From Calditrichota bacterium (lineage in GTDB: Bacteria; Calditrichota; Calditrichia; Calditrichales; J004): a stretch of DNA of 52,061 nucleotides. A program made the position numbers and the translations under genes. The stretch lies in the NCBI GenBank assembly GCA_003696775.1, contig RFFS01000080.1, forward strand, positions 1 to 52,061. Reading direction: 5' to 3'. Below, piece by piece: positions 1 through 52,061 of this stretch. Each line of letters opens with the position of its first letter. The first letter of the stretch is position 1. The notes beneath the pieces were generated by a model. That model was not told the origin of the DNA. It ran no database searches and worked only from the letters and a program-made list of their open reading frames with translations.

Positions 1-2
1 AT

Positions 3-107
3 CTTGACCCCATTATTCATATTCTTGAGGATAATAAGAATGATAATGCCCCGGAAAAAACTCCCCATATTACTCTCGATGACAATAATTTCGGATCATT
101 CCAATAG
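3..107 (+). CDS. C-terminal tail of a protein cut by the left edge (putative)
   Basis: From base 3 one plus-strand frame stays open for 34 codons and stops at TAG (105-107). The encoded tail begins LDPIIHILED and ends NNFGSFQ; it is acidic, Asn/Asp-rich and hydrophilic, like a natural protein C-terminus. The frame has no start inside the window, so it would be the end of a gene lying to the left. There is no motif to name a function. It would be convergent with the NtrC-type regulator that ends at 297. A chance open frame of this length is possible, so confidence is low. Confidence 0.3.
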   Translation, partial: LDPIIHILEDNKNDNAPEKTPHITLDDNNFGSFQ

Positions 108-296
108 TGCATTGGCAGATATTTCCGTAAATTTAAGATGTTAAAAATATAATTGATGGCTGAAATTGTTTTCATACGGTACTATTTTTGGCGATCAAAC
201 GCAATTCAGAAGACTCAAATACGACAGCACAGAAACTCTTTTACAGTCAGGCTATCAATTTAATACTGATCCATTTTGTTTTTTACATCCGGAATA

Positions 297-1634
297 TCAT
301 TTATCCAATCCGAATTTTTCCATCATGGAATAAAGGCGGCGGCGGGTAATGCCCAAAAGCCGGGCGGCTTCGCTTTTATTGGACGCTTTTTCCAGTGCCT
401 GACTCAGCAAGGACTTAATATGGGCATCCAGATTGATCCCGTCGGGCGGTAACGCTTCCCCGGCGGGTACGTGTTTGGCATCACGCGTGATGCGCGGCAG
501 TTCAATATCTTCGATAATGGCGCCGGATATAATCGCCGCCCGTTCGATCAGATTTTGCAACTCGCGGATATTACCCGGAAAATCGTATTCCATAAGTTTC
601 ATTTTTACCCTGGGCTGCATCAGTTTATCCGGAAAGGCGCGCATGAAATGTTCGATCAATTCCGGTATATCTTCCTTACGTTCCCGCAACGGCGGCAGGG
701 TAATCGGAAACAGGTTAATGCGATAATACAGATCGGAACGGAATTTTTGTTCTTCCATCATCCGCTCCAGATTTTGATGCGTGGCGGTAATCAACCGTAC
801 ATCCACCGGAATGGGCTGATGTCCGCCCAGGTGGATGACTTCCCTGTTTTGCAGGACACGCAATAATTTAGACTGCAATCCGGCCGGTAAATCACCGATT
901 TCATCAAGGAACAGAGTGCCGCCGTCGGCCCGTTCAAACAGGCCCGGTTTGGCTTTGTCCGCGCCTGTAAAAGCGCCTTTTTCATAGCCAAACAGTTCGC
1001 TTTCCAGCAGGGATTCCGGCAGAGCCGCGCAATTGATGGCCACCCAGGCCCGGTCTTTTCGGGGTGAAAGATTGTGTATGGCACGCGCGATCAATTCCTT
1101 GCCGGTACCGCTTTCGCCGCGTATCAGTACGGTGGTGTCCCGTTCGGCTACACGTTGCACCAGATCGAACACATCGCGCATTTTTTTACTTTTACCTATG
1201 ATCCCCTCCAGGCCGGTCGCCGGACGCGGCACGGCTTTCAGCCGGGCGTTTTCTTTTTCCAAAACACGTTGTTTTAAAGCCCGCCTCACGCGTATCAGTA
1301 ATTCGTCCATATCAAAGGGCTTGATCAGGTAATCGAAAGCGCCGGCCTGCATGGCTTCTACGGCCGTTTTCTGGCTGGCGTAGGCGGTCATCAACAACAC
1401 ATCCGTGTCCGGATGGCGTTCTTTTACTTTTTTCAAAAGCGTCAGTCCGTCTATGGGCGTCATTTTCAAATCGGTTATCAGGATATCATAGGCGGGATTT
1501 TTTTTAAAAGCCTCAATTGCCTCGGGGCCGGAAAAGGCGATGTCCACTTTCAGGTCGCCTTCCATTTCCAGAGCGCCCTTAATAAGCTGGCACATGCGCC
1601 GTTCATTATCGACTACTAACAGAGAAGCAGACAT
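297..1634 (-). CDS. Sigma-54-dependent NtrC-family response regulator
   Basis: This 445-residue protein has the complete three-domain NtrC/AtoC layout. The receiver domain (about 1-118) has the acid pocket near D9, phosphoacceptor D55, T83 and K105. The AAA+ sigma-54 activation domain has Walker A GESGTGKE (173-180), the sigma-54 contact loop GAFTGA (220-225) and Walker B LFLDEIGD (241-248). The C-terminal Fis-type helix-turn-helix lies at about 405-445. It should activate RNA polymerase holding sigma-54 when phosphorylated. The start is ATG at 1634, 5 bases after the stop of the TPR gene upstream, so the two are co-transcribed. No partner kinase lies next to it, and its targets cannot be read from the sequence. 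Confidence 0.95.
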
Positions 1635-1639
1635 GAGTG

Positions 1640-2803
1640 TTATTTTAAAATGGCACGTAATAAAATAAGGAAACCGTTTTTGCCGCGTTTAAGCAGTTGG
1701 CTGTTCTTTTGGGCGTTCTGATAGTGGGGGTCCACCTTTTGGGAACGGTCAAATTCATTCAGGGCTTTCAGAAAATAATCACGGCACTGGATAAGGTGTA
1801 TGATGCCCAGTTCATTCCAATAATCCGCGTAATTTTGATGCGCTTCCACTTCGTCATGGATCATTTGGGTAAACTGACTGATTTCCGCCCCTTCGATGTT
1901 TTTTCCGCCATACATAAATTGCAGAAAAAAGAGGTCCATCACATCGCCCGATGCATCGGTGCAGAGGATTTTTTTCTGCAGATCGAGCAATTCCTTAACC
2001 ACGTTTGCCTTCTTACCGTCCGCCAGTACTTCGCGGGTGCGTGCGAATTGTTTTTGCCAGAAAGAAGATTGATAATGCTTGTGAGCGACCATCTCCTTAA
2101 AGGTACGCATAAAACGCGCCGGCACCACCACATTCCCTTGGGCATCATCATCGTCCATGGAAGCCAAAAAGAGCACCACCCCCATATTGAAATTAGCTTC
2201 CACCATATCCAGCTTGAGTTTCAACGCTTTTTTAAAACAGGAAGAGGCTTTTTCCATTTGCCCCAGATGGGTGTAAACCACGCCTAGTGTATTCACAACA
2301 TCCGGATATTCCGGCTTTTTATTATAAGCCTGTTGGATGGGTTCCAGCGCTTCGGCAGGCTTGTCCTGCATCAGCCAGGCATGGCTTAATCGCTGATACG
2401 CGCGGACAAAATCGGGATTGATCTGTATGGCGCGTTGGAAATTTTCGATGGCTTCGGGGAAGAAATTACGATTGTAAAAGACTTTTCCCAATCGGTAATG
2501 GGGCAGGTATTGCCTCAATTGTTTGATCTTTTCATATACACGAAAAAGAATCTTGATCTCATTGATGGTTTGCTGATGCTGATTTTCGGTAACTTCTTTA
2601 ACATATTGCGGATCGGGACTTTCCTGAACATCTTCCCGGATATCATAAGCATCCTCATTGCAAAAGAGATATTGCCCCGATTCAAACACCTCACTGCGGA
2701 CAACATTTTTACGCGGATCGTTGCCGGTGGTAACGTTGAATTCGCGTCCGTCTATTTTCAGTTGCCCTCGCAGACCGATACCTTTCAAGCCTCTGCCTTC
2801 CAT
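1640..2803 (-). CDS. TPR-repeat protein of unknown role
   Basis: The product is about 387 residues from ATG 2803; a TTG one codon upstream (2806) is the only other start and has no better ribosome site. The first 75 residues are a non-repetitive, charged region. Residues about 95-210 contain three or four tetratricopeptide repeats with typical spacing (for example YRLGKVFYNRNFFPEAIENF and the following AINP turns), and one more lies near 325-365. There is no signal peptide or membrane segment, so it is probably cytoplasmic and a protein-protein adaptor. It sits between the OmpA-family gene (82 bases upstream) and the NtrC regulator (5 bases downstream). I infer a link to signalling through that regulator, but nothing in the sequence proves it. 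Confidence 0.75.
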   Translation of the reverse strand: MEGRGLKGIGLRGQLKIDGREFNVTTGNDPRKNVVRSEVFESGQYLFCNEDAYDIREDVQESPDPQYVKEVTENQHQQTINEIKILFRVYEKIKQLRQYLPHYRLGKVFYNRNFFPEAIENFQRAIQINPDFVRAYQRLSHAWLMQDKPAEALEPIQQAYNKKPEYPDVVNTLGVVYTHLGQMEKASSCFKKALKLKLDMVEANFNMGVVLFLASMDDDDAQGNVVVPARFMRTFKEMVAHKHYQSSFWQKQFARTREVLADGKKANVVKELLDLQKKILCTDASGDVMDLFFLQFMYGGKNIEGAEISQFTQMIHDEVEAHQNYADYWNELGIIHLIQCRDYFLKALNEFDRSQKVDPHYQNAQKNSQLLKRGKNGFLILLRAILK

Positions 2804-2888
2804 CAATAATGCCGGTTGTATAATTTCTTAACGTGATCGACCGATAACGTCATGAGTCGAGTTTTAAGGCACATTAATTCGTTTTTGT

Positions 2889-4301
2889 TTATTCGTTATC
2901 AAGATTAATGACGATGTCAATACGTCGGTTGCGTTGCCGCCCTTCCCGGGTTTCGTTGCTGGCGATGGGTTTTTCCTCACCATAACCGATGGATGTGATC
3001 TGATTTTTATCCATGTCCATATTGGCCATCAAATATTCACGCACGGATTGCGCCCGTTGATCGCTCAACAATTTGTTTTTCCGGGCGCTGCCCAGGGCGT
3101 CGGTATGGCCTTCAATCACATAGTGGCTGTCGGGGAAATCGCGCAGCGCCTGTTGCACCTTGGACAACAGGGAAAAGTATTCCGGCTGTATAATGGCCTG
3201 CCCGGATGGAAAGGTCAAACCCACCAGGCGGATGGTAATTTTATCCCCTTCGTAAATGACGCGGGCTTCATTGGGTTTAAACAGCTCTTTTACCTTTTTA
3301 ATACGTGCTTCGCGCGCCAGTTTTTTCTGTAATTCCGTGGAATAATTCGCTTCACGCTCCCTGACGGCGTTTAACTCTTCCTGTAAAGTGCCGTTCTCCT
3401 GTACCAGAGTCCTTTTATCTTTTTTAAGATTACTGATATAGCCTGAAATCGTACGAACGCTACTTTCAAATCCGGCGTCAAAGCGCGGTGTGTAGTTAAA
3501 CTGGCTACCCAGCTCGGTAAGGATTTCCTCAAATTTAAGAATCAACTTTTCCCAGTTTTCATCTTTTTCGGCCAGGGTGGCGATGGTTTTGGCCAGGTAC
3601 GCGGCATGACGGGCCTGATAGGTGGCCTCTTGCGCCAATTTAACGGCTTCGTCCTTGGCGTAGCGGTTGCTTTCCAGTATCTGTTCGGTTTGCGCCAGCA
3701 AATTCCGGGCATCGGTAAAGGTACGGTAGGCCCATTCGTCGGCCTTTTGTTCACGGGCCAGTTGTACCGCTTCGCGCGCTTCGCCCAAAATACCGTTTTT
3801 TATGGCCAGTAACTCCGCCTGGCGGTAAACCTGTTCCGCCTCGGTGCCATATTCCCGTGCATCATCCACATCATCGTCTTCCAGATTCGTGGCGGCATTT
3901 TTAAAAATATCTTCCGCCTCCTCCCAAAGCTCCTGCGCATATAGCGGCGCTTCGGCGTCCAATGCCGCATCACGGGCCTCAATGGCCGATTTTATGGTCA
4001 CCATGGCCAGATTGATCACTTTTTCGGCAGCGTGGGCATATTGGGCGGACTGTTCCAATAATTCACGAATTTCGCTGGTGCCTTCCTTTTCTTCATAGGC
4101 CTTATTAGCCTCCTCAAAATACTCAACGGCCTGCGCGTAATTTTCGGGGGAAAGCACTTCCCCGTTATCTCCCTGTATTTTATTGATCAGGGCCTCATAA
4201 TCGGCAAAAAATTTCTCCTTAGCGCTGCTCTGTGCCATCACCATTAGCGGCGTTAACAAAAAAAGCAGCCATAAACCCCTATGAATTATTCGTGTGCGCA
4301 T
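2889..4301 (-). CDS. OmpA-family outer membrane / peptidoglycan-binding protein
   Basis: A 470-residue exported protein. Residues 1-23 are a signal peptide (basic start, WLLFLLTPLMVMA, then AQ) without a lipobox cysteine, so it is not a Pal-type lipoprotein. Residues about 25-300 are Ala/Glu-rich helices with repeated A..A..A..E patterns, probably a long periplasmic coiled region, followed by a second coiled coil near 295-340. The last 115 residues are an OmpA/MotB C-terminal domain that binds peptidoglycan: it shows IEGHTDALGS, LSDQRAQSVREYL and the closing RNRRIDIVI. The gene starts 4 bases after the Mur-ligase-like gene ends, with GGTGA before the ATG. The pairing suggests tethering of the envelope to the cell wall. 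Confidence 0.9.
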   Translation of the reverse strand: MRTRIIHRGLWLLFLLTPLMVMAQSSAKEKFFADYEALINKIQGDNGEVLSPENYAQAVEYFEEANKAYEEKEGTSEIRELLEQSAQYAHAAEKVINLAMVTIKSAIEARDAALDAEAPLYAQELWEEAEDIFKNAATNLEDDDVDDAREYGTEAEQVYRQAELLAIKNGILGEAREAVQLAREQKADEWAYRTFTDARNLLAQTEQILESNRYAKDEAVKLAQEATYQARHAAYLAKTIATLAEKDENWEKLILKFEEILTELGSQFNYTPRFDAGFESSVRTISGYISNLKKDKRTLVQENGTLQEELNAVREREANYSTELQKKLAREARIKKVKELFKPNEARVIYEGDKITIRLVGLTFPSGQAIIQPEYFSLLSKVQQALRDFPDSHYVIEGHTDALGSARKNKLLSDQRAQSVREYLMANMDMDKNQITSIGYGEEKPIASNETREGRQRNRRIDIVINLDNE

Positions 4302-4305
4302 AAGT

Positions 4306-5454
4306 TCACCCTATCGTTTTTAATATGGAACGGATTCTATGAAAGACCACATTGCCAAGCCCTTTCACGGCTATCGCGGCATTGGGCCGGACGATTTGCT
4401 TTAAATAAGCCAGTAATTGATTGACATCATCCACATGAACCACTTCCCTGTCCGGCGCGGGTATCAAACGTGCACCTTCACCGATAAACCGGGCGTAATG
4501 CCCCAGTGTTATTAAATAATCAAATGGCAGGGCCGCCAGAAAATGCCCCATGTTCAGATGACGGTCAGCCACATTCACCCCCGTGCCATGCATATCCCCC
4601 ACAATAAAAATAAGGCGGGATGCATGCGGTTTGAACCCGATCAACGAACGAGCGGCCTTGCTAACCGCCCGGCTGGAACCATGAAAACTTTCATCCAACA
4701 GATAAATACCGTTGATCCGCTCCAGATTGCCGCGTCCTTTGGGCATGGTGAAACGTTCCCGCAAAACGGATACAATGGTATCCACGGTAATATCAAGCGG
4801 TGTCAGCACGGCGCAGGTGGCCAAAAAAGCGTAGATATCGGAAACACTGTACAAAGGCAGGCGCACCTCCTTTTGGCCGTTTAATTTAAAGGACAAACCA
4901 TCCGGCCCCCTTTGCTCGATATGGGTAGCAAAATAGTCGGAAGCCTGATTAAGCCCGAACTTAAGAACCGTGGCATCGGTGATGAACTGGCTTAGCGAGG
5001 TACTCAGATCATCATCATGGTTGAGTACGGCCGTACCGGAACGCGCCAGGTACTTCACCACCGCCGAACGCTCCAGGGCAAGCCGCATGGCATCATCAAG
5101 ATAGCTGAGATGCGCGTCGCCGATATTGGTCACCACGCCGATATTGGGTTTGATCAACCGAAGTAATCCTGCAAAATCCTTGCCACTGTAGGAATCGAAT
5201 TCAAAAATGGCGTAATCATAGTCCGCGGACAACCGTTGCAGAGTTTTTAGGTTATTATTCCAGCTCCCCTTGCCGTGTGGGGTGCGCAAAACTTTCCCAC
5301 GTTCGGACAATACGGTGGTCAGCATCTCCGACAAAGTGGTTTTACCAAGATAGCCGGTTATACCGATAACAGGACCGTTGAAACGTCTTCGGAGATAAAC
5401 GTAATGCCGTTTTTCCTGGATTGTTAATCGGGTGCGTTGGTGATTTTCCTTCAT
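4306..5454 (-). CDS. Mur-ligase family protein, MurF-like but lacking the N-terminal substrate domain
   Basis: A 382-residue ATP-dependent ligase of the Mur/FPGS family. The P-loop is GITGYLGKTT (31-40), and the family block TNIGDAHL and the NHDDD segment follow; the C-terminal third matches the Mur ligase C-terminal Rossmann domain (IFIVGDMHGTG). It is about 70 residues shorter than MurF and starts almost at the P-loop, so the domain that holds the UDP-sugar in MurE/MurF is absent. By eye the lysine that is carbamylated in MurF (AKGE) aligns with arginine here (LERSA). It may therefore use another acid or amino substrate; MurT-like or cyanophycin-type ligases are alternatives. It is the first gene of the minus operon and is divergent from the amidase at 5589. 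Confidence 0.75.
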   Translation of the reverse strand: MKENHQRTRLTIQEKRHYVYLRRRFNGPVIGITGYLGKTTLSEMLTTVLSERGKVLRTPHGKGSWNNNLKTLQRLSADYDYAIFEFDSYSGKDFAGLLRLIKPNIGVVTNIGDAHLSYLDDAMRLALERSAVVKYLARSGTAVLNHDDDLSTSLSQFITDATVLKFGLNQASDYFATHIEQRGPDGLSFKLNGQKEVRLPLYSVSDIYAFLATCAVLTPLDITVDTIVSVLRERFTMPKGRGNLERINGIYLLDESFHGSSRAVSKAARSLIGFKPHASRLIFIVGDMHGTGVNVADRHLNMGHFLAALPFDYLITLGHYARFIGEGARLIPAPDREVVHVDDVNQLLAYLKQIVRPNAAIAVKGLGNVVFHRIRSILKTIG

Positions 5455-5588
5455 ACAGACGAAAAATTTACACCTTCAACCCGAAGCAATCAAATGGAAT
5501 TCATCCAACGGCGTTATTCCTTAAATTCGTATTGCTTCATTGGATGATTTTCCATAAGATTGTTTTAATCGCCAACCCGGTATTTTTT

Positions 5589-6431
5589 ATGCGCATATCC
5601 GGTCATTTACTCGAAGATATCACCGTTGTAAACAGTCCTAATCACGGCGCGGCTTTCAAAAAAGGCCGGCCGGATACGATTGTCATCCATTATACCGCCT
5701 CCGCCACGGGTAGTCAGGCTATACGGACGTTAACCAATCCGCGCGTCAAGGCTTCCGCCCATGTGGTAATTGATCGTGACGGCAGCCTGACCCAACTGGT
5801 ACCGTTTGACACCATCGCCTGGCACGCCGGTTCCAGCGCCTATCGGAACCGCAAGGGGCTCAATCGTTACAGCATCGGCATTGAGTTGGTAAATGCCGGC
5901 TGGCTGCGCAAATCCGGCGAAGAGTATATATCCGACTTTGGGCGGGTTTACCCGCGGGAAGAAGTTATTTACGCCGTGCATGCCAATCCCGATGTGCCCT
6001 TTGTGTATTGGCATAAATATACCGATGCCCAACTGGATGCCGCCGAATCCTTATGCGCCCTGTTAATCGACACCTATCCCATTCGTTTTTTATTAGGACA
6101 TGATGAAATTGCGCCGCAACGCAAACAGGACCCGGGTCCGGCTTTTCCACTGGATGATTTCCGTCGCCGATTATTGGGCATGGGCGTGGACCTCCATCAG
6201 GATAAGGGGCCGGAAACGCTTCCGGTTACGGCATGGGTAAGCGCTACCAAATTGAATATACGTGAAGCGCCCTCTCTGAAGGCAGCCAAAGTGGCGCGGC
6301 CCTTAACCTTTAACCAGGAAGTCACCGTCCTGGAACAACAGGGTGACTGGCTGCGTGTTTCCACCCGTTTAGAGGGCTGGGTACACAGCGATTATGTTCA
6401 AACACCTTCCAAAGGGAAAAACAGCGTATGA
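5589..6431 (+). CDS. N-acetylmuramoyl-L-alanine amidase (AmpD/Amidase_2) with SH3 domain
   Basis: A zinc amidase that cuts the bond between N-acetylmuramic acid and the L-Ala stem. I choose ATG 5589 (280 residues); the frame is open to 5421 but that part overlaps the divergent Mur-ligase gene. With this start the AmpD-type residues are in place: zinc ligands H34 (VIHYTAS), H171 (LLGHDE) and D181, with K179 two residues before it as in AmpD, and E99 in SIGIEL. Residues about 208-270 are a bacterial SH3 domain (LNIREAPS, WLRV, GWVHSDYV). No clear signal peptide is seen, so it is either cytoplasmic or released by another route. It overlaps the next gene by 4 bases (ATGA) and heads a six-gene cassette. 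Confidence 0.9.
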   Translation: MRISGHLLEDITVVNSPNHGAAFKKGRPDTIVIHYTASATGSQAIRTLTNPRVKASAHVVIDRDGSLTQLVPFDTIAWHAGSSAYRNRKGLNRYSIGIELVNAGWLRKSGEEYISDFGRVYPREEVIYAVHANPDVPFVYWHKYTDAQLDAAESLCALLIDTYPIRFLLGHDEIAPQRKQDPGPAFPLDDFRRRLLGMGVDLHQDKGPETLPVTAWVSATKLNIREAPSLKAAKVARPLTFNQEVTVLEQQGDWLRVSTRLEGWVHSDYVQTPSKGKNSV

Positions 6432-6823
6432 AAAAATATCTGTTGCTTTTCGTGATAGTGTTAATACTGGGTCTTGTCATATATTTGGATGTCAACGGCC
6501 TGGTTACCTGGCAACCGCTGGCCATGGCGCTGGCCGCCATTGCCGCACCGTTCCGCTTTATCTGGAACGCGCTCACCAGTACACCCGCGGAGATTCGTGC
6601 GCGACACGCTTCGCTGCGCCAAAAGGAAAAACTTTACCAGGATAAACTGGAAAATGCCATCGGTCGCCGTGAAGCCCGCATCCAACAACTGGACGCTTCC
6701 CTGGAACGGCTGCAAAAGGAACTGGACAGATTGGAACGCCAACGCGCCGAAATTGAAACCGAGGTCAATCGGATGAACGCGGAAGAAATCAAACGGGCCG
6801 TATGGAAATACGCCGGACGCTAA
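6428..6823 (+). CDS. Small membrane-anchored coiled-coil protein
   Basis: The 131-residue product has one N-terminal hydrophobic segment (about 4-21, LLLFVIVLILGLVIYL) and a second weaker one near 30-47. It then has a long charged coiled coil (about 55-120, rich in E, R, Q and L in heptads). I do not recognise a family. Its ATG lies inside the stop of the amidase gene, so translation is coupled. The layout, a membrane anchor plus a periplasmic or cytoplasmic rod, recalls inner-membrane spanin-like proteins next to endolysins, but that is only an analogy of form. Confidence 0.7.
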   Translation: MKKYLLLFVIVLILGLVIYLDVNGLVTWQPLAMALAAIAAPFRFIWNALTSTPAEIRARHASLRQKEKLYQDKLENAIGRREARIQQLDASLERLQKELDRLERQRAEIETEVNRMNAEEIKRAVWKYAGR

Positions 6824-6836
6824 CGGGACATAGTGT

Positions 6837-7169
6837 ATGATATTTCGACTTTCCGCTTTTTTTATGCTTTTACTTTGCATAGCCTGTCAACCGGCTCTCA
6901 CAACGTACCTGTCTCCCGGCGCTTCGTATCAAAACAACGGTGATGAAGACAGTTATATCGTTCTTATTAAAAAGCTGCCGCCACAGGACCGCTTCCAAAA
7001 CTGCCTGAAGGACACAGTGCGGGTTTTGGCCGACCGGCGTTTGTTGTACCTTTATTTACAAGAACAATTGCATGAAAAAGAATGGGAATGGGCCGAAAGC
7101 AAATTGAAAGTATTGGATGCGGCCATTGAAAAACAGGAGGCGGCACTGCAAAAGCTGAAAAAACCATGA
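6837..7169 (+). CDS. Small predicted lipoprotein
   Basis: The 110-residue product has a short basic start, a hydrophobic core (FFMLLLCIAC) and a lipobox LCIAC ending at Cys17, which predicts a lipid-anchored mature protein. The mature part has a short Ser/Asn/Asp stretch, then a helix rich in Glu and Lys (about 65-108) likely to form a coiled coil. The family is unknown. It lies 13 bases after the preceding gene and overlaps the following one by 4 bases (ATGA). A small lipoprotein between membrane-anchored coiled-coil proteins fits a cell-envelope complex. Confidence 0.75.
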   Translation: MIFRLSAFFMLLLCIACQPALTTYLSPGASYQNNGDEDSYIVLIKKLPPQDRFQNCLKDTVRVLADRRLLYLYLQEQLHEKEWEWAESKLKVLDAAIEKQEAALQKLKKP

Positions 7170-7603
7170 AATCACTTTGTCTTTTATTTACGCTAATTCT
7201 TTTGACGCCCATGCTGAGAGCACAGGAGGTCACCTTTCCCATACCGCTGATCCCCGGAGACCGCTTTACCATTCAATCGCAATACGATGGCGTGCCGGTG
7301 GATACTTTATGGCTGCTTAAAGACAGCCAATTGCGTCGGTTTATCGTCCGTTCCATAAAGCAGGAAGTGGACAGCATGCGGGCGGATATCCTGACAAAAC
7401 AGGTGGCGCTTTATCGCCAAAAGACCGAACAGATGGACCAGATCATCCGCCTAAGCAAGGAAGGCTATGAGCATTATAAATCCTTATGGTTGAAAACCGA
7501 TCAACAACTGGAGGAGGCGGAAATACGCGCCGATCGGAATTTAAAATGGGGTTTTGCCGCCGGAATCGTTGTTTCCGCGGCACTGGTAATTTTAATTAAA
7601 TAG
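7166..7603 (+). CDS. Exported coiled-coil protein with a C-terminal membrane anchor
   Basis: The 145-residue product has an N-terminal signal peptide (CLLFTLILLTPMLRAQ, cleavage likely at about A19-Q20). A short region of about 45 residues follows that may be a small beta domain (PLIPGDRF, YDGVPVDTLWLLKD). Next is a helical coiled-coil stretch (about 50-120) and a final transmembrane helix (about 127-144, WGFAAGIVVSAALVILI). The body would sit in the periplasm, held in the inner membrane by its C-terminus. I recognise no family. Its start overlaps the lipoprotein stop, and the next gene follows after 8 bases. Confidence 0.7.
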   Translation: MKSLCLLFTLILLTPMLRAQEVTFPIPLIPGDRFTIQSQYDGVPVDTLWLLKDSQLRRFIVRSIKQEVDSMRADILTKQVALYRQKTEQMDQIIRLSKEGYEHYKSLWLKTDQQLEEAEIRADRNLKWGFAAGIVVSAALVILIK

Positions 7604-7611
7604 AGGCCACC

Positions 7612-8106
7612 ATGAACGATACCAACGATGTACTGCTTTCCATCGGGCAAACGCTTTTTGATCACGCCTATACCATTATGCTCTATTGGCTGATCGCCAT
7701 GTTTGTCCTGTTTGTTGCCCTGCTTTTACGATATACCTTTGGGCTGGGCTTCGATAAAGACAATCCTAATCCGCATATCAACGAAACCTTTGCCATGCCG
7801 CGCGGTGTGTTCCGCGGCCTGATAACGCTGACCCTGTTGTTTTTGGTGACTCTGGTGGAGGTAATCAATTTAAGCATGCCCTTTTTAAATAACGGGGAAC
7901 TCATTGGCAAACTGGTGGGTGAACATTTCTTTTTTCCGGCGGATCGTAATCATGATCTGATGACCGCTTTTCAAATGATGCTGGCTTTTTATTTCGGCAG
8001 CAAGGTGATGCATCATATCACCAGCACGGATAAGCAAAAAACGGAGTTAATGGTTCAGGCCATGGAATCGGAAAATGATTTTGGCAGCGGGGACGCCCGG
8101 GGATGA
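7612..8106 (+). CDS. Small polytopic membrane protein
   Basis: The 164-residue product has a good ribosome site (GAGG, 5 bases before ATG). It has two clear transmembrane helices (about 20-42 and 66-85) and a weaker third near 120-138 (MMLAFYFGSKVM). The segment between the first two holds MPRGVFRGLITL, like the 'LPRGxxRALIAL' pattern I have seen in uncharacterised bacterial membrane proteins; this is a memory, not a search result. It has no enzymatic motif. It could be the membrane pore or scaffold of the cassette. Its stop overlaps the start of the last gene of the cassette (ATGA). Confidence 0.7.
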   Translation: MNDTNDVLLSIGQTLFDHAYTIMLYWLIAMFVLFVALLLRYTFGLGFDKDNPNPHINETFAMPRGVFRGLITLTLLFLVTLVEVINLSMPFLNNGELIGKLVGEHFFFPADRNHDLMTAFQMMLAFYFGSKVMHHITSTDKQKTELMVQAMESENDFGSGDARG

Positions 8107-8468
8107 ATGTTTTGGAACGCCCCGCAACCACATCCCGTTTTTTTGAAGGGAAGCTGGACCGCCTATTTTTCTGGATCAGCCTGCTGGCCCTGGGACTGTT
8201 GCTGTTCTTAACTATCTGGCGTCAGCAGCAGATCAACCGCGCGCAAAACGCTTACGAAATTCTTCAGGAACATCACAACGCCCTGCTTGGCCAATTGGAA
8301 CAATTGCGCGTTGTTCTGGCCCGTCAGGAGACACGTATCCGCAAATTGGAAGAAGCCGCCAAACGCGCCCAAGGGCATTCCCAGCCGGTTACGCGCCCCT
8401 CCATACGACAAAAAAAGCCTTTAAAGGACGCCCGCTCTCTTTTCCTGAAATATTCCGGTCAACCTTAA
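8103..8468 (+). CDS. Small single-pass membrane protein with coiled coil
   Basis: The 121-residue product has about 20 N-terminal cytoplasmic residues, one transmembrane helix (about 23-40, FFWISLLALGLLLFLTIW) and a coiled coil (about 43-90, with LEQLRVVLARQETRIRKLEE). It ends in a basic Pro/Lys/Arg-rich tail. I do not recognise it. It is the last gene of the six-gene plus-strand cassette; its stop lies in a short AT-rich hairpin and only 7 bases separate it from the end of the convergent DUF983 gene. It is similar in plan to the product of 6428-6823, so these two may be partners. Confidence 0.7.
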   Translation: MNVLERPATTSRFFEGKLDRLFFWISLLALGLLLFLTIWRQQQINRAQNAYEILQEHHNALLGQLEQLRVVLARQETRIRKLEEAAKRAQGHSQPVTRPSIRQKKPLKDARSLFLKYSGQP

Positions 8469-8482
8469 GCTAAACTTAGCTT
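8467..8482. terminator. Short hairpin between convergent genes
   Basis: AAGCTA (8467-8472) and TAGCTT (8477-8482) form a 6-bp stem with a 4-base loop, exactly between the stop codons of the last cassette gene and the DUF983 gene. The stem is AT-rich and the flanking T run is short, so it would be a weak terminator for either strand. Confidence 0.3.
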
Positions 8483-8805
8483 TCTTCGGTAATATAATCC
8501 ATATACATCCAGATGCTGCGCGCGTAGCGGAAAATCAAAGGCACGGCAAACAGACTGAACCCGCCCAAAACAAGTGCGATTTTCCATACCGGTTCGTCTA
8601 TGGCCGCCATAATTAAAATGGTGGGGGCGACGATCAGGCCGTATAAAAAGTTGCCGATAAATATGGCCGCTGTAAAATAGCCCTGCTCTTTTTCATATTT
8701 ATATCCGCATTGGGGGCAGTTTTCATACATGGAAAAAAGTCCTTTAAACTGTTTACCCTCTTCACATTGCGGGCATTTCAGCGTCATCATAGAAGAAAAA
8801 CTCAT
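8476..8805 (-). CDS. DUF983 family membrane protein
   Basis: The 109-residue protein has two zinc-ribbon-like knuckles at the start (KCPQCEEG near 10-17 and NCPQCGYKYE near 29-38), followed by two transmembrane helices (about 48-68 and 74-91). This order, CPxCxxGxxF then CxxCG and two helices, is the DUF983 signature. The function of the family is not established. It starts 12 bases after the phosphatase gene ends, with AAGGAT before the ATG, so it belongs to the same operon as the BNR protein and phosphatase genes. Confidence 0.85.
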   Translation of the reverse strand: MSFSSMMTLKCPQCEEGKQFKGLFSMYENCPQCGYKYEKEQGYFTAAIFIGNFLYGLIVAPTILIMAAIDEPVWKIALVLGGFSLFAVPLIFRYARSIWMYMDYITEES

Positions 8806-8817
8806 TTAAAATCCTTT

Positions 8818-9405
8818 TTAACGGTTAATATAAATAATTTTATGCGGTTTGGATGTATAAGCCCGGATTAAAGTTACACCGCCAAAATCGATGTTGATCT
8901 GAAAAAGATTTGCAAGCGGTAAACCGGTCAGCCCGGCAATCAATGCCCGGATGGCGCCACCATGACTCACTAAAATAAAACGATCGCCGGGTTTTTCCAG
9001 TGTATCGCGGTAACAGGCCATCACCCTTTCCGCCATTTGCCTGAATGATTCGCCACCTGGCGCAGAGCGGTTGACGAAATCCTGCCGCCAGGCCCGGTAA
9101 CCTTCCGCCTGTTCAATCTCTTCCCAGGGACGCATTTCCCATTCCCCGAAGCTCACTTCCTTCAAGCGTTCATCCGTTTGTACCTCATCGGATAAATAGC
9201 GGGCCAGCTTATAACAACGTTGCAGCGGACTGCTGATCACTGTATATGCGCTGATATCTTCCGGCAAAACGGAACGGCAACGCGCGGCTTCCGTTTCAAA
9301 ACTTTCCGCCACATCGATATCCGTTTGCCCGTAGGCGTATATCAATTTGATGTCGGGTATGGTGTGGCGCAGACAATACACATCTTTATAATTATCCGTG
9401 TTCAT
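8818..9405 (-). CDS. Histidine phosphatase, alpha-ribazole phosphatase (CobC)-like
   Basis: A 195-residue histidine phosphatase. The catalytic block reads CLRHTIPD near 11-18: the arginine and histidine are kept, but the usual glycine (RHG) is threonine, as in CobC-like proteins of Bacteroidetes that also share the following YGQTD motif. Other family residues are present: SSPLQRC (second arginine), SFGEWE (glutamate acid/base) and VSHGG (second histidine). CobC removes the 5'-phosphate from alpha-ribazole phosphate in cobalamin loop assembly. No other cobalamin gene is in view, so the substrate remains an inference. It starts 11 bases after the BNR gene ends. Confidence 0.8.
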   Translation of the reverse strand: MNTDNYKDVYCLRHTIPDIKLIYAYGQTDIDVAESFETEAARCRSVLPEDISAYTVISSPLQRCYKLARYLSDEVQTDERLKEVSFGEWEMRPWEEIEQAEGYRAWRQDFVNRSAPGGESFRQMAERVMACYRDTLEKPGDRFILVSHGGAIRALIAGLTGLPLANLFQINIDFGGVTLIRAYTSKPHKIIYINR

Positions 9406-9416
9406 GGCCGTTTCTC

Positions 9417-12400
9417 TTAATGTATCCGATAGGGTGTGAAGGGTACACCGGCCTTTTCGGCCTCCTGTTCCAGTCGGTTTATTTTTTCCAACAAGCTTTT
9501 TACACGCGGTTCGATTGCCGCAAACTGCTCTTTCGCGATACGCAGGTTTTCCTTATGGGTTTGCGTTACAGTGCTAGTGGCGGCCCAATGTCCGTAAATC
9601 ACTGTTTGAATGCGTCCGATAATGCCCGGCGGGACCGGTTCGGAATATGAACGTACCACGGCATCGCCGCGTAAGGCGGTTTTAATCTGTTCGAGTTCAA
9701 GCTCTAATTCCCGCCTTTGTTTTTCCAGAGTGCGGGTGGCGGCGGGCGTGTCCATCAACCCTTTTTGCAGATGATGCAGACGATTGGCGGTTTCGTCCAG
9801 AGATTGATTCACGCCAAAAACCCGGCGTTGAAAAGCGGCGGTTTCTTTCTGAAAGGCAATAAGTTCCGTGCGTTCTTTCTCGCTTATCGTGGTGGATGGT
9901 AAGGCCTTACATTTAAAGGTCTTTGGTCCGTCCAGCACCCGGTAGATATCGCCCTCACGCACTTCCAGGGTCACTGAATACGTACCCGGCGCCGCCAGGT
10001 ATCCCCTGGGCGCTTCGGCAAACATATTATCCGCGGGAAAGGGCTTTAAATCCACCGGATCGGCCGGAGGGTAACGCATGTCCCATACCACCCTGTGCAC
10101 ACCCGCGCGGGCCGGAGCGGTCAGCCGGCGTACCACCTGGCCATCACTGTCGCGAATAGTGAAAATAAGCACCGGTTTTTGTTCCAGCCTTTCTTTTCTT
10201 AAAGCATCCCATGAAGGATAGGGGTTGTTTTTTTGTAATTTCTCCTTTTCGTGGCGTTTTTGCCTTAAAGATTTAAAGTTCTTCTTTAAATAATAAGTAA
10301 ATACGGCGCCAACCGGCGGATTATCGGCCCGAAACCAGGCGTCACCCTGAAAAGCGTTTTTCGCGAGGCCCAATGGCGCGCTTTCGATAAACATCCAACT
10401 TTCTTTAACATCAAAAAGGTAAGCATCTTTTTCCGTGAAAATTTTTTCGGCCACCCGTAAAGGCGCATAATCATCCAGCACATAAAAGCCACGCCCGAAT
10501 GTTGCCAGTATCAAATCGTCTTCTCTTCTTTGTATATCGATGTCGCGCACGGCGATAACCGGTAATCCCGCTTTAAGTTGACGCCAATGCGCGCCGCCGT
10601 CCCGTGTAAACCACAAACCGTATTCGGTACCGGCAAACAATAAATCTTTTTCCTTATGATCCTGGGCGATGGTGTAAACCGTGCCCTTTTCCGGCAGGCT
10701 ACCGCTGATGGATCGCCAGCTTTTTCCGTAATCGTCACTGCGCATGATATAGGGACGAAAATCTCCCCGTTTATGATTATCGAACGAGGCGTAAACGACA
10801 TTTTTCTCAAACAGGGAAGCTTGCAGGTCGCTTACATAACTCATTTCCGGTACATCACCCGCGCGTTCCGTTTTCTGCCAATGCCGTCCCCCGTCACGAC
10901 TAACCTGTATTAATCCGTCATCGGTGCCCACATAAAGCAATCCTTCCTGCAACCGCGATTCATCCAGGGATACGATGGTGCCGTAAAATGAGGTGGACTT
11001 GTTTTTAGCCACGGCATCCACACTCCATACTTTTCCCATCACCTTCAGGGCATTCCGATCCAATTGTCGCGTAAGGTCATCGCTCACCTTTTGCCAGCTT
11101 TGACCGCGATCATCGCTGCGAAACAGAATGTTGGCCCCAAAATACAACCGGTGGGGATTATAGGGGCTGATGATCAGCGCGGAATTCCAGTTCCAGCGTA
11201 ATGGCGGCTCATCACGCCCCGGTTGCGGCTGAATACTTACCATTTCACCGTTGGCTTTATTATATCGCACCAGCCCGCCGTATTGATATTGTGAATAGAC
11301 GGTATTCGGGTCTTGCGGATCCACCACAGTTTCAAAGCCGTCACCGAAGACGGTTACAAACCAATCCCGGTTGGTGATACCGTTAATCGATGTGGTGCGT
11401 ACGGGGCCGCCGAGGGTGGCGTTATCCTGTGTGCCGCCGTAAATATTATAAAACGGGAAGCCGTTATCCGCCGTCACCCGATAAAACTGGGTAACAGGCA
11501 GCCAGTCAAAAAACCGCCAATGACTTCCGGCGTCAAAGGTTTCGTACAGCCCGCCATCGGTACCGGTGCGCATGTGCCGTGTGTTCAGGGGGTCTATCCA
11601 CAACGCGTGATGATCCACATGTTTGTAATACCCCGGTGCTTTTTTCCATGTTTTGCCGCCATCCCGGCTGATCATCAAAAATGTATCCAGGGAATAGATG
11701 ATATCCGGATTCTCCGGGTGAACCACAATTTCCTGATAATACTGCGGCGAGCCGCTGATGTACGGGCTTTGCTTGCGCCAGCTTTCCCCTTTGTCATCGC
11801 TGCGGAAGAAGCCCTGTTTTCCATGACGTGCTTCAACAATGGCATAAATCCGATTAGGATCGGACGGGGCCTGTGCCAACCCGATGCGTCCCATTTCGGC
11901 GGTGGGTAAACCCCGCGTCAATTTACGCCAGCTTTTACCGCCGTCCACGCTTTTATATATGGCCGATCCCGGCCCGCCGTCAATCAAGGTCCATACATGA
12001 CGCCGGCGTTGATAAGTGGCGGTATACATCACATCCGGGCGTTCGGCATCCAAAATAATATCCGTGCACCCTGTGTATTTATCCACATTCAACACTTCCC
12101 GCCAGGTTTCACCGCCATCTTCGGATTTATACAAACCTCTGTCACCGCCGTCCTTCCACAAAGGGCCCTGAGCCGCTACCCAAATAACACGGCTGTCCCG
12201 AGGATCGACTACTATTTTGGCGATATGCTCCGAATGCTTCAGCCCCATGTTTTGCCATGTGGTGCCGCCATCCAGACTGCGATAGACGCCATCGCCATAG
12301 GATACGCTACGTTGGGAATTGTTTTCACCCGTCCCTACCCAGACGGTGAGAGGATTATGGGGGTCGATGGTGACACAGCCAATGGAATAACTGCCCTGTT

Positions 12401-12626
12401 GATCGAAAACAGGCTCGAAAGTGATGCCATTATTGGTTGTGCGCCAGACGCCACCCGAAGCGGAAGCGACGAAATAACGTTCCGGATGTTGAGCGTCCAC
12501 AGCCAGGTCTGAAATTCGACCACTGGTGAGTGCCGGCCCTAATGAACGAAACTTTAAACCACTGAAATCCACGCCGGCCCATGCCGTTAGTATGTTTAAC
12601 ATTATCCAGAAGTATATGCGTATCAT
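9417..12626 (-). CDS. Large exported BNR/sortilin-like beta-propeller protein
   Basis: A protein of about 1069 residues. The frame is open to 12746, but ATG 12626 has a clear ribosome site (AGGGAG, 7 bases upstream) and gives a short signal peptide (FWIMLNILTAWAG). The first 750 residues carry many BNR/Asp-box repeats of the kind S.DGG.TW or S.D.G.SW (for example SLDGGTTWQ, SEDGGETWR, SDDKGESWR), predicting one or two beta-propellers like VPS10/sortilin. A beta-sandwich region (about 830-930) and a helical coiled-coil end (about 935-1060) follow. The family occurs in Bacteroidetes-like genomes and is often called glycosyl hydrolase, but no catalytic site is evident. It is first in an operon with the phosphatase and DUF983. 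Confidence 0.8.
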   Translation of the reverse strand: MIRIYFWIMLNILTAWAGVDFSGLKFRSLGPALTSGRISDLAVDAQHPERYFVASASGGVWRTTNNGITFEPVFDQQGSYSIGCVTIDPHNPLTVWVGTGENNSQRSVSYGDGVYRSLDGGTTWQNMGLKHSEHIAKIVVDPRDSRVIWVAAQGPLWKDGGDRGLYKSEDGGETWREVLNVDKYTGCTDIILDAERPDVMYTATYQRRRHVWTLIDGGPGSAIYKSVDGGKSWRKLTRGLPTAEMGRIGLAQAPSDPNRIYAIVEARHGKQGFFRSDDKGESWRKQSPYISGSPQYYQEIVVHPENPDIIYSLDTFLMISRDGGKTWKKAPGYYKHVDHHALWIDPLNTRHMRTGTDGGLYETFDAGSHWRFFDWLPVTQFYRVTADNGFPFYNIYGGTQDNATLGGPVRTTSINGITNRDWFVTVFGDGFETVVDPQDPNTVYSQYQYGGLVRYNKANGEMVSIQPQPGRDEPPLRWNWNSALIISPYNPHRLYFGANILFRSDDRGQSWQKVSDDLTRQLDRNALKVMGKVWSVDAVAKNKSTSFYGTIVSLDESRLQEGLLYVGTDDGLIQVSRDGGRHWQKTERAGDVPEMSYVSDLQASLFEKNVVYASFDNHKRGDFRPYIMRSDDYGKSWRSISGSLPEKGTVYTIAQDHKEKDLLFAGTEYGLWFTRDGGAHWRQLKAGLPVIAVRDIDIQRREDDLILATFGRGFYVLDDYAPLRVAEKIFTEKDAYLFDVKESWMFIESAPLGLAKNAFQGDAWFRADNPPVGAVFTYYLKKNFKSLRQKRHEKEKLQKNNPYPSWDALRKERLEQKPVLIFTIRDSDGQVVRRLTAPARAGVHRVVWDMRYPPADPVDLKPFPADNMFAEAPRGYLAAPGTYSVTLEVREGDIYRVLDGPKTFKCKALPSTTISEKERTELIAFQKETAAFQRRVFGVNQSLDETANRLHHLQKGLMDTPAATRTLEKQRRELELELEQIKTALRGDAVVRSYSEPVPPGIIGRIQTVIYGHWAATSTVTQTHKENLRIAKEQFAAIEPRVKSLLEKINRLEQEAEKAGVPFTPYRIH

Positions 12627-12633
12627 GATACGT

Positions 12634-12639
12634 CTCCCT
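12634..12639 (-). promoter_or_regulatory. Ribosome binding site fixing the BNR protein start
   Basis: AGGGAG lies 7 bases before ATG 12626 on the minus strand. The upstream start options (up to 12746) have no such site, and only the 12626 start puts a signal peptide at the N-terminus. Confidence 0.65.
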
Positions 12640-12892
12640 AACAATTTTCGATGTGTATTTTTATAAATCCACATCGATTCCGATATATGGACAAATAACA
12701 GAAAAATGACTATAAACTGTAAAACTAAAATAGCATTATTACTCATACGGTTAAAGTGATTCGGCTGGTTTTTTTGATTTTTTTCATATCATGTGCTGAG
12801 CAACATTTTGAAGTTAAGCCCGTTTCCATAGTTTACGACTATCTGTCTTATCTTTATCCCGTAATATTTACATTTACAAACAGGAGTATTGT

Positions 12893-14074
12893 ATGACAAG
12901 ACAAATAATGATTTTTTCTTTGATCATGGGGCTGTTCCTGACGACGTTAAGCGGCGCGGAAAACATACGGTTTGCGGTTATTGGCGATTATGGTTCGGAA
13001 GGGAATGCCCTGCGCTCGGTTGCCGAACAGATCGATTCATGGCAGGTTGATTTTATCATCACCACCGGCGACAACAATTATCCGGACGGTACCGCAAGCA
13101 CGATTGATGCAAATATCGGGCAATATTTTCATGATTACATCGCGCCCTACAAAGGTAATTATGGAAGCGGCGCCGACAGCAACCGTTTTTTTCCTTGTCT
13201 GGGCAATCATGACTGGCGCGCCGAAAATGCTCAACCCTATCTCGACTATTTTGAACTGCCCGGCAATGAACGCTATTATGATTTTGTCCGCGGTCCGGTT
13301 CATTTTTTTGTCATCGATAGTGACAGCCATGAGCCGGACGGCACAAGCGCCCAGTCTGTTCAGGCGCAATGGCTTAAGGAACAACTTGCCATGAGTATAT
13401 CGCCCTGGAATGTGGTTTACATGCATCACCCACCCTACTCTTCCTCAAAACACGGCTCGAATGAAGCGCTTCAATGGCCCTTTAAGGAATGGGGGGCGTC
13501 GGTGGTGTTGGCCGGTCACGACCATAGCTACGAACGGCTGATGCGCGACAGCCTGTTATACATCGTCAACGGACTGGGCGGACGTAGTATTTACGATTTC
13601 AACACACCCGTGGAGGGCTCGCAGTTCCGTTATAACGATGATTACGGCGCCATGCTGGTTACCGCCACAGCCGATTCGATGACCTTCGCCTTTTTCAACT
13701 CTTCCGATGAAGAAATCGACCGCTACGCGTTGCACAAAGCGGTAACGGCCGTACCGAATGACAATCAAGCAAACGATGACACCGATTTTTCCTTTGAACT
13801 TTTAAACAATTATCCCAATCCATTTAACGATGTGACAAACATTCCATTTAATATTAGAATGGATGTACGGGAAAATGACCAAATTTGGATTAAAATATAT
13901 AATTTAGCAGGAATGGAACTTTACACCTATAAATTTCCAATCATACCGTTCAGCCATATATCGGGAACACTTTCATTGGAATGGCACAACAACGGACTGC
14001 CTTCGGGAATGTATATCTATACTGTAAGCGTAAGGGGCCACACACAAAGTGGCAAAATGATTTTGATAAAATAA
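12893..14074 (+). CDS. Secreted metallophosphatase (purple acid phosphatase-like) with T9SS sorting domain
   Basis: A 393-residue exported protein with CAGGAG before its ATG. Residues 1-22 are a signal peptide. Residues 25-280 are a calcineurin-like phosphoesterase with all metal motifs: GDYG, TTGDNNY, GNHDW, MHHPPY and GHDHSYER; overall it resembles tartrate-resistant acid phosphatase. After an Asn/Asp-rich linker, the last 85 residues are a type A T9SS C-terminal domain (starts NYPNPFN, contains LPSGMYIYTV, ends KMILIK). That domain directs transport across the outer membrane by the type IX system and is then usually removed. The substrate cannot be told. It is a single-gene unit ending at a strong terminator. 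Confidence 0.92.
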   Translation: MTRQIMIFSLIMGLFLTTLSGAENIRFAVIGDYGSEGNALRSVAEQIDSWQVDFIITTGDNNYPDGTASTIDANIGQYFHDYIAPYKGNYGSGADSNRFFPCLGNHDWRAENAQPYLDYFELPGNERYYDFVRGPVHFFVIDSDSHEPDGTSAQSVQAQWLKEQLAMSISPWNVVYMHHPPYSSSKHGSNEALQWPFKEWGASVVLAGHDHSYERLMRDSLLYIVNGLGGRSIYDFNTPVEGSQFRYNDDYGAMLVTATADSMTFAFFNSSDEEIDRYALHKAVTAVPNDNQANDDTDFSFELLNNYPNPFNDVTNIPFNIRMDVRENDQIWIKIYNLAGMELYTYKFPIIPFSHISGTLSLEWHNNGLPSGMYIYTVSVRGHTQSGKMILIK

Positions 14075-14087
14075 GCCGTTAACAAAA

Positions 14088-14115
14088 AAAGCCTTCCGCA
14101 TGTCCGGAAGGCTTT
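14088..14115. terminator. Bidirectional intrinsic terminator between the phosphatase gene and typA
   Basis: A perfect 11-bp stem (AAAGCCTTCCG / CGGAAGGCTTT) with a 6-base loop lies 13 bases after the phosphatase stop and 7 bases beyond the typA stop. On the minus strand it is followed by a run of T (from the A-run at 14082-14090), a classic intrinsic terminator. On the plus strand the T run is shorter. Confidence 0.85.
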
Positions 14116-14122
14116 CATTGAA

Positions 14123-15943
14123 TCAGGCTTTTTTTAATTTAGCAGACTCCGCGCGTCGTCGGTCATGTTCTTTGAGTAATATTTTTCGGATACGGATCGA
14201 CTCCGGAGTTACTTCCACCAGTTCATCATCATCAATAAACTCAAGACATTCTTCCAGGCTCATTTTAACCGCCGGCGCGATTTTCATGGAACGATCGCTG
14301 CCCGCCGCGCGCATATTGGTCAATTTTTTGGATTTTTGCAGATTGACGGTCAGGTCTTTTTCCTTGTTGTATGATCCGACCACCTGGCCTTCGTAAATAT
14401 TTTCGCCCGGTTCCACAAAAAAGAACCCGCGATCCTGCAGGGCATCCACGGCATAGGGAACAACCGGGCCCGTGCCCAGTGAGACCATGACCCCGTTTTG
14501 ACGATGTGGAATGCTGCCCTTAAAAAATTCATACTGATAAAAGCGATGGGTCATCACCGCTTCACCCGCGGTGGCGGTCAGGATTTTATTGCGCAGCCCC
14601 ATCAACCCGCGTGAGGGTATATGAAAGGTCAGATGTTTAAAACTGCCTTTATCCTCAATGCTTTCCAGTGAGCCACGACGTTGGGACACCAGTTCGATGG
14701 CTTTCCCGGAATAACTGTCGGGTACATCGATCACCAATTCTTCCACCGGTTCGGCTTTATGGCCGTCTATCTCTTTGTAAATCACTTTGGGCTGGCCCAC
14801 GGCGAATTCATAGCCTTCCCGTCGCATATTTTCGATAAGAATGGATAAATGCAGAATACCGCGTCCACTCACCTTATAGCTGTCCGGCGAACCGGTTTGT
14901 TCCACACGCAGGGCCACATCGGACTCCAGCTCCTGAAATAACCGATCCCTCAGGTGGCGACTGGTGACATATTTGCCTTCCTTACCGAAGAATGGCGAGG
15001 TGTTAATGGTAAAGGTCATGCTGATGGTCGGATCATCGATGGCAATAAGGGGCATGGGTTCGGGATTTTCAAAGTCGGCAATGGTATCGCCGATGTTAAT
15101 ATCTTCAATACCAACCACGGCGCATAATTCACCGGCGACGACTTCTTTTTGTTCCACGCGTTCCAGACCTTCAAAGGTAAAAATTTGTTTGATGCCGGCA
15201 TCCACAATGGAACCGTCACGTTTCACCAGCTTAAAACGGTCGCTGTTGGTCAGCTTACCACGATAAACACGGCCGATGCCGATGCGTCCCACATAGGGTG
15301 AATAATCCAGCGAAGTGATTTGCATTTGCGTGGCGCCTTCCACATGTTCCGGGGCCGGGATATCACGAATGATGGTATCCAGCAAAACCCGCATGTCGGC
15401 GCCTTGTTCGGCAACATCCAAAGAGGCCCATCCGTTTTTGGCCGAGGCGTAAACCACAGGGAATTCCAACTGGTCATCGTTGGCGCCGAGATCGATAAAC
15501 AAATCGTAAATTTCGTCCAACACTTCTTCGGGGCGAGCCTGCGGCCGATCCATTTTGTTGATGACAACCACCGGTTTCAGATTCAGCGCGAGCGCCTTGC
15601 TTAATACAAATCGGGTTTGGGGCATGGTGCCTTCAAAGGCGTCCACCAGCAATAAAACACCGTTGGCCATTTTGAGTACCCGTTCCACTTCACCGCCAAA
15701 ATCGGCGTGACCGGGTGTGTCAATCAGATTGATTTTATGTTCCTGGTAACGTATGGAAATATTCTTGGAAAGAATGGTAATCCCCCGCTCTCTTTCCAGA
15801 TCGTTGGAATCCATGAAGCGTTCCTGCACTTTTTCATTGCTGCGGAAAAAGTCGGTATGTTTGAGCAGTTCATCCACAAGAGTGGTTTTGCCGTGGTCCA
15901 CATGCGCGATGATGGCCACATTACGTATTTTTGAAATATTCAT
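14123..15943 (-). CDS. typA: Translational GTPase TypA/BipA
   Basis: A ribosome-associated GTPase of 606 residues, the normal length for TypA. The G domain has [10 protein letters not shown] (G1), [16 protein letters not shown] (G3) and [10 protein letters not shown] (G4). The following domains show the TypA order: beta-barrel domain II, two EF-G-like alpha/beta domains ([39 protein letters not shown]) and the TypA-specific C-terminal domain. It acts in ribosome assembly and stress adaptation. It stands alone, with its own upstream region (15944-16274) and a strong terminator after the stop. Confidence 0.97.
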
Positions 15944-16274
15944 TGTATATCCGAATTAATTTTAAGACAGCATATAATTTACACAAATTATTGGGCCGTT
16001 AAAAATATATTTCATGGAATACATACGACGGCGCCTCCGGAATACCGATTACTCCAAGATTCGTACAAAATGTTACATGAATAACGGAATCGACCGATCC
16101 GGGTACGATATAATTATAGGGAAATGCATTAATAAATTGATGGATGATGCCGTTAGCCACGCCCTTCAGGATGTGAAAAGAAATGTAAAACAAAATACGC
16201 AGGGCGTTTACACCCTTTTTAAATGCCCTGAAGGCATTGAATTTTTTGGAAGTATTACCAAATATCCTTATGTG
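15944..16274. other. Intergenic region between nadK and typA
   Basis: About 330 bases hold no gene I can support. Two overlapping open frames (15999-16193 minus; 16014-16349 plus, which runs into nadK) have no ribosome site and no family features. The region probably carries the nadK-side terminator hairpin (16201-16229) and the typA promoter in the AT-rich part nearest 15943; I cannot place -35/-10 boxes with confidence. Confidence 0.5.
16201..16229 (-). terminator. Probable terminator downstream of nadK
   Basis: AGGGCGTTT (16201-16209) and AAATGCCCT (16221-16229) form a 9-bp stem with one G-T pair. Read on the minus strand, it lies 45 bases after the nadK stop and is followed by a T-rich stretch (GCGTATTTTGTTTT). 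A competing smaller stem (16222-16238) is also possible. Confidence 0.4.
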
Positions 16275-17186
16275 TTACTTTTTCTTTTTGCTGTACGTCC
16301 AGCGGTTTTTGTTGCGGAAGTCTTCCCCCCAGTGCAGTTTTTTGCTTAAGGTGCGGAAAAAGCGCTGATGCGCCATTTTGACCAGTTTGATGTTATGTTC
16401 ACTGCGCTTCAGAATAAAAGACGTGCCACCAGGATAGGTCCCTTGTTGCGTTCCGTCGCGCAGGATATTAAAACTGTCCGCTTCCGTGTAAACCGTTATG
16501 CGCATCTGTTTGTCGTCCGGTATGATGACAGGACGGTTGGTAAGGGAATGGGGACAAATGGGGTTCACCACAAAAACACGTGAACCCGGCGCCACAATCG
16601 GCCCGCCGGCGGACAAAGAATGACCGGTGGAACCGGTGGGTGTGGAAATGATCAGGCCATCGGCCACATAATTATTGAGGCGTTCATCACCCACATGGGT
16701 TTCTATCTGGATAACCCGTGCAAAACCGGCTTTATCGATAACAATATCATTAAAAGCGCGAAATTTTTCATCCCGGTCCTCCACCCGGCAGGTAATCTGG
16801 GCCCGTTCGTCAATCAGGTACTGCCCGTCCAGATAATGGCGGATATGGTCGGTCAGTTTTTCCGGCGGCGTATCGGCGATAAACCCCAAACCGCCCAGGT
16901 TCACCCCCATAAAGTGAATATCAAAACGCTGTATTTTATTGATCGTACGCAGCAGGGTGCCATCGCCGCCCAGGGTGATAATCAGTTCCGCCTTGTCCAG
17001 AATATCCCGTGCCGCGCTTTCCTGCAGGACGCGGAAATCATTGGAAATATATTCCGATTCGTAAGTGCATATGTTGAACCGGGCCCGGGGCTTTTGGCTG
17101 TCCAGCCAGGCGTCCAATTGCCGCACAATGGGATTAATATTTTTTTTACGGGGGTTGACTAAAATACCTATGTAGGGCGTATGCAC
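16275..17186 (-). CDS. nadK: NAD kinase
   Basis: Phosphorylates NAD to NADP. The 303-residue product has the NAD kinase motifs: LGGDGTLLR (GGDG), GVNLGGLGFIAD, and TPTGSTGHSLSAGGPIV. The start is GTG at 17186; AGGAT sits 5 bases upstream, within the end of xseB, and no nearby ATG fits as well. It is the last gene of the run xseA-xseB-nadK. An N-terminal stretch (ILVNPRKKNINPIVRQLDAW) is as expected for the family. Confidence 0.95.
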   Translation of the reverse strand: MHTPYIGILVNPRKKNINPIVRQLDAWLDSQKPRARFNICTYESEYISNDFRVLQESAARDILDKAELIITLGGDGTLLRTINKIQRFDIHFMGVNLGGLGFIADTPPEKLTDHIRHYLDGQYLIDERAQITCRVEDRDEKFRAFNDIVIDKAGFARVIQIETHVGDERLNNYVADGLIISTPTGSTGHSLSAGGPIVAPGSRVFVVNPICPHSLTNRPVIIPDDKQMRITVYTEADSFNILRDGTQQGTYPGGTSFILKRSEHNIKLVKMAHQRFFRTLSKKLHWGEDFRNKNRWTYSKKKK

Positions 17187-17194
17187 GGGATATC

Positions 17195-17416
17195 CTATTC
17201 AAAATCCTGATATTGCAAGGCGCCGCTGCCACTTTCTGTTATGGTGCGGATTTTTTGTTCGGCGTTATCGAGTTCCTTTCGGCAAAACGCCATCAGTTTA
17301 AACGCTTCTTCGTAAAGCCTTATGCTTTCATCCAGCGGTAGTTCGCCGTTTTCCAGAAGTGCCGTGATGTCATCCAGGCGGCTCATGGCCTGTTCAAAGG
17401 TTTTCTTTTTAGGCAT
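17195..17416 (-). CDS. xseB: Exodeoxyribonuclease VII small subunit
   Basis: A 73-residue subunit of exonuclease VII, which degrades single-stranded DNA together with XseA. The family signature is clear: KKTFEQAMSRLDDI, LENGELPLDESIRLYEE and KLMAFCRKELDNAEQKI. The frame is open further upstream to 17443, but the ATG at 17416 gives the usual N-terminus and overlaps the end of xseA by 8 bases, a normal coupling for this pair. Confidence 0.95.
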   Translation of the reverse strand: MPKKKTFEQAMSRLDDITALLENGELPLDESIRLYEEAFKLMAFCRKELDNAEQKIRTITESGSGALQYQDFE

Positions 17417-18617
17417 GATGATCGTCCTTTTTAATGGTGGCAACCTGCGCTGTAAAGCGGCCGTCGGCCAGGCGGGTTTCTACCGTATCCCCTTCCTTTA
17501 GCGCATGGACGGTGGTTACAACACGACCGTTTTTTAAAGTTAAGGAATAGCCGCGTTTAATCAAAGTATCGGGATGAGTGGCGCGCAATGTTCGCTCCAG
17601 CAATTGCAGGCGATTGTTTTCTCGCAATAAGCGTTGGTTCATGGCGCCGGACAGTCGCGTATGGGTAAGATCCAGCCGTTGGCGGTTTTGATTAAGCCGG
17701 TCCTGCCAGCGTTGCATGACATGGCTTTCCGACAGGCGGTTGAGTTGATCGTTTTTGTACTGCAAAAGATGCCGCATGGCCTGCATAAGCCGGCCGGCTT
17801 GTCCGGACAACCGCGCCAGCCATTCTTCTTTGTCGGTCACCACCAGTTCCGCCGCGGCCGAAGGTGTGGGCGCCCGTAAATCCGCAACAAAATCGGTAAT
17901 GGTAAAATCCGTCTCGTGTCCCACAGCAGAAATAACCGGTATGCGGGATTTGAAAACAGCCCGGGCAACACGTTCTTCATTAAAAGCCCACAGGTCTTCC
18001 AACGAGCCGCCCCCGCGACCGGTAATAATCACATCGGCGCAACGGTGCCGGTTACACATTTCGATGGCATCGGCAATGGAGGCGGCGGCATTTTCACCCT
18101 GTACCGCAACAGGCAGGATAAAGATATCCACGTAAGGCGCGCGACGGGATAAGATATTCAACATATCGCGTATGGCGGCGCCGGTGGGAGATGTTACAAG
18201 GGCGATGCGTTTGGGAAACAGCGGCAGGGGCTTTTTATGGCTGTCATCAAACAGGCCCTCGGCATGCAATCGGGCTTTGAGTTGTTCAAAGGCGATTTGT
18301 AAAGAACCCACGCCCGCGGGTTCCGCCTGCAGAATATCTATCTGATATCGACCGCCCTGCTCATACACGCGCACATTTCCGAGCACGCGCAGATGCATGC
18401 CGTCTTCGGGTTCAAACGGAAGGCGAACGGCGCGGCTGCGCCACATCACCGCCGCAATCTGGGCGTTGGCATCCTTAAGGGTAAAATATAAATGTTGGGA
18501 ATAATGCCGTTTATAATTGGAAACTTCGCCTTCCAGCCAAAGGGAAGGCAAGTGAGTTTCCAGCAGATTTTTGATGGTACGCGTCAATTCCGTGACGCTG
18601 TATATTTTCTTTTCCAT
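17409..18617 (-). CDS. xseA: Exodeoxyribonuclease VII large subunit
   Basis: The 402-residue catalytic subunit of exonuclease VII. It has the N-terminal OB fold that binds single-stranded DNA (SLWLEGEVSNYKRH, LYFTLKD), the central nuclease domain (TSPTGAAIRDML, GRGGGSLEDLWAFNEE, SAVGHETDFTI, DLRAPTPSAAAE) and the long C-terminal coiled coil. Its length is slightly under the E. coli form. It follows the COX24-like gene after an intrinsic terminator, and overlaps xseB. Confidence 0.96.
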   Translation of the reverse strand: MEKKIYSVTELTRTIKNLLETHLPSLWLEGEVSNYKRHYSQHLYFTLKDANAQIAAVMWRSRAVRLPFEPEDGMHLRVLGNVRVYEQGGRYQIDILQAEPAGVGSLQIAFEQLKARLHAEGLFDDSHKKPLPLFPKRIALVTSPTGAAIRDMLNILSRRAPYVDIFILPVAVQGENAAASIADAIEMCNRHRCADVIITGRGGGSLEDLWAFNEERVARAVFKSRIPVISAVGHETDFTITDFVADLRAPTPSAAAELVVTDKEEWLARLSGQAGRLMQAMRHLLQYKNDQLNRLSESHVMQRWQDRLNQNRQRLDLTHTRLSGAMNQRLLRENNRLQLLERTLRATHPDTLIKRGYSLTLKNGRVVTTVHALKEGDTVETRLADGRFTAQVATIKKDDHHA

Positions 18618-18632
18618 CAGAAGGAAAAAAGA

Positions 18633-18660
18633 AAATAAGGTTCACGAATGAACCTTATTT
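18633..18660 (-). terminator. Intrinsic terminator with UUCG loop after the COX24-like gene
   Basis: AAATAAGGTTCA and TGAACCTTATTT form a perfect 12-bp stem closing a TTCG tetraloop when read on the minus strand, followed by a T-rich stretch (18618-18632). The stop codon of the COX24-like gene (18655-18657) lies inside the stem. Confidence 0.85.
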
Positions 18661-18747
18661 TTTCTTTTTATGACGATTTTTTCTAAGGCGTTTCTTCCTT
18701 TTATGAGTAGCCATTTTGGCCCGTTTTCTCTTTTTACCGCTTGGCAT
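18655..18747 (-). CDS. 30-residue basic protein of the COX24/AURKAIP1 (mS38, bS22-like) family
   Basis: A short gene read on the minus strand from ATG 18747 to TAA 18655. The product starts MPSGKKRKRAKMATHKRKKR and ends NRHKKKK, with 19 of 30 residues Lys, Arg or His. I recognise this as the very short protein found in Bacteroidetes under the name AURKAIP1/COX24 domain protein; the same C-terminal domain occurs in mitochondrial mS38 and mycobacterial bS22, small-subunit ribosomal proteins. A ribosomal role is therefore likely by family, not shown here. It lies 32 bases after the zinc-ribbon TPR gene and ends in a strong terminator. Confidence 0.85.
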   Translation of the reverse strand: MPSGKKRKRAKMATHKRKKRLRKNRHKKKK

Positions 18748-18779
18748 AAAGAATCTCCGAGATTAATGTGAATGGTTAA

Positions 18780-19505
18780 CTATGAATTTTTATTGACTTT
18801 ATCCAAAAATTGCCTGGCCGCCTGTGCTTCGCGCGAATCGGGATGAATTTGCACCAGTTTATTCCAATATTCTATTGCGGCCTCTTTTTTACCCATGTTG
18901 TAATAAACGATGCCCATATTATACAAACCCTGCGGATGAGCGGGCGACAAGGTCAGCGCTTTTTTCATATATTTTTCGGCATTGGGATAATCTTTAACAT
19001 TGTAATAGGAAACGCCGAGATCGATAAGCACATTGGGCACATCCCCCTTCACGGAAACGGCCGTGCTGTAGTATTTGATCGCTTCCTGAAAACGACCGAT
19101 ATCAAAGTAATTGTTACCCATTGTTACATTGAGATCAAAATTTTTCGGGTCTTTTTTCAGGGCTTCCTTTGTGGCCAGCACCTGTTGCATTACGGCAGCC
19201 GGCGCCTGTCCCGCGGGATTTTGAACCGGGGCCTGGGCTTGGGTATTCGTCGAACTGTTATTACCGCGTTTGGCCAGTTTTTCCAAATAGGTTTGCCGGT
19301 TTGAGTTGAGCACCAAAAAGACAACCACCAGGGCAAACACCACGACCAAAGCCAGGTAAAACAACGAATTACTGCTTTGAGCGGCTTCTTTTTTAACCGA
19401 TTTTTCCTTATTGGCCACTTTGCCGGTCGCCTGTCCGCATTCCGGACAAAACCGGGCATTTTGCGGCAACCGGACGCCGCATGCACTGCAATATTTATTG
19501 TTCAT
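18780..19505 (-). CDS. Membrane-anchored zinc-ribbon TPR protein
   Basis: The 241-residue product begins with a double-CxxC zinc ribbon (C6, C9, C20, C23), then has a basic linker, one transmembrane helix (about 48-67, FYLALVVVFALVVVFLVL), a Gln/Asn/Ala-rich spacer and three to four TPR repeats (about 120-230). The zinc ribbon faces the cytoplasm and the TPRs the periplasm if the usual topology holds. The function is unknown; TPR domains suggest a scaffold. It lies 53 bases after mltD, so envelope work together with that enzyme is plausible. Confidence 0.8.
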   Translation of the reverse strand: MNNKYCSACGVRLPQNARFCPECGQATGKVANKEKSVKKEAAQSSNSLFYLALVVVFALVVVFLVLNSNRQTYLEKLAKRGNNSSTNTQAQAPVQNPAGQAPAAVMQQVLATKEALKKDPKNFDLNVTMGNNYFDIGRFQEAIKYYSTAVSVKGDVPNVLIDLGVSYYNVKDYPNAEKYMKKALTLSPAHPQGLYNMGIVYYNMGKKEAAIEYWNKLVQIHPDSREAQAARQFLDKVNKNS

Positions 19506-19558
19506 ATGAGTATATGTGTGTTACAGAATGTTTAAGTTACAAAGATATAATGATCGTG

Positions 19559-21427
19559 TCAATTTGAAAGACGCGTATTCGTACTGACTTTCAAACGCTC
19601 GCCGGGTTTAATACGGGATGAGCTTTTATTATTCAGTGTTTTTAACTTTTTAATGCTTGTGCCGTATTTATGGGCGATATCCCACAAAGTATCTCCCGGG
19701 CGCACGGTATAATAGGTAGCATTGGGGTCTTCCGCCGGTTTTTCCGATTTTTGACGCGCAAACGGTTGTTTGTGTACATAAAGTGTGAGTTTTTGTTTGG
19801 GATAAATATGCTGGCCGTAATAAAGACCGTTCCAGCGACGGATTTTAGACGCGCGCGTGCCATATCGTTCGGCGATTTCACCGAGTGTATCGCCTTTTTT
19901 AACAATATAGGTCACTTTTTTATATTCCGCGCTATTTTCTTTTACGGGCGCGGGGTTATAGCGTTTCACTTTGCGTCTTTTCGACCGTTTATGGGATTTT
20001 TCTTTTTCAGCATAAAAATGCGCTTTGTTTTGCGGAACGGGGATCAACAAATATTTCCCGGCGCGAATCAGGCTGCCGCGCAGTTTATTGACGCTCTTAA
20101 GAACGGACATGCTGGTATGGTACTTTCGGGCAATGGTGGACAGGGTTTCCCCGCTACGGATACGATGCCGTACCCAACTGCGCTTTTGACTATCGGGTAT
20201 GGACTTATAGCGTTCCAGAAATACCGCACGTTTACCTTTAGGCAGATAGAGGGTAAAATCCTTAATGCCCGGTGGGGTTACCCAGCGCAACACCGCCGGA
20301 TTGATTTCCTTGATAAAGGCATAACTGGTATCCACTGCCCTGGCAATCACATTCAAATCGATGCTTTCTGAAATGGTGACCGTATCCACTTCTATGGCAG
20401 GGTGTTTTTGCACATGGAAGCCAAATTTATCGGGATTGTTGGCAATAATGGTAGCGGCCAGAAAAGTGGGGACATAATTACGGGTCTGACGGGGCAGGCG
20501 TCTCAACTTCCAGTAATTACGCGTGCGGTAGCGGCGCATATTGTATTCCACGCGTTTGGGATTGCAGTTATAACCGGCCAATGCCAGATACCAGTCTCCA
20601 AAACGTTGGTACAAATCAGCCAGGTGATCGGTGGCGGCTTCAGTGGATTTGATGATATCGCGACGTTCATCAAACCACCAGTTATGACGCAGGCCGTAAT
20701 AACGCCCCGTGGCTGAGATGAACTGCCACATGCCCACCGCCCGCGCATAGGAACGGGAACGGGGATTAAAGCCGCTTTCGATCATCGCCAGATAGGCCAG
20801 TTCTTCAGGCATATTTTTTTTACGTAAAACATCCTTGATCATTTTTTCATAACGACCGCTGCGTTCCAGCCATTTGGTAAATACTTTACGTCCCCTGGTC
20901 TGAAAATATTTAATCGCCAGACGCACCTTGCGATTCAGGGTTAATGGCATGGTTCCGCTGGTGTCCACATATTCCACATCGCTAAACAGGATGGAATCCG
21001 GGAAGCTGCGTTCTTCAATCTCGGTGATGTCCTGACGGATTTCTTCCGCTTCGGTGCTTTCGGTATCCAAAACAGCGGTCACGTATTCAAACCGTTGATT
21101 GGCATTGGTTACCAGACTATCATAAAACCGCCAGCCGGAAAGGGTTTGCCTGTCCTGATCGCTGAAACGCGAAGCGATTTCAAAGAAATAATCCAGGCTG
21201 TATTGCGCGGCAACCGTATCTCCCGAAGTGAGGTCGCTACGGCTCTTTTTTTCAAGATAAAACATGGAGTCAATCATCTGGACAGCCGTATGCGAGATCC
21301 ACAGTGTATCCGGAAATGCAAACGGGCGGGAGGCAGCCTGCGGTTGCGGCGCCTGTATTTCCTTAGGCGCATGACAATTCCAAAAAAAGGACAGAATGAT
21401 CAGGATTGCAAAAATACGTATTTTCAT
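19559..21427 (-). CDS. mltD: Membrane-bound lytic transglycosylase, MltD-like, with three LysM domains
   Basis: Cuts peptidoglycan glycan strands to leave 1,6-anhydromuramic ends. The 622-residue product has a hydrophobic leader ending at C18 (FFWNC), which looks like a lipobox though tryptophan and asparagine make it atypical. The SLT domain (about 200-300) has catalytic E217 in AMIESGFNP, then VGMWQF and ALAGYNCNP. Three LysM domains follow at about 420-464, 507-551 and 572-615, separated by a very basic linker. The start overlaps the end of the heptose adenylyltransferase gene (ATGA). Confidence 0.93.
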
Positions 21428-21900
21428 GATTCTTTTATCTTGTTTATGATGTTAGTTGTGGACAGCCCCAGTACAAAAGGGATAATAACCACCCGGCCGC
21501 CTTGCTGTTCCACAAAATCCTTACCTATTACAGTATCGGGTGTATAATCGCCACCCTTTACCAAAATATCGGGACGTACCAGTCGGATCAGTTCCAATGG
21601 TGTGTCTTCTTCAAAAACACTAACCATATCCACCATTTCCAGGCGGGAAAGCAGAAAGGCCCGGTCTTCGGCGTGCATATACGGACGCGGCGCCCCTTTA
21701 AGTCGTCTGACGGATGCGTCGGAATTCAGGCCGAGAACAAGCAGGTTGCCCAGCGCGCGTGCCTGTTCCAGATAGGTAACGTGACCGCGATGTAATATAT
21801 CAAAACAACCGTTGGTAAACACGATTTTCGAACCGGGATTTTCTTCGCGAAAGGAATCCACGGCATCGGCAATTTCATTACGGGATACAATCAGATGCAT
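21424..21900 (-). CDS. hldE2: D-glycero-beta-D-manno-heptose 1-phosphate adenylyltransferase
   Basis: The 158-residue cytidylyltransferase-like enzyme makes ADP-heptose for the LPS core. It shows the nucleotidyltransferase motif [18 protein letters not shown] (HxGH form) and [14 protein letters not shown], then [13 protein letters not shown]. In E. coli this activity is the C-terminal half of HldE; here it is a separate gene directly after the kinase (TAATG overlap at 21900). It is also called rfaE2. Its stop overlaps the mltD start. Confidence 0.94.
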
Positions 21901-22883
21901 TATGCAAGGCTCTCCAGCAATCGTTCCAGGGTGACCGGCACAATTCCGATTTGTTCGACCACACAGGCGGCGGCATAATTGGCCATAATCGCCGCTTCCT
22001 GCTTGCTTGCGCCGCCGGTCAGCGCAACCGTTAACGTGGCAATTACCGTGTCCCCCGCGCCGGAAACATCGGCCACCTGCCGCACACGGGTGGGAATATG
22101 CATAACACCCGCATCACGTTCAAATAAACTCAGCCCGCGCGGGCCGCGTGTGATGAGCACACTTTCCGCATTGAGTTCCCTGAGCAGGTGTTGGCCGGCC
22201 TGTTCCACCGCCGTGTCTTCGTTTTTCAGTTCCATGGCCAAAGCCCGTGCGGTTTCCATGATATTCGGTTTAAAAACATCCACTTCCCTATATGCCATAA
22301 AATGATTGAATTTCGGGTCCACCATCACCGGTATGCGGCGTTGACGGCATTGTGTAATGGTGTGTTCTATGACCCGTGGTGTCATCACGCCTTTGTTGTA
22401 ATCTTCCAGAATAACCGCATCCACACCATCCAACAAACGATCCACGGCCTGATTAATGGCATCTGTTTCAATATCTTCCGCGGGCGCGGCCACTTCCTTA
22501 TCCACCCGTATAAGATGTTGGTTATCACCTATGACACGGGTCTTGACCGTCGTCGGTCGATTTGCGGATTCCACCAATCCCTGGGGATTGATCCCATGGG
22601 CGTCAAACAAAGCCCGGCAGGTTTCACCCATGCGATCCCGACCTATGATGCCCACCAGGGTTGCCCGGGCGCCAAGCGATAATACATTAAGGGCTACATT
22701 GGCCGCGCCTCCCAGACGCATGGTTTCTTGATCGATTTCCACAATGGGCACCGGCGCTTCCGGCGAAATTCGTTGAACGATTCCGCTTAAATACTGATCG
22801 ATCATAATATCACCAACGACCAGAATATGTTTGTCCCGCGCATGGTTTAAGATATGCTCTATCCGTTTCCGTTCAATGCTCAT
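21900..22883 (-). CDS. hldE1: D-glycero-beta-D-manno-heptose-7-phosphate kinase
   Basis: A 327-residue PfkB-family sugar kinase that phosphorylates heptose 7-phosphate at position 1. The family features are [33 protein letters not shown] (the sugar-binding GGA block), [12 protein letters not shown] and the anion hole/catalytic site [17 protein letters not shown]. In E. coli it is the N-terminal half of HldE. It overlaps the kinase gene upstream by 11 bases and the adenylyltransferase by one, so all three are translated from one message. Confidence 0.94.
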
Positions 22884-24201
22884 CCATTCTCCTTGGGAAT
22901 TTCAGCGTAAAAGTCGTTCCCTTGCCGGGCGTGCTTTCAAAAGTGAGTTCCAGATTGTATTGCTCCACTACTTCCATCACCATTGTCAGGCCCAGTCCAT
23001 TCCCCCAGGGCATCTTAAGCGGCCGGTCTTTATCTGTATAGTCCGGTTTGGTACTGTAAAAGGGCTCGAAAATTAATTTATGATTTTCCGGTGGGATGCC
23101 AACCCCCGTATCCCTAATGTCCAAACGGATATGAGTCGCATCGAAAGAGGTTTGAATGGTAAGTACACGCGTTTCCTGTTCGTACATGGAATCCACGGCA
23201 TTTTGTATCAGCGCGGATATACAAACGGAGAAATCATAATAGACCCCGTTTACCAACGGTATCTTTGGCGCTAATTCCAATCGGGTGGTGATATAATGTT
23301 TAAAATAGAGATTGGCCCGTGCAAATTCGATTTCCTCACGGATCAACTGATTCAGGTCCACATCTTCCCGTTCCCGGGTCAGTTCATTCTTTCCTTTTTT
23401 AATCAGATTGGCTATTTGTTTGCCCATGTGTTCGGTTTGCCGCAGAATCAGACGGGTTTCTTCCAACTCCGGATGCTTTAAGCTCAGCAATTCGGCATTC
23501 CCCTGAATGATGGACAAAGGGGTATTCAGATTATGGGCAATCCCGGAAGCCAGTTGTCCGATCAGGGAGAGATTATATTCCTTAAAGTATTCTGTTTTAT
23601 AACGACGCTCCTTATGGCGGGATTCCATTAAGGGACTCTGATCGCTGAAGACAATGATAACCCCTTTTTGATCATGATAACGCATGGGATAAAACCAACC
23701 GCGCACCGGAACGCTTTGTCCAGTATGGTTGCCCACTTTAATGCGGAAACGTAACATATACGATTGTTCTTGTTGGCGTGTTTCTGTCAATATCCGCTTA
23801 AAACTTTTGCGTTTATCAGCATGAATCAAATCATACACCGGGCCTTCGTACTGGTTTTGTCCGCAAATCTTCAGAGCCATTTTATTGATAAATGTTACCT
23901 GTTCTTCGGCAACAAACATAATTCCAAACGGTATTTCATTAGCCAGTTCACGATAAAACAGAGCGGTTTGTTTTAAGGTTTCCGTTTTTTCCCGGACTTC
24001 CTTTTCCAATTGGTGGGCATAGGCTTCTTTCTTTCTCAGTAATTCTTTTTCTTCCAGAAGCACCTGATAATGCTTATAGGCGTTTTGAACGGCTTGCCAA
24101 ACGGTTTTTAAATGGAAAGGTTTGGTGATATAATCAAATACCTGCAGACGGATGGCCTGCTGAGCATAGGTCAGGTCTTCACGCCCGGTTATGATAATCA
24201 C
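22873..24201 (-). CDS. Histidine kinase part of a frameshifted REC-PAS-kinase gene
   Basis: The frame runs 442 codons from GTG 24201. Its first 35 residues are not a new start but the second half of a receiver domain (IIITGREDLTYA, YITKPFH). A coiled coil, a PAS domain (about 75-195) and a complete kinase follow: H-box GIAHNLNTPLSII, N-box LIQNAVDSM, DTGVGIPPEN, FEPFYSTKP and GNGLGLTMVMEVV. The first half of the receiver lies in the other frame at 24201-24428. Either one A is missing from the A8 run at 24217-24224, or a -1 ribosomal slip joins the halves into about 518 residues. The C-terminus overlaps hldE1 by 11 bases. Confidence 0.85.
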   Translation of the reverse strand: MIIITGREDLTYAQQAIRLQVFDYITKPFHLKTVWQAVQNAYKHYQVLLEEKELLRKKEAYAHQLEKEVREKTETLKQTALFYRELANEIPFGIMFVAEEQVTFINKMALKICGQNQYEGPVYDLIHADKRKSFKRILTETRQQEQSYMLRFRIKVGNHTGQSVPVRGWFYPMRYHDQKGVIIVFSDQSPLMESRHKERRYKTEYFKEYNLSLIGQLASGIAHNLNTPLSIIQGNAELLSLKHPELEETRLILRQTEHMGKQIANLIKKGKNELTREREDVDLNQLIREEIEFARANLYFKHYITTRLELAPKIPLVNGVYYDFSVCISALIQNAVDSMYEQETRVLTIQTSFDATHIRLDIRDTGVGIPPENHKLIFEPFYSTKPDYTDKDRPLKMPWGNGLGLTMVMEVVEQYNLELTFESTPGKGTTFTLKFPRRMDEH

Positions 24202-24428
24202 TACCGAGTCGGGGTGTTTTTTTTAAAGAATTCCACAAAGCGGAAACCGCTGTTTTGCCCCAGTACAAGGTCCACCAAGGCCACCGGGAACGACTCACGT
24301 GCCGTAGCCTGTTCAGCCTGCTCCACATTCTCAACAAGCGTGCAGGTCACGCCCTTATTCTGGAAGTAGGCATGCATGGAATGACCGAGATGCGGATCGT
24401 CATCCAAGATAAGTATTTTAAGCGCCAT
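24201..24428 (-). CDS. N-terminal receiver half of the frameshifted REC-PAS-kinase gene
   Basis: A 75-residue fragment from ATG 24428, which overlaps the end of the small membrane protein gene. It has the receiver start LKILILDDDPHLG and the phosphoacceptor aspartate in VALVDLVLG, then breaks off after FFKKNTPTR at TAG. Reading one base back at the A8 run gives KKKHPDSVVIIITG, which fits the receiver consensus exactly. It is therefore the front part of the kinase gene and not an independent response regulator. An upstream ATG at 24452 is possible but less natural. Confidence 0.75.
   Translation of the reverse strand: MALKILILDDDPHLGHSMHAYFQNKGVTCTLVENVEQAEQATARESFPVALVDLVLGQNSGFRFVEFFKKNTPTR
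24217..24224 (-). other. A8 homopolymer at the frameshift point
   Basis: On the minus strand the sequence reads TTT AAA AAA AAC in the receiver frame. The run includes the heptamer A AAA AAA, a known slippery sequence for -1 slipping, and is also where a single base is easily lost by mutation or sequencing. No convincing downstream stem-loop stimulator is evident by eye. Confidence 0.7.
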
Positions 24429-24708
24429 GTGTTTTGGTGATATGATTTTCAATCCACTTTTTTACACTGTCCGATACAAATTCGATAACGGTGAAAATCA
24501 GTAAAACAATTAACCCGGTATTAAAAATATAGCGGGCAATCGTATCCACCACCGGATTGTTGAAATAAGGCAGGATCAGCACGGAAACAAACGCGACGCC
24601 GACAATCCAGCTCATAATGCGCAGGGCGCGTTTAAACAATTTTTCCGTTTCCTCGCTAAAGGGTGTTTCGTTTGGGTCGTTTTTTTGGGTATTGATTTGC
24701 TTAGCCAT
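24418..24708 (-). CDS. Small membrane protein of unknown function
   Basis: The 96-residue product has two transmembrane helices (about 32-50, IMSWIVGVAFVSVLILPYF, and 59-79, FNTGLIVLLIFTVIEFV), a charged N-terminus rich in Asn/Glu/Lys and a short basic C-terminus. It has no recognised family. It lies 15 bases after the gamma-glutamyltransferase gene and overlaps the receiver start by about 11 bases, so it may be a membrane partner of the two-component protein or simply a passenger. Confidence 0.7.
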   Translation of the reverse strand: MAKQINTQKNDPNETPFSEETEKLFKRALRIMSWIVGVAFVSVLILPYFNNPVVDTIARYIFNTGLIVLLIFTVIEFVSDSVKKWIENHITKTHGA

Positions 24709-24723
24709 GTTTTTTTCCGTGTG

Positions 24724-26403
24724 TTAATATCCTTTTGCCACTCCGGCGCGGCGCGGGTCACTCCAGCCCTGCATCAGGCCGTTTTTAAGCAGGATGCCCT
24801 GCACACTGGCCAATCCTTTTACATAACGTATATGATGCCCCTTGGCCTGCAAACGGTATATGGTATCATCGGTAAAACCGGGTTCTTCAAGGAACACCAC
24901 ATCCGGTTTCCATTGATGATGAAAGCGGGGCTTTTCAATGGCCGTACGCATATTGTACCGATGATCGATCACCGCGGAAATCACCTGGGTAACAGCGGTA
25001 ATAATCCGTGAACCGCCGGGCGCGCCAACTACCATAAACAGTGAATCGTTGTGGGAAACAATGGTGGGTGTCATGGAACTGAGCATGCGTTTTCCCGGCT
25101 CCACCTTGTTGGCATAGCTGCCCACCAAACCATACTGATTAGGCACGCCGGGTTTAATGCTAAAATCATCCATTTCGTTATTCAACAGGAAACCGGCACC
25201 TTCCACAACGGCCTTGGAGCCGTAACCGCTGTTCAGAGTATAGGTATTACTGACCGCATTGCCCCATTGATCGACAATGGAAAAATGGGTGGTTTCAAAG
25301 GATTCTTTCATCCAGGCTTCATTGGCGGCCACATCTTCGGATTTACGGGCATGAAACATATCTATCTGGCCGCGGATAAAAGCGGCGTATGACTTAGAGA
25401 TCAGTTTTTCAACAGGTACATCCACAAATGCCGGATCGCCCATAAACACAGCCCGGTCGGCATAGGCCTGGCGTTCGGCTTCGATCCATAAATGCATGGC
25501 ATCGGAGCTGTTAGCTTTAAAAGCGCTCAGATCAAACGCTTCCAGTGTATTTAAAATCTCGGCCATCACAATACCGCCGCTCGAGGGCAGGGGCATGGAA
25601 TAGAGGTCATATCCGCGATAAGTGAAGTGAACCGGCGCGCGCCATACAGGTTGATATTTCTTCAGATCTTTTAAAGTAATCCAACCGTTATTGCGCTCCA
25701 TATCCCGCGCGATCAACCGGGCGGTCTCACCGTGGTAAAAATCCCGGCTGCCCTGTTTGGCGATGCGGCGTAAGGTTTGGGCCAATTCCGGTTGCTTAAG
25801 CCGGTCAAACGGTTCAAACGGGGCGCCGTTTTTTGTAAATATTTTTTTTGTGGAAGGAAACTTTAAAAAGTCATCCAAATGGCTGTTTAGGGATTTCGTT
25901 TTATGGCGCGAAAGTATGATCCCTTCTTCGGCCAGTTTGATGGCCGGAGCCAACAAGGTTTTCCAGGGTAATTTGCCATATTTTTTATGCGCGGCTTCCA
26001 GGCCGGCCACCGTGCCCGGAACTCCGGCGGCTTTGTACCCCAGGATACTGGCATTCTCAATAACTTGGCCGTTCGCATCGAGATAACAATTTTCCGTGGC
26101 TTGTGCGGGAGCGGTTTCCCTGTAATCGAGGGTCTTTACTTTACCGTCATGTTCCCGGATCACCATAAATCCCCCTCCGCCGATATTCCCGGCTGTGGGA
26201 AACGCAACCGCCAGGGTAAAACCCACGGCAACGGCGGCATCGATGGCGTTCCCGCCTTTTTTCAGGATTTCCAGGCCCACCTCAGTGGCATAGGGGTCTT
26301 CCGTTACAACCATGCCGTGGCTGCCATAGACCGGCTGGAATTCGGTGGCATAAAGCCCGATGGTAAAGGTTAACAGTAACCATATAGCACGTAATTTATT
26401 CAT
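24724..26403 (-). CDS. ggt: Gamma-glutamyltransferase
   Basis: Periplasmic Ntn-hydrolase of 559 residues that cleaves and transfers the gamma-glutamyl group of glutathione and similar compounds. A signal peptide covers about 1-20. The precursor should cut itself before T371 in the motif ETTHFSIVDQWGN to give large and small subunits. Other family blocks are GGNAIDAAVA, GNIGGGGFM, RETAPA, LPSSGGI and SSMTPTIV. It overlaps the thioredoxin-like gene upstream by 8 bases, which suggests a shared role in thiol metabolism. Confidence 0.96.
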   Translation of the reverse strand: MNKLRAIWLLLTFTIGLYATEFQPVYGSHGMVVTEDPYATEVGLEILKKGGNAIDAAVAVGFTLAVAFPTAGNIGGGGFMVIREHDGKVKTLDYRETAPAQATENCYLDANGQVIENASILGYKAAGVPGTVAGLEAAHKKYGKLPWKTLLAPAIKLAEEGIILSRHKTKSLNSHLDDFLKFPSTKKIFTKNGAPFEPFDRLKQPELAQTLRRIAKQGSRDFYHGETARLIARDMERNNGWITLKDLKKYQPVWRAPVHFTYRGYDLYSMPLPSSGGIVMAEILNTLEAFDLSAFKANSSDAMHLWIEAERQAYADRAVFMGDPAFVDVPVEKLISKSYAAFIRGQIDMFHARKSEDVAANEAWMKESFETTHFSIVDQWGNAVSNTYTLNSGYGSKAVVEGAGFLLNNEMDDFSIKPGVPNQYGLVGSYANKVEPGKRMLSSMTPTIVSHNDSLFMVVGAPGGSRIITAVTQVISAVIDHRYNMRTAIEKPRFHHQWKPDVVFLEEPGFTDDTIYRLQAKGHHIRYVKGLASVQGILLKNGLMQGWSDPRRAGVAKGY

Positions 26404-26896
26404 GAGCCTGTTCCTTTATGATGGCGATGATATCTTTTTCAAGGGTCTTTTTAGGATTCTCCACTATCCGGCCGATTTCTTTTCCCTTTTCAAAAAAGAT
26501 AAAGGTCGGCACGCGCTGAATATCCCAACGGCCGGGTTCGCCGTTATTGGCGTCAAGGTCACGATCCACCGCCACCATGGTGATCTTAAAGGCGTCCAGA
26601 CCGTCCATAATTTTTAGAAAACGCGGGACATTGCGTCGGCTGTCACCACACCAGGTACCATAATAGAGTTTGATTTCCATGGGTCGTGCCAGATGCCGGA
26701 TTTCTTCCCGAGCGGTACTATCCGGCTGGTAATTCTCAAAAGCTTCCTTCCAATACGGATAGTCGAAAAACAACTGGGTCCGACTGGTATGCCCCATTAA
26801 CATTCCGGTTTGATCTTTTACTATTTTTTGGGATTGTATCCGGGTGGTACAGGCCAACAAAAAAAACAACAGATAAACGAACAGATACTTTTGCAT
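26396..26896 (-). CDS. Thioredoxin-fold lipoprotein with a single active-site cysteine
   Basis: The 166-residue product has a lipobox (FFLLAC, Cys16), so it should be membrane-anchored outside the cytoplasm. The rest is a thioredoxin fold with YYGTWCGDSRRNVP as the active-site segment, CxxS rather than CxxC, followed by VAVDRD and a cis-proline-type VPTFIFFEKGKE. With one cysteine it is more likely an isomerase, a mixed-disulfide former or a non-redox protein than a classic reductase. It starts 1 base after the rodZ-like gene ends. Confidence 0.85.
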   Translation of the reverse strand: MQKYLFVYLLFFLLACTTRIQSQKIVKDQTGMLMGHTSRTQLFFDYPYWKEAFENYQPDSTAREEIRHLARPMEIKLYYGTWCGDSRRNVPRFLKIMDGLDAFKITMVAVDRDLDANNGEPGRWDIQRVPTFIFFEKGKEIGRIVENPKKTLEKDIIAIIKEQAHE

Positions 26897-26897
26897 C

Positions 26898-27719
26898 TTA
26901 ACGGGCCTCCGTGGTTTGACGGGATTTTATCTTTTTTTTAACGATACCGGCGGAAGAGACGGTAATGGATGTCAACACATCCCCTTTTTTACCGAGAATG
27001 CCTTCATCCTTACCATTAACACGCCAACGTAAACCGCCAGCATTACCTACAATCCCTGTAATTACGGAATCCGCTTCTATTGTTACAGTATGCCCCCGGC
27101 TCAACAAATATTCCACGGTGTCCCGATGGTCTTTAATAAAACGCATCCAGGTGGAATCCACAGCCGATAACTCCAAGCGCACCAATATTTCCTTCGGCCC
27201 TTCTGTGACCTCGCTGACAGCCTCCGCGGCAGAGGGTGTTTTTTGACGGGCTTCGATTTCCCGCGCGATCTGCCTGATGGGTAATTCCGCCACTTTTTCT
27301 TTTTCCGGCGTTTCCACCAATTGAGAGTTGATGGCAAAGAATACAATCAGGGCGATGATAAAAAGCAACGGCAAAACAATGATCATGTTCTTTTTATTAA
27401 ACACGGGATGACCGTCATCCTGTTTGGGAATCAAACGCCGCATGGTGGTTGTGGGCGTGGGCGAAAATGTTTGCTTGCGCAGGGCGCGGAAGGCATCAAG
27501 ATATTTTTGTTCGTCTTCCACTTGCAAATAGGAAAGATACGATTGGAAGAACAGTTTATCATATACCTCGGGAATTTTCTCAAAAGCTCCCGCTTCGATT
27601 GCCTCGAGATACATAATCTGAATACGACTTTCCGCTGAAATTTCCTGAAGAGTTATCTTTTTCGCTTCGCGGTGCGCCTTAAGTTCTTCAAATATATTTA
27701 GGTTATCCGTTGTTTCCAT
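26898..27719 (-). CDS. RodZ-like membrane protein with N-terminal helix-turn-helix
   Basis: The 273-residue product has a cytoplasmic HTH_25 domain (about 8-75, KKITLQEISAESRIQIMYLEAIE), a linker, one transmembrane helix (about 112-130, NMIIVLPLLFIIALIVFFAI) and a C-terminal DUF4115-like beta domain (about 170-262, VRLELSAVDSTWMRFIKD). This is the plan of RodZ, which links MreB to the cell wall machinery; some family members are shape proteins, others have unknown roles. No mre genes are in view. The start overlaps the end of recJ by 17 bases. Confidence 0.82.
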   Translation of the reverse strand: METTDNLNIFEELKAHREAKKITLQEISAESRIQIMYLEAIEAGAFEKIPEVYDKLFFQSYLSYLQVEDEQKYLDAFRALRKQTFSPTPTTTMRRLIPKQDDGHPVFNKKNMIIVLPLLFIIALIVFFAINSQLVETPEKEKVAELPIRQIAREIEARQKTPSAAEAVSEVTEGPKEILVRLELSAVDSTWMRFIKDHRDTVEYLLSRGHTVTIEADSVITGIVGNAGGLRWRVNGKDEGILGKKGDVLTSITVSSAGIVKKKIKSRQTTEAR

Positions 27720-29421
27720 TGAAAACGTTAAAATCCTTTATACGAAGTTGAACCGTGTCCTGACCTTGCCAATTGGATTCTTCAATTACGTAAACAAAGT
27801 TAAAACTTTTCTCTTTTTGCTCCAACACCTGCAAATATTTTGCTCCGTTGAAATAAATGGCATCAATGACCATCCCCTGTTGCTGAGCTTTAAACTTTAA
27901 ATGATTGCCGCCCAACACCCGTACTTTGCCACTGATACGCACATCACTACTTAGAAAAACCGGGCGCATATTCGACGGGCCAAACGGTTCCATTTCCTTC
28001 AGCCAGTGCAACATGCGGCCCGAAATATCCGGAAATCGGATTTCGGCATCCACGTTCAGTTCCGGTAATATACTGTGTTCTTCCATATTTTGCGCGGCGT
28101 ATTCATTAATCGCCTTACGGAAAGCGTCTATTTTATCCGTATCAATTGTCAAACCCGCCGCGCAGGCGTGGCCCCCGTATGAGATCAGAAACTCATCGAG
28201 TTCCTGCAACGCGTTAAATATATTAAAACGATCCGTGGAACGCGCTGACGCTTTCCCGACCCCGTTCTGGTTGGAAATCAATATAGCCGGGCGATTATAT
28301 TTTTCCAATAATCTGGAAGCCACTATGCCGATTACGCCCAGGTGCCAGTCATCCTTATCGAGAACCAAAACCGGGGCGTTTTGCAACTCCTCCGATGCAG
28401 ATATCAGTGCTTCCGCTTCCTGAAAAGTTTGTTCATCGATATCACGCCGTTTTTTATTTTCCGAATTAAGTATCTGCGCGATGTTTTTAGCTTGTTGCGG
28501 ACTTTGGCTGGTTAACAAATGAACCGCTTTTTTGGCATTTGATATACGGCCCACGGCATTCAGCCGCGGTGCCAGAATAAAGACGATAAGACTGACATTG
28601 ATGGTTTGTCGCGATAATCCGGCAATTGATATCAGAGCTTTCAGGCCTTCACGGGGTTTTTCATTTATTTTTTTCAACCCGTAGTACATCAAAATGCGGT
28701 TTTCATCCACAATGTCCACAATATCCGCGGCGGTTCCGAGAGCAACCAGGTCCAGGCTTTGCAGATAAAAGGATTCTTCAAGGTTCAGTTTTTGGCAAAG
28801 TGCCTGAATAAATTTAAATGCGACACCACAGCCGGCCAATTCCTTAAAGGGGTACGCGCAGCCTTCCTGCTTGGGATTCAGGATAGCATAGGCTTGTGGC
28901 GGGTCGCCCACGGGCTGGTGATGATCACAGACAATCACATCCACATTTTTTTCCCGGGCAAAGGCGATCTGTTTTTGCGCGGTAATACCGCAATCCACAG
29001 TAAGGATGAGCGACACATTCAATTCCAACGCCCGGTTAATGCCCCGCTCCGTTACACCATAGCCGTCGTTTTTGCGATCCGGAATAAAAAAATGCACCTT
29101 ACCACCCAAACGGTGCAAACTTTGATATAATATGGAAACGCCCGTAACGCCATCCACATCATAATCACCATAAACCAGGATGTTTTCGCCGTTTTGCAAC
29201 GCTCTGATCAAACGATTGACCGCCGTTTCCATATCCCGCATTAAATAGGGGTCATGTAAGTTTTCAAGGGATGGATGTGTGTATCGCTCGAAATTTTGCG
29301 GAGATGTAATCCCCCGTTGTATCATGATGGAAGCAATGACGGGATCAACATTATTTTGTCTATATACCGTGGGCAGGTCTTCGGTATGTGTTAAATCAGG
29401 TAATATCCATTGATAATTCAT
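27703..29421 (-). CDS. recJ: Single-stranded-DNA-specific exonuclease RecJ
   Basis: A 5'-3' exonuclease on single-stranded DNA of about 572 residues. Motifs of the DHH family are complete: GDYDVDGVTG, TVDCGIT, CDHHQP, and in the DHHA1 domain SYGGHACAAGLT, followed by an OB-like end. The frame extends to 29448, but that would begin inside RNase P RNA; ATG 29421 begins with the normal N-terminus (MNYQWILPD), so I choose it. It lies 18 bases after the 3' end of RNase P RNA and overlaps the RodZ-like gene. Confidence 0.95.
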   Translation of the reverse strand: MNYQWILPDLTHTEDLPTVYRQNNVDPVIASIMIQRGITSPQNFERYTHPSLENLHDPYLMRDMETAVNRLIRALQNGENILVYGDYDVDGVTGVSILYQSLHRLGGKVHFFIPDRKNDGYGVTERGINRALELNVSLILTVDCGITAQKQIAFAREKNVDVIVCDHHQPVGDPPQAYAILNPKQEGCAYPFKELAGCGVAFKFIQALCQKLNLEESFYLQSLDLVALGTAADIVDIVDENRILMYYGLKKINEKPREGLKALISIAGLSRQTINVSLIVFILAPRLNAVGRISNAKKAVHLLTSQSPQQAKNIAQILNSENKKRRDIDEQTFQEAEALISASEELQNAPVLVLDKDDWHLGVIGIVASRLLEKYNRPAILISNQNGVGKASARSTDRFNIFNALQELDEFLISYGGHACAAGLTIDTDKIDAFRKAINEYAAQNMEEHSILPELNVDAEIRFPDISGRMLHWLKEMEPFGPSNMRPVFLSSDVRISGKVRVLGGNHLKFKAQQQGMVIDAIYFNGAKYLQVLEQKEKSFNFVYVIEESNWQGQDTVQLRIKDFNVFNGNNG

Positions 29422-29439
29422 ACATATTCCGGATAAAAA

Positions 29440-29836
29440 CCGGATCAATTATTATAAGCCGAATTCTGTGCCCCTAGGGCGGGAGTTATCAATCTTAGCA
29501 TAACATTACTGTTATGTTTAAGCGACCTACCCGGATACACATGCCGTTTGGCATTCCGGCGGGAAACCGTCCAATGTATCCCTATTTGGCCTTGCATCAA
29601 ACCGGGTTTACCTCACTCCGCCTTGCGCATGCCGGGGCATGTTCCTTTTGGAAACGGATGGTGGGCTCTTACCCCGCCTTTTCACCCTTATCCCTTGTAA
29701 GGGACGGTCTGTTTTCTGTGGCACTGGCCTTACGCCCGTCGGGCGCATTCTAATTTCTCAGAAGGTTTCTCCCTATGATGTTCGGACTTTCCTCCTCGGA
29801 TTTGTTTCCAAGGCAACTCCCTGATAATTGATCCGG
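29440..29836 (-). ncRNA. rnpB: RNase P RNA, bacterial type A
   Basis: The catalytic RNA that trims tRNA 5' ends. On the minus strand it contains the conserved 5' core GAGGAAAGTCCG (29776-29795 region), GTGCCACAGAAAACAGACCG, and the 3' core ACAGAATTCGGCTTAT (29454-29470 region). The ends pair to form the P1 helix: 29824-29836 and 29440-29452 are exact complements over 13 bases, so about 397 nt in all. No separate terminator is seen before recJ, which begins 18 bases downstream. Confidence 0.93.
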
Positions 29837-29850
29837 TTTTGATTTTTAAT

Positions 29851-30558
29851 TTATTTATCTTCCCATACCAGAATACGTCCGCAAAATTCACAGGTATATA
29901 TCTTCTTTTGCTTACGTATTTCGACCACTTTTTGAGGCGGAATATAAGAGTAACAACCGCCACAATGACCGTCTTGTACTATGGCTACTCCCTGTCCGGA
30001 ACGTGCCTCGCGTACAATTTCGTAATCTGCCAGTATTTCTTCATCAAAATCCTTTACGATGGCCTCGCGCGATTTTAACAGTTCCTTTTCTTCCACTTCC
30101 GTTTCAGACAAACGTTCTTTCAGCTCGTCTTCGTTTTCATCCAGTTCTTTTTTAATTTCCGCCAGTTCCGTATCTATTTTGGTTAATTCCGTCATCTTTT
30201 CATCAATGGAAACGGAGAGAGTCGTCACTTCCTTTTCGTAGGAAGTCAGGTTGGATTGCAGGGTTTCAATTTCAACCGTTATGGCGTCATATTCCTTGTT
30301 GGTTTTAACCTGATACAATCGTTCGTTTTCTTCAGCCAATTTATCCTTGGCCTCCTGAATCAGTCGATTTAGTTCGCTGCTGCGTTTTTGCATCTCCTCC
30401 ACGGTTTCTTCCAAACTGTTTTTCGTACGTTCCTTATTGGAATATTTAGCTCTTAACCCCTCAACGATATCCGGCAGATCACCACGTTCCTCGCGCAATT
30501 CATCTAAACGGTTGTCAATCTCCTGCAGTTCAATCAACGTGCTTAACGTTTTTTGCAC
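29851..30558 (-). CDS. Coiled-coil protein with C-terminal C4 zinc ribbon (CdsZ/DUF164-like)
   Basis: The 235-residue product is a long Glu/Lys-rich antiparallel coiled coil (about 1-180) followed by a zinc ribbon (CGGCYSYIPPQ then CEFCGRIL). This is the DUF164/CdsZ plan, typified by H. pylori HP0958; roles proposed for the family include RNA binding and flagellar or secretion chaperoning, with no agreed function. The start is GTG 30558, with a strong GGGAGGAG 5 bases upstream; the open frame upstream adds only five codons. It lies between the tRNA terminator and RNase P RNA. Confidence 0.88.
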   Translation of the reverse strand: MQKTLSTLIELQEIDNRLDELREERGDLPDIVEGLRAKYSNKERTKNSLEETVEEMQKRSSELNRLIQEAKDKLAEENERLYQVKTNKEYDAITVEIETLQSNLTSYEKEVTTLSVSIDEKMTELTKIDTELAEIKKELDENEDELKERLSETEVEEKELLKSREAIVKDFDEEILADYEIVREARSGQGVAIVQDGHCGGCYSYIPPQKVVEIRKQKKIYTCEFCGRILVWEDK

Positions 30559-30563
30559 TTTTA

Positions 30564-30571
30564 CTCCTCCC
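30564..30571 (-). promoter_or_regulatory. Ribosome binding site fixing the GTG start of the CdsZ-like gene
   Basis: GGGAGGAG, an almost perfect anti-16S match, lies 5 bases before GTG 30558. No ATG occurs close downstream that would use it. Confidence 0.75.
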
Positions 30572-30574
30572 AAT

Positions 30575-30611
30575 AAAAAAAAAGTGCATTTTTTACGGGA
30601 AAATGCACTTT
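30575..30611 (-). terminator. Intrinsic terminator after the tRNA
   Basis: On the minus strand AAAGTGCATTTT (30600-30611) pairs with AAAATGCACTTT (30581-30592), forming a 12-bp stem followed by a run of T (30575-30580 and further). It lies about 75 bases downstream of the tRNA 3' end and upstream of the CdsZ-like gene. Confidence 0.85.
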
Positions 30612-30686
30612 ATGATTTTTTTAAATATTTGTTTTTTCTTTAGATACCTGGCAATCTCTGCTCATAGTCTTCTCTGAATTTAATAG

Positions 30687-30760
30687 TGGGCCCACAGGGA
30701 CTCGAACCCCGGACCAGCCGATTATGAGTCGGCGGCTCTAACCAACTGAGCTATGGGCCC
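30687..30760 (-). tRNA. tRNA with CAT anticodon, probably Ile2 (lysidine type)
   Basis: A complete 74-base cloverleaf: acceptor GGGCCCA/TGGGCCC, D arm GCTC..GAGC, anticodon stem GCCGA/TCGGC with loop CTCATAA, T arm CGGGG-TTCGAGT-CCCTG and discriminator A. The CCA end is not encoded. A CAT anticodon can be Met or the Ile2 that TilS modifies to read AUA. C4-G69 and C5-G68 in the acceptor stem are the TilS-type pairs and the sequence closely resembles Bacillus and E. coli Ile2, so Ile2 is favoured. Confidence 0.93.
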
Positions 30761-30839
30761 GTTTTATTTTTGACGAGCACAAAATTTAGAAATGCACCGT
30801 TTAAAAATCAAATCTTATTAAGAAAAATCATTGTCTTTT

Positions 30840-32720
30840 TTATTTTGGTTCCCGCCCGTTCAAAATCGATGTCAATATAGAGCGAAAGGCACTTTCCGCA
30901 AAGGTGTGGATCACAGTCGGGCCTTTTTGTTCCACTCGCGCGGGTTCTTTTGACGCGGGACTTATATGAATGATGTATCGGAATACACCGATCATCTTCC
31001 CCACTTCATTTTCCTGTATCCAAAGTGGATGTATATCCAAAGAATCTCGCAACAGGGTTCGGAATTCCCTGCTGCCGGCCCAGGCTGTTTGTGTATCCCA
31101 TATAAGCGGCGGGCGATGAAAAACAGGAAGTCCGATATACATCGGATCATCGTTTCGGGGGCTTTCCAACAATATCGCTCCGGAACGGGGTATTATGATT
31201 TCAATCGAATCCGCCTCTTCCGGATTTAACTGGAATGCCCGGCAGATGGCAACGGACTGGCTTTTGGAGCTGCCCACACGTTTTTTACGCGCGGATGTAG
31301 CCCATAATCCATGTTTATCCAGGGCAAATATTTCCACCCATAGCGGAGAACCTTTCACGGTATCCGCGTCCCTGCCCTGCGTATCATAAAGACGACAAGT
31401 ATGTGCGTTGGCGTGGGTTGTCGTCCTGGGTAAATATAACCGGATGCGCCTGTCTTCGCCCGGGGAAGGTGCCGGGGTGTTATTGACTATTAATCCTTCC
31501 GCAAGGTCCCGTGTTCTAATGGATAGCTGCCAGCGTTTCCCTTTCAGTAAAAATTTACCCCTGTAGGCACCATATTCCAGTTGCAGGGCACGCCAAATCA
31601 ATGGAACATGCACCGCAATATCATCCGCTTTATTTTGCCAGCTTACCGTATGGTATTCGGGATGATATAAAGGAGCGGCCGCCGGAATGCATGCCAGATG
31701 CCCCTTTTTTTTATTCCATTCCAGACGGATATGTTTGTCCACTTTTAATTTTATTAGACCGGGAATGGTTATCCGGGTGAATTGTTTGCCGCCGGCGGAA
31801 TAAACACCGGCTTTAATGCGACTATTACAAAATTCCACAATATATGGCGTCGCATCACGGTTCATCTCAACAGTCAGCGCATCGGATGTTTCCCTGTAAT
31901 AGATTTTATCCGTCCAGTCACGCATGGCAAGCAACAGCGGCTTGTGGGCCGGTGCGACGCAATGTAACAATTTTTCCCACAGGTGCCTTGTCCACCATGG
32001 ATTGTAATGTATAACGGTTAGGATGAACGGGATCAACCGCGGATCATTGTTCCGCCACATTTTGGGCCACAGCCGTTCACAGGCCGGTAAGGCCAGCCGG
32101 TTCCAAAAATCTTGCATGGCCTGCTTCGATAACAATTCCACGGGCTCCATCGTGCGCGAGGTATCCAGCGCGGAAGCCATTACCCGGTTGTACAGCTTGT
32201 CCAGTAAGGAATCGTTCAGTCCCTTATGCCGTTGTACAAATGCCTGGAACCACGTTTCTTCAAAACGATTCAGCCAGGCGCGGTCGTGGGTGCGAATTTT
32301 AGACAGCGGATGCGCGTTTCGGCTTTCTTCCAGATAGAGGGCAAGTTCCGGGATATCTTTCGTATGTAAACAGGATAAAAAACCGGATGCGCCGGCATCC
32401 AATTGTGTAATATTCTGCTTTATGGCAAGACGGTCGGCAATATGTTGATCATCACTTAACACAAAAGCGGCTCGCGGGGTTTCCAGGATTTCCACGCGAC
32501 TCGAGTTAGCGTGTCCTGTTGTTAAAACCCAGTTGGTTTGCGGTATCAGGCTGTGCGCGCAGCCTTGCAACAAAGAGGGATTGAAAAACTCGTAAAAACT
32601 TGTCGATGTGTAATGAGAAACCAAAGGCACCATTGCCGCCCGACCGGATAACGGACGGGTGAAATTGAGCGCCTGCCGGATATGTTGCAGATAAGAAGGG
32701 ATATCGAGCGTTTGTTTCAT
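30840..32720 (-). CDS. Large soluble protein of unknown function coupled to rseP
   Basis: A 626-residue product that I do not recognise. It has no signal peptide and no transmembrane helix. Residues about 1-230 are mostly helical with many Trp, Leu and His; 300-580 look beta-rich (FCNSRIKAGVYSAGGKQFTRI, RIRLYLPRTTTHANAHTC, SIEIIIPRSGAILLE). There are few cysteines and no enzyme motif. Its ATG overlaps the rseP stop by one base (TAATG), so it is made from the same message. The frame is clean across 1.9 kb, so it is a real gene. It might serve RseP or the envelope response, but that is only context. Confidence 0.8.
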   Translation of the reverse strand: MKQTLDIPSYLQHIRQALNFTRPLSGRAAMVPLVSHYTSTSFYEFFNPSLLQGCAHSLIPQTNWVLTTGHANSSRVEILETPRAAFVLSDDQHIADRLAIKQNITQLDAGASGFLSCLHTKDIPELALYLEESRNAHPLSKIRTHDRAWLNRFEETWFQAFVQRHKGLNDSLLDKLYNRVMASALDTSRTMEPVELLSKQAMQDFWNRLALPACERLWPKMWRNNDPRLIPFILTVIHYNPWWTRHLWEKLLHCVAPAHKPLLLAMRDWTDKIYYRETSDALTVEMNRDATPYIVEFCNSRIKAGVYSAGGKQFTRITIPGLIKLKVDKHIRLEWNKKKGHLACIPAAAPLYHPEYHTVSWQNKADDIAVHVPLIWRALQLEYGAYRGKFLLKGKRWQLSIRTRDLAEGLIVNNTPAPSPGEDRRIRLYLPRTTTHANAHTCRLYDTQGRDADTVKGSPLWVEIFALDKHGLWATSARKKRVGSSKSQSVAICRAFQLNPEEADSIEIIIPRSGAILLESPRNDDPMYIGLPVFHRPPLIWDTQTAWAGSREFRTLLRDSLDIHPLWIQENEVGKMIGVFRYIIHISPASKEPARVEQKGPTVIHTFAESAFRSILTSILNGREPK

Positions 32721-34036
32721 TAAAATAATAAACGGTTGACATCTACAAACAAGACAAAAACAATAAACATTAACAATAATGCCATGCCCACCTGTTGCAC
32801 GCGCAACCGGGTTTTAATGGAAACTTCACGACGGGTGATGCCTTCGATGATCAAAAACACAAGATGGCCGCCGTCCAGTACCGGTATGGGCAGGATGTTA
32901 AAAAAAGCCAAAACACTGCTTAAAGCGGCGATCAGATTCCACAATTGCACCCAACCCGCTTCGGCGGCATCACCGGCCATTTTTACAATCATTAAGGGGC
33001 CGCCTATGGTTTCATCGGCGGTTTTGACGCCGGATATCCACCACCACAGACCTTTAATATTAAAGGCGATAATTTCAAAAGGTTGCCGGACACCGTAAAC
33101 CAGGGCTTCTTTTAGGGAAACCGGCAAGTGTTCCACATAAACGCCTATGCCTATAATACCATAGGTTTCTTCCTTACCCTCGCTGGTGGTCATGTTTTGC
33201 GTGGCCGGTGTTATTGTTCCTTTCATGTGTTGGTCGCCGCGCATCCATTCAATGGCAATGGGCCGGCCGGGATGACTACGAATTATTTCGGTCATTTCCT
33301 GCCAGGTGGACACAGGCTGTCCGTCAAGGGCTACAATACGATCGCCGGTTTGCAAACCCAGTTTACCGGCGGGCATATCCGGACGTACCTCGCCCACTTT
33401 GGCCGGGAACATAGGCGAAATTCCCAACAACTCTCCCTTTTTCCGACTTAAAAGTTCTTTTTTATAGGTTAAGGTTTGGATCGTTCCGTCACGTTCAATT
33501 TTGAAGCGGACGCCCTGATCAATATCATCATAAAAATATTGGATAATTTCATTCCAGCTATGCACCGGCTTATCATTCACCGAAACGATTTTATCACCGG
33601 TTTTAAACCCCACAACCCGTGCCACGGGGCTTTGCTCTTCCACCTGAATACGGGTAACGGGTGTAATGGTTTTCCCCTGCGTAAAACTCAACGCGGCATA
33701 GATGACCATGGCCAGAAGCAGGTTCATGATAACACCGGCCGTGATGATAACCATACGTTTCCATACGGGCTTGGAACTGTATTCATCATCGGCGCCGGTT
33801 ATTTTTGTATCCATACTTTCATCTACGAAACCGGCCATTTTCACATAACCGCCCAAAGGTATGGCGGAAAGACACCATTCTGTGTCACCGATTTTTTTGG
33901 AATATATTACGGGAGGCATGCCGATTGAGAATCTTTCCACACGGACACCCATTAAACGCGCGGCCCAGAAGTGTCCCAATTCATGAATGATGACAAGAAT
34001 GCCAAAAACAAATATACCTGAAATTATTGTGAGCAT
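32720..34036 (-). CDS. rseP: Site-2 intramembrane zinc protease RseP
   Basis: Cleaves membrane-bound anti-sigma factors and leftover signal peptides. The 438-residue product has the zinc motif HELGH (18-22) in the first transmembrane helix, two PDZ domains (about 125-200, with EEQSPVARVVGFKTGDKIVS, and 210-285, with MPAGKLGLQTGDRIVALDGQ), and the second catalytic motif NILPIPVLDGGHL near 380-392 in a later helix. Both PDZ domains are present, as in E. coli RseP. It is preceded by the terminator at 34117-34143 and followed by the coupled orphan gene. Confidence 0.95.
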   Translation of the reverse strand: MLTIISGIFVFGILVIIHELGHFWAARLMGVRVERFSIGMPPVIYSKKIGDTEWCLSAIPLGGYVKMAGFVDESMDTKITGADDEYSSKPVWKRMVIITAGVIMNLLLAMVIYAALSFTQGKTITPVTRIQVEEQSPVARVVGFKTGDKIVSVNDKPVHSWNEIIQYFYDDIDQGVRFKIERDGTIQTLTYKKELLSRKKGELLGISPMFPAKVGEVRPDMPAGKLGLQTGDRIVALDGQPVSTWQEMTEIIRSHPGRPIAIEWMRGDQHMKGTITPATQNMTTSEGKEETYGIIGIGVYVEHLPVSLKEALVYGVRQPFEIIAFNIKGLWWWISGVKTADETIGGPLMIVKMAGDAAEAGWVQLWNLIAALSSVLAFFNILPIPVLDGGHLVFLIIEGITRREVSIKTRLRVQQVGMALLLMFIVFVLFVDVNRLLF

Positions 34037-34109
34037 AAAAAGTAGTTTCTTTAAATATGAATGATTTCAAAATGCAAACTGAAACGTATCCGGAAGATAA
34101 AAGTTCGTA

Positions 34110-34143
34110 TAAAATAGCAGACCCGGTACATAACCGGGCCTGC
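34110..34143 (-). terminator. Intrinsic terminator after the outer membrane protein gene
   Basis: On the minus strand GCAGGCCCGGT (34133-34143) pairs with ACCGGGTCTGC (34117-34127) over 11 positions (one G-T) around a 5-base loop, followed by ATTTTAT (34110-34116). It lies 13 bases past the stop at 34157 and closes the envelope operon. Confidence 0.85.
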
Positions 34144-34156
34144 TTCGAAAATTCAA

Positions 34157-34981
34157 TTAAAACGTCAATCCGTATCCAAGTCCTGCGAAAGTACTGCCGG
34201 AACGTGTTCCGATTTCGGCTTTAATGCCAAATATGGAAGCGCCCACGGCGAGACGCAAACCATTACTATCCAGTGTGCCGGATTGCTCCGAAGCGTTCAC
34301 CTGGCCCACCTGGGTGGCTGTGGCGTAAACCCAGCTGACATCCGTGGTGCCCATGTCGTAAGCTATTTTACCGTATACACGCACCAACAACAGATCATAA
34401 CTGATCATGGCGCCAATATTCACGGTGGAAAATTTCAGATCGATACCGGAATCCACGGTACCGGCTTTCTCACCGTTATCCAGGTAAACATCCCGGCTGT
34501 CGTTTATCGCGAATCCCATGGTGTTGTAATCGGCAAAAACGGCCAGGGCCGGAAAAGCAGGAATGGGTATCAGGTCCGACAGTTCATATTTTAAGCCGAA
34601 GCCAAGCACCTGAAGGGATAATCCCTGTACCTCGGTTTCCGGAAAGAAACGGGCGTAGGCTTCAAAACCCATGGTACCGAAACCGGCTTGTAAACCCAGA
34701 CCGGCCGGCAAATAACCGTCTTCCGTCAAACCGACGGCTTCATTCGCGGGAAAAGAACCGGCGCCGACAAAAATACCCGCGCTGATGCGAAACAGGGTCG
34801 GCCCGCTGGCATCGGTCCAATCCAGCACATTCATGCTGGCATGGGCGGCGTTGTTTATACCGTCCATCTGCTCGGATAGCTTATCCAAATCGGAAAAAGT
34901 TGTAAAATCAAGATCGCTCTGGGCAAACAAAGGCCCGGTAAATAATGTCAAAGCTAATAATAAAACAGATAAAATACGCAT
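34157..34981 (-). CDS. Predicted outer membrane beta-barrel protein (DUF6588-like)
   Basis: The 274-residue product starts at ATG 34981, with AGGAGG 5 bases before it; the frame is open a further 19 codons upstream without a site. It has a signal peptide (LSVLLLALTLFTGPLFAQ), then alternating amphipathic beta segments (LGLQAGFGTMGFEAYARFF, VLGFGLKYEL, LAVFADYN) and ends in aromatic residue F (GLGYGLTF), as outer membrane barrels do. It resembles DUF6588 proteins of the FCB group; this family name is from memory. It is the last gene before the terminator. Confidence 0.75.
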   Translation of the reverse strand: MRILSVLLLALTLFTGPLFAQSDLDFTTFSDLDKLSEQMDGINNAAHASMNVLDWTDASGPTLFRISAGIFVGAGSFPANEAVGLTEDGYLPAGLGLQAGFGTMGFEAYARFFPETEVQGLSLQVLGFGLKYELSDLIPIPAFPALAVFADYNTMGFAINDSRDVYLDNGEKAGTVDSGIDLKFSTVNIGAMISYDLLLVRVYGKIAYDMGTTDVSWVYATATQVGQVNASEQSGTLDSNGLRLAVGASIFGIKAEIGTRSGSTFAGLGYGLTF

Positions 34982-34986
34982 GATGT

Positions 34987-34992
34987 CCTCCT
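34987..34992 (-). promoter_or_regulatory. Ribosome binding site fixing the beta-barrel gene start
   Basis: AGGAGG lies 5 bases before ATG 34981 on the minus strand, and this start places a normal signal peptide at the N-terminus. Confidence 0.75.
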
Positions 34993-35044
34993 GCTCTTGT
35001 GTTGACAAAATATACAACTTCCGTGACGAAAGGTGCAAATCGGT

Positions 35045-35842
35045 TCACGTTAAGGTAAATAAGGCATAATAACCGTAAGCGCCGTCACGTTCCTGTGATG
35101 TAAGTGTTTTTGTATCAACCTGAATTGTTTGCCCGATGTGGTTTGTAATGGTTTGGCTTACCGTTTCGGCTGTTAAGTCCGACCCGTTTAGGGCATCCAA
35201 AGCCGTGGCGTTCTTTTTTAAAAACAATCTTTGACGTTCCTTTTCTTCTTCCGTCCACATCAAAAGGTCTATAATTTTTTCATGCGTGGTACCCAGCATA
35301 ATGGAACCGTGCTGTAATAGTGTTTCCCGATATAGTTTTTGTGCCGAGCCCACTACCTTTTTCCCGTTATACTGAATTTCAGAACGGGCTTTACGATTGA
35401 AACAGGCGAAGGCGTCTTTTTGACCTTTCAGATAATTATCGGTTAAAGAAGTCTGGGCTAGGGTCACCGGTATATTCAGGGTTCTCAGGGCACCGGCAAT
35501 CTGCTCATGCACCCAGTTATAGATCATGTGATGATCGTAACCGGCTTTTCTGGGTAAAATGATACTGTATGTGCATTCATCGGCATGCAAAATGGCGCTG
35601 CCGCCGGTGGGACGCCGTACCCAGTCGTAGCCGGCTGCCCGTAAAGCGTCGCGATTTACTTCATCGGCCTTTTGATGGCGGCCCAGGGATAGACAGAAGG
35701 GTTCCCAGCCGTAAAAGCGCAAAACAGGCGTGGCGTCTGTTAACAGACTTTGGGCGAAATAATGATCCAGGGCCATGTTAAACAGGCCTTTTTCACGGCT
35801 AAAGGGAATGACACGCAATGATGTAAGAGGTAAAGAGGTCAC
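35045..35842 (-). CDS. Lipoate/octanoyl transferase family protein (LplA/LipM type)
   Basis: A 265-residue member of the BPL/LplA/LipB fold family that attaches lipoate or octanoate to carrier domains. It has RRPTGGSAILHADECTYSI (the RRxxGGGxVFHD block), then ACFN, a cysteine located as in LipM octanoyltransferases, and NGKKVVGSAQKLYRETLLQHGSI. The cysteine supports LipM-like octanoyl transfer, but LplA activity cannot be excluded. The start is GTG 35842, which overlaps the lpxA stop (TAGTG). Its position in a lipid A operon may only reflect shared acyl-carrier metabolism. Confidence 0.85.
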   Translation of the reverse strand: MTSLPLTSLRVIPFSREKGLFNMALDHYFAQSLLTDATPVLRFYGWEPFCLSLGRHQKADEVNRDALRAAGYDWVRRPTGGSAILHADECTYSIILPRKAGYDHHMIYNWVHEQIAGALRTLNIPVTLAQTSLTDNYLKGQKDAFACFNRKARSEIQYNGKKVVGSAQKLYRETLLQHGSIMLGTTHEKIIDLLMWTEEEKERQRLFLKKNATALDALNGSDLTAETVSQTITNHIGQTIQVDTKTLTSQERDGAYGYYALFTLT

Positions 35843-36615
35843 TATCGTACGATACCCCGTTCACTTTTTTCAAGAAATTCGGCAACATGCAACGCTTCGG
35901 GATGCGCGTCGAAGGTATCCCTGATGGCCCGGATGGCTTCCTGTGTTGTAAGCGATTGACGATAAACCAGATTGTACACTTTTTTTAGGGTAGTTAATTG
36001 TTCGGAAGTGAAATTCCGACGTTTAAGCCCCACCAGGTTTAATCCGGCGAATTTAAGCGGCTCGCCCATGGCCAGAATATAGGGTGGAATATCTTTATGG
36101 ATACGCAGTCCGCCACCGATGAAACTATGCGCGCCTATCCGGGTAAACTGATGCACCGGAGTGAGACCGCCTATGCCCACAAAATCTTCGATTATTACAT
36201 GTCCGGCAAGATTCACGGAATTGGAAAGGATGACATTGTTGCCCAGTTGGCAGTCATGGGCCACATGCGTGTAAGCCATCAACAGACAGTTCTTACCGAT
36301 ACGGGTGTAAACACTGTGTGCCGTGCCGCGGTTGAGCGTGGCAAATTCACGAATGGTGGTGTTATCGCCTATTTCGAGATACGTTTTTTCATTATAAAAC
36401 TTCAGGTCTTGCGGAATGCTGCCCAACGAGGCGCCCTTGTGTATCTGGCAATTTTTTCCGATGCGTGTCCCCGAGGCAATCAAGACATGGGGGCCGACGG
36501 TGGTACCGGCGTCGATACGCACATCATCTTCGATGATGGTATAAGGGCCGATTTCCGCGTCTTCATGAATTTCCGCGTTTTTATGAACAATAGCGGTGGG
36601 ATGAATCTGAGCCAT
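35842..36615 (-). CDS. lpxA: UDP-N-acetylglucosamine O-acyltransferase LpxA
   Basis: First step of lipid A synthesis: transfers a 3-hydroxyacyl chain from acyl carrier protein to UDP-GlcNAc. The 257-residue product is a left-handed beta-helix built from hexapeptide repeats (IHPTAIV, AEIGPYTII, TVGPHVLIA, NVILSNSVNLAGHVIIED), ending with the LpxA helical domain (GLNLVGLKRRNFTSEQL). The catalytic histidine lies in the AYTHVAHDCQLG segment. It starts 2 bases after the lpxC-fabZ stop. Confidence 0.97.
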   Translation of the reverse strand: MAQIHPTAIVHKNAEIHEDAEIGPYTIIEDDVRIDAGTTVGPHVLIASGTRIGKNCQIHKGASLGSIPQDLKFYNEKTYLEIGDNTTIREFATLNRGTAHSVYTRIGKNCLLMAYTHVAHDCQLGNNVILSNSVNLAGHVIIEDFVGIGGLTPVHQFTRIGAHSFIGGGLRIHKDIPPYILAMGEPLKFAGLNLVGLKRRNFTSEQLTTLKKVYNLVYRQSLTTQEAIRAIRDTFDAHPEALHVAEFLEKSERGIVR

Positions 36616-36617
36616 GT

Positions 36618-38027
36618 TTAGCGCTCCACAACCATTGCCATCATTTCCGCTTCACAAACCAATTGACCTTTAACATAGGCTTTTCCGGACATTTTAAAGG
36701 TATTACGGCGGGCTTTCAACATCTCCAACTCCATAACCAACTGATCGCCGGGAATGACCTGACGGCGGAATTTGGCGTTATCGATGCCCATGAAAACCAC
36801 CAGTTTGTTTGACACATCGGTTTCGTCATTCAATAACAATATACCGCCCACCTGGGCCATGGCTTCTATCTGCAGCACACCGGGCATAATCGGCCGTCCC
36901 GGAAAATGGCCCGGGAAAAACGGCTCGTTGGAAGTTACATTTTTTACCCCCACACAGCGTTTACCGGGTTCCAGTTCCACAATGGAATCCACCAGTAAAA
37001 ACGGATAACGGTGCGGTAATATTTTTTTTATGGCGTTGATATCGAAAATGACATCTTTTTTATCGATATCCTGATATTTTCGCGTTAACTGCTGTTTTTT
37101 ATACAACTTACGCAATAAACGGGCAAACTCGATATTGCTTTTATGGCCCGGTCGCGCGGCTAATATCTGCGCCTTGATACTAACCCCCACCAAAGCGAGA
37201 TCCCCCATTAAATCCAACAATTTATGGCGACAAGGTTCGTTTTTAAAACGGAATTGTTTATCGTTCAGTATGCCGGTTTTACCCAGGGTGACTTCACCGG
37301 AAAGTTGCAGTTTTTCCCGCAGACGATTGATATCCTCATCATCCAATTGGCGATCGACGATTACCACCGCGGCGTCCAGGTCCGCGCCTTTAATCAGACC
37401 TTGTTCGATCAGGCCTTCCACCTCATGTAAAAAACAAAAAGTACGGGCCGGCGCGAATTGTGAAACAAACTCTTTTTTCATGTTAAACAGGCCGCTGTGC
37501 TGGCTGCCCAAAGCGGGGTTCTGATAGTCGATCATCACCGTCAGACGATAATCATCCGTGGGAAGCGCCACAATTTCGATACTCTTGTCTTCCACAATGT
37601 AATCGACCGTTTCCGTTACAACGAGATAGGCACGTTCGGCGTCCTGTTCCTCAATGCCTGCCTCCAACAGCAGGTCCACAAACGGACGCGCCGAGCCATC
37701 GGCTATGGGCGGTTCATTGGCATTTAGTTCAATCCGCACATTATCTATTTCCAGGCCGACCAGAGCGGCGAGCACATGTTCCACTGTGTGCACTTCCACA
37801 CCATCCACCTGGAGGGTGGTGCCGCGCAGACTGTCCACGGAATCGTTTTGAACCACATTATCCACCACCGCTTCGATTTCCGGCGCGTTTTCCACATCCA
37901 CCCGAACAAATTTACGCCCGTAGTTGACCGGCGCGGGTTTAAAGGTGATGGTGGTTTTATTGCCGGTATGCAGCCCACGCCCTTCAAAGGTCACTTCTTT
38001 TTTTATGGTTTGTTGCTTATCGGCCAT
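36618..38027 (-). CDS. lpxC-fabZ: LpxC-FabZ fusion: lipid A deacetylase plus hydroxyacyl-ACP dehydratase
   Basis: A bifunctional 469-residue protein. The N-terminal LpxC (about 1-305) removes acetate from UDP-3-O-acyl-GlcNAc; it has FEGRGLHTG, VHTVEHVLAALVG with zinc histidines, ANEPPIADGSARPF and HKLLDLMGDLALVG. The C-terminal FabZ (about 320-469) dehydrates 3-hydroxyacyl-ACP: ILPHRYPFLLVD, FFPGHFPGRPIMPGVLQIE. This fusion is known in Bacteroidetes and relatives. ATG 38027 is chosen, as the open frame upstream overlaps lpxD and the lpxD stop is 1 base away. Confidence 0.96.
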   Translation of the reverse strand: MADKQQTIKKEVTFEGRGLHTGNKTTITFKPAPVNYGRKFVRVDVENAPEIEAVVDNVVQNDSVDSLRGTTLQVDGVEVHTVEHVLAALVGLEIDNVRIELNANEPPIADGSARPFVDLLLEAGIEEQDAERAYLVVTETVDYIVEDKSIEIVALPTDDYRLTVMIDYQNPALGSQHSGLFNMKKEFVSQFAPARTFCFLHEVEGLIEQGLIKGADLDAAVVIVDRQLDDEDINRLREKLQLSGEVTLGKTGILNDKQFRFKNEPCRHKLLDLMGDLALVGVSIKAQILAARPGHKSNIEFARLLRKLYKKQQLTRKYQDIDKKDVIFDINAIKKILPHRYPFLLVDSIVELEPGKRCVGVKNVTSNEPFFPGHFPGRPIMPGVLQIEAMAQVGGILLLNDETDVSNKLVVFMGIDNAKFRRQVIPGDQLVMELEMLKARRNTFKMSGKAYVKGQLVCEAEMMAMVVER

Positions 38028-38028
38028 A

Positions 38029-39057
38029 TTATTTCTCTGCTTTCTCCTGTAAGGCAATAATTTCCTTTTCAAGTTGATTAAGACGTTTGACAATGTCCGG
38101 TAAATGCCGCATGCTCACATCCATCCGTTTTTGCTGCATGATGGGCACGGCGGGCATCCCCAACAATACTTCATTGGGCCTGGTGGATTTGGTAACACCG
38201 GACTTGGCGCCGATGATGTTATTTTCCGCAATGGTGATGTGGCCGTTTACGCCTACCTGACCGCCCATGGTCACATGCCGCCCCACTTTTGTGCTGCCGG
38301 CCATGCCTGTTTGTGCGGCGATCACCGTATGGGCGCCTATCACACAGTTATGAGCGATTTGGACCAGATTATCCAGTTTGACGCCGTCTTCTATAACCGT
38401 TGATCCCATTGTAGCCCGATCGATGGTGGTATTGGCACCTATTTCCACATCATCACCGATGACCACATTGCCTATTTGCGGGATTTTAATATAGGCCTCA
38501 TCCTTTGGCGCGAAACCGAACCCGTCACTACCGATCACGGCGCCGTTTTGAATGATCACCCGATTGCCCACCCGGCACGCTTCCCGGATGGATACATTGG
38601 GATACAGAATACAATCATCGCCAATGCGGACATGGTCACCGATAACCACCCCCGGATGGATGACACAGTTTTTCCCGATCGTTGCATGGGCGCCAATATA
38701 GACATGGGGGGCCACATCGCAATTCTCGCCCAGCGTGGCGGATTTTTCCACCACCGCCCCCGGGGCAATACCCCGAAAGGAATGGCTTTTTTCCGGTGCA
38801 AATATCTTCAGGACAAACAAAAACCCCACATACGCGTTCTCCACGCGTATGTGAGGTATTTTCAGATTTTCATAATCCTGATCGACAATCACCGCCCCGG
38901 CCAGCGTATTTTCCAGATGATGACGGTATTTTTTGTTGGAAATAAAAGTAATTTCATCCGGACCGGCCTCTTCAATTTTAGCGGGTCCTTTTATTTCCAG
39001 GTCTTCGGGGCCGTTTAAATGACCATTGATCCGTAAGGCTATTTCCAAAAGGGTCAT
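38029..39057 (-). CDS. lpxD: UDP-3-O-acylglucosamine N-acyltransferase LpxD
   Basis: Third lipid A step: adds the N-linked 3-hydroxyacyl chain to UDP-3-O-acyl-glucosamine. The 342-residue product has the N-terminal UDP-binding domain ([21 protein letters not shown]) and a long hexapeptide beta-helix ([30 protein letters not shown] pattern, split repeats), with the catalytic histidine in [21 protein letters not shown]-terminal coiled coil ([18 protein letters not shown]) closes the trimer. It lies 11 bases after ompH and 1 base before lpxC-fabZ. Confidence 0.96.
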
Positions 39058-39068
39058 ATAAACCGAAA

Positions 39069-39596
39069 TTATTTTTTAGTCAAACCGGCATTCAATTCAT
39101 CCAGAACTTTCTGGGTGATATCCAGATCAGGCTTGGCGTATAACAAACCCACGGCACCGTCAAACACAATGTCATATCCTTCCGCATCGCCGATTTTTTT
39201 AATGGCGGCGTTGATTTTATCCATCACCGGCTTTCCGAGTTCCGCCTGCTTTTTATAATATTCACCCTGCGGGCCGAGTTTTTCATATTTAAAACGTTCC
39301 ACGGCTAACGCTTTTTCCTGGGCGGCGCGCATTTTTTCCTGCTTTTTCTCGGGGCTCAGCAACAGGCTTTGCGATTCGATTTCATTGGCCAGATCCTGAT
39401 ATTCTTTGACCATTTTATCATATTGTGCCTGATACTGACTTTGAATTTCATTGAGTTTATTTTGTACGTCAATGTATTCCTGATATTCCGCAAAGATTTT
39501 TTGGGAATTGACATAAGCCAGTTTTTGAGCAAAAATGCCTGTAAATAAAAACAAACTTAACAAAATACTGTAAATAGGTTTGAATGATTTCACCAT
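39069..39596 (-). CDS. Periplasmic OmpH/Skp chaperone
   Basis: A 175-residue periplasmic chaperone that holds unfolded outer membrane proteins. The signal peptide is about 1-23 ([14 protein letters not shown]). The body is the OmpH fold: [15 protein letters not shown], a long Lys/Gln/Glu-rich helical hairpin, then [33 protein letters not shown]. The typical sequence bamA-ompH-lpxD is kept. AAGGAGG lies only 2 bases before ATG 39596 but 5 before the following GTG codon, so translation may begin one codon later. Confidence 0.94.
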
Positions 39597-39647
39597 TACC
39601 TCCTTAGTGGTCGTGATTAAAAAAAGATGATTAATTTATTTAATTAT

Positions 39648-41975
39648 TTAAAACCTTCCAAATTGAAAGTGGACTTTCCAGTCACCGGAACGCTTACCGG
39701 TGGCATCGTAATAGTCAAAGCCGTAACCGAAATCGATACCGATGATGCCGACCAGCGGCATGAACAATCGCACGCCGGCGCCAACGGACCGACGTAACTC
39801 AAACGGGTTGGTCTCGCTGACATTTTCCCAGGCGTTACCGGCTTCGGCAAACAATAAACCGAAGATGGTGGGATTGGGCGCGATGGGGAAACGCAATTCA
39901 ATGGTGGATTTAACCATGGATTTACCTCCGATGGGACGTCCGGCCGAGGTCAACGGGCCCACCTGACCGTCATCGTATCCGCGTAAACTTTCGGCAAATC
40001 CCAAACCACTGCCGCCCATGTAAAAATATTCACCGAACAGAATAAACGAGTCATCCTTCAATTGGTTCAGAATACCGAATTTATTCTGGGTGTACAAGAC
40101 CAGATTGAACGGCAAGGGAATGAACCACTCACTCGAGAATTGTGTTTTGAAAAAATGTTGATCGCCGCCAAAGGGACCGCCTGAAAGCTGGAACGACAGG
40201 GAATGGGTGGAACCCCGCGTGGGAAATTCCGGATTGTTACGGCTGTCCCGCGTGATGATCTGAGTCAGACTGAACTGACTGGTGGTACCGGCGGTGCCCA
40301 ATTGTTCGTAACGGCGTTGTAATTCGGCGTCACGGATATTGGTAATCGATGTTTCGGCGGCGCGGAAAATCCAGTCACCGCGGAAGTAGTTGTCCGGCCA
40401 GTAAAAACGCCGGCCGATGCGTAGCGTCCCCCCCTGATCCCGTCGATCCCAGGGATAAAAGCCGCCGCCGGAACGGGTATTGAACAACGAAAATCCGCCC
40501 AAAGTCGGGGTATCGAACATCCAGGGCTCGGTAAAGCTGATGGATATCGACCGGTAAATGCGCCCGAACTGCCAGTCAAATACCAGCCGCTGACCATCCC
40601 CGCCGCTTAACGGATGGGCCAGGGAAAAGTTGTTGAAAGTTAATCCGATGCTGCCGATCAACCCGTCCCGTTGACTGTAACCGGCGGACATATTGGCCGT
40701 ATCCGTGGACTTTTCATCCACTTTAACTTTTAAATTGACATGTTTGGAATCATTCGGTATCAGTTTGACATCCGGCACCACATTGCTGAAATAATTCAAA
40801 ATCATCAAATCACGCACGGAACGTTCCAGCTTGGCGCTGTTGAACACATCGCCCGGGTGAATTTTAAATTCCCTGCGGATCACCTTCTCGTTGGTTTTGG
40901 TATTGCCGACAATATCAATTTCTTTTATATGAACCACTGTCCCTTCCAGAATATGAAAAGTAACATTCAACGTGTCGTTATGGACGGGCACTTCCTGCGG
41001 GGCGATATTGGCAAACAGGTAACCTTCATTATAATACATCTTTTGCAGGCGGTCGCGAATCCCTTCGTCGTATTTCTTCTGGTCATATACGTCGCCCTTA
41101 CGGATGTCCAGAGCCGCGGCCAGTTCTTCATCGCTGAAGACTTCGTTACCTTCAAACGCAATGTCGCCAAAGTAATATTTATTGCCCTCATACACCCAGA
41201 TATCGATAAACAGACTGCGTTTATCCGGACTGTAATAAAGAGAATCTTTTACAATATCGGCATCGCGATAGCCTTGCTCCTTGTAATATTGGATTACCTT
41301 TTCCTTATCGGCTTCGTATTTTTTGGCGTCAAAATCGGCGCTGCGCCACCAGCGGTCTTCCTGGGTATCTTCCATGGCATCACGCAGATCATCGCCATCA
41401 ATGGATGCATTGTTGTGAAAGGTTATTTTTTCAATCTGAACTTCATACCCTTCCTTGATATCCACTTTTAAGTTGACCCGGTTGGGAGCGGCATGCACCG
41501 TATCGATGGCCACTTCGGCCAGCAGGAAACCCTCTTCCTTATATTTTTTTAGCACGCGTTCTTTCATTTTGGAAATCTTATACGGCGTCACCACCATCCC
41601 CCGATAGGTATTCAGGGCTTCGCGGATATCGTCTTCGCCCAGTTCATCGGCGCCGCTGATAAACACTTTGTTCAAACGGGGGTATTCTTTCACTTTGATT
41701 AAAAGATCGATGCCTGCCGCCGACTGATTGACGATATAGACCTGGATATCTTCAAATATATTCAGCGACCAGAGATTTTTCACCGCTTTCTGTATATCAT
41801 CACCGGTGATGCTTTCTCCCACAACCAGTCCGGAGTTAAGCCGTATGGTACTGGCATCGGCCGTTTTATTGCCTTCCACCGTTATGGCATTGATAACAAT
41901 TTTTTGCCCCTGAGCATAAACAAGTCCTGCTGTTAATAACAGATGTAATAAAATAAGGGCCCCGATTTTTCGCAC
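39648..41975 (-). CDS. bamA: Outer membrane protein assembly factor BamA
   Basis: The core of the machine that inserts beta-barrel proteins into the outer membrane. The 775-residue product has a signal peptide (GALILLHLLLTAGLVYAQ), five POTRA domains (about 25-390, such as IVINAITVEGNKTADASTI and VHIKEIDIVGNTKTNEKVI) and a C-terminal 16-stranded barrel ending in F (WKVHFQFGRF). I choose GTG 41975 because GGAGG lies 5 bases before it; ATG 41987, four codons upstream, has no site. It lies between tamB and ompH. Confidence 0.95.
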   Translation of the reverse strand: MRKIGALILLHLLLTAGLVYAQGQKIVINAITVEGNKTADASTIRLNSGLVVGESITGDDIQKAVKNLWSLNIFEDIQVYIVNQSAAGIDLLIKVKEYPRLNKVFISGADELGEDDIREALNTYRGMVVTPYKISKMKERVLKKYKEEGFLLAEVAIDTVHAAPNRVNLKVDIKEGYEVQIEKITFHNNASIDGDDLRDAMEDTQEDRWWRSADFDAKKYEADKEKVIQYYKEQGYRDADIVKDSLYYSPDKRSLFIDIWVYEGNKYYFGDIAFEGNEVFSDEELAAALDIRKGDVYDQKKYDEGIRDRLQKMYYNEGYLFANIAPQEVPVHNDTLNVTFHILEGTVVHIKEIDIVGNTKTNEKVIRREFKIHPGDVFNSAKLERSVRDLMILNYFSNVVPDVKLIPNDSKHVNLKVKVDEKSTDTANMSAGYSQRDGLIGSIGLTFNNFSLAHPLSGGDGQRLVFDWQFGRIYRSISISFTEPWMFDTPTLGGFSLFNTRSGGGFYPWDRRDQGGTLRIGRRFYWPDNYFRGDWIFRAAETSITNIRDAELQRRYEQLGTAGTTSQFSLTQIITRDSRNNPEFPTRGSTHSLSFQLSGGPFGGDQHFFKTQFSSEWFIPLPFNLVLYTQNKFGILNQLKDDSFILFGEYFYMGGSGLGFAESLRGYDDGQVGPLTSAGRPIGGKSMVKSTIELRFPIAPNPTIFGLLFAEAGNAWENVSETNPFELRRSVGAGVRLFMPLVGIIGIDFGYGFDYYDATGKRSGDWKVHFQFGRF

Positions 41976-41980
41976 ATTAT

Positions 41981-41985
41981 CCTCC
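41981..41985 (-). promoter_or_regulatory. Ribosome binding site favouring a GTG start of bamA
   Basis: GGAGG is 5 bases before GTG 41975, and directly overlaps codons of the ATG 41987 reading. The GTG start gives the tidier signal peptide. Confidence 0.55.
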
Positions 41986-41995
41986 ATAATCCATA

Positions 41996-44900
41996 TTAAA
42001 ATGTAAATGAGTGCCGGAAGCGAATTTTAAAGTCTTCCAGATACTGTCGTTGGTTCTGAACATTATAATAGCGCATCAATTCCCGATCCCATTCAAACTC
42101 GATCAGAATATCTTTTAAAAAACGATATTCCAAACCAATGGAATGGTTAAAATCAAATCCCGTTGACGCGTTATCATATACCGAAACCAGTTGCCCGGTA
42201 TAGGAAAGGTACAGGTTTTCGGAAAGATATTTCCCCAGTGTAACTTCCGAACTGGACATCAGGTACAGATAGGATGAACTGGTGAAATAGGGATTAATGA
42301 TCGCGTCTCCGCTGCCATTGCCCTGCCGGCCAATGCTGGAATAAAATAAATTCCGGGCAATATTGGAATTAAAACGCACAAAATCAATACCCAGATTGTC
42401 TTCCAGCACTTTTTCCAACGGACGCAGCAAGGGGCGTATCAGGTAGCGTTCGGTTAACGCCCCTCCCAAATGGGTGGCTTTTTTGCTGATGTTCTTGGCG
42501 GAATAGCCCAGATACGCTAATACCTGTTCCTGGGTTTCACCTATGGTCGGGTCTGCCGAAAGTAGCTTAAACTTAAAATTTTCCCAACTGCCTTGCTGCC
42601 GTTCATTTCCTGTTTGCGGGTCCACGGCGTACAATTGCAGATAGATGGTTTTGGGCACCGCACCCACGCTGTCCCGGATGGTTGTCCAGGCGCGTCCGGC
42701 GACCTCGGGATTGGCATCATTGGGATTGAAGTTTATGGCAAAGCGATCCACCTTAAAATTAAGGTCCAAATATTCCAGCCTGCCCCGGCTGGAAACCAGA
42801 CTTCCCTGTGGATGGAATGTACCCTTTTTTATAATACCGGAAAAGTCTAATCCCGGACTGCCCTCATCCACCGTCAATTCGGCGTTTACGTTGTCCACAT
42901 AAGCCGGAATGTCACGGCGGTAAACCACATCCTTACCCGGACGCACGAGCACATCCCAGTCCAAACCGGCTAAAAACTCTTCCACGGGCCCCGGTGGTCC
43001 CGTGGCGGTGCCGTGTGTGACAAAGGGATAGGTTATCTGAGCGTTACTGACGGTTACTTCGCCAAACACCACGGGATGTTTGACCGGACCGGCAAAATAA
43101 AAATGGGGGGCGCCATCACGTCCTTCCAGAAATAACACACCATACTCATCATCATACATCAGGCCCGGTAAATGCACGCGTACACCGGGTGAAGTGGTTT
43201 CCATGGCCAGCACGCCAAAATCGAGCCCTAATCCGCGGAAATACCAGTTTTGCAGTTTCCGCCCGTCCACCAGGGGCAAATCCCTTTCGGTATGGATTTT
43301 CAGATAGGCATCATCCACGCGGGCGGCAAATTTTTTAATATCCACCTTGCCGCTGCCATCCCGCAGAACCACATGCGCGGAAATATCTTCCACATGGTTG
43401 GCCACATCCGCCAGCCATAATTCCCCGCGATCGATATAAATATCCGCGGCAACCAGCCGTAAATCGTTTCGACGACCCTTAAATTTAAGACTGATATCGG
43501 ATAACGAGGCGCCATCACGAAAAAATGGCGTTAATCGGTTCAGATAATGAAAAATATCGCCGTCAAACTTAATGGCCAGGTCCATCTCCCGCTCCGGACT
43601 TACCGGCAGGGTACCGATGCCATAGACATGGTAGCGCCCGCTCTTATTGATGCGTAAGTCTTCAATTTCCAGTATATGATCTTCGGGACGTACAATAACA
43701 CCATCCCGTACCAGACGATCGCTGGCGTTTAAACTTAATTGATCAAAAGCGATGCCGCCCAGTTTACCGTTTTCCAAATGAATATCGGCCCGAATAAAGG
43801 GTTTGAGCCGTGTTCCCTGGATGCTAAAAGCATAACGGCCTTCCCCGCTTACCAGGGAGCTGTCCATGCCCAAAGTTTTTAAAAGGGTTTCGGCATCCAC
43901 CTTGTTCCCCTGTACACGGCCATGAATCTGATCATTTAAAAACGTCCATACCAACCGGCCATTCAATACGGGAATATTATTATGATAAATATGCACGGAA
44001 TCCAGAGCAACCTGCGTACGATTGGCGGAAATGACAAATTGCGGTTGATAATACCCCTGTCCGTTAAAAATAAAACGGTTGCCCCCCACTTTCCCTTGCA
44101 GCACGGGCGCGTCCAGTGTCCCCGATAATTGCAAAGTGCCATCCAGATAGGCCTGTTTTCGGTAGTCGTCGTTTCGATTCGGTTCTGTAATCGTATGGAT
44201 ATTGAAACGGTCAAGCGTAATGGCACCGGAAATACGCGTTACGGTATCATGTTTCAGAAAAAAAGACCCCTTGATACCCGGGCCGAGGTTAAAGTAACTC
44301 CCTAAAAAGCGCGGTGATAAATCGACACTATATTGCCCCTGCAAACTCCCCATATGAAGGCGACCGTCTATATTTTTATGCGGATGAAGCAGATTTTGGA
44401 TGTGGGTTTCGGCGCTGAACAAGGTATCCTGTGTCGCCTTCTTACGGAACAGCAGCGAGCCGCGTAAATCGTTAATGGTACCGGACAAACGCGCGGATGA
44501 ATACACTTTTTGCCGGAAGGAACGCAACATGTAATTGGATGTAAAGCGATGAAACGGAAAATTTTCCACAGCCATATAACTGATTTTGGGATTGGTCAGG
44601 TAGTTTTCGATACGTGCTTTCCAATTGAAATGGGGTTCCGAAGCGTAATCGGTGACCACATCCAATTTTTGTTCCGACCCTCGGATATGTCCGTAGGTAT
44701 GAAACAGAGTATCCCCTCTTTGCAGAATGTAGCGCCAACCTCCCCGGATACGTCCGGTACGTAAATTGACGGAAGCCTGTAACGATACATCATGTTTGGC
44801 GCCCTCAATAAGATCGAGAATTATATTTTCGGTTGAAACATTTTCGGCACCCAATTCGAAAGCAAGTAATTGTTTTTTCCAAAGATAGCGCCCATGTCCC

Positions 44901-46123
44901 GTTACCCTGCCGAAAAGGGTTTGAAAACCCAGTTCGGTTAAATCGATGGCGTTATCCCGGATTTGCCAGGCCATTTTTATATCACGCACGGGCTTGCCAG
45001 CAAAATTAATCCGCCGGGCGGTCAGTCGTCCATGTAAACGGAAATCGGTACCGATTGTATAGCGCGCATTCAACATGCATTGGGAAGAATCCAGCGGTAA
45101 ATTCGCCAAAGTGGGAATATAGGCGATATCCAATGCCGGATTATAGATATCGCCCGATAGCTCCGGATGCAGGATATCTTTGATTTGGGCGGTAAAGTAA
45201 AAAGGCAATCGGCCCACATAGACCATGCCGTCTTCCACGCTCATCCGGTTTTCATGGAATTCGATATGTCCATTGAGACTATCGGTTTGAAAACCATAAA
45301 TCCGCGAGGCGATATTTTCCAAAAAGATATCGCCATTCACTTTAAGGGAATCCAGGGAGTTGAACCGTCCGTATATATGCAACCGGCCGTCAATATTTCC
45401 ACCGGTTACGAAGACATCATCAAGAAATTGCCGTGATATAGGGCTGGTGAAAAAACGGTTTATGGTATAGCTGTTTAGCTGAATATCCCCGTCGAACCGG
45501 TTTTCACGGATATTATAACGGGTTTTTATTTTGAAATTTTCCTGAGCGGAAGAAAGCAGACTGCCATCCAGTTCCAGGAGGCTGTCGCGGGCCGATAAAT
45601 AACCGTTAAGGTTTTGAAGCACCGAGAAAAAGGTGCCGTTTTGCGCCGACCAGATTACTTTACCATCAACGACCTGTACATTGGGCAATCTGGACAACAG
45701 TTTATTGATCTCCACATCCGGCAAAGGACTCTGTTCCGTCGGCCCCATCGCATCGCCTTGCCGGGTATCATGCACAATTAGCCGGGGCTTTTGAATGCGT
45801 ACCCGGCTGATGAGATTATGCAGTCCCTGGCGTCCCCGGTATAAATTCCAGAAATTCACATCCACATGGATGGCGTCTATCAGCAATTCCAATCGTCCGT
45901 CATCGGATAAATAACTTAATTTGGAAAGGACAACACCATTGAGTCCTATGCTCAGGTTATCCAGTTCCAGGGCGATGTTTTGTTCTTCAGGGAAAAATTT
46001 TTGCAGCAGGCGGGCTTTTAACGGCTCATCCCAACCACTCCACCGGAGGATAAAGGGGCTGGCGGAAATCAATATCCCCAAAAAGGTTATGGTAAGAGCA
46101 AAGATGAGCAAAAAACGTTTCAT
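41996..46123 (-). CDS. tamB: TamB-family envelope protein (AsmA-like)
   Basis: A 1375-residue protein of the AsmA/TamB group, thought to bridge inner and outer membranes and carry phospholipids or help autotransporter assembly. An N-terminal helix (about 4-25, FLLIFALTITFLGILIS) anchors it in the inner membrane. The body is long repeated beta-strand blocks (for example INGDIFLENIASRIYGFQ and VHIYHNNIPVLNGRL), and the last 350 residues match the TamB C-terminal domain (DVLVRPGKDVVYRRDIPAYV, NFKFKLLSADPTIG, EQVLAYLG). The gene directly precedes bamA by about 20 bases, a common partnership. Confidence 0.92.
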   Translation of the reverse strand: MKRFLLIFALTITFLGILISASPFILRWSGWDEPLKARLLQKFFPEEQNIALELDNLSIGLNGVVLSKLSYLSDDGRLELLIDAIHVDVNFWNLYRGRQGLHNLISRVRIQKPRLIVHDTRQGDAMGPTEQSPLPDVEINKLLSRLPNVQVVDGKVIWSAQNGTFFSVLQNLNGYLSARDSLLELDGSLLSSAQENFKIKTRYNIRENRFDGDIQLNSYTINRFFTSPISRQFLDDVFVTGGNIDGRLHIYGRFNSLDSLKVNGDIFLENIASRIYGFQTDSLNGHIEFHENRMSVEDGMVYVGRLPFYFTAQIKDILHPELSGDIYNPALDIAYIPTLANLPLDSSQCMLNARYTIGTDFRLHGRLTARRINFAGKPVRDIKMAWQIRDNAIDLTELGFQTLFGRVTGHGRYLWKKQLLAFELGAENVSTENIILDLIEGAKHDVSLQASVNLRTGRIRGGWRYILQRGDTLFHTYGHIRGSEQKLDVVTDYASEPHFNWKARIENYLTNPKISYMAVENFPFHRFTSNYMLRSFRQKVYSSARLSGTINDLRGSLLFRKKATQDTLFSAETHIQNLLHPHKNIDGRLHMGSLQGQYSVDLSPRFLGSYFNLGPGIKGSFFLKHDTVTRISGAITLDRFNIHTITEPNRNDDYRKQAYLDGTLQLSGTLDAPVLQGKVGGNRFIFNGQGYYQPQFVISANRTQVALDSVHIYHNNIPVLNGRLVWTFLNDQIHGRVQGNKVDAETLLKTLGMDSSLVSGEGRYAFSIQGTRLKPFIRADIHLENGKLGGIAFDQLSLNASDRLVRDGVIVRPEDHILEIEDLRINKSGRYHVYGIGTLPVSPEREMDLAIKFDGDIFHYLNRLTPFFRDGASLSDISLKFKGRRNDLRLVAADIYIDRGELWLADVANHVEDISAHVVLRDGSGKVDIKKFAARVDDAYLKIHTERDLPLVDGRKLQNWYFRGLGLDFGVLAMETTSPGVRVHLPGLMYDDEYGVLFLEGRDGAPHFYFAGPVKHPVVFGEVTVSNAQITYPFVTHGTATGPPGPVEEFLAGLDWDVLVRPGKDVVYRRDIPAYVDNVNAELTVDEGSPGLDFSGIIKKGTFHPQGSLVSSRGRLEYLDLNFKVDRFAINFNPNDANPEVAGRAWTTIRDSVGAVPKTIYLQLYAVDPQTGNERQQGSWENFKFKLLSADPTIGETQEQVLAYLGYSAKNISKKATHLGGALTERYLIRPLLRPLEKVLEDNLGIDFVRFNSNIARNLFYSSIGRQGNGSGDAIINPYFTSSSYLYLMSSSEVTLGKYLSENLYLSYTGQLVSVYDNASTGFDFNHSIGLEYRFLKDILIEFEWDRELMRYYNVQNQRQYLEDFKIRFRHSFTF

Positions 46124-46296
46124 GCAAGCTATTTTCTTTAACTTTTAGAACGGTAATTATTAACCGTTTCCCTTTACGCCGCGCGGTATGTTCGGTTCCG
46201 CGATCAAGCTGAAAAAGTTAAGAAAAACAAAGCCTTATATCCAGAAATTATTAACGGGACGGACGGGACGTGATTTTTGCGTTACCGCCCCGCCAT

Positions 46297-48297
46297 TCAT
46301 ACACGGTCGGCAATTATTTCGGCGATATCACGCACTTCCAGCCGGCCTTCCGTTTCGTTTTTGGCATCGGTCATCATAATCATGCAAAAAGGACAGGCGG
46401 TAGCCATAACATCCGCCTGAGTGGCCGCGCCTTCGCGGTAGCGTTCGCGGCGCACCGCTTCCGTGCCGTTTTCTTCTTCTTTCCACATTTGACCGCCGCC
46501 GGCTCCGCAACAAAAACTGTCCGCTCCATGGCGTGCCATCTCCACTATTTGACCGGAAGACGCCAGAACGGAACGCGGTGCCTCATACTCCTTATTATGC
46601 CGGCCTAGATAACAGGGATCGTGATAGGTGATTTTTTGATCGGATTTACTTTCCTTTAAGGCGCCCTGCTCCTGCAATTGCCGGATGTATTCCGTATGGT
46701 GCACCACTTCGTAATTACCGCCAAATTGCGGATATTCATTTTTAATGGTGTGCAGACAATGCGGACAGGTGGTCACAATTTTTTTCGGTTTCACCGAATT
46801 GAGTAATTCCACATTTTGTTCCGCCATCATGGTAAACAGATATTCGTTACCCGAGCGGCGGGCGCTGTCGCCGGTGCAACTTTCCTTATTGCCCAAAACG
46901 GCAAAATTCACATCGGCCTTGTTCAAAATTTTTGCAAAAGCCCGCGCGATGCGTTGCCCTTTTGTTTCAAAGGCGCCCGCGCACCCCACCCAGTACAACA
47001 CATCAAAATCGGGGTTTTCGTCAACGGTTTTAACGGTTAGTTCCGGATCGCTTTTGGCCCAGGCCAGACGGTCTTCATTCATGTTCCAGGGATTCTGATT
47101 GCGCTCCATGCCGTTATAGGCGCCTTGCAGTTCCTTGGGAAAGTCCGATTCCATCAGCACCTTATCCCGGCGTATATTCAGAATATCGAGCATGGGTTCA
47201 TTGCCCACCGGGCACACTTCCACACAGGCGGCGCAACTGGTACATGCCCATAAGGCGGAAGGGCTTAATATGATATCGGTCATCGCCGCTTCGGTTTCCG
47301 CGCCTTCGGCAAAGATTTTCAGATTTTGATTCAGGAACAGACGCTTATTGATTTCCAGGGCGGAGGGACTCAGCTCCTTGCCTGTTTGATAGGCCGGGCA
47401 AACATCCTGACAACGGTTGCACATAATACAGGCAAAGGCATCCAGTAATTGGGTTTTATCGAGATGTTCCGGACGGGCCACGCCGAACTGTTCGGCATCC
47501 TCGGCTTCAAAATCCAGCCGTTGCATGGTGCCGGCGGCGGAACGTTCGGGTCGGGTCATGAAATTCAAGGGGCCCATGAAAAGGTGCGCGTGTTTACTCG
47601 ACGGGAAGTACGGAATAAACGCCAAAATAAGCCCCAGCGCCAGCCACCAGGAAATATGCAGCATAACATTCAGAGTTGGGGGAGACATGCCGCTCCACAT
47701 CACGGCCACGGCAGAGGCCAGGGGTTGCCAGCTATCACTGCCGTCCCTGGCCAGAGCGAAGCTTTCTCCCAAAAATCGAAAACCGATGTGGGCCAGAATA
47801 AACAAGCCGACAATCAGTGAATCACGCCGTATTTTGGCCTGGGCGCCTTCATTTAGCAGTACATTATCCCGAATATTCAGTTCGACGGAGCGGATCACAA
47901 ATCGACGCACGATAAACACAAGCATCCCGATAATAGCCGCCACGCTAAAGATATCGGTAAAGAGATGATACCAGCGGGCAACGGCACCCTGACCCAAAAA
48001 ATGAAAATCGGCAATAAAACCGGTTAACACATCGCCGATATTAACAAGAAAGTAGAGGATAAAAGCCCAGGCGATCAGCGCGTGAAAAAAACTGAGTAGG
48101 GGGCGTTTTTTAAAAACGGTTTTCTGAGTGAAGAGCACGGAAAGCCCTGTTAGCAACCGTTTGGCGAACGGCGTAAAATATAAGCGATCCTGCCCGCGGT
48201 TTATGGCGGCAAACATCAATCGGAAACGGTTATAGGCCAAATAGACAGAAGCAACCGTCAACAGAACAAATAAAATTTTTTCAATGAGAGACAACAT
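46297..48297 (-). CDS. Membrane Fe-S oxidoreductase, heterodisulfide reductase-like
   Basis: A 666-residue fusion. Residues 1-240 are membrane helices of the NarI/HdrE cytochrome type (at least five helices; histidines such as H72 and H111 could bind heme). Two [4Fe-4S] clusters follow: CIMCNRCQDVCP (C290, C293, C296, C300) and CTSCAACVEVCP (C352, C355, C358, C362). The C-terminal part has two CCG domains (GCAGAFE, TCPHCLHT; FCCGAGGGQMW). Such proteins feed electrons from electron-transferring flavoprotein or thiol pairs to quinone; partners are not in this window. It follows deformylase by 57 bases. Confidence 0.88.
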   Translation of the reverse strand: MLSLIEKILFVLLTVASVYLAYNRFRLMFAAINRGQDRLYFTPFAKRLLTGLSVLFTQKTVFKKRPLLSFFHALIAWAFILYFLVNIGDVLTGFIADFHFLGQGAVARWYHLFTDIFSVAAIIGMLVFIVRRFVIRSVELNIRDNVLLNEGAQAKIRRDSLIVGLFILAHIGFRFLGESFALARDGSDSWQPLASAVAVMWSGMSPPTLNVMLHISWWLALGLILAFIPYFPSSKHAHLFMGPLNFMTRPERSAAGTMQRLDFEAEDAEQFGVARPEHLDKTQLLDAFACIMCNRCQDVCPAYQTGKELSPSALEINKRLFLNQNLKIFAEGAETEAAMTDIILSPSALWACTSCAACVEVCPVGNEPMLDILNIRRDKVLMESDFPKELQGAYNGMERNQNPWNMNEDRLAWAKSDPELTVKTVDENPDFDVLYWVGCAGAFETKGQRIARAFAKILNKADVNFAVLGNKESCTGDSARRSGNEYLFTMMAEQNVELLNSVKPKKIVTTCPHCLHTIKNEYPQFGGNYEVVHHTEYIRQLQEQGALKESKSDQKITYHDPCYLGRHNKEYEAPRSVLASSGQIVEMARHGADSFCCGAGGGQMWKEEENGTEAVRRERYREGAATQADVMATACPFCMIMMTDAKNETEGRLEVRDIAEIIADRV

Positions 48298-48354
48298 GAT
48301 TCAGCCCCCGATGGAATTGAGTATAGACGTTAAGTAAACGGAATTAAGAACAGA

Positions 48355-48852
48355 TTAAAATTTTTGAGGCAGCAAACCTTTTTGTTGCAAAGCCTGAATT
48401 TTAAACGACGGTAGATAATCGACAAAAAGAATACCGTTCAAATGATCGATTTCATGTTGAAGGACGCGTGCCATCCACCCGTCGTAAGATTCTTCAAGCC
48501 GGTTGCCCCGTTCATCATGATAAACCAGCCGGATGCCTTCGGGACGGGTTACGTCATCACGTACATCGGGTATGGAAAGACATCCTTCTTCCACCGTATC
48601 TTCGCCCCAACTATCCACGATTTCCGGATTGATAAATGCCCGCGGATGCTCTTTTTCATCGATGGAAGATATATCCACAACGCATAATTTAAGGGAATAG
48701 CCCACTTGCGGCGCGGCCAGCCCGATCCCGTCTTCCCGATGCATGGTAACGATCATGTTTTGGATCATTTTGTTTAATGAATCATCAAACTGTTCGATGG
48801 GGCGTGTTTCCCGACGCAAAACAGGGTCTCCCGCAAAACGAATTTTATACAT
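48355..48852 (-). CDS. def: Peptide deformylase
   Basis: Removes the formyl group from the N-terminal methionine of new proteins. The 165-residue product has all three motifs: GIGLAAPQ (42-49), EGCLSIP with metal-binding C91 and HEIDH with H133, E134 and H137. It lies 9 bases after the A-type Fe-S carrier gene with AGGGG before the ATG. Confidence 0.97.
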   Translation of the reverse strand: MYKIRFAGDPVLRRETRPIEQFDDSLNKMIQNMIVTMHREDGIGLAAPQVGYSLKLCVVDISSIDEKEHPRAFINPEIVDSWGEDTVEEGCLSIPDVRDDVTRPEGIRLVYHDERGNRLEESYDGWMARVLQHEIDHLNGILFVDYLPSFKIQALQQKGLLPQKF

Positions 48853-48861
48853 GCCGGCCCC

Positions 48862-49185
48862 TTATACGGCAAAAGAATTACCGCAGCCACATGTTTTGGT
48901 GGCATTGGGATTATTGAAAACAAAACCGCTGCCATGCAAACCATCGGTATAGTCCAACTGGGTGCCGGCCAGATAAACAACGCTTTTCGAATCTATCAGA
49001 ACCCGCACATCGCCGAACAAATATTCCTGATCGGATTCTTTTTTATTTTCTTCTATATCCAATACATAGGTAAAACCGGAACATCCGCCACCCTTGATGC
49101 CGACGCGGATAAATGCGTCCGCTTTGTTTTCATCATTTAAGATTTCTCTTATTTTTAAAGCAGCCTTATCGGTTACATCAATCAT
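48862..49185 (-). CDS. A-type iron-sulfur carrier protein (IscA/ErpA family)
   Basis: A 107-residue carrier that holds and passes Fe-S clusters to target proteins. The three conserved cysteines are C35 (GGGCSGFTY), C99 and C101 (TCGCGNSF). Residues 1-30 are the family start (IDVTDKAALKIREIL). It overlaps the rny stop by 4 bases (ATGA), and the large Fe-S oxidoreductase lies two genes downstream, a possible client by position only. The name iscA, erpA or sufA cannot be chosen from sequence. Confidence 0.95.
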   Translation of the reverse strand: MIDVTDKAALKIREILNDENKADAFIRVGIKGGGCSGFTYVLDIEENKKESDQEYLFGDVRVLIDSKSVVYLAGTQLDYTDGLHGSGFVFNNPNATKTCGCGNSFAV

Positions 49186-50801
49186 GATCGACTCCCCTTT
49201 TCATATTTTTTGTTGTTCTTATTATTTTTGTTGTTTTTAAAATCATCGGTGGAACGCGAGGTGATCGATTTACGAATAACGGTTACTTTGATTTGCCCCG
49301 GATATTCCATTGTTTCCTTGATTTTGGCGGCAATATCCGAGGAAAGTACCGTACAGGCGTCATCGCTCAGTTTGGTCGGTTCCACTATAACCCGCACTTC
49401 ACGACCGGCGGAAATGGCATAGGCTTTTTTTACACCGTCGAACGAAGTGGCGATCTCTTCAAGTTGATTGATACGCTTGGTGTACGCTTCCAGTGAATCC
49501 CGCCGCGCGCCGGGCCGGCTGCCGCTGATTTTATCCGCCGCCGTTACAAGAACGGAAATGGGGCTGATGGGTTCCGCTTCTTCATGGTGCGCCAATATGG
49601 AATTGATGACCACTTCATGTTCACGGCATTTTTCAGCCAATTCCACGCCAAGTGTTACATGGCTGCCTTCCTTATGACTGCTGATCGCTTTACCGATATC
49701 ATGGAACAATCCGGCACGACGGGCCAGTTTCACATTAAAGCCCAGTTCAGCGGCCAGAGCGCCGGCCAAAAAGGCCACTTCCTTGGAGTGTTGCAACTGA
49801 TTTTGACCGTAACTGTAACGGTAACGCAAACGGCCCAGATTTTCACGCATCAATGGATGCACGTTATGCAGCTTAAGTTCACGCAATGTTTCGTCGGCCG
49901 CTTTTTGAATGGAACGGTTTACATCGGCCTTGGCTTTTTTCACCGCCTGTTGAATGGTGTTTACATTGATATTGCGGCTTTTTATCAGGCTTTCCATGGC
50001 CAGACGGGCAATTTCCCGGGCCACCGGATCAAAACCGGACAAGACAATCAGTTCCGGGGTATCGTCCACTATGACCTTGACGCCGGTGGCTTCTTCAAAA
50101 GCGCGGATATTTTTACCTTCCCGGCCTATAATCATCCCTTTAAATCGCTCGTTGGGTAATTCCACGTTTGAAAGCGTGCTTTCCATGGTAAAATCGTAAG
50201 CCAGGTTCTCTATGGCCGTGGCAATGATCTCACGCGCTTCTTTCTGGGCCTTTTCCCGGGCTTCATTGCGGATATCATTGGCCATTTGCGCTGCTTCAAG
50301 TTTGACCTTTTGTTCCAGGTTTTTCAACAACTGCTGACGTGCTTCATCCTGCGAATAGCGGGCGATGCGTTCCAGTCGTAAATTTTGTTCTTCAAGAATG
50401 GCATCCACGCGCTTGTGCTTTTCAAACAGGAGTTCTTCCTGTTCTTCCAGGCGAATTTCCTTTTTTTCCAACCGCGCTTCGAGGCTTTTCAGTTGATTCT
50501 CGGTGCGCTTCAACTGTTTTTCACGTTGTAACAGCGTGGATTCCTGACGACGCATCTTTTCATCTTTTTCACGAAGTTCCTTTTGAAAAGCGGCCCGTTT
50601 TTCCTGCAATTCCATTTTAAAATTGTAAAGCCGTTCTTTCTTTATTTTCTCCGCTTCGCGCTCGGCCTTTTCCAAAATGGATCGGGTGGTGTTTTTGGTA
50701 CGCAAAACTATTAGATGATAAATGAAATACCCTATGGTTATTCCGACAACAATGCTGATAACAGCGATGAGCAGGGATTGTTGTGTTAAATTTTCAAACA
50801 T
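49182..50801 (-). CDS. rny: Ribonuclease Y
   Basis: A membrane-tethered endoribonuclease that starts mRNA decay. ATG 50801 is chosen (GGAGA 4 bases upstream); a TTG at 50819 extends the frame by six codons that contain that site. The 539-residue product has a transmembrane helix (about 10-30), a long coiled coil (about 30-195), a KH domain (about 205-270, RFKGMIIGREGKNIRAFEE) and an HD domain (about 325-420, HSKEVAFLAGALAAELG, RRAGLFHDIGKAIS). The end is unusual: after TVIRKSITSRSTDDF it has about 18 Asn/Lys-rich residues, which most RNase Y proteins lack. Confidence 0.95.
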   Translation of the reverse strand: MFENLTQQSLLIAVISIVVGITIGYFIYHLIVLRTKNTTRSILEKAEREAEKIKKERLYNFKMELQEKRAAFQKELREKDEKMRRQESTLLQREKQLKRTENQLKSLEARLEKKEIRLEEQEELLFEKHKRVDAILEEQNLRLERIARYSQDEARQQLLKNLEQKVKLEAAQMANDIRNEAREKAQKEAREIIATAIENLAYDFTMESTLSNVELPNERFKGMIIGREGKNIRAFEEATGVKVIVDDTPELIVLSGFDPVAREIARLAMESLIKSRNINVNTIQQAVKKAKADVNRSIQKAADETLRELKLHNVHPLMRENLGRLRYRYSYGQNQLQHSKEVAFLAGALAAELGFNVKLARRAGLFHDIGKAISSHKEGSHVTLGVELAEKCREHEVVINSILAHHEEAEPISPISVLVTAADKISGSRPGARRDSLEAYTKRINQLEEIATSFDGVKKAYAISAGREVRVIVEPTKLSDDACTVLSSDIAAKIKETMEYPGQIKVTVIRKSITSRSTDDFKNNKNNKNNKKYEKGSRS

Positions 50802-50930
50802 GTATTCTCCGTTTTTCAATAATAACGTATAAGACCGGTTATTTATTTTATTTACCGGAATTTAGTAAAAAATTAAAATTAGCTGAATTTAGGGATAAAG
50901 ACAAGTATTAGATGGGCTGCCGTCCGGTGT

Positions 50931-51914
50931 TTAGTGGAAGGCGTCCATATTCAGGGGCGGAATGTCGGCCGGGTCGTTTTTTTTGTATATCTTTTTAAAC
51001 TCTTTAAAAAGATCGGGATCGAATTTACCGTTGCGTGTTTCCTGTTCCATCACATCCAGGGCGTCATCCTTTTTTAGCGCTTTACGATACGGACGATTGG
51101 TGGTTAAGGCGTTGAAACTACCCGAGAGCGAGATAATCCGCGCCAAAAACGGGATATCTTCCCCTTTAAGCTGATCGGGATAACCGGAACCATCGTACAT
51201 TTCCTTATGACTGCGCACGATGGGCACGGCGCCGTGCAGGGAATGGATCGGTTCCACAATACGTTCCCCGGCTACCGGATAAGTGCGAATCTTATCAAAT
51301 TCATCAGGCGTCAACGGACCGGGTTTGGCAAGTATTTTTTCATCGATTTCAATTTTACCGACGGCATGCAGTAACCCGCCGCGGGCGACATCCATAACAT
51401 CCTGCTGGTCCAGTCCCAGTTCCCGGGCAAAATGCCTGGCCTGTGTGGCCAGCTTTAGAGAAGAGCCCTGTGCATAGGCATCTTTCACCTCCGCGATCAT
51501 GGCCAGTTTGAAGATCAAATCTTCGGCGCTACGTAATTGTTTTTTAAAACTTTCCAGTTCCAAAGCGTTACGCACACGCATTTTGATATCGTAAATATTG
51601 AAGGGTTTGGTCAGGTAATCGGCGTTTAATTCATAACTGCGGGCCCGGGCGCGGTTATCATCCAGGCCGGTAATCATGATAACGGGAATGTGTTTGGTGG
51701 CGGAGTCTTTCCTTAAAGTGGTGCATACATCAAAGCCGTTCATGCCGGGCATTTGGATATCGAGAAGAATCAGGTCGGGCTTTTCTTCCCGGGCCATCCG
51801 GACGCCTTCTTCGCCCGTCCCGGCATTTATAAAGGTATGCGGTTCCGTAAGAAAAAATGACTTGATCAGCGCAATGGATTCCGGATAATCGTCGATAATT
51901 AGTATCTTTGCCAA
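50931..51914 (-). CDS. Response regulator with degenerate HD-GYP output domain
   Basis: A 327-residue protein. The receiver (1-120) is complete: D8, D9, phosphoacceptor D52, T82 and K103. The output region (about 130-300) is clearly HD-GYP (DGSGYP 241-246, TTNRPYR), but the metal ligands are largely lost: the GH histidine is S151, the HD aspartate is A184 (HAVGKI), the next histidine is Y212, the HH pair is H236-K237, and the later aspartate is G265. It is unlikely to hydrolyse c-di-GMP. The start is TTG 51914, with GGGGAG 5 bases upstream. It may bind c-di-GMP or a partner protein. Confidence 0.88.
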   Translation of the reverse strand: MAKILIIDDYPESIALIKSFFLTEPHTFINAGTGEEGVRMAREEKPDLILLDIQMPGMNGFDVCTTLRKDSATKHIPVIMITGLDDNRARARSYELNADYLTKPFNIYDIKMRVRNALELESFKKQLRSAEDLIFKLAMIAEVKDAYAQGSSLKLATQARHFARELGLDQQDVMDVARGGLLHAVGKIEIDEKILAKPGPLTPDEFDKIRTYPVAGERIVEPIHSLHGAVPIVRSHKEMYDGSGYPDQLKGEDIPFLARIISLSGSFNALTTNRPYRKALKKDDALDVMEQETRNGKFDPDLFKEFKKIYKKNDPADIPPLNMDAFH

Positions 51915-52061
51915 CTCAGCTCCCCTTGAAGAATGTAGTTTCTTAGATCGACTTCGCCGTTATAGGACTTAAGTAATGAAGGTCGTTTGTTAAAAAACGA
52001 GTATAAGATATGTCAAGCTGCCTATTTCAGGATATGACATTTAGCACAGTTCCTTTTTTTA

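Follow-up and report, generated by a model that had tools for sequence, protein, structure and literature searches.

Six consecutive genes of a Calditrichota genome, p1 to p6, probably form a host-owned cassette for lysis (release of the cytoplasm), which is organized around a captured phage-type endolysin and resembles a type 10 secretion system (T10SS) in plan. They occupy positions 5589–8468 of the window, that is, of the whole 52,061-nucleotide stretch analysed here (contig RFFS01000080.1, from a 3.25-Mb draft genome of 97% completeness). Judging from sequence, only p1, an amidase, is recognisably related to known proteins; for p2–p6, the topology, the gene position and weak matches to Rz profiles suggest holin and spanin roles. 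Among these small proteins, p5 is the most likely holin candidate, with p2 as a possible partner or regulator, and the candidates for bridging the envelope are p3, as an outer-membrane lipoprotein, and p4, p6 or both on the inner-membrane side.

The six genes are arranged as an operon on the forward strand with junctions of, in order, −4, +13, −4, +8 and −4 bases. The first-pass annotation had described a six-gene cassette with 4-base overlaps and gaps of at most 13 bases, and indeed all the open reading frames were found in place, with three such overlaps, one gap of 13 bases and one of 8. We infer that they constitute their own transcription unit, because the flanking Mur-ligase gene diverges from the operon and the DUF983 gene converges on it (Table 1). 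The start of p1 at 5589 is right: three relatives have an in-frame stop codon only two or three codons ahead of the corresponding ATG. In an alignment of four genomes, the promoter-like match upstream of p1 shows conserved TTGC and TA-G-TT columns at approximately the same spacing to the ATG; we simply note this match, because the TTG-N20-TANNNTTG-type pattern alone is no rarer than chance in the window (2 found versus 2.6 expected).

Table 1. Features of the six-gene cassette and its immediate flanks (positions in the window).
Feature	Position	Strand	Description
Mur-ligase gene	4306..5454	-	divergent neighbour on the left of the cassette
upstream region	5500..5588	+	promoter-like TTG-N20-TANNNTTG match at 5532-5562, partly common to relatives
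p1	5589..6431	+	endolysin-type N-acetylmuramoyl-L-alanine amidase, Amidase_2 and C-terminal SH3_3, no signal peptide
p2	6428..6823	+	two hydrophobic segments, then charged coiled coil; predicted N-in/C-in hairpin (hydropathy, charge)
p3	6837..7169	+	lipoprotein, Cys17; candidate o-spanin
p4	7166..7603	+	signal peptide, rod in the periplasm, membrane anchor at the C-terminus; candidate inner-membrane spanin subunit (hydropathy)
p5	7612..8106	+	polytopic, three hydrophobic segments; candidate holin (hydropathy, charge)
p6	8103..8468	+	N-terminal single TM and periplasmic coiled coil; candidate i-spanin
DUF983 gene	8476..8805	-	convergent neighbour on the right of the cassette

The Amidase_2 (PF01510, 1.3e-31) and SH3_3 (PF08239, 7.5e-12) domains of p1 were confirmed with Pfam, in agreement with its initial description as an AmpD-type amidase with an SH3 domain, and the protein matches an amidase (lysis) family of PHROG at 5e-40. 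Residues H34, E99, H171, K179 and D181, the counterparts of the AmpD residues that bind zinc or act in catalysis, are invariant in an alignment of eight sequences. The best viral match of p1, on an IMG/VR contig, scored 225 bits, and p1 is 54% identical to the amidase on a 130-kb viral contig; matches to phages of Roseobacter-group, sphingomonad and rhizobial hosts scored 100–164 bits, and those to some alphaproteobacterial plasmid and chromid records, 110–129 bits. Identity to Roseobacter-phage endolysins is 38–39%, SH3 domain included, and the best phage matches span 99% of the length of p1. When p1 was compared with 25 other Amidase_2 loci of Calditrichota, four reached an E value of 1e-3, with a top score of 29 bits; its nearest cellular relative beyond the genus is an ortholog with 51% identity in another genome of the phylum (G014). 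These comparisons place p1 with enzymes of the phage-endolysin type, much nearer to phage endolysins than to the housekeeping amidases of the phylum. Because it has no signal peptide (there is no hydrophobic segment at its N-terminus), p1 is predicted to be retained in the cytoplasm, and its release would therefore depend on a holin.

Several phage relatives of p1 head comparable gene sets. In Phaeobacter phage MD18, five small genes come after the endolysin gene, and the final three of them encode a membrane protein with two helices, an i-spanin-like protein with an N-terminal TM and a coiled coil, and, in an overlapping gene, an o-spanin-like lipoprotein that matches an Rz-like PHROG at 4.5e-4. 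DSS3_MAL1 and RcXuper show the same gene layout, and Citromicrobium and Erythrobacter phages carry an i-spanin-like gene directly behind the p1-related endolysin. The cassette is thus similar to those of MD18, DSS3_MAL1 and RcXuper in having an endolysin that is 38–39% identical over its full length and is followed by five small genes; however, we detected no sequence similarity between the small genes of these phages and p2–p6, and the phage sets sit in phage genomes by tail genes. Inspection of IMG/VR contig L066 revealed no holin- or spanin-like set around its amidase.

Chromosomal holins also occur beside wall hydrolases in Calditrichota. The p1 ortholog of G014 comes immediately after a GTA_holin_3TM gene (8e-24) amid ordinary chromosomal genes; upstream are genes for patatin and CBS-domain proteins, and downstream what are presumably thrS, infC, rplT and a pheS-like gene. 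Other chromosomal 3TM holins of the phylum lie beside a muramidase (G019) or beside GH108 enzymes (G020 and G006). Like the cassette, these four pairs are orphan sets among chromosomal genes, and the G014 hydrolase is orthologous to p1; unlike it, they have a holin of the PF11351 family, and no spanin-like genes were recognised in them. In turn, the genus with the cassette has five unrelated genes and no match to GTA_holin_3TM (PF11351), either in p5 or elsewhere in its genomes, so p5 and/or p2 may fill the role of the 3TM holin. The first reading of the cassette as similar in plan to an endolysin/holin/spanin set is therefore upheld by the cytosolic, endolysin-type p1, by the phage relatives that head similar cassettes and by the G014 ortholog that follows a GTA-type holin.

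As anticipated in the first-pass annotation, the five small proteins correspond to no known family: searches of p2–p6 against Pfam, NCBIfam and PADLOC yielded nothing above the curated cut-offs or beyond coiled-coil noise. Two single-pass coiled-coil membrane proteins had been proposed, and this holds for p6, with its single TM, but p2 looks like a two-helix hairpin. Its hydrophobic segments (ca. 4–22 and 24–49) are separated by an uncharged-to-acidic loop and followed by a charged coiled coil, and because of this arrangement p2 is predicted to be N-in/C-in, with the coiled coil in the cytoplasm. An N-in/C-in hairpin is the topology of class II holins, and p2 may be a class II holin-like protein or a lysis regulator. 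Its C-terminus, KRAVWKYAGR, is conserved, and we found no convincing homolog outside the genus; a match in G030 (3.7e-8) corresponded to a TM and coiled-coil protein of other size and context and was taken as chance coiled-coil similarity.

For p5, previously thought to have two or three membrane helices, we counted three hydrophobic segments (ca. 21–39, 69–89 and 116–134), and an N-out/C-in orientation is predicted because a positively charged loop lies between the first two. Class I holins have this three-segment, N-out/C-in topology. The structure model of p5 is helical and of low confidence (pLDDT 54), too poor for a structure search, and no homologs were found in phages, plasmids or viral contigs. 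A motif resemblance seen by eye raised the idea of a diverged 3TM holin, which was discarded because hhalign, with shallow profiles, gave a probability of 0.4%.

In all orthologs of p3, a cysteine closes the N-terminal hydrophobic segment; the mature lipoprotein would have around 94 amino acids and a helical C-terminus, and its gene overlaps that of p4 by four bases. The AlphaFold model of p4 consists of a small hairpin and then one continuous helix (53–144), with block pLDDT values of 75–86 over most of this helix, and had no meaningful structural match in BFVD. The TM of p6 (21–39) separates a cytoplasmic N-terminus from a periplasmic coiled coil, and its best PHROG matches, at 5.6e-4 and 1.7e-3, belong to two Rz-like spanin families; the G016 ortholog again matches one of these, phrog_89, at 9.9e-4 and that of G018 gave weaker values (0.03–0.07). 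These weak Rz matches could reflect coiled-coil similarity, and no credible homologs of p2, p4 or p6 appeared in viral contigs and phages. Two-component spanins usually have conserved periplasmic cysteines (PMC6139136); these are absent from p4 and p6, which disfavours an ordinary two-component spanin pair. There are also more bridging proteins in the cassette than a standard spanin set requires, which runs against a plain spanin reading.

The three further genomes of the genus (G016, G017 and G018) contain the full set of six genes in unchanged order, with protein identities to the window orthologs of 63–66% for p1, 54–55% for p2, 35–36% for p3, 61–62% for p4, 63–65% for p5 and 46–48% for p6. 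Between the orthologs of G018 and G016, dN/dS values were 0.16, 0.32, 0.24, 0.07, 0.09 and 0.38 for p1 to p6, respectively, p4 and p5 being the best conserved of the small proteins. All six genes are under purifying selection, with values well below 1, and this, together with the maintained gene order, indicates that the six reading frames are real genes. The right flank of the cassette (DUF983 and histidine phosphatase genes) is common to the four genomes, and the left flank in the window differs from that in G016 and G018. In the sister genus the DUF983/histidine phosphatase pair is present, but the cassette is absent behind it and a lipoprotein gene is found there instead. Likewise, queries with p5 and p4 retrieved nothing convincing from the other 36 genomes of the phylum; p5 was the single query used for relatives in cellular genomes outside the phylum. 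The cassette is, then, restricted to one genus among the genomes searched, so that gene order, whose conservation in relatives had been put forward as a check, is kept throughout the four genomes of the genus but does not extend to the other 36 genomes searched.

A phage-type endolysin and a cassette-like layout could also be expected from a decayed prophage whose lysis module had stayed intact through recent decay and has no role for the host. Yet the cassette is flanked on both sides by ordinary chromosomal genes, and is thus outside any prophage, and searches of the four genomes of the genus (85–97% complete) recovered no gene for a portal, an HK97 capsid or a sheath, which bears out, and extends, the early remark that the locus is chromosomal with no phage genes nearby. 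Moreover, the order is kept in four species whose proteins are 35–65% different from those of the window, and the purifying selection on all six genes already largely refutes a decaying prophage, which we regard as improbable given the selection and the missing particle genes. Scarcely more probable is that the cassette releases a separate particle (a gene transfer agent, a tailocin or an extracellular contractile injection system) whose genes lie at another place in the genome. Such particles do exit cells through holin/endolysin lysis, and four genomes of another Calditrichota family (G029, G030, G031 and G034) contain contractile systems with the sheath family PF04984; this reading is nevertheless possible only for a particle that lacks the three gene families named above or that is encoded within the missing sequence. 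A link to contractile injection systems (eCIS/T6SS) was rejected for the genus, since PF04984 is absent from all four genomes.

The other alternatives give the amidase a role without lysis. Several coiled-coil membrane proteins and a lipoprotein could bridge the inner and outer membranes in a standing envelope machine, for wall remodelling or as the part that pierces the wall in a secretion or injection system, with the amidase as a component. We consider this unlikely, albeit less so than the preceding readings: p1 is signal-less and similar to phage endolysins rather than to AmpD or AmiD, and no secretion or injection genes lie near the cassette. In particular, the wall-piercing device suggested in the first-pass annotation finds no support, because the genus has no contractile sheath and a signal-less amidase cannot join a standing envelope complex unless it has a route out of the cytoplasm. 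Least probable of all, and in our opinion very doubtful, is a cytosolic AmpD amidase for wall recycling that is co-transcribed by chance with unrelated envelope genes. It is true that p1 is a member of Amidase_2 without a signal peptide and that its nearest solved structures are AmpD, the best match, and AmiD (ca. 72 bits); but p1 has an SH3 wall-binding domain and remains below the AmpD equivalog cut-off (106 versus 143 bits), each genome of the genus has another, shorter Amidase_2, and p1 and p2 overlap by four bases in the window within a gene order kept in all four genomes.

A host-owned lysis cassette, the reading that we favour, has parallels in the T10SS; descriptions of host-owned lysis systems of the T10SS kind come mostly from enterobacteria. 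As in Serratia ChiWXYZ and Yersinia entomophaga YenLC, a non-prophage cluster combines a signal-less wall hydrolase with small membrane proteins and lipoproteins. Unlike in the T10SS, where the hydrolase is an endopeptidase, that of the cassette is an amidase with an SH3 domain, and there are six genes instead of four and no recognised holin or spanin family. A T10SS cluster includes a holin and commonly, though not invariably, a spanin pair; in the cassette, p5 and p2 are the candidates for the former and p3, p4 and p6 for the latter. In Y. entomophaga and S. marcescens, proteins were shown to be set free by the T10SS when specialised cells lyse (PMC10847048), and for that of Salmonella a 2026 publication reports non-lytic secretion (PMC13284979).

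In the proposed mechanism, p1 would be made and kept in the cytoplasm until the holin-like p5, perhaps with p2, makes an opening in the inner membrane or depolarises it. The amidase would then get to the wall, where its SH3 domain would bind and the stem peptides would be cut, and p3 with p4 and/or p6 would fuse or tear the outer membrane in a spanin-like manner. The cell, or a subset of cells, would thereby lyse or let out cytoplasmic contents in the manner of a T10SS; no cargo gene was identified, and there is none within the operon. It is conceivable, although we hold this only tentatively, that p2–p6 are a new, independently evolved holin and outer-membrane-disrupting set that does not derive from known phage lysis families, in which case the cassette would be the own release system of one genus.

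In a full-text search of the literature, 'Calditrichota' and 'holin' did not occur together in any paper. Systems of this kind are known, and the phylum, the choice of enzyme and the five unrelated partner genes are undescribed in the literature searched. Conservation in a single genus limits the reach of the cassette itself, and the chromosomal holin/hydrolase pairs found across Calditrichota make the more general point. In all, our results point to a T10SS-like, host-owned lysis system in a little-studied phylum and, taken together with these repeated pairs, suggest that programmed release may be common in bacteria other than Proteobacteria. If p2–p6 do act as holin and spanins without homology to the known ones, they would represent new families of membrane-breaking proteins.

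The left neighbour of the six-gene cassette varies within the genus and its right neighbour is constant, a pattern that marks a rearrangement breakpoint at the promoter side of the cassette. In G016 and G018, two other genomes of the genus, a lipoprotein gene and a glutamine-amidotransferase-like gene lie to the left.

Coordinates of the cassette flanks and of other features
Feature	Position	Content
Left flank, window	4306-5588	Mur ligase and OmpA-DUF4398 genes
Stretch compared with it	L029:5854-7506	
Other window ORF	30840-32720	626 aa; between tRNA-Met and M50 site-2 protease gene; no Pfam match
Gene row, G014 C367	L027:2510-6630	Patatin-like phospholipase, TM-CBS protein, GTA-type 3TM holin, ortholog of the p1 amidase
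p2-profile match, G030 C164	L063:2393-3362	3.7e-8; TM, coiled coil, glycine-rich C-terminal hydrophobic segment; preceded by a small gene

The G014 row, set among chromosomal genes, is possibly a separate lysis module including the phospholipase. Chromosomal GTA_holin_3TM genes also occur in G019, G020, G006, G028 and G033 (L043, L044, L045, L046 and L047), at unrelated sites across Calditrichota; three of the five adjoin a wall hydrolase, either a muramidase with three SH3 domains or a GH108 enzyme.

In another Calditrichota family, gene clusters in G030 and G034 (L064, L065) resemble a contractile injection system, with sheath and tube- and baseplate-like genes, and additional sheath matches were found in G029 and G031. 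The G030 protein retrieved with the p2 profile is perhaps another envelope-bridging protein.
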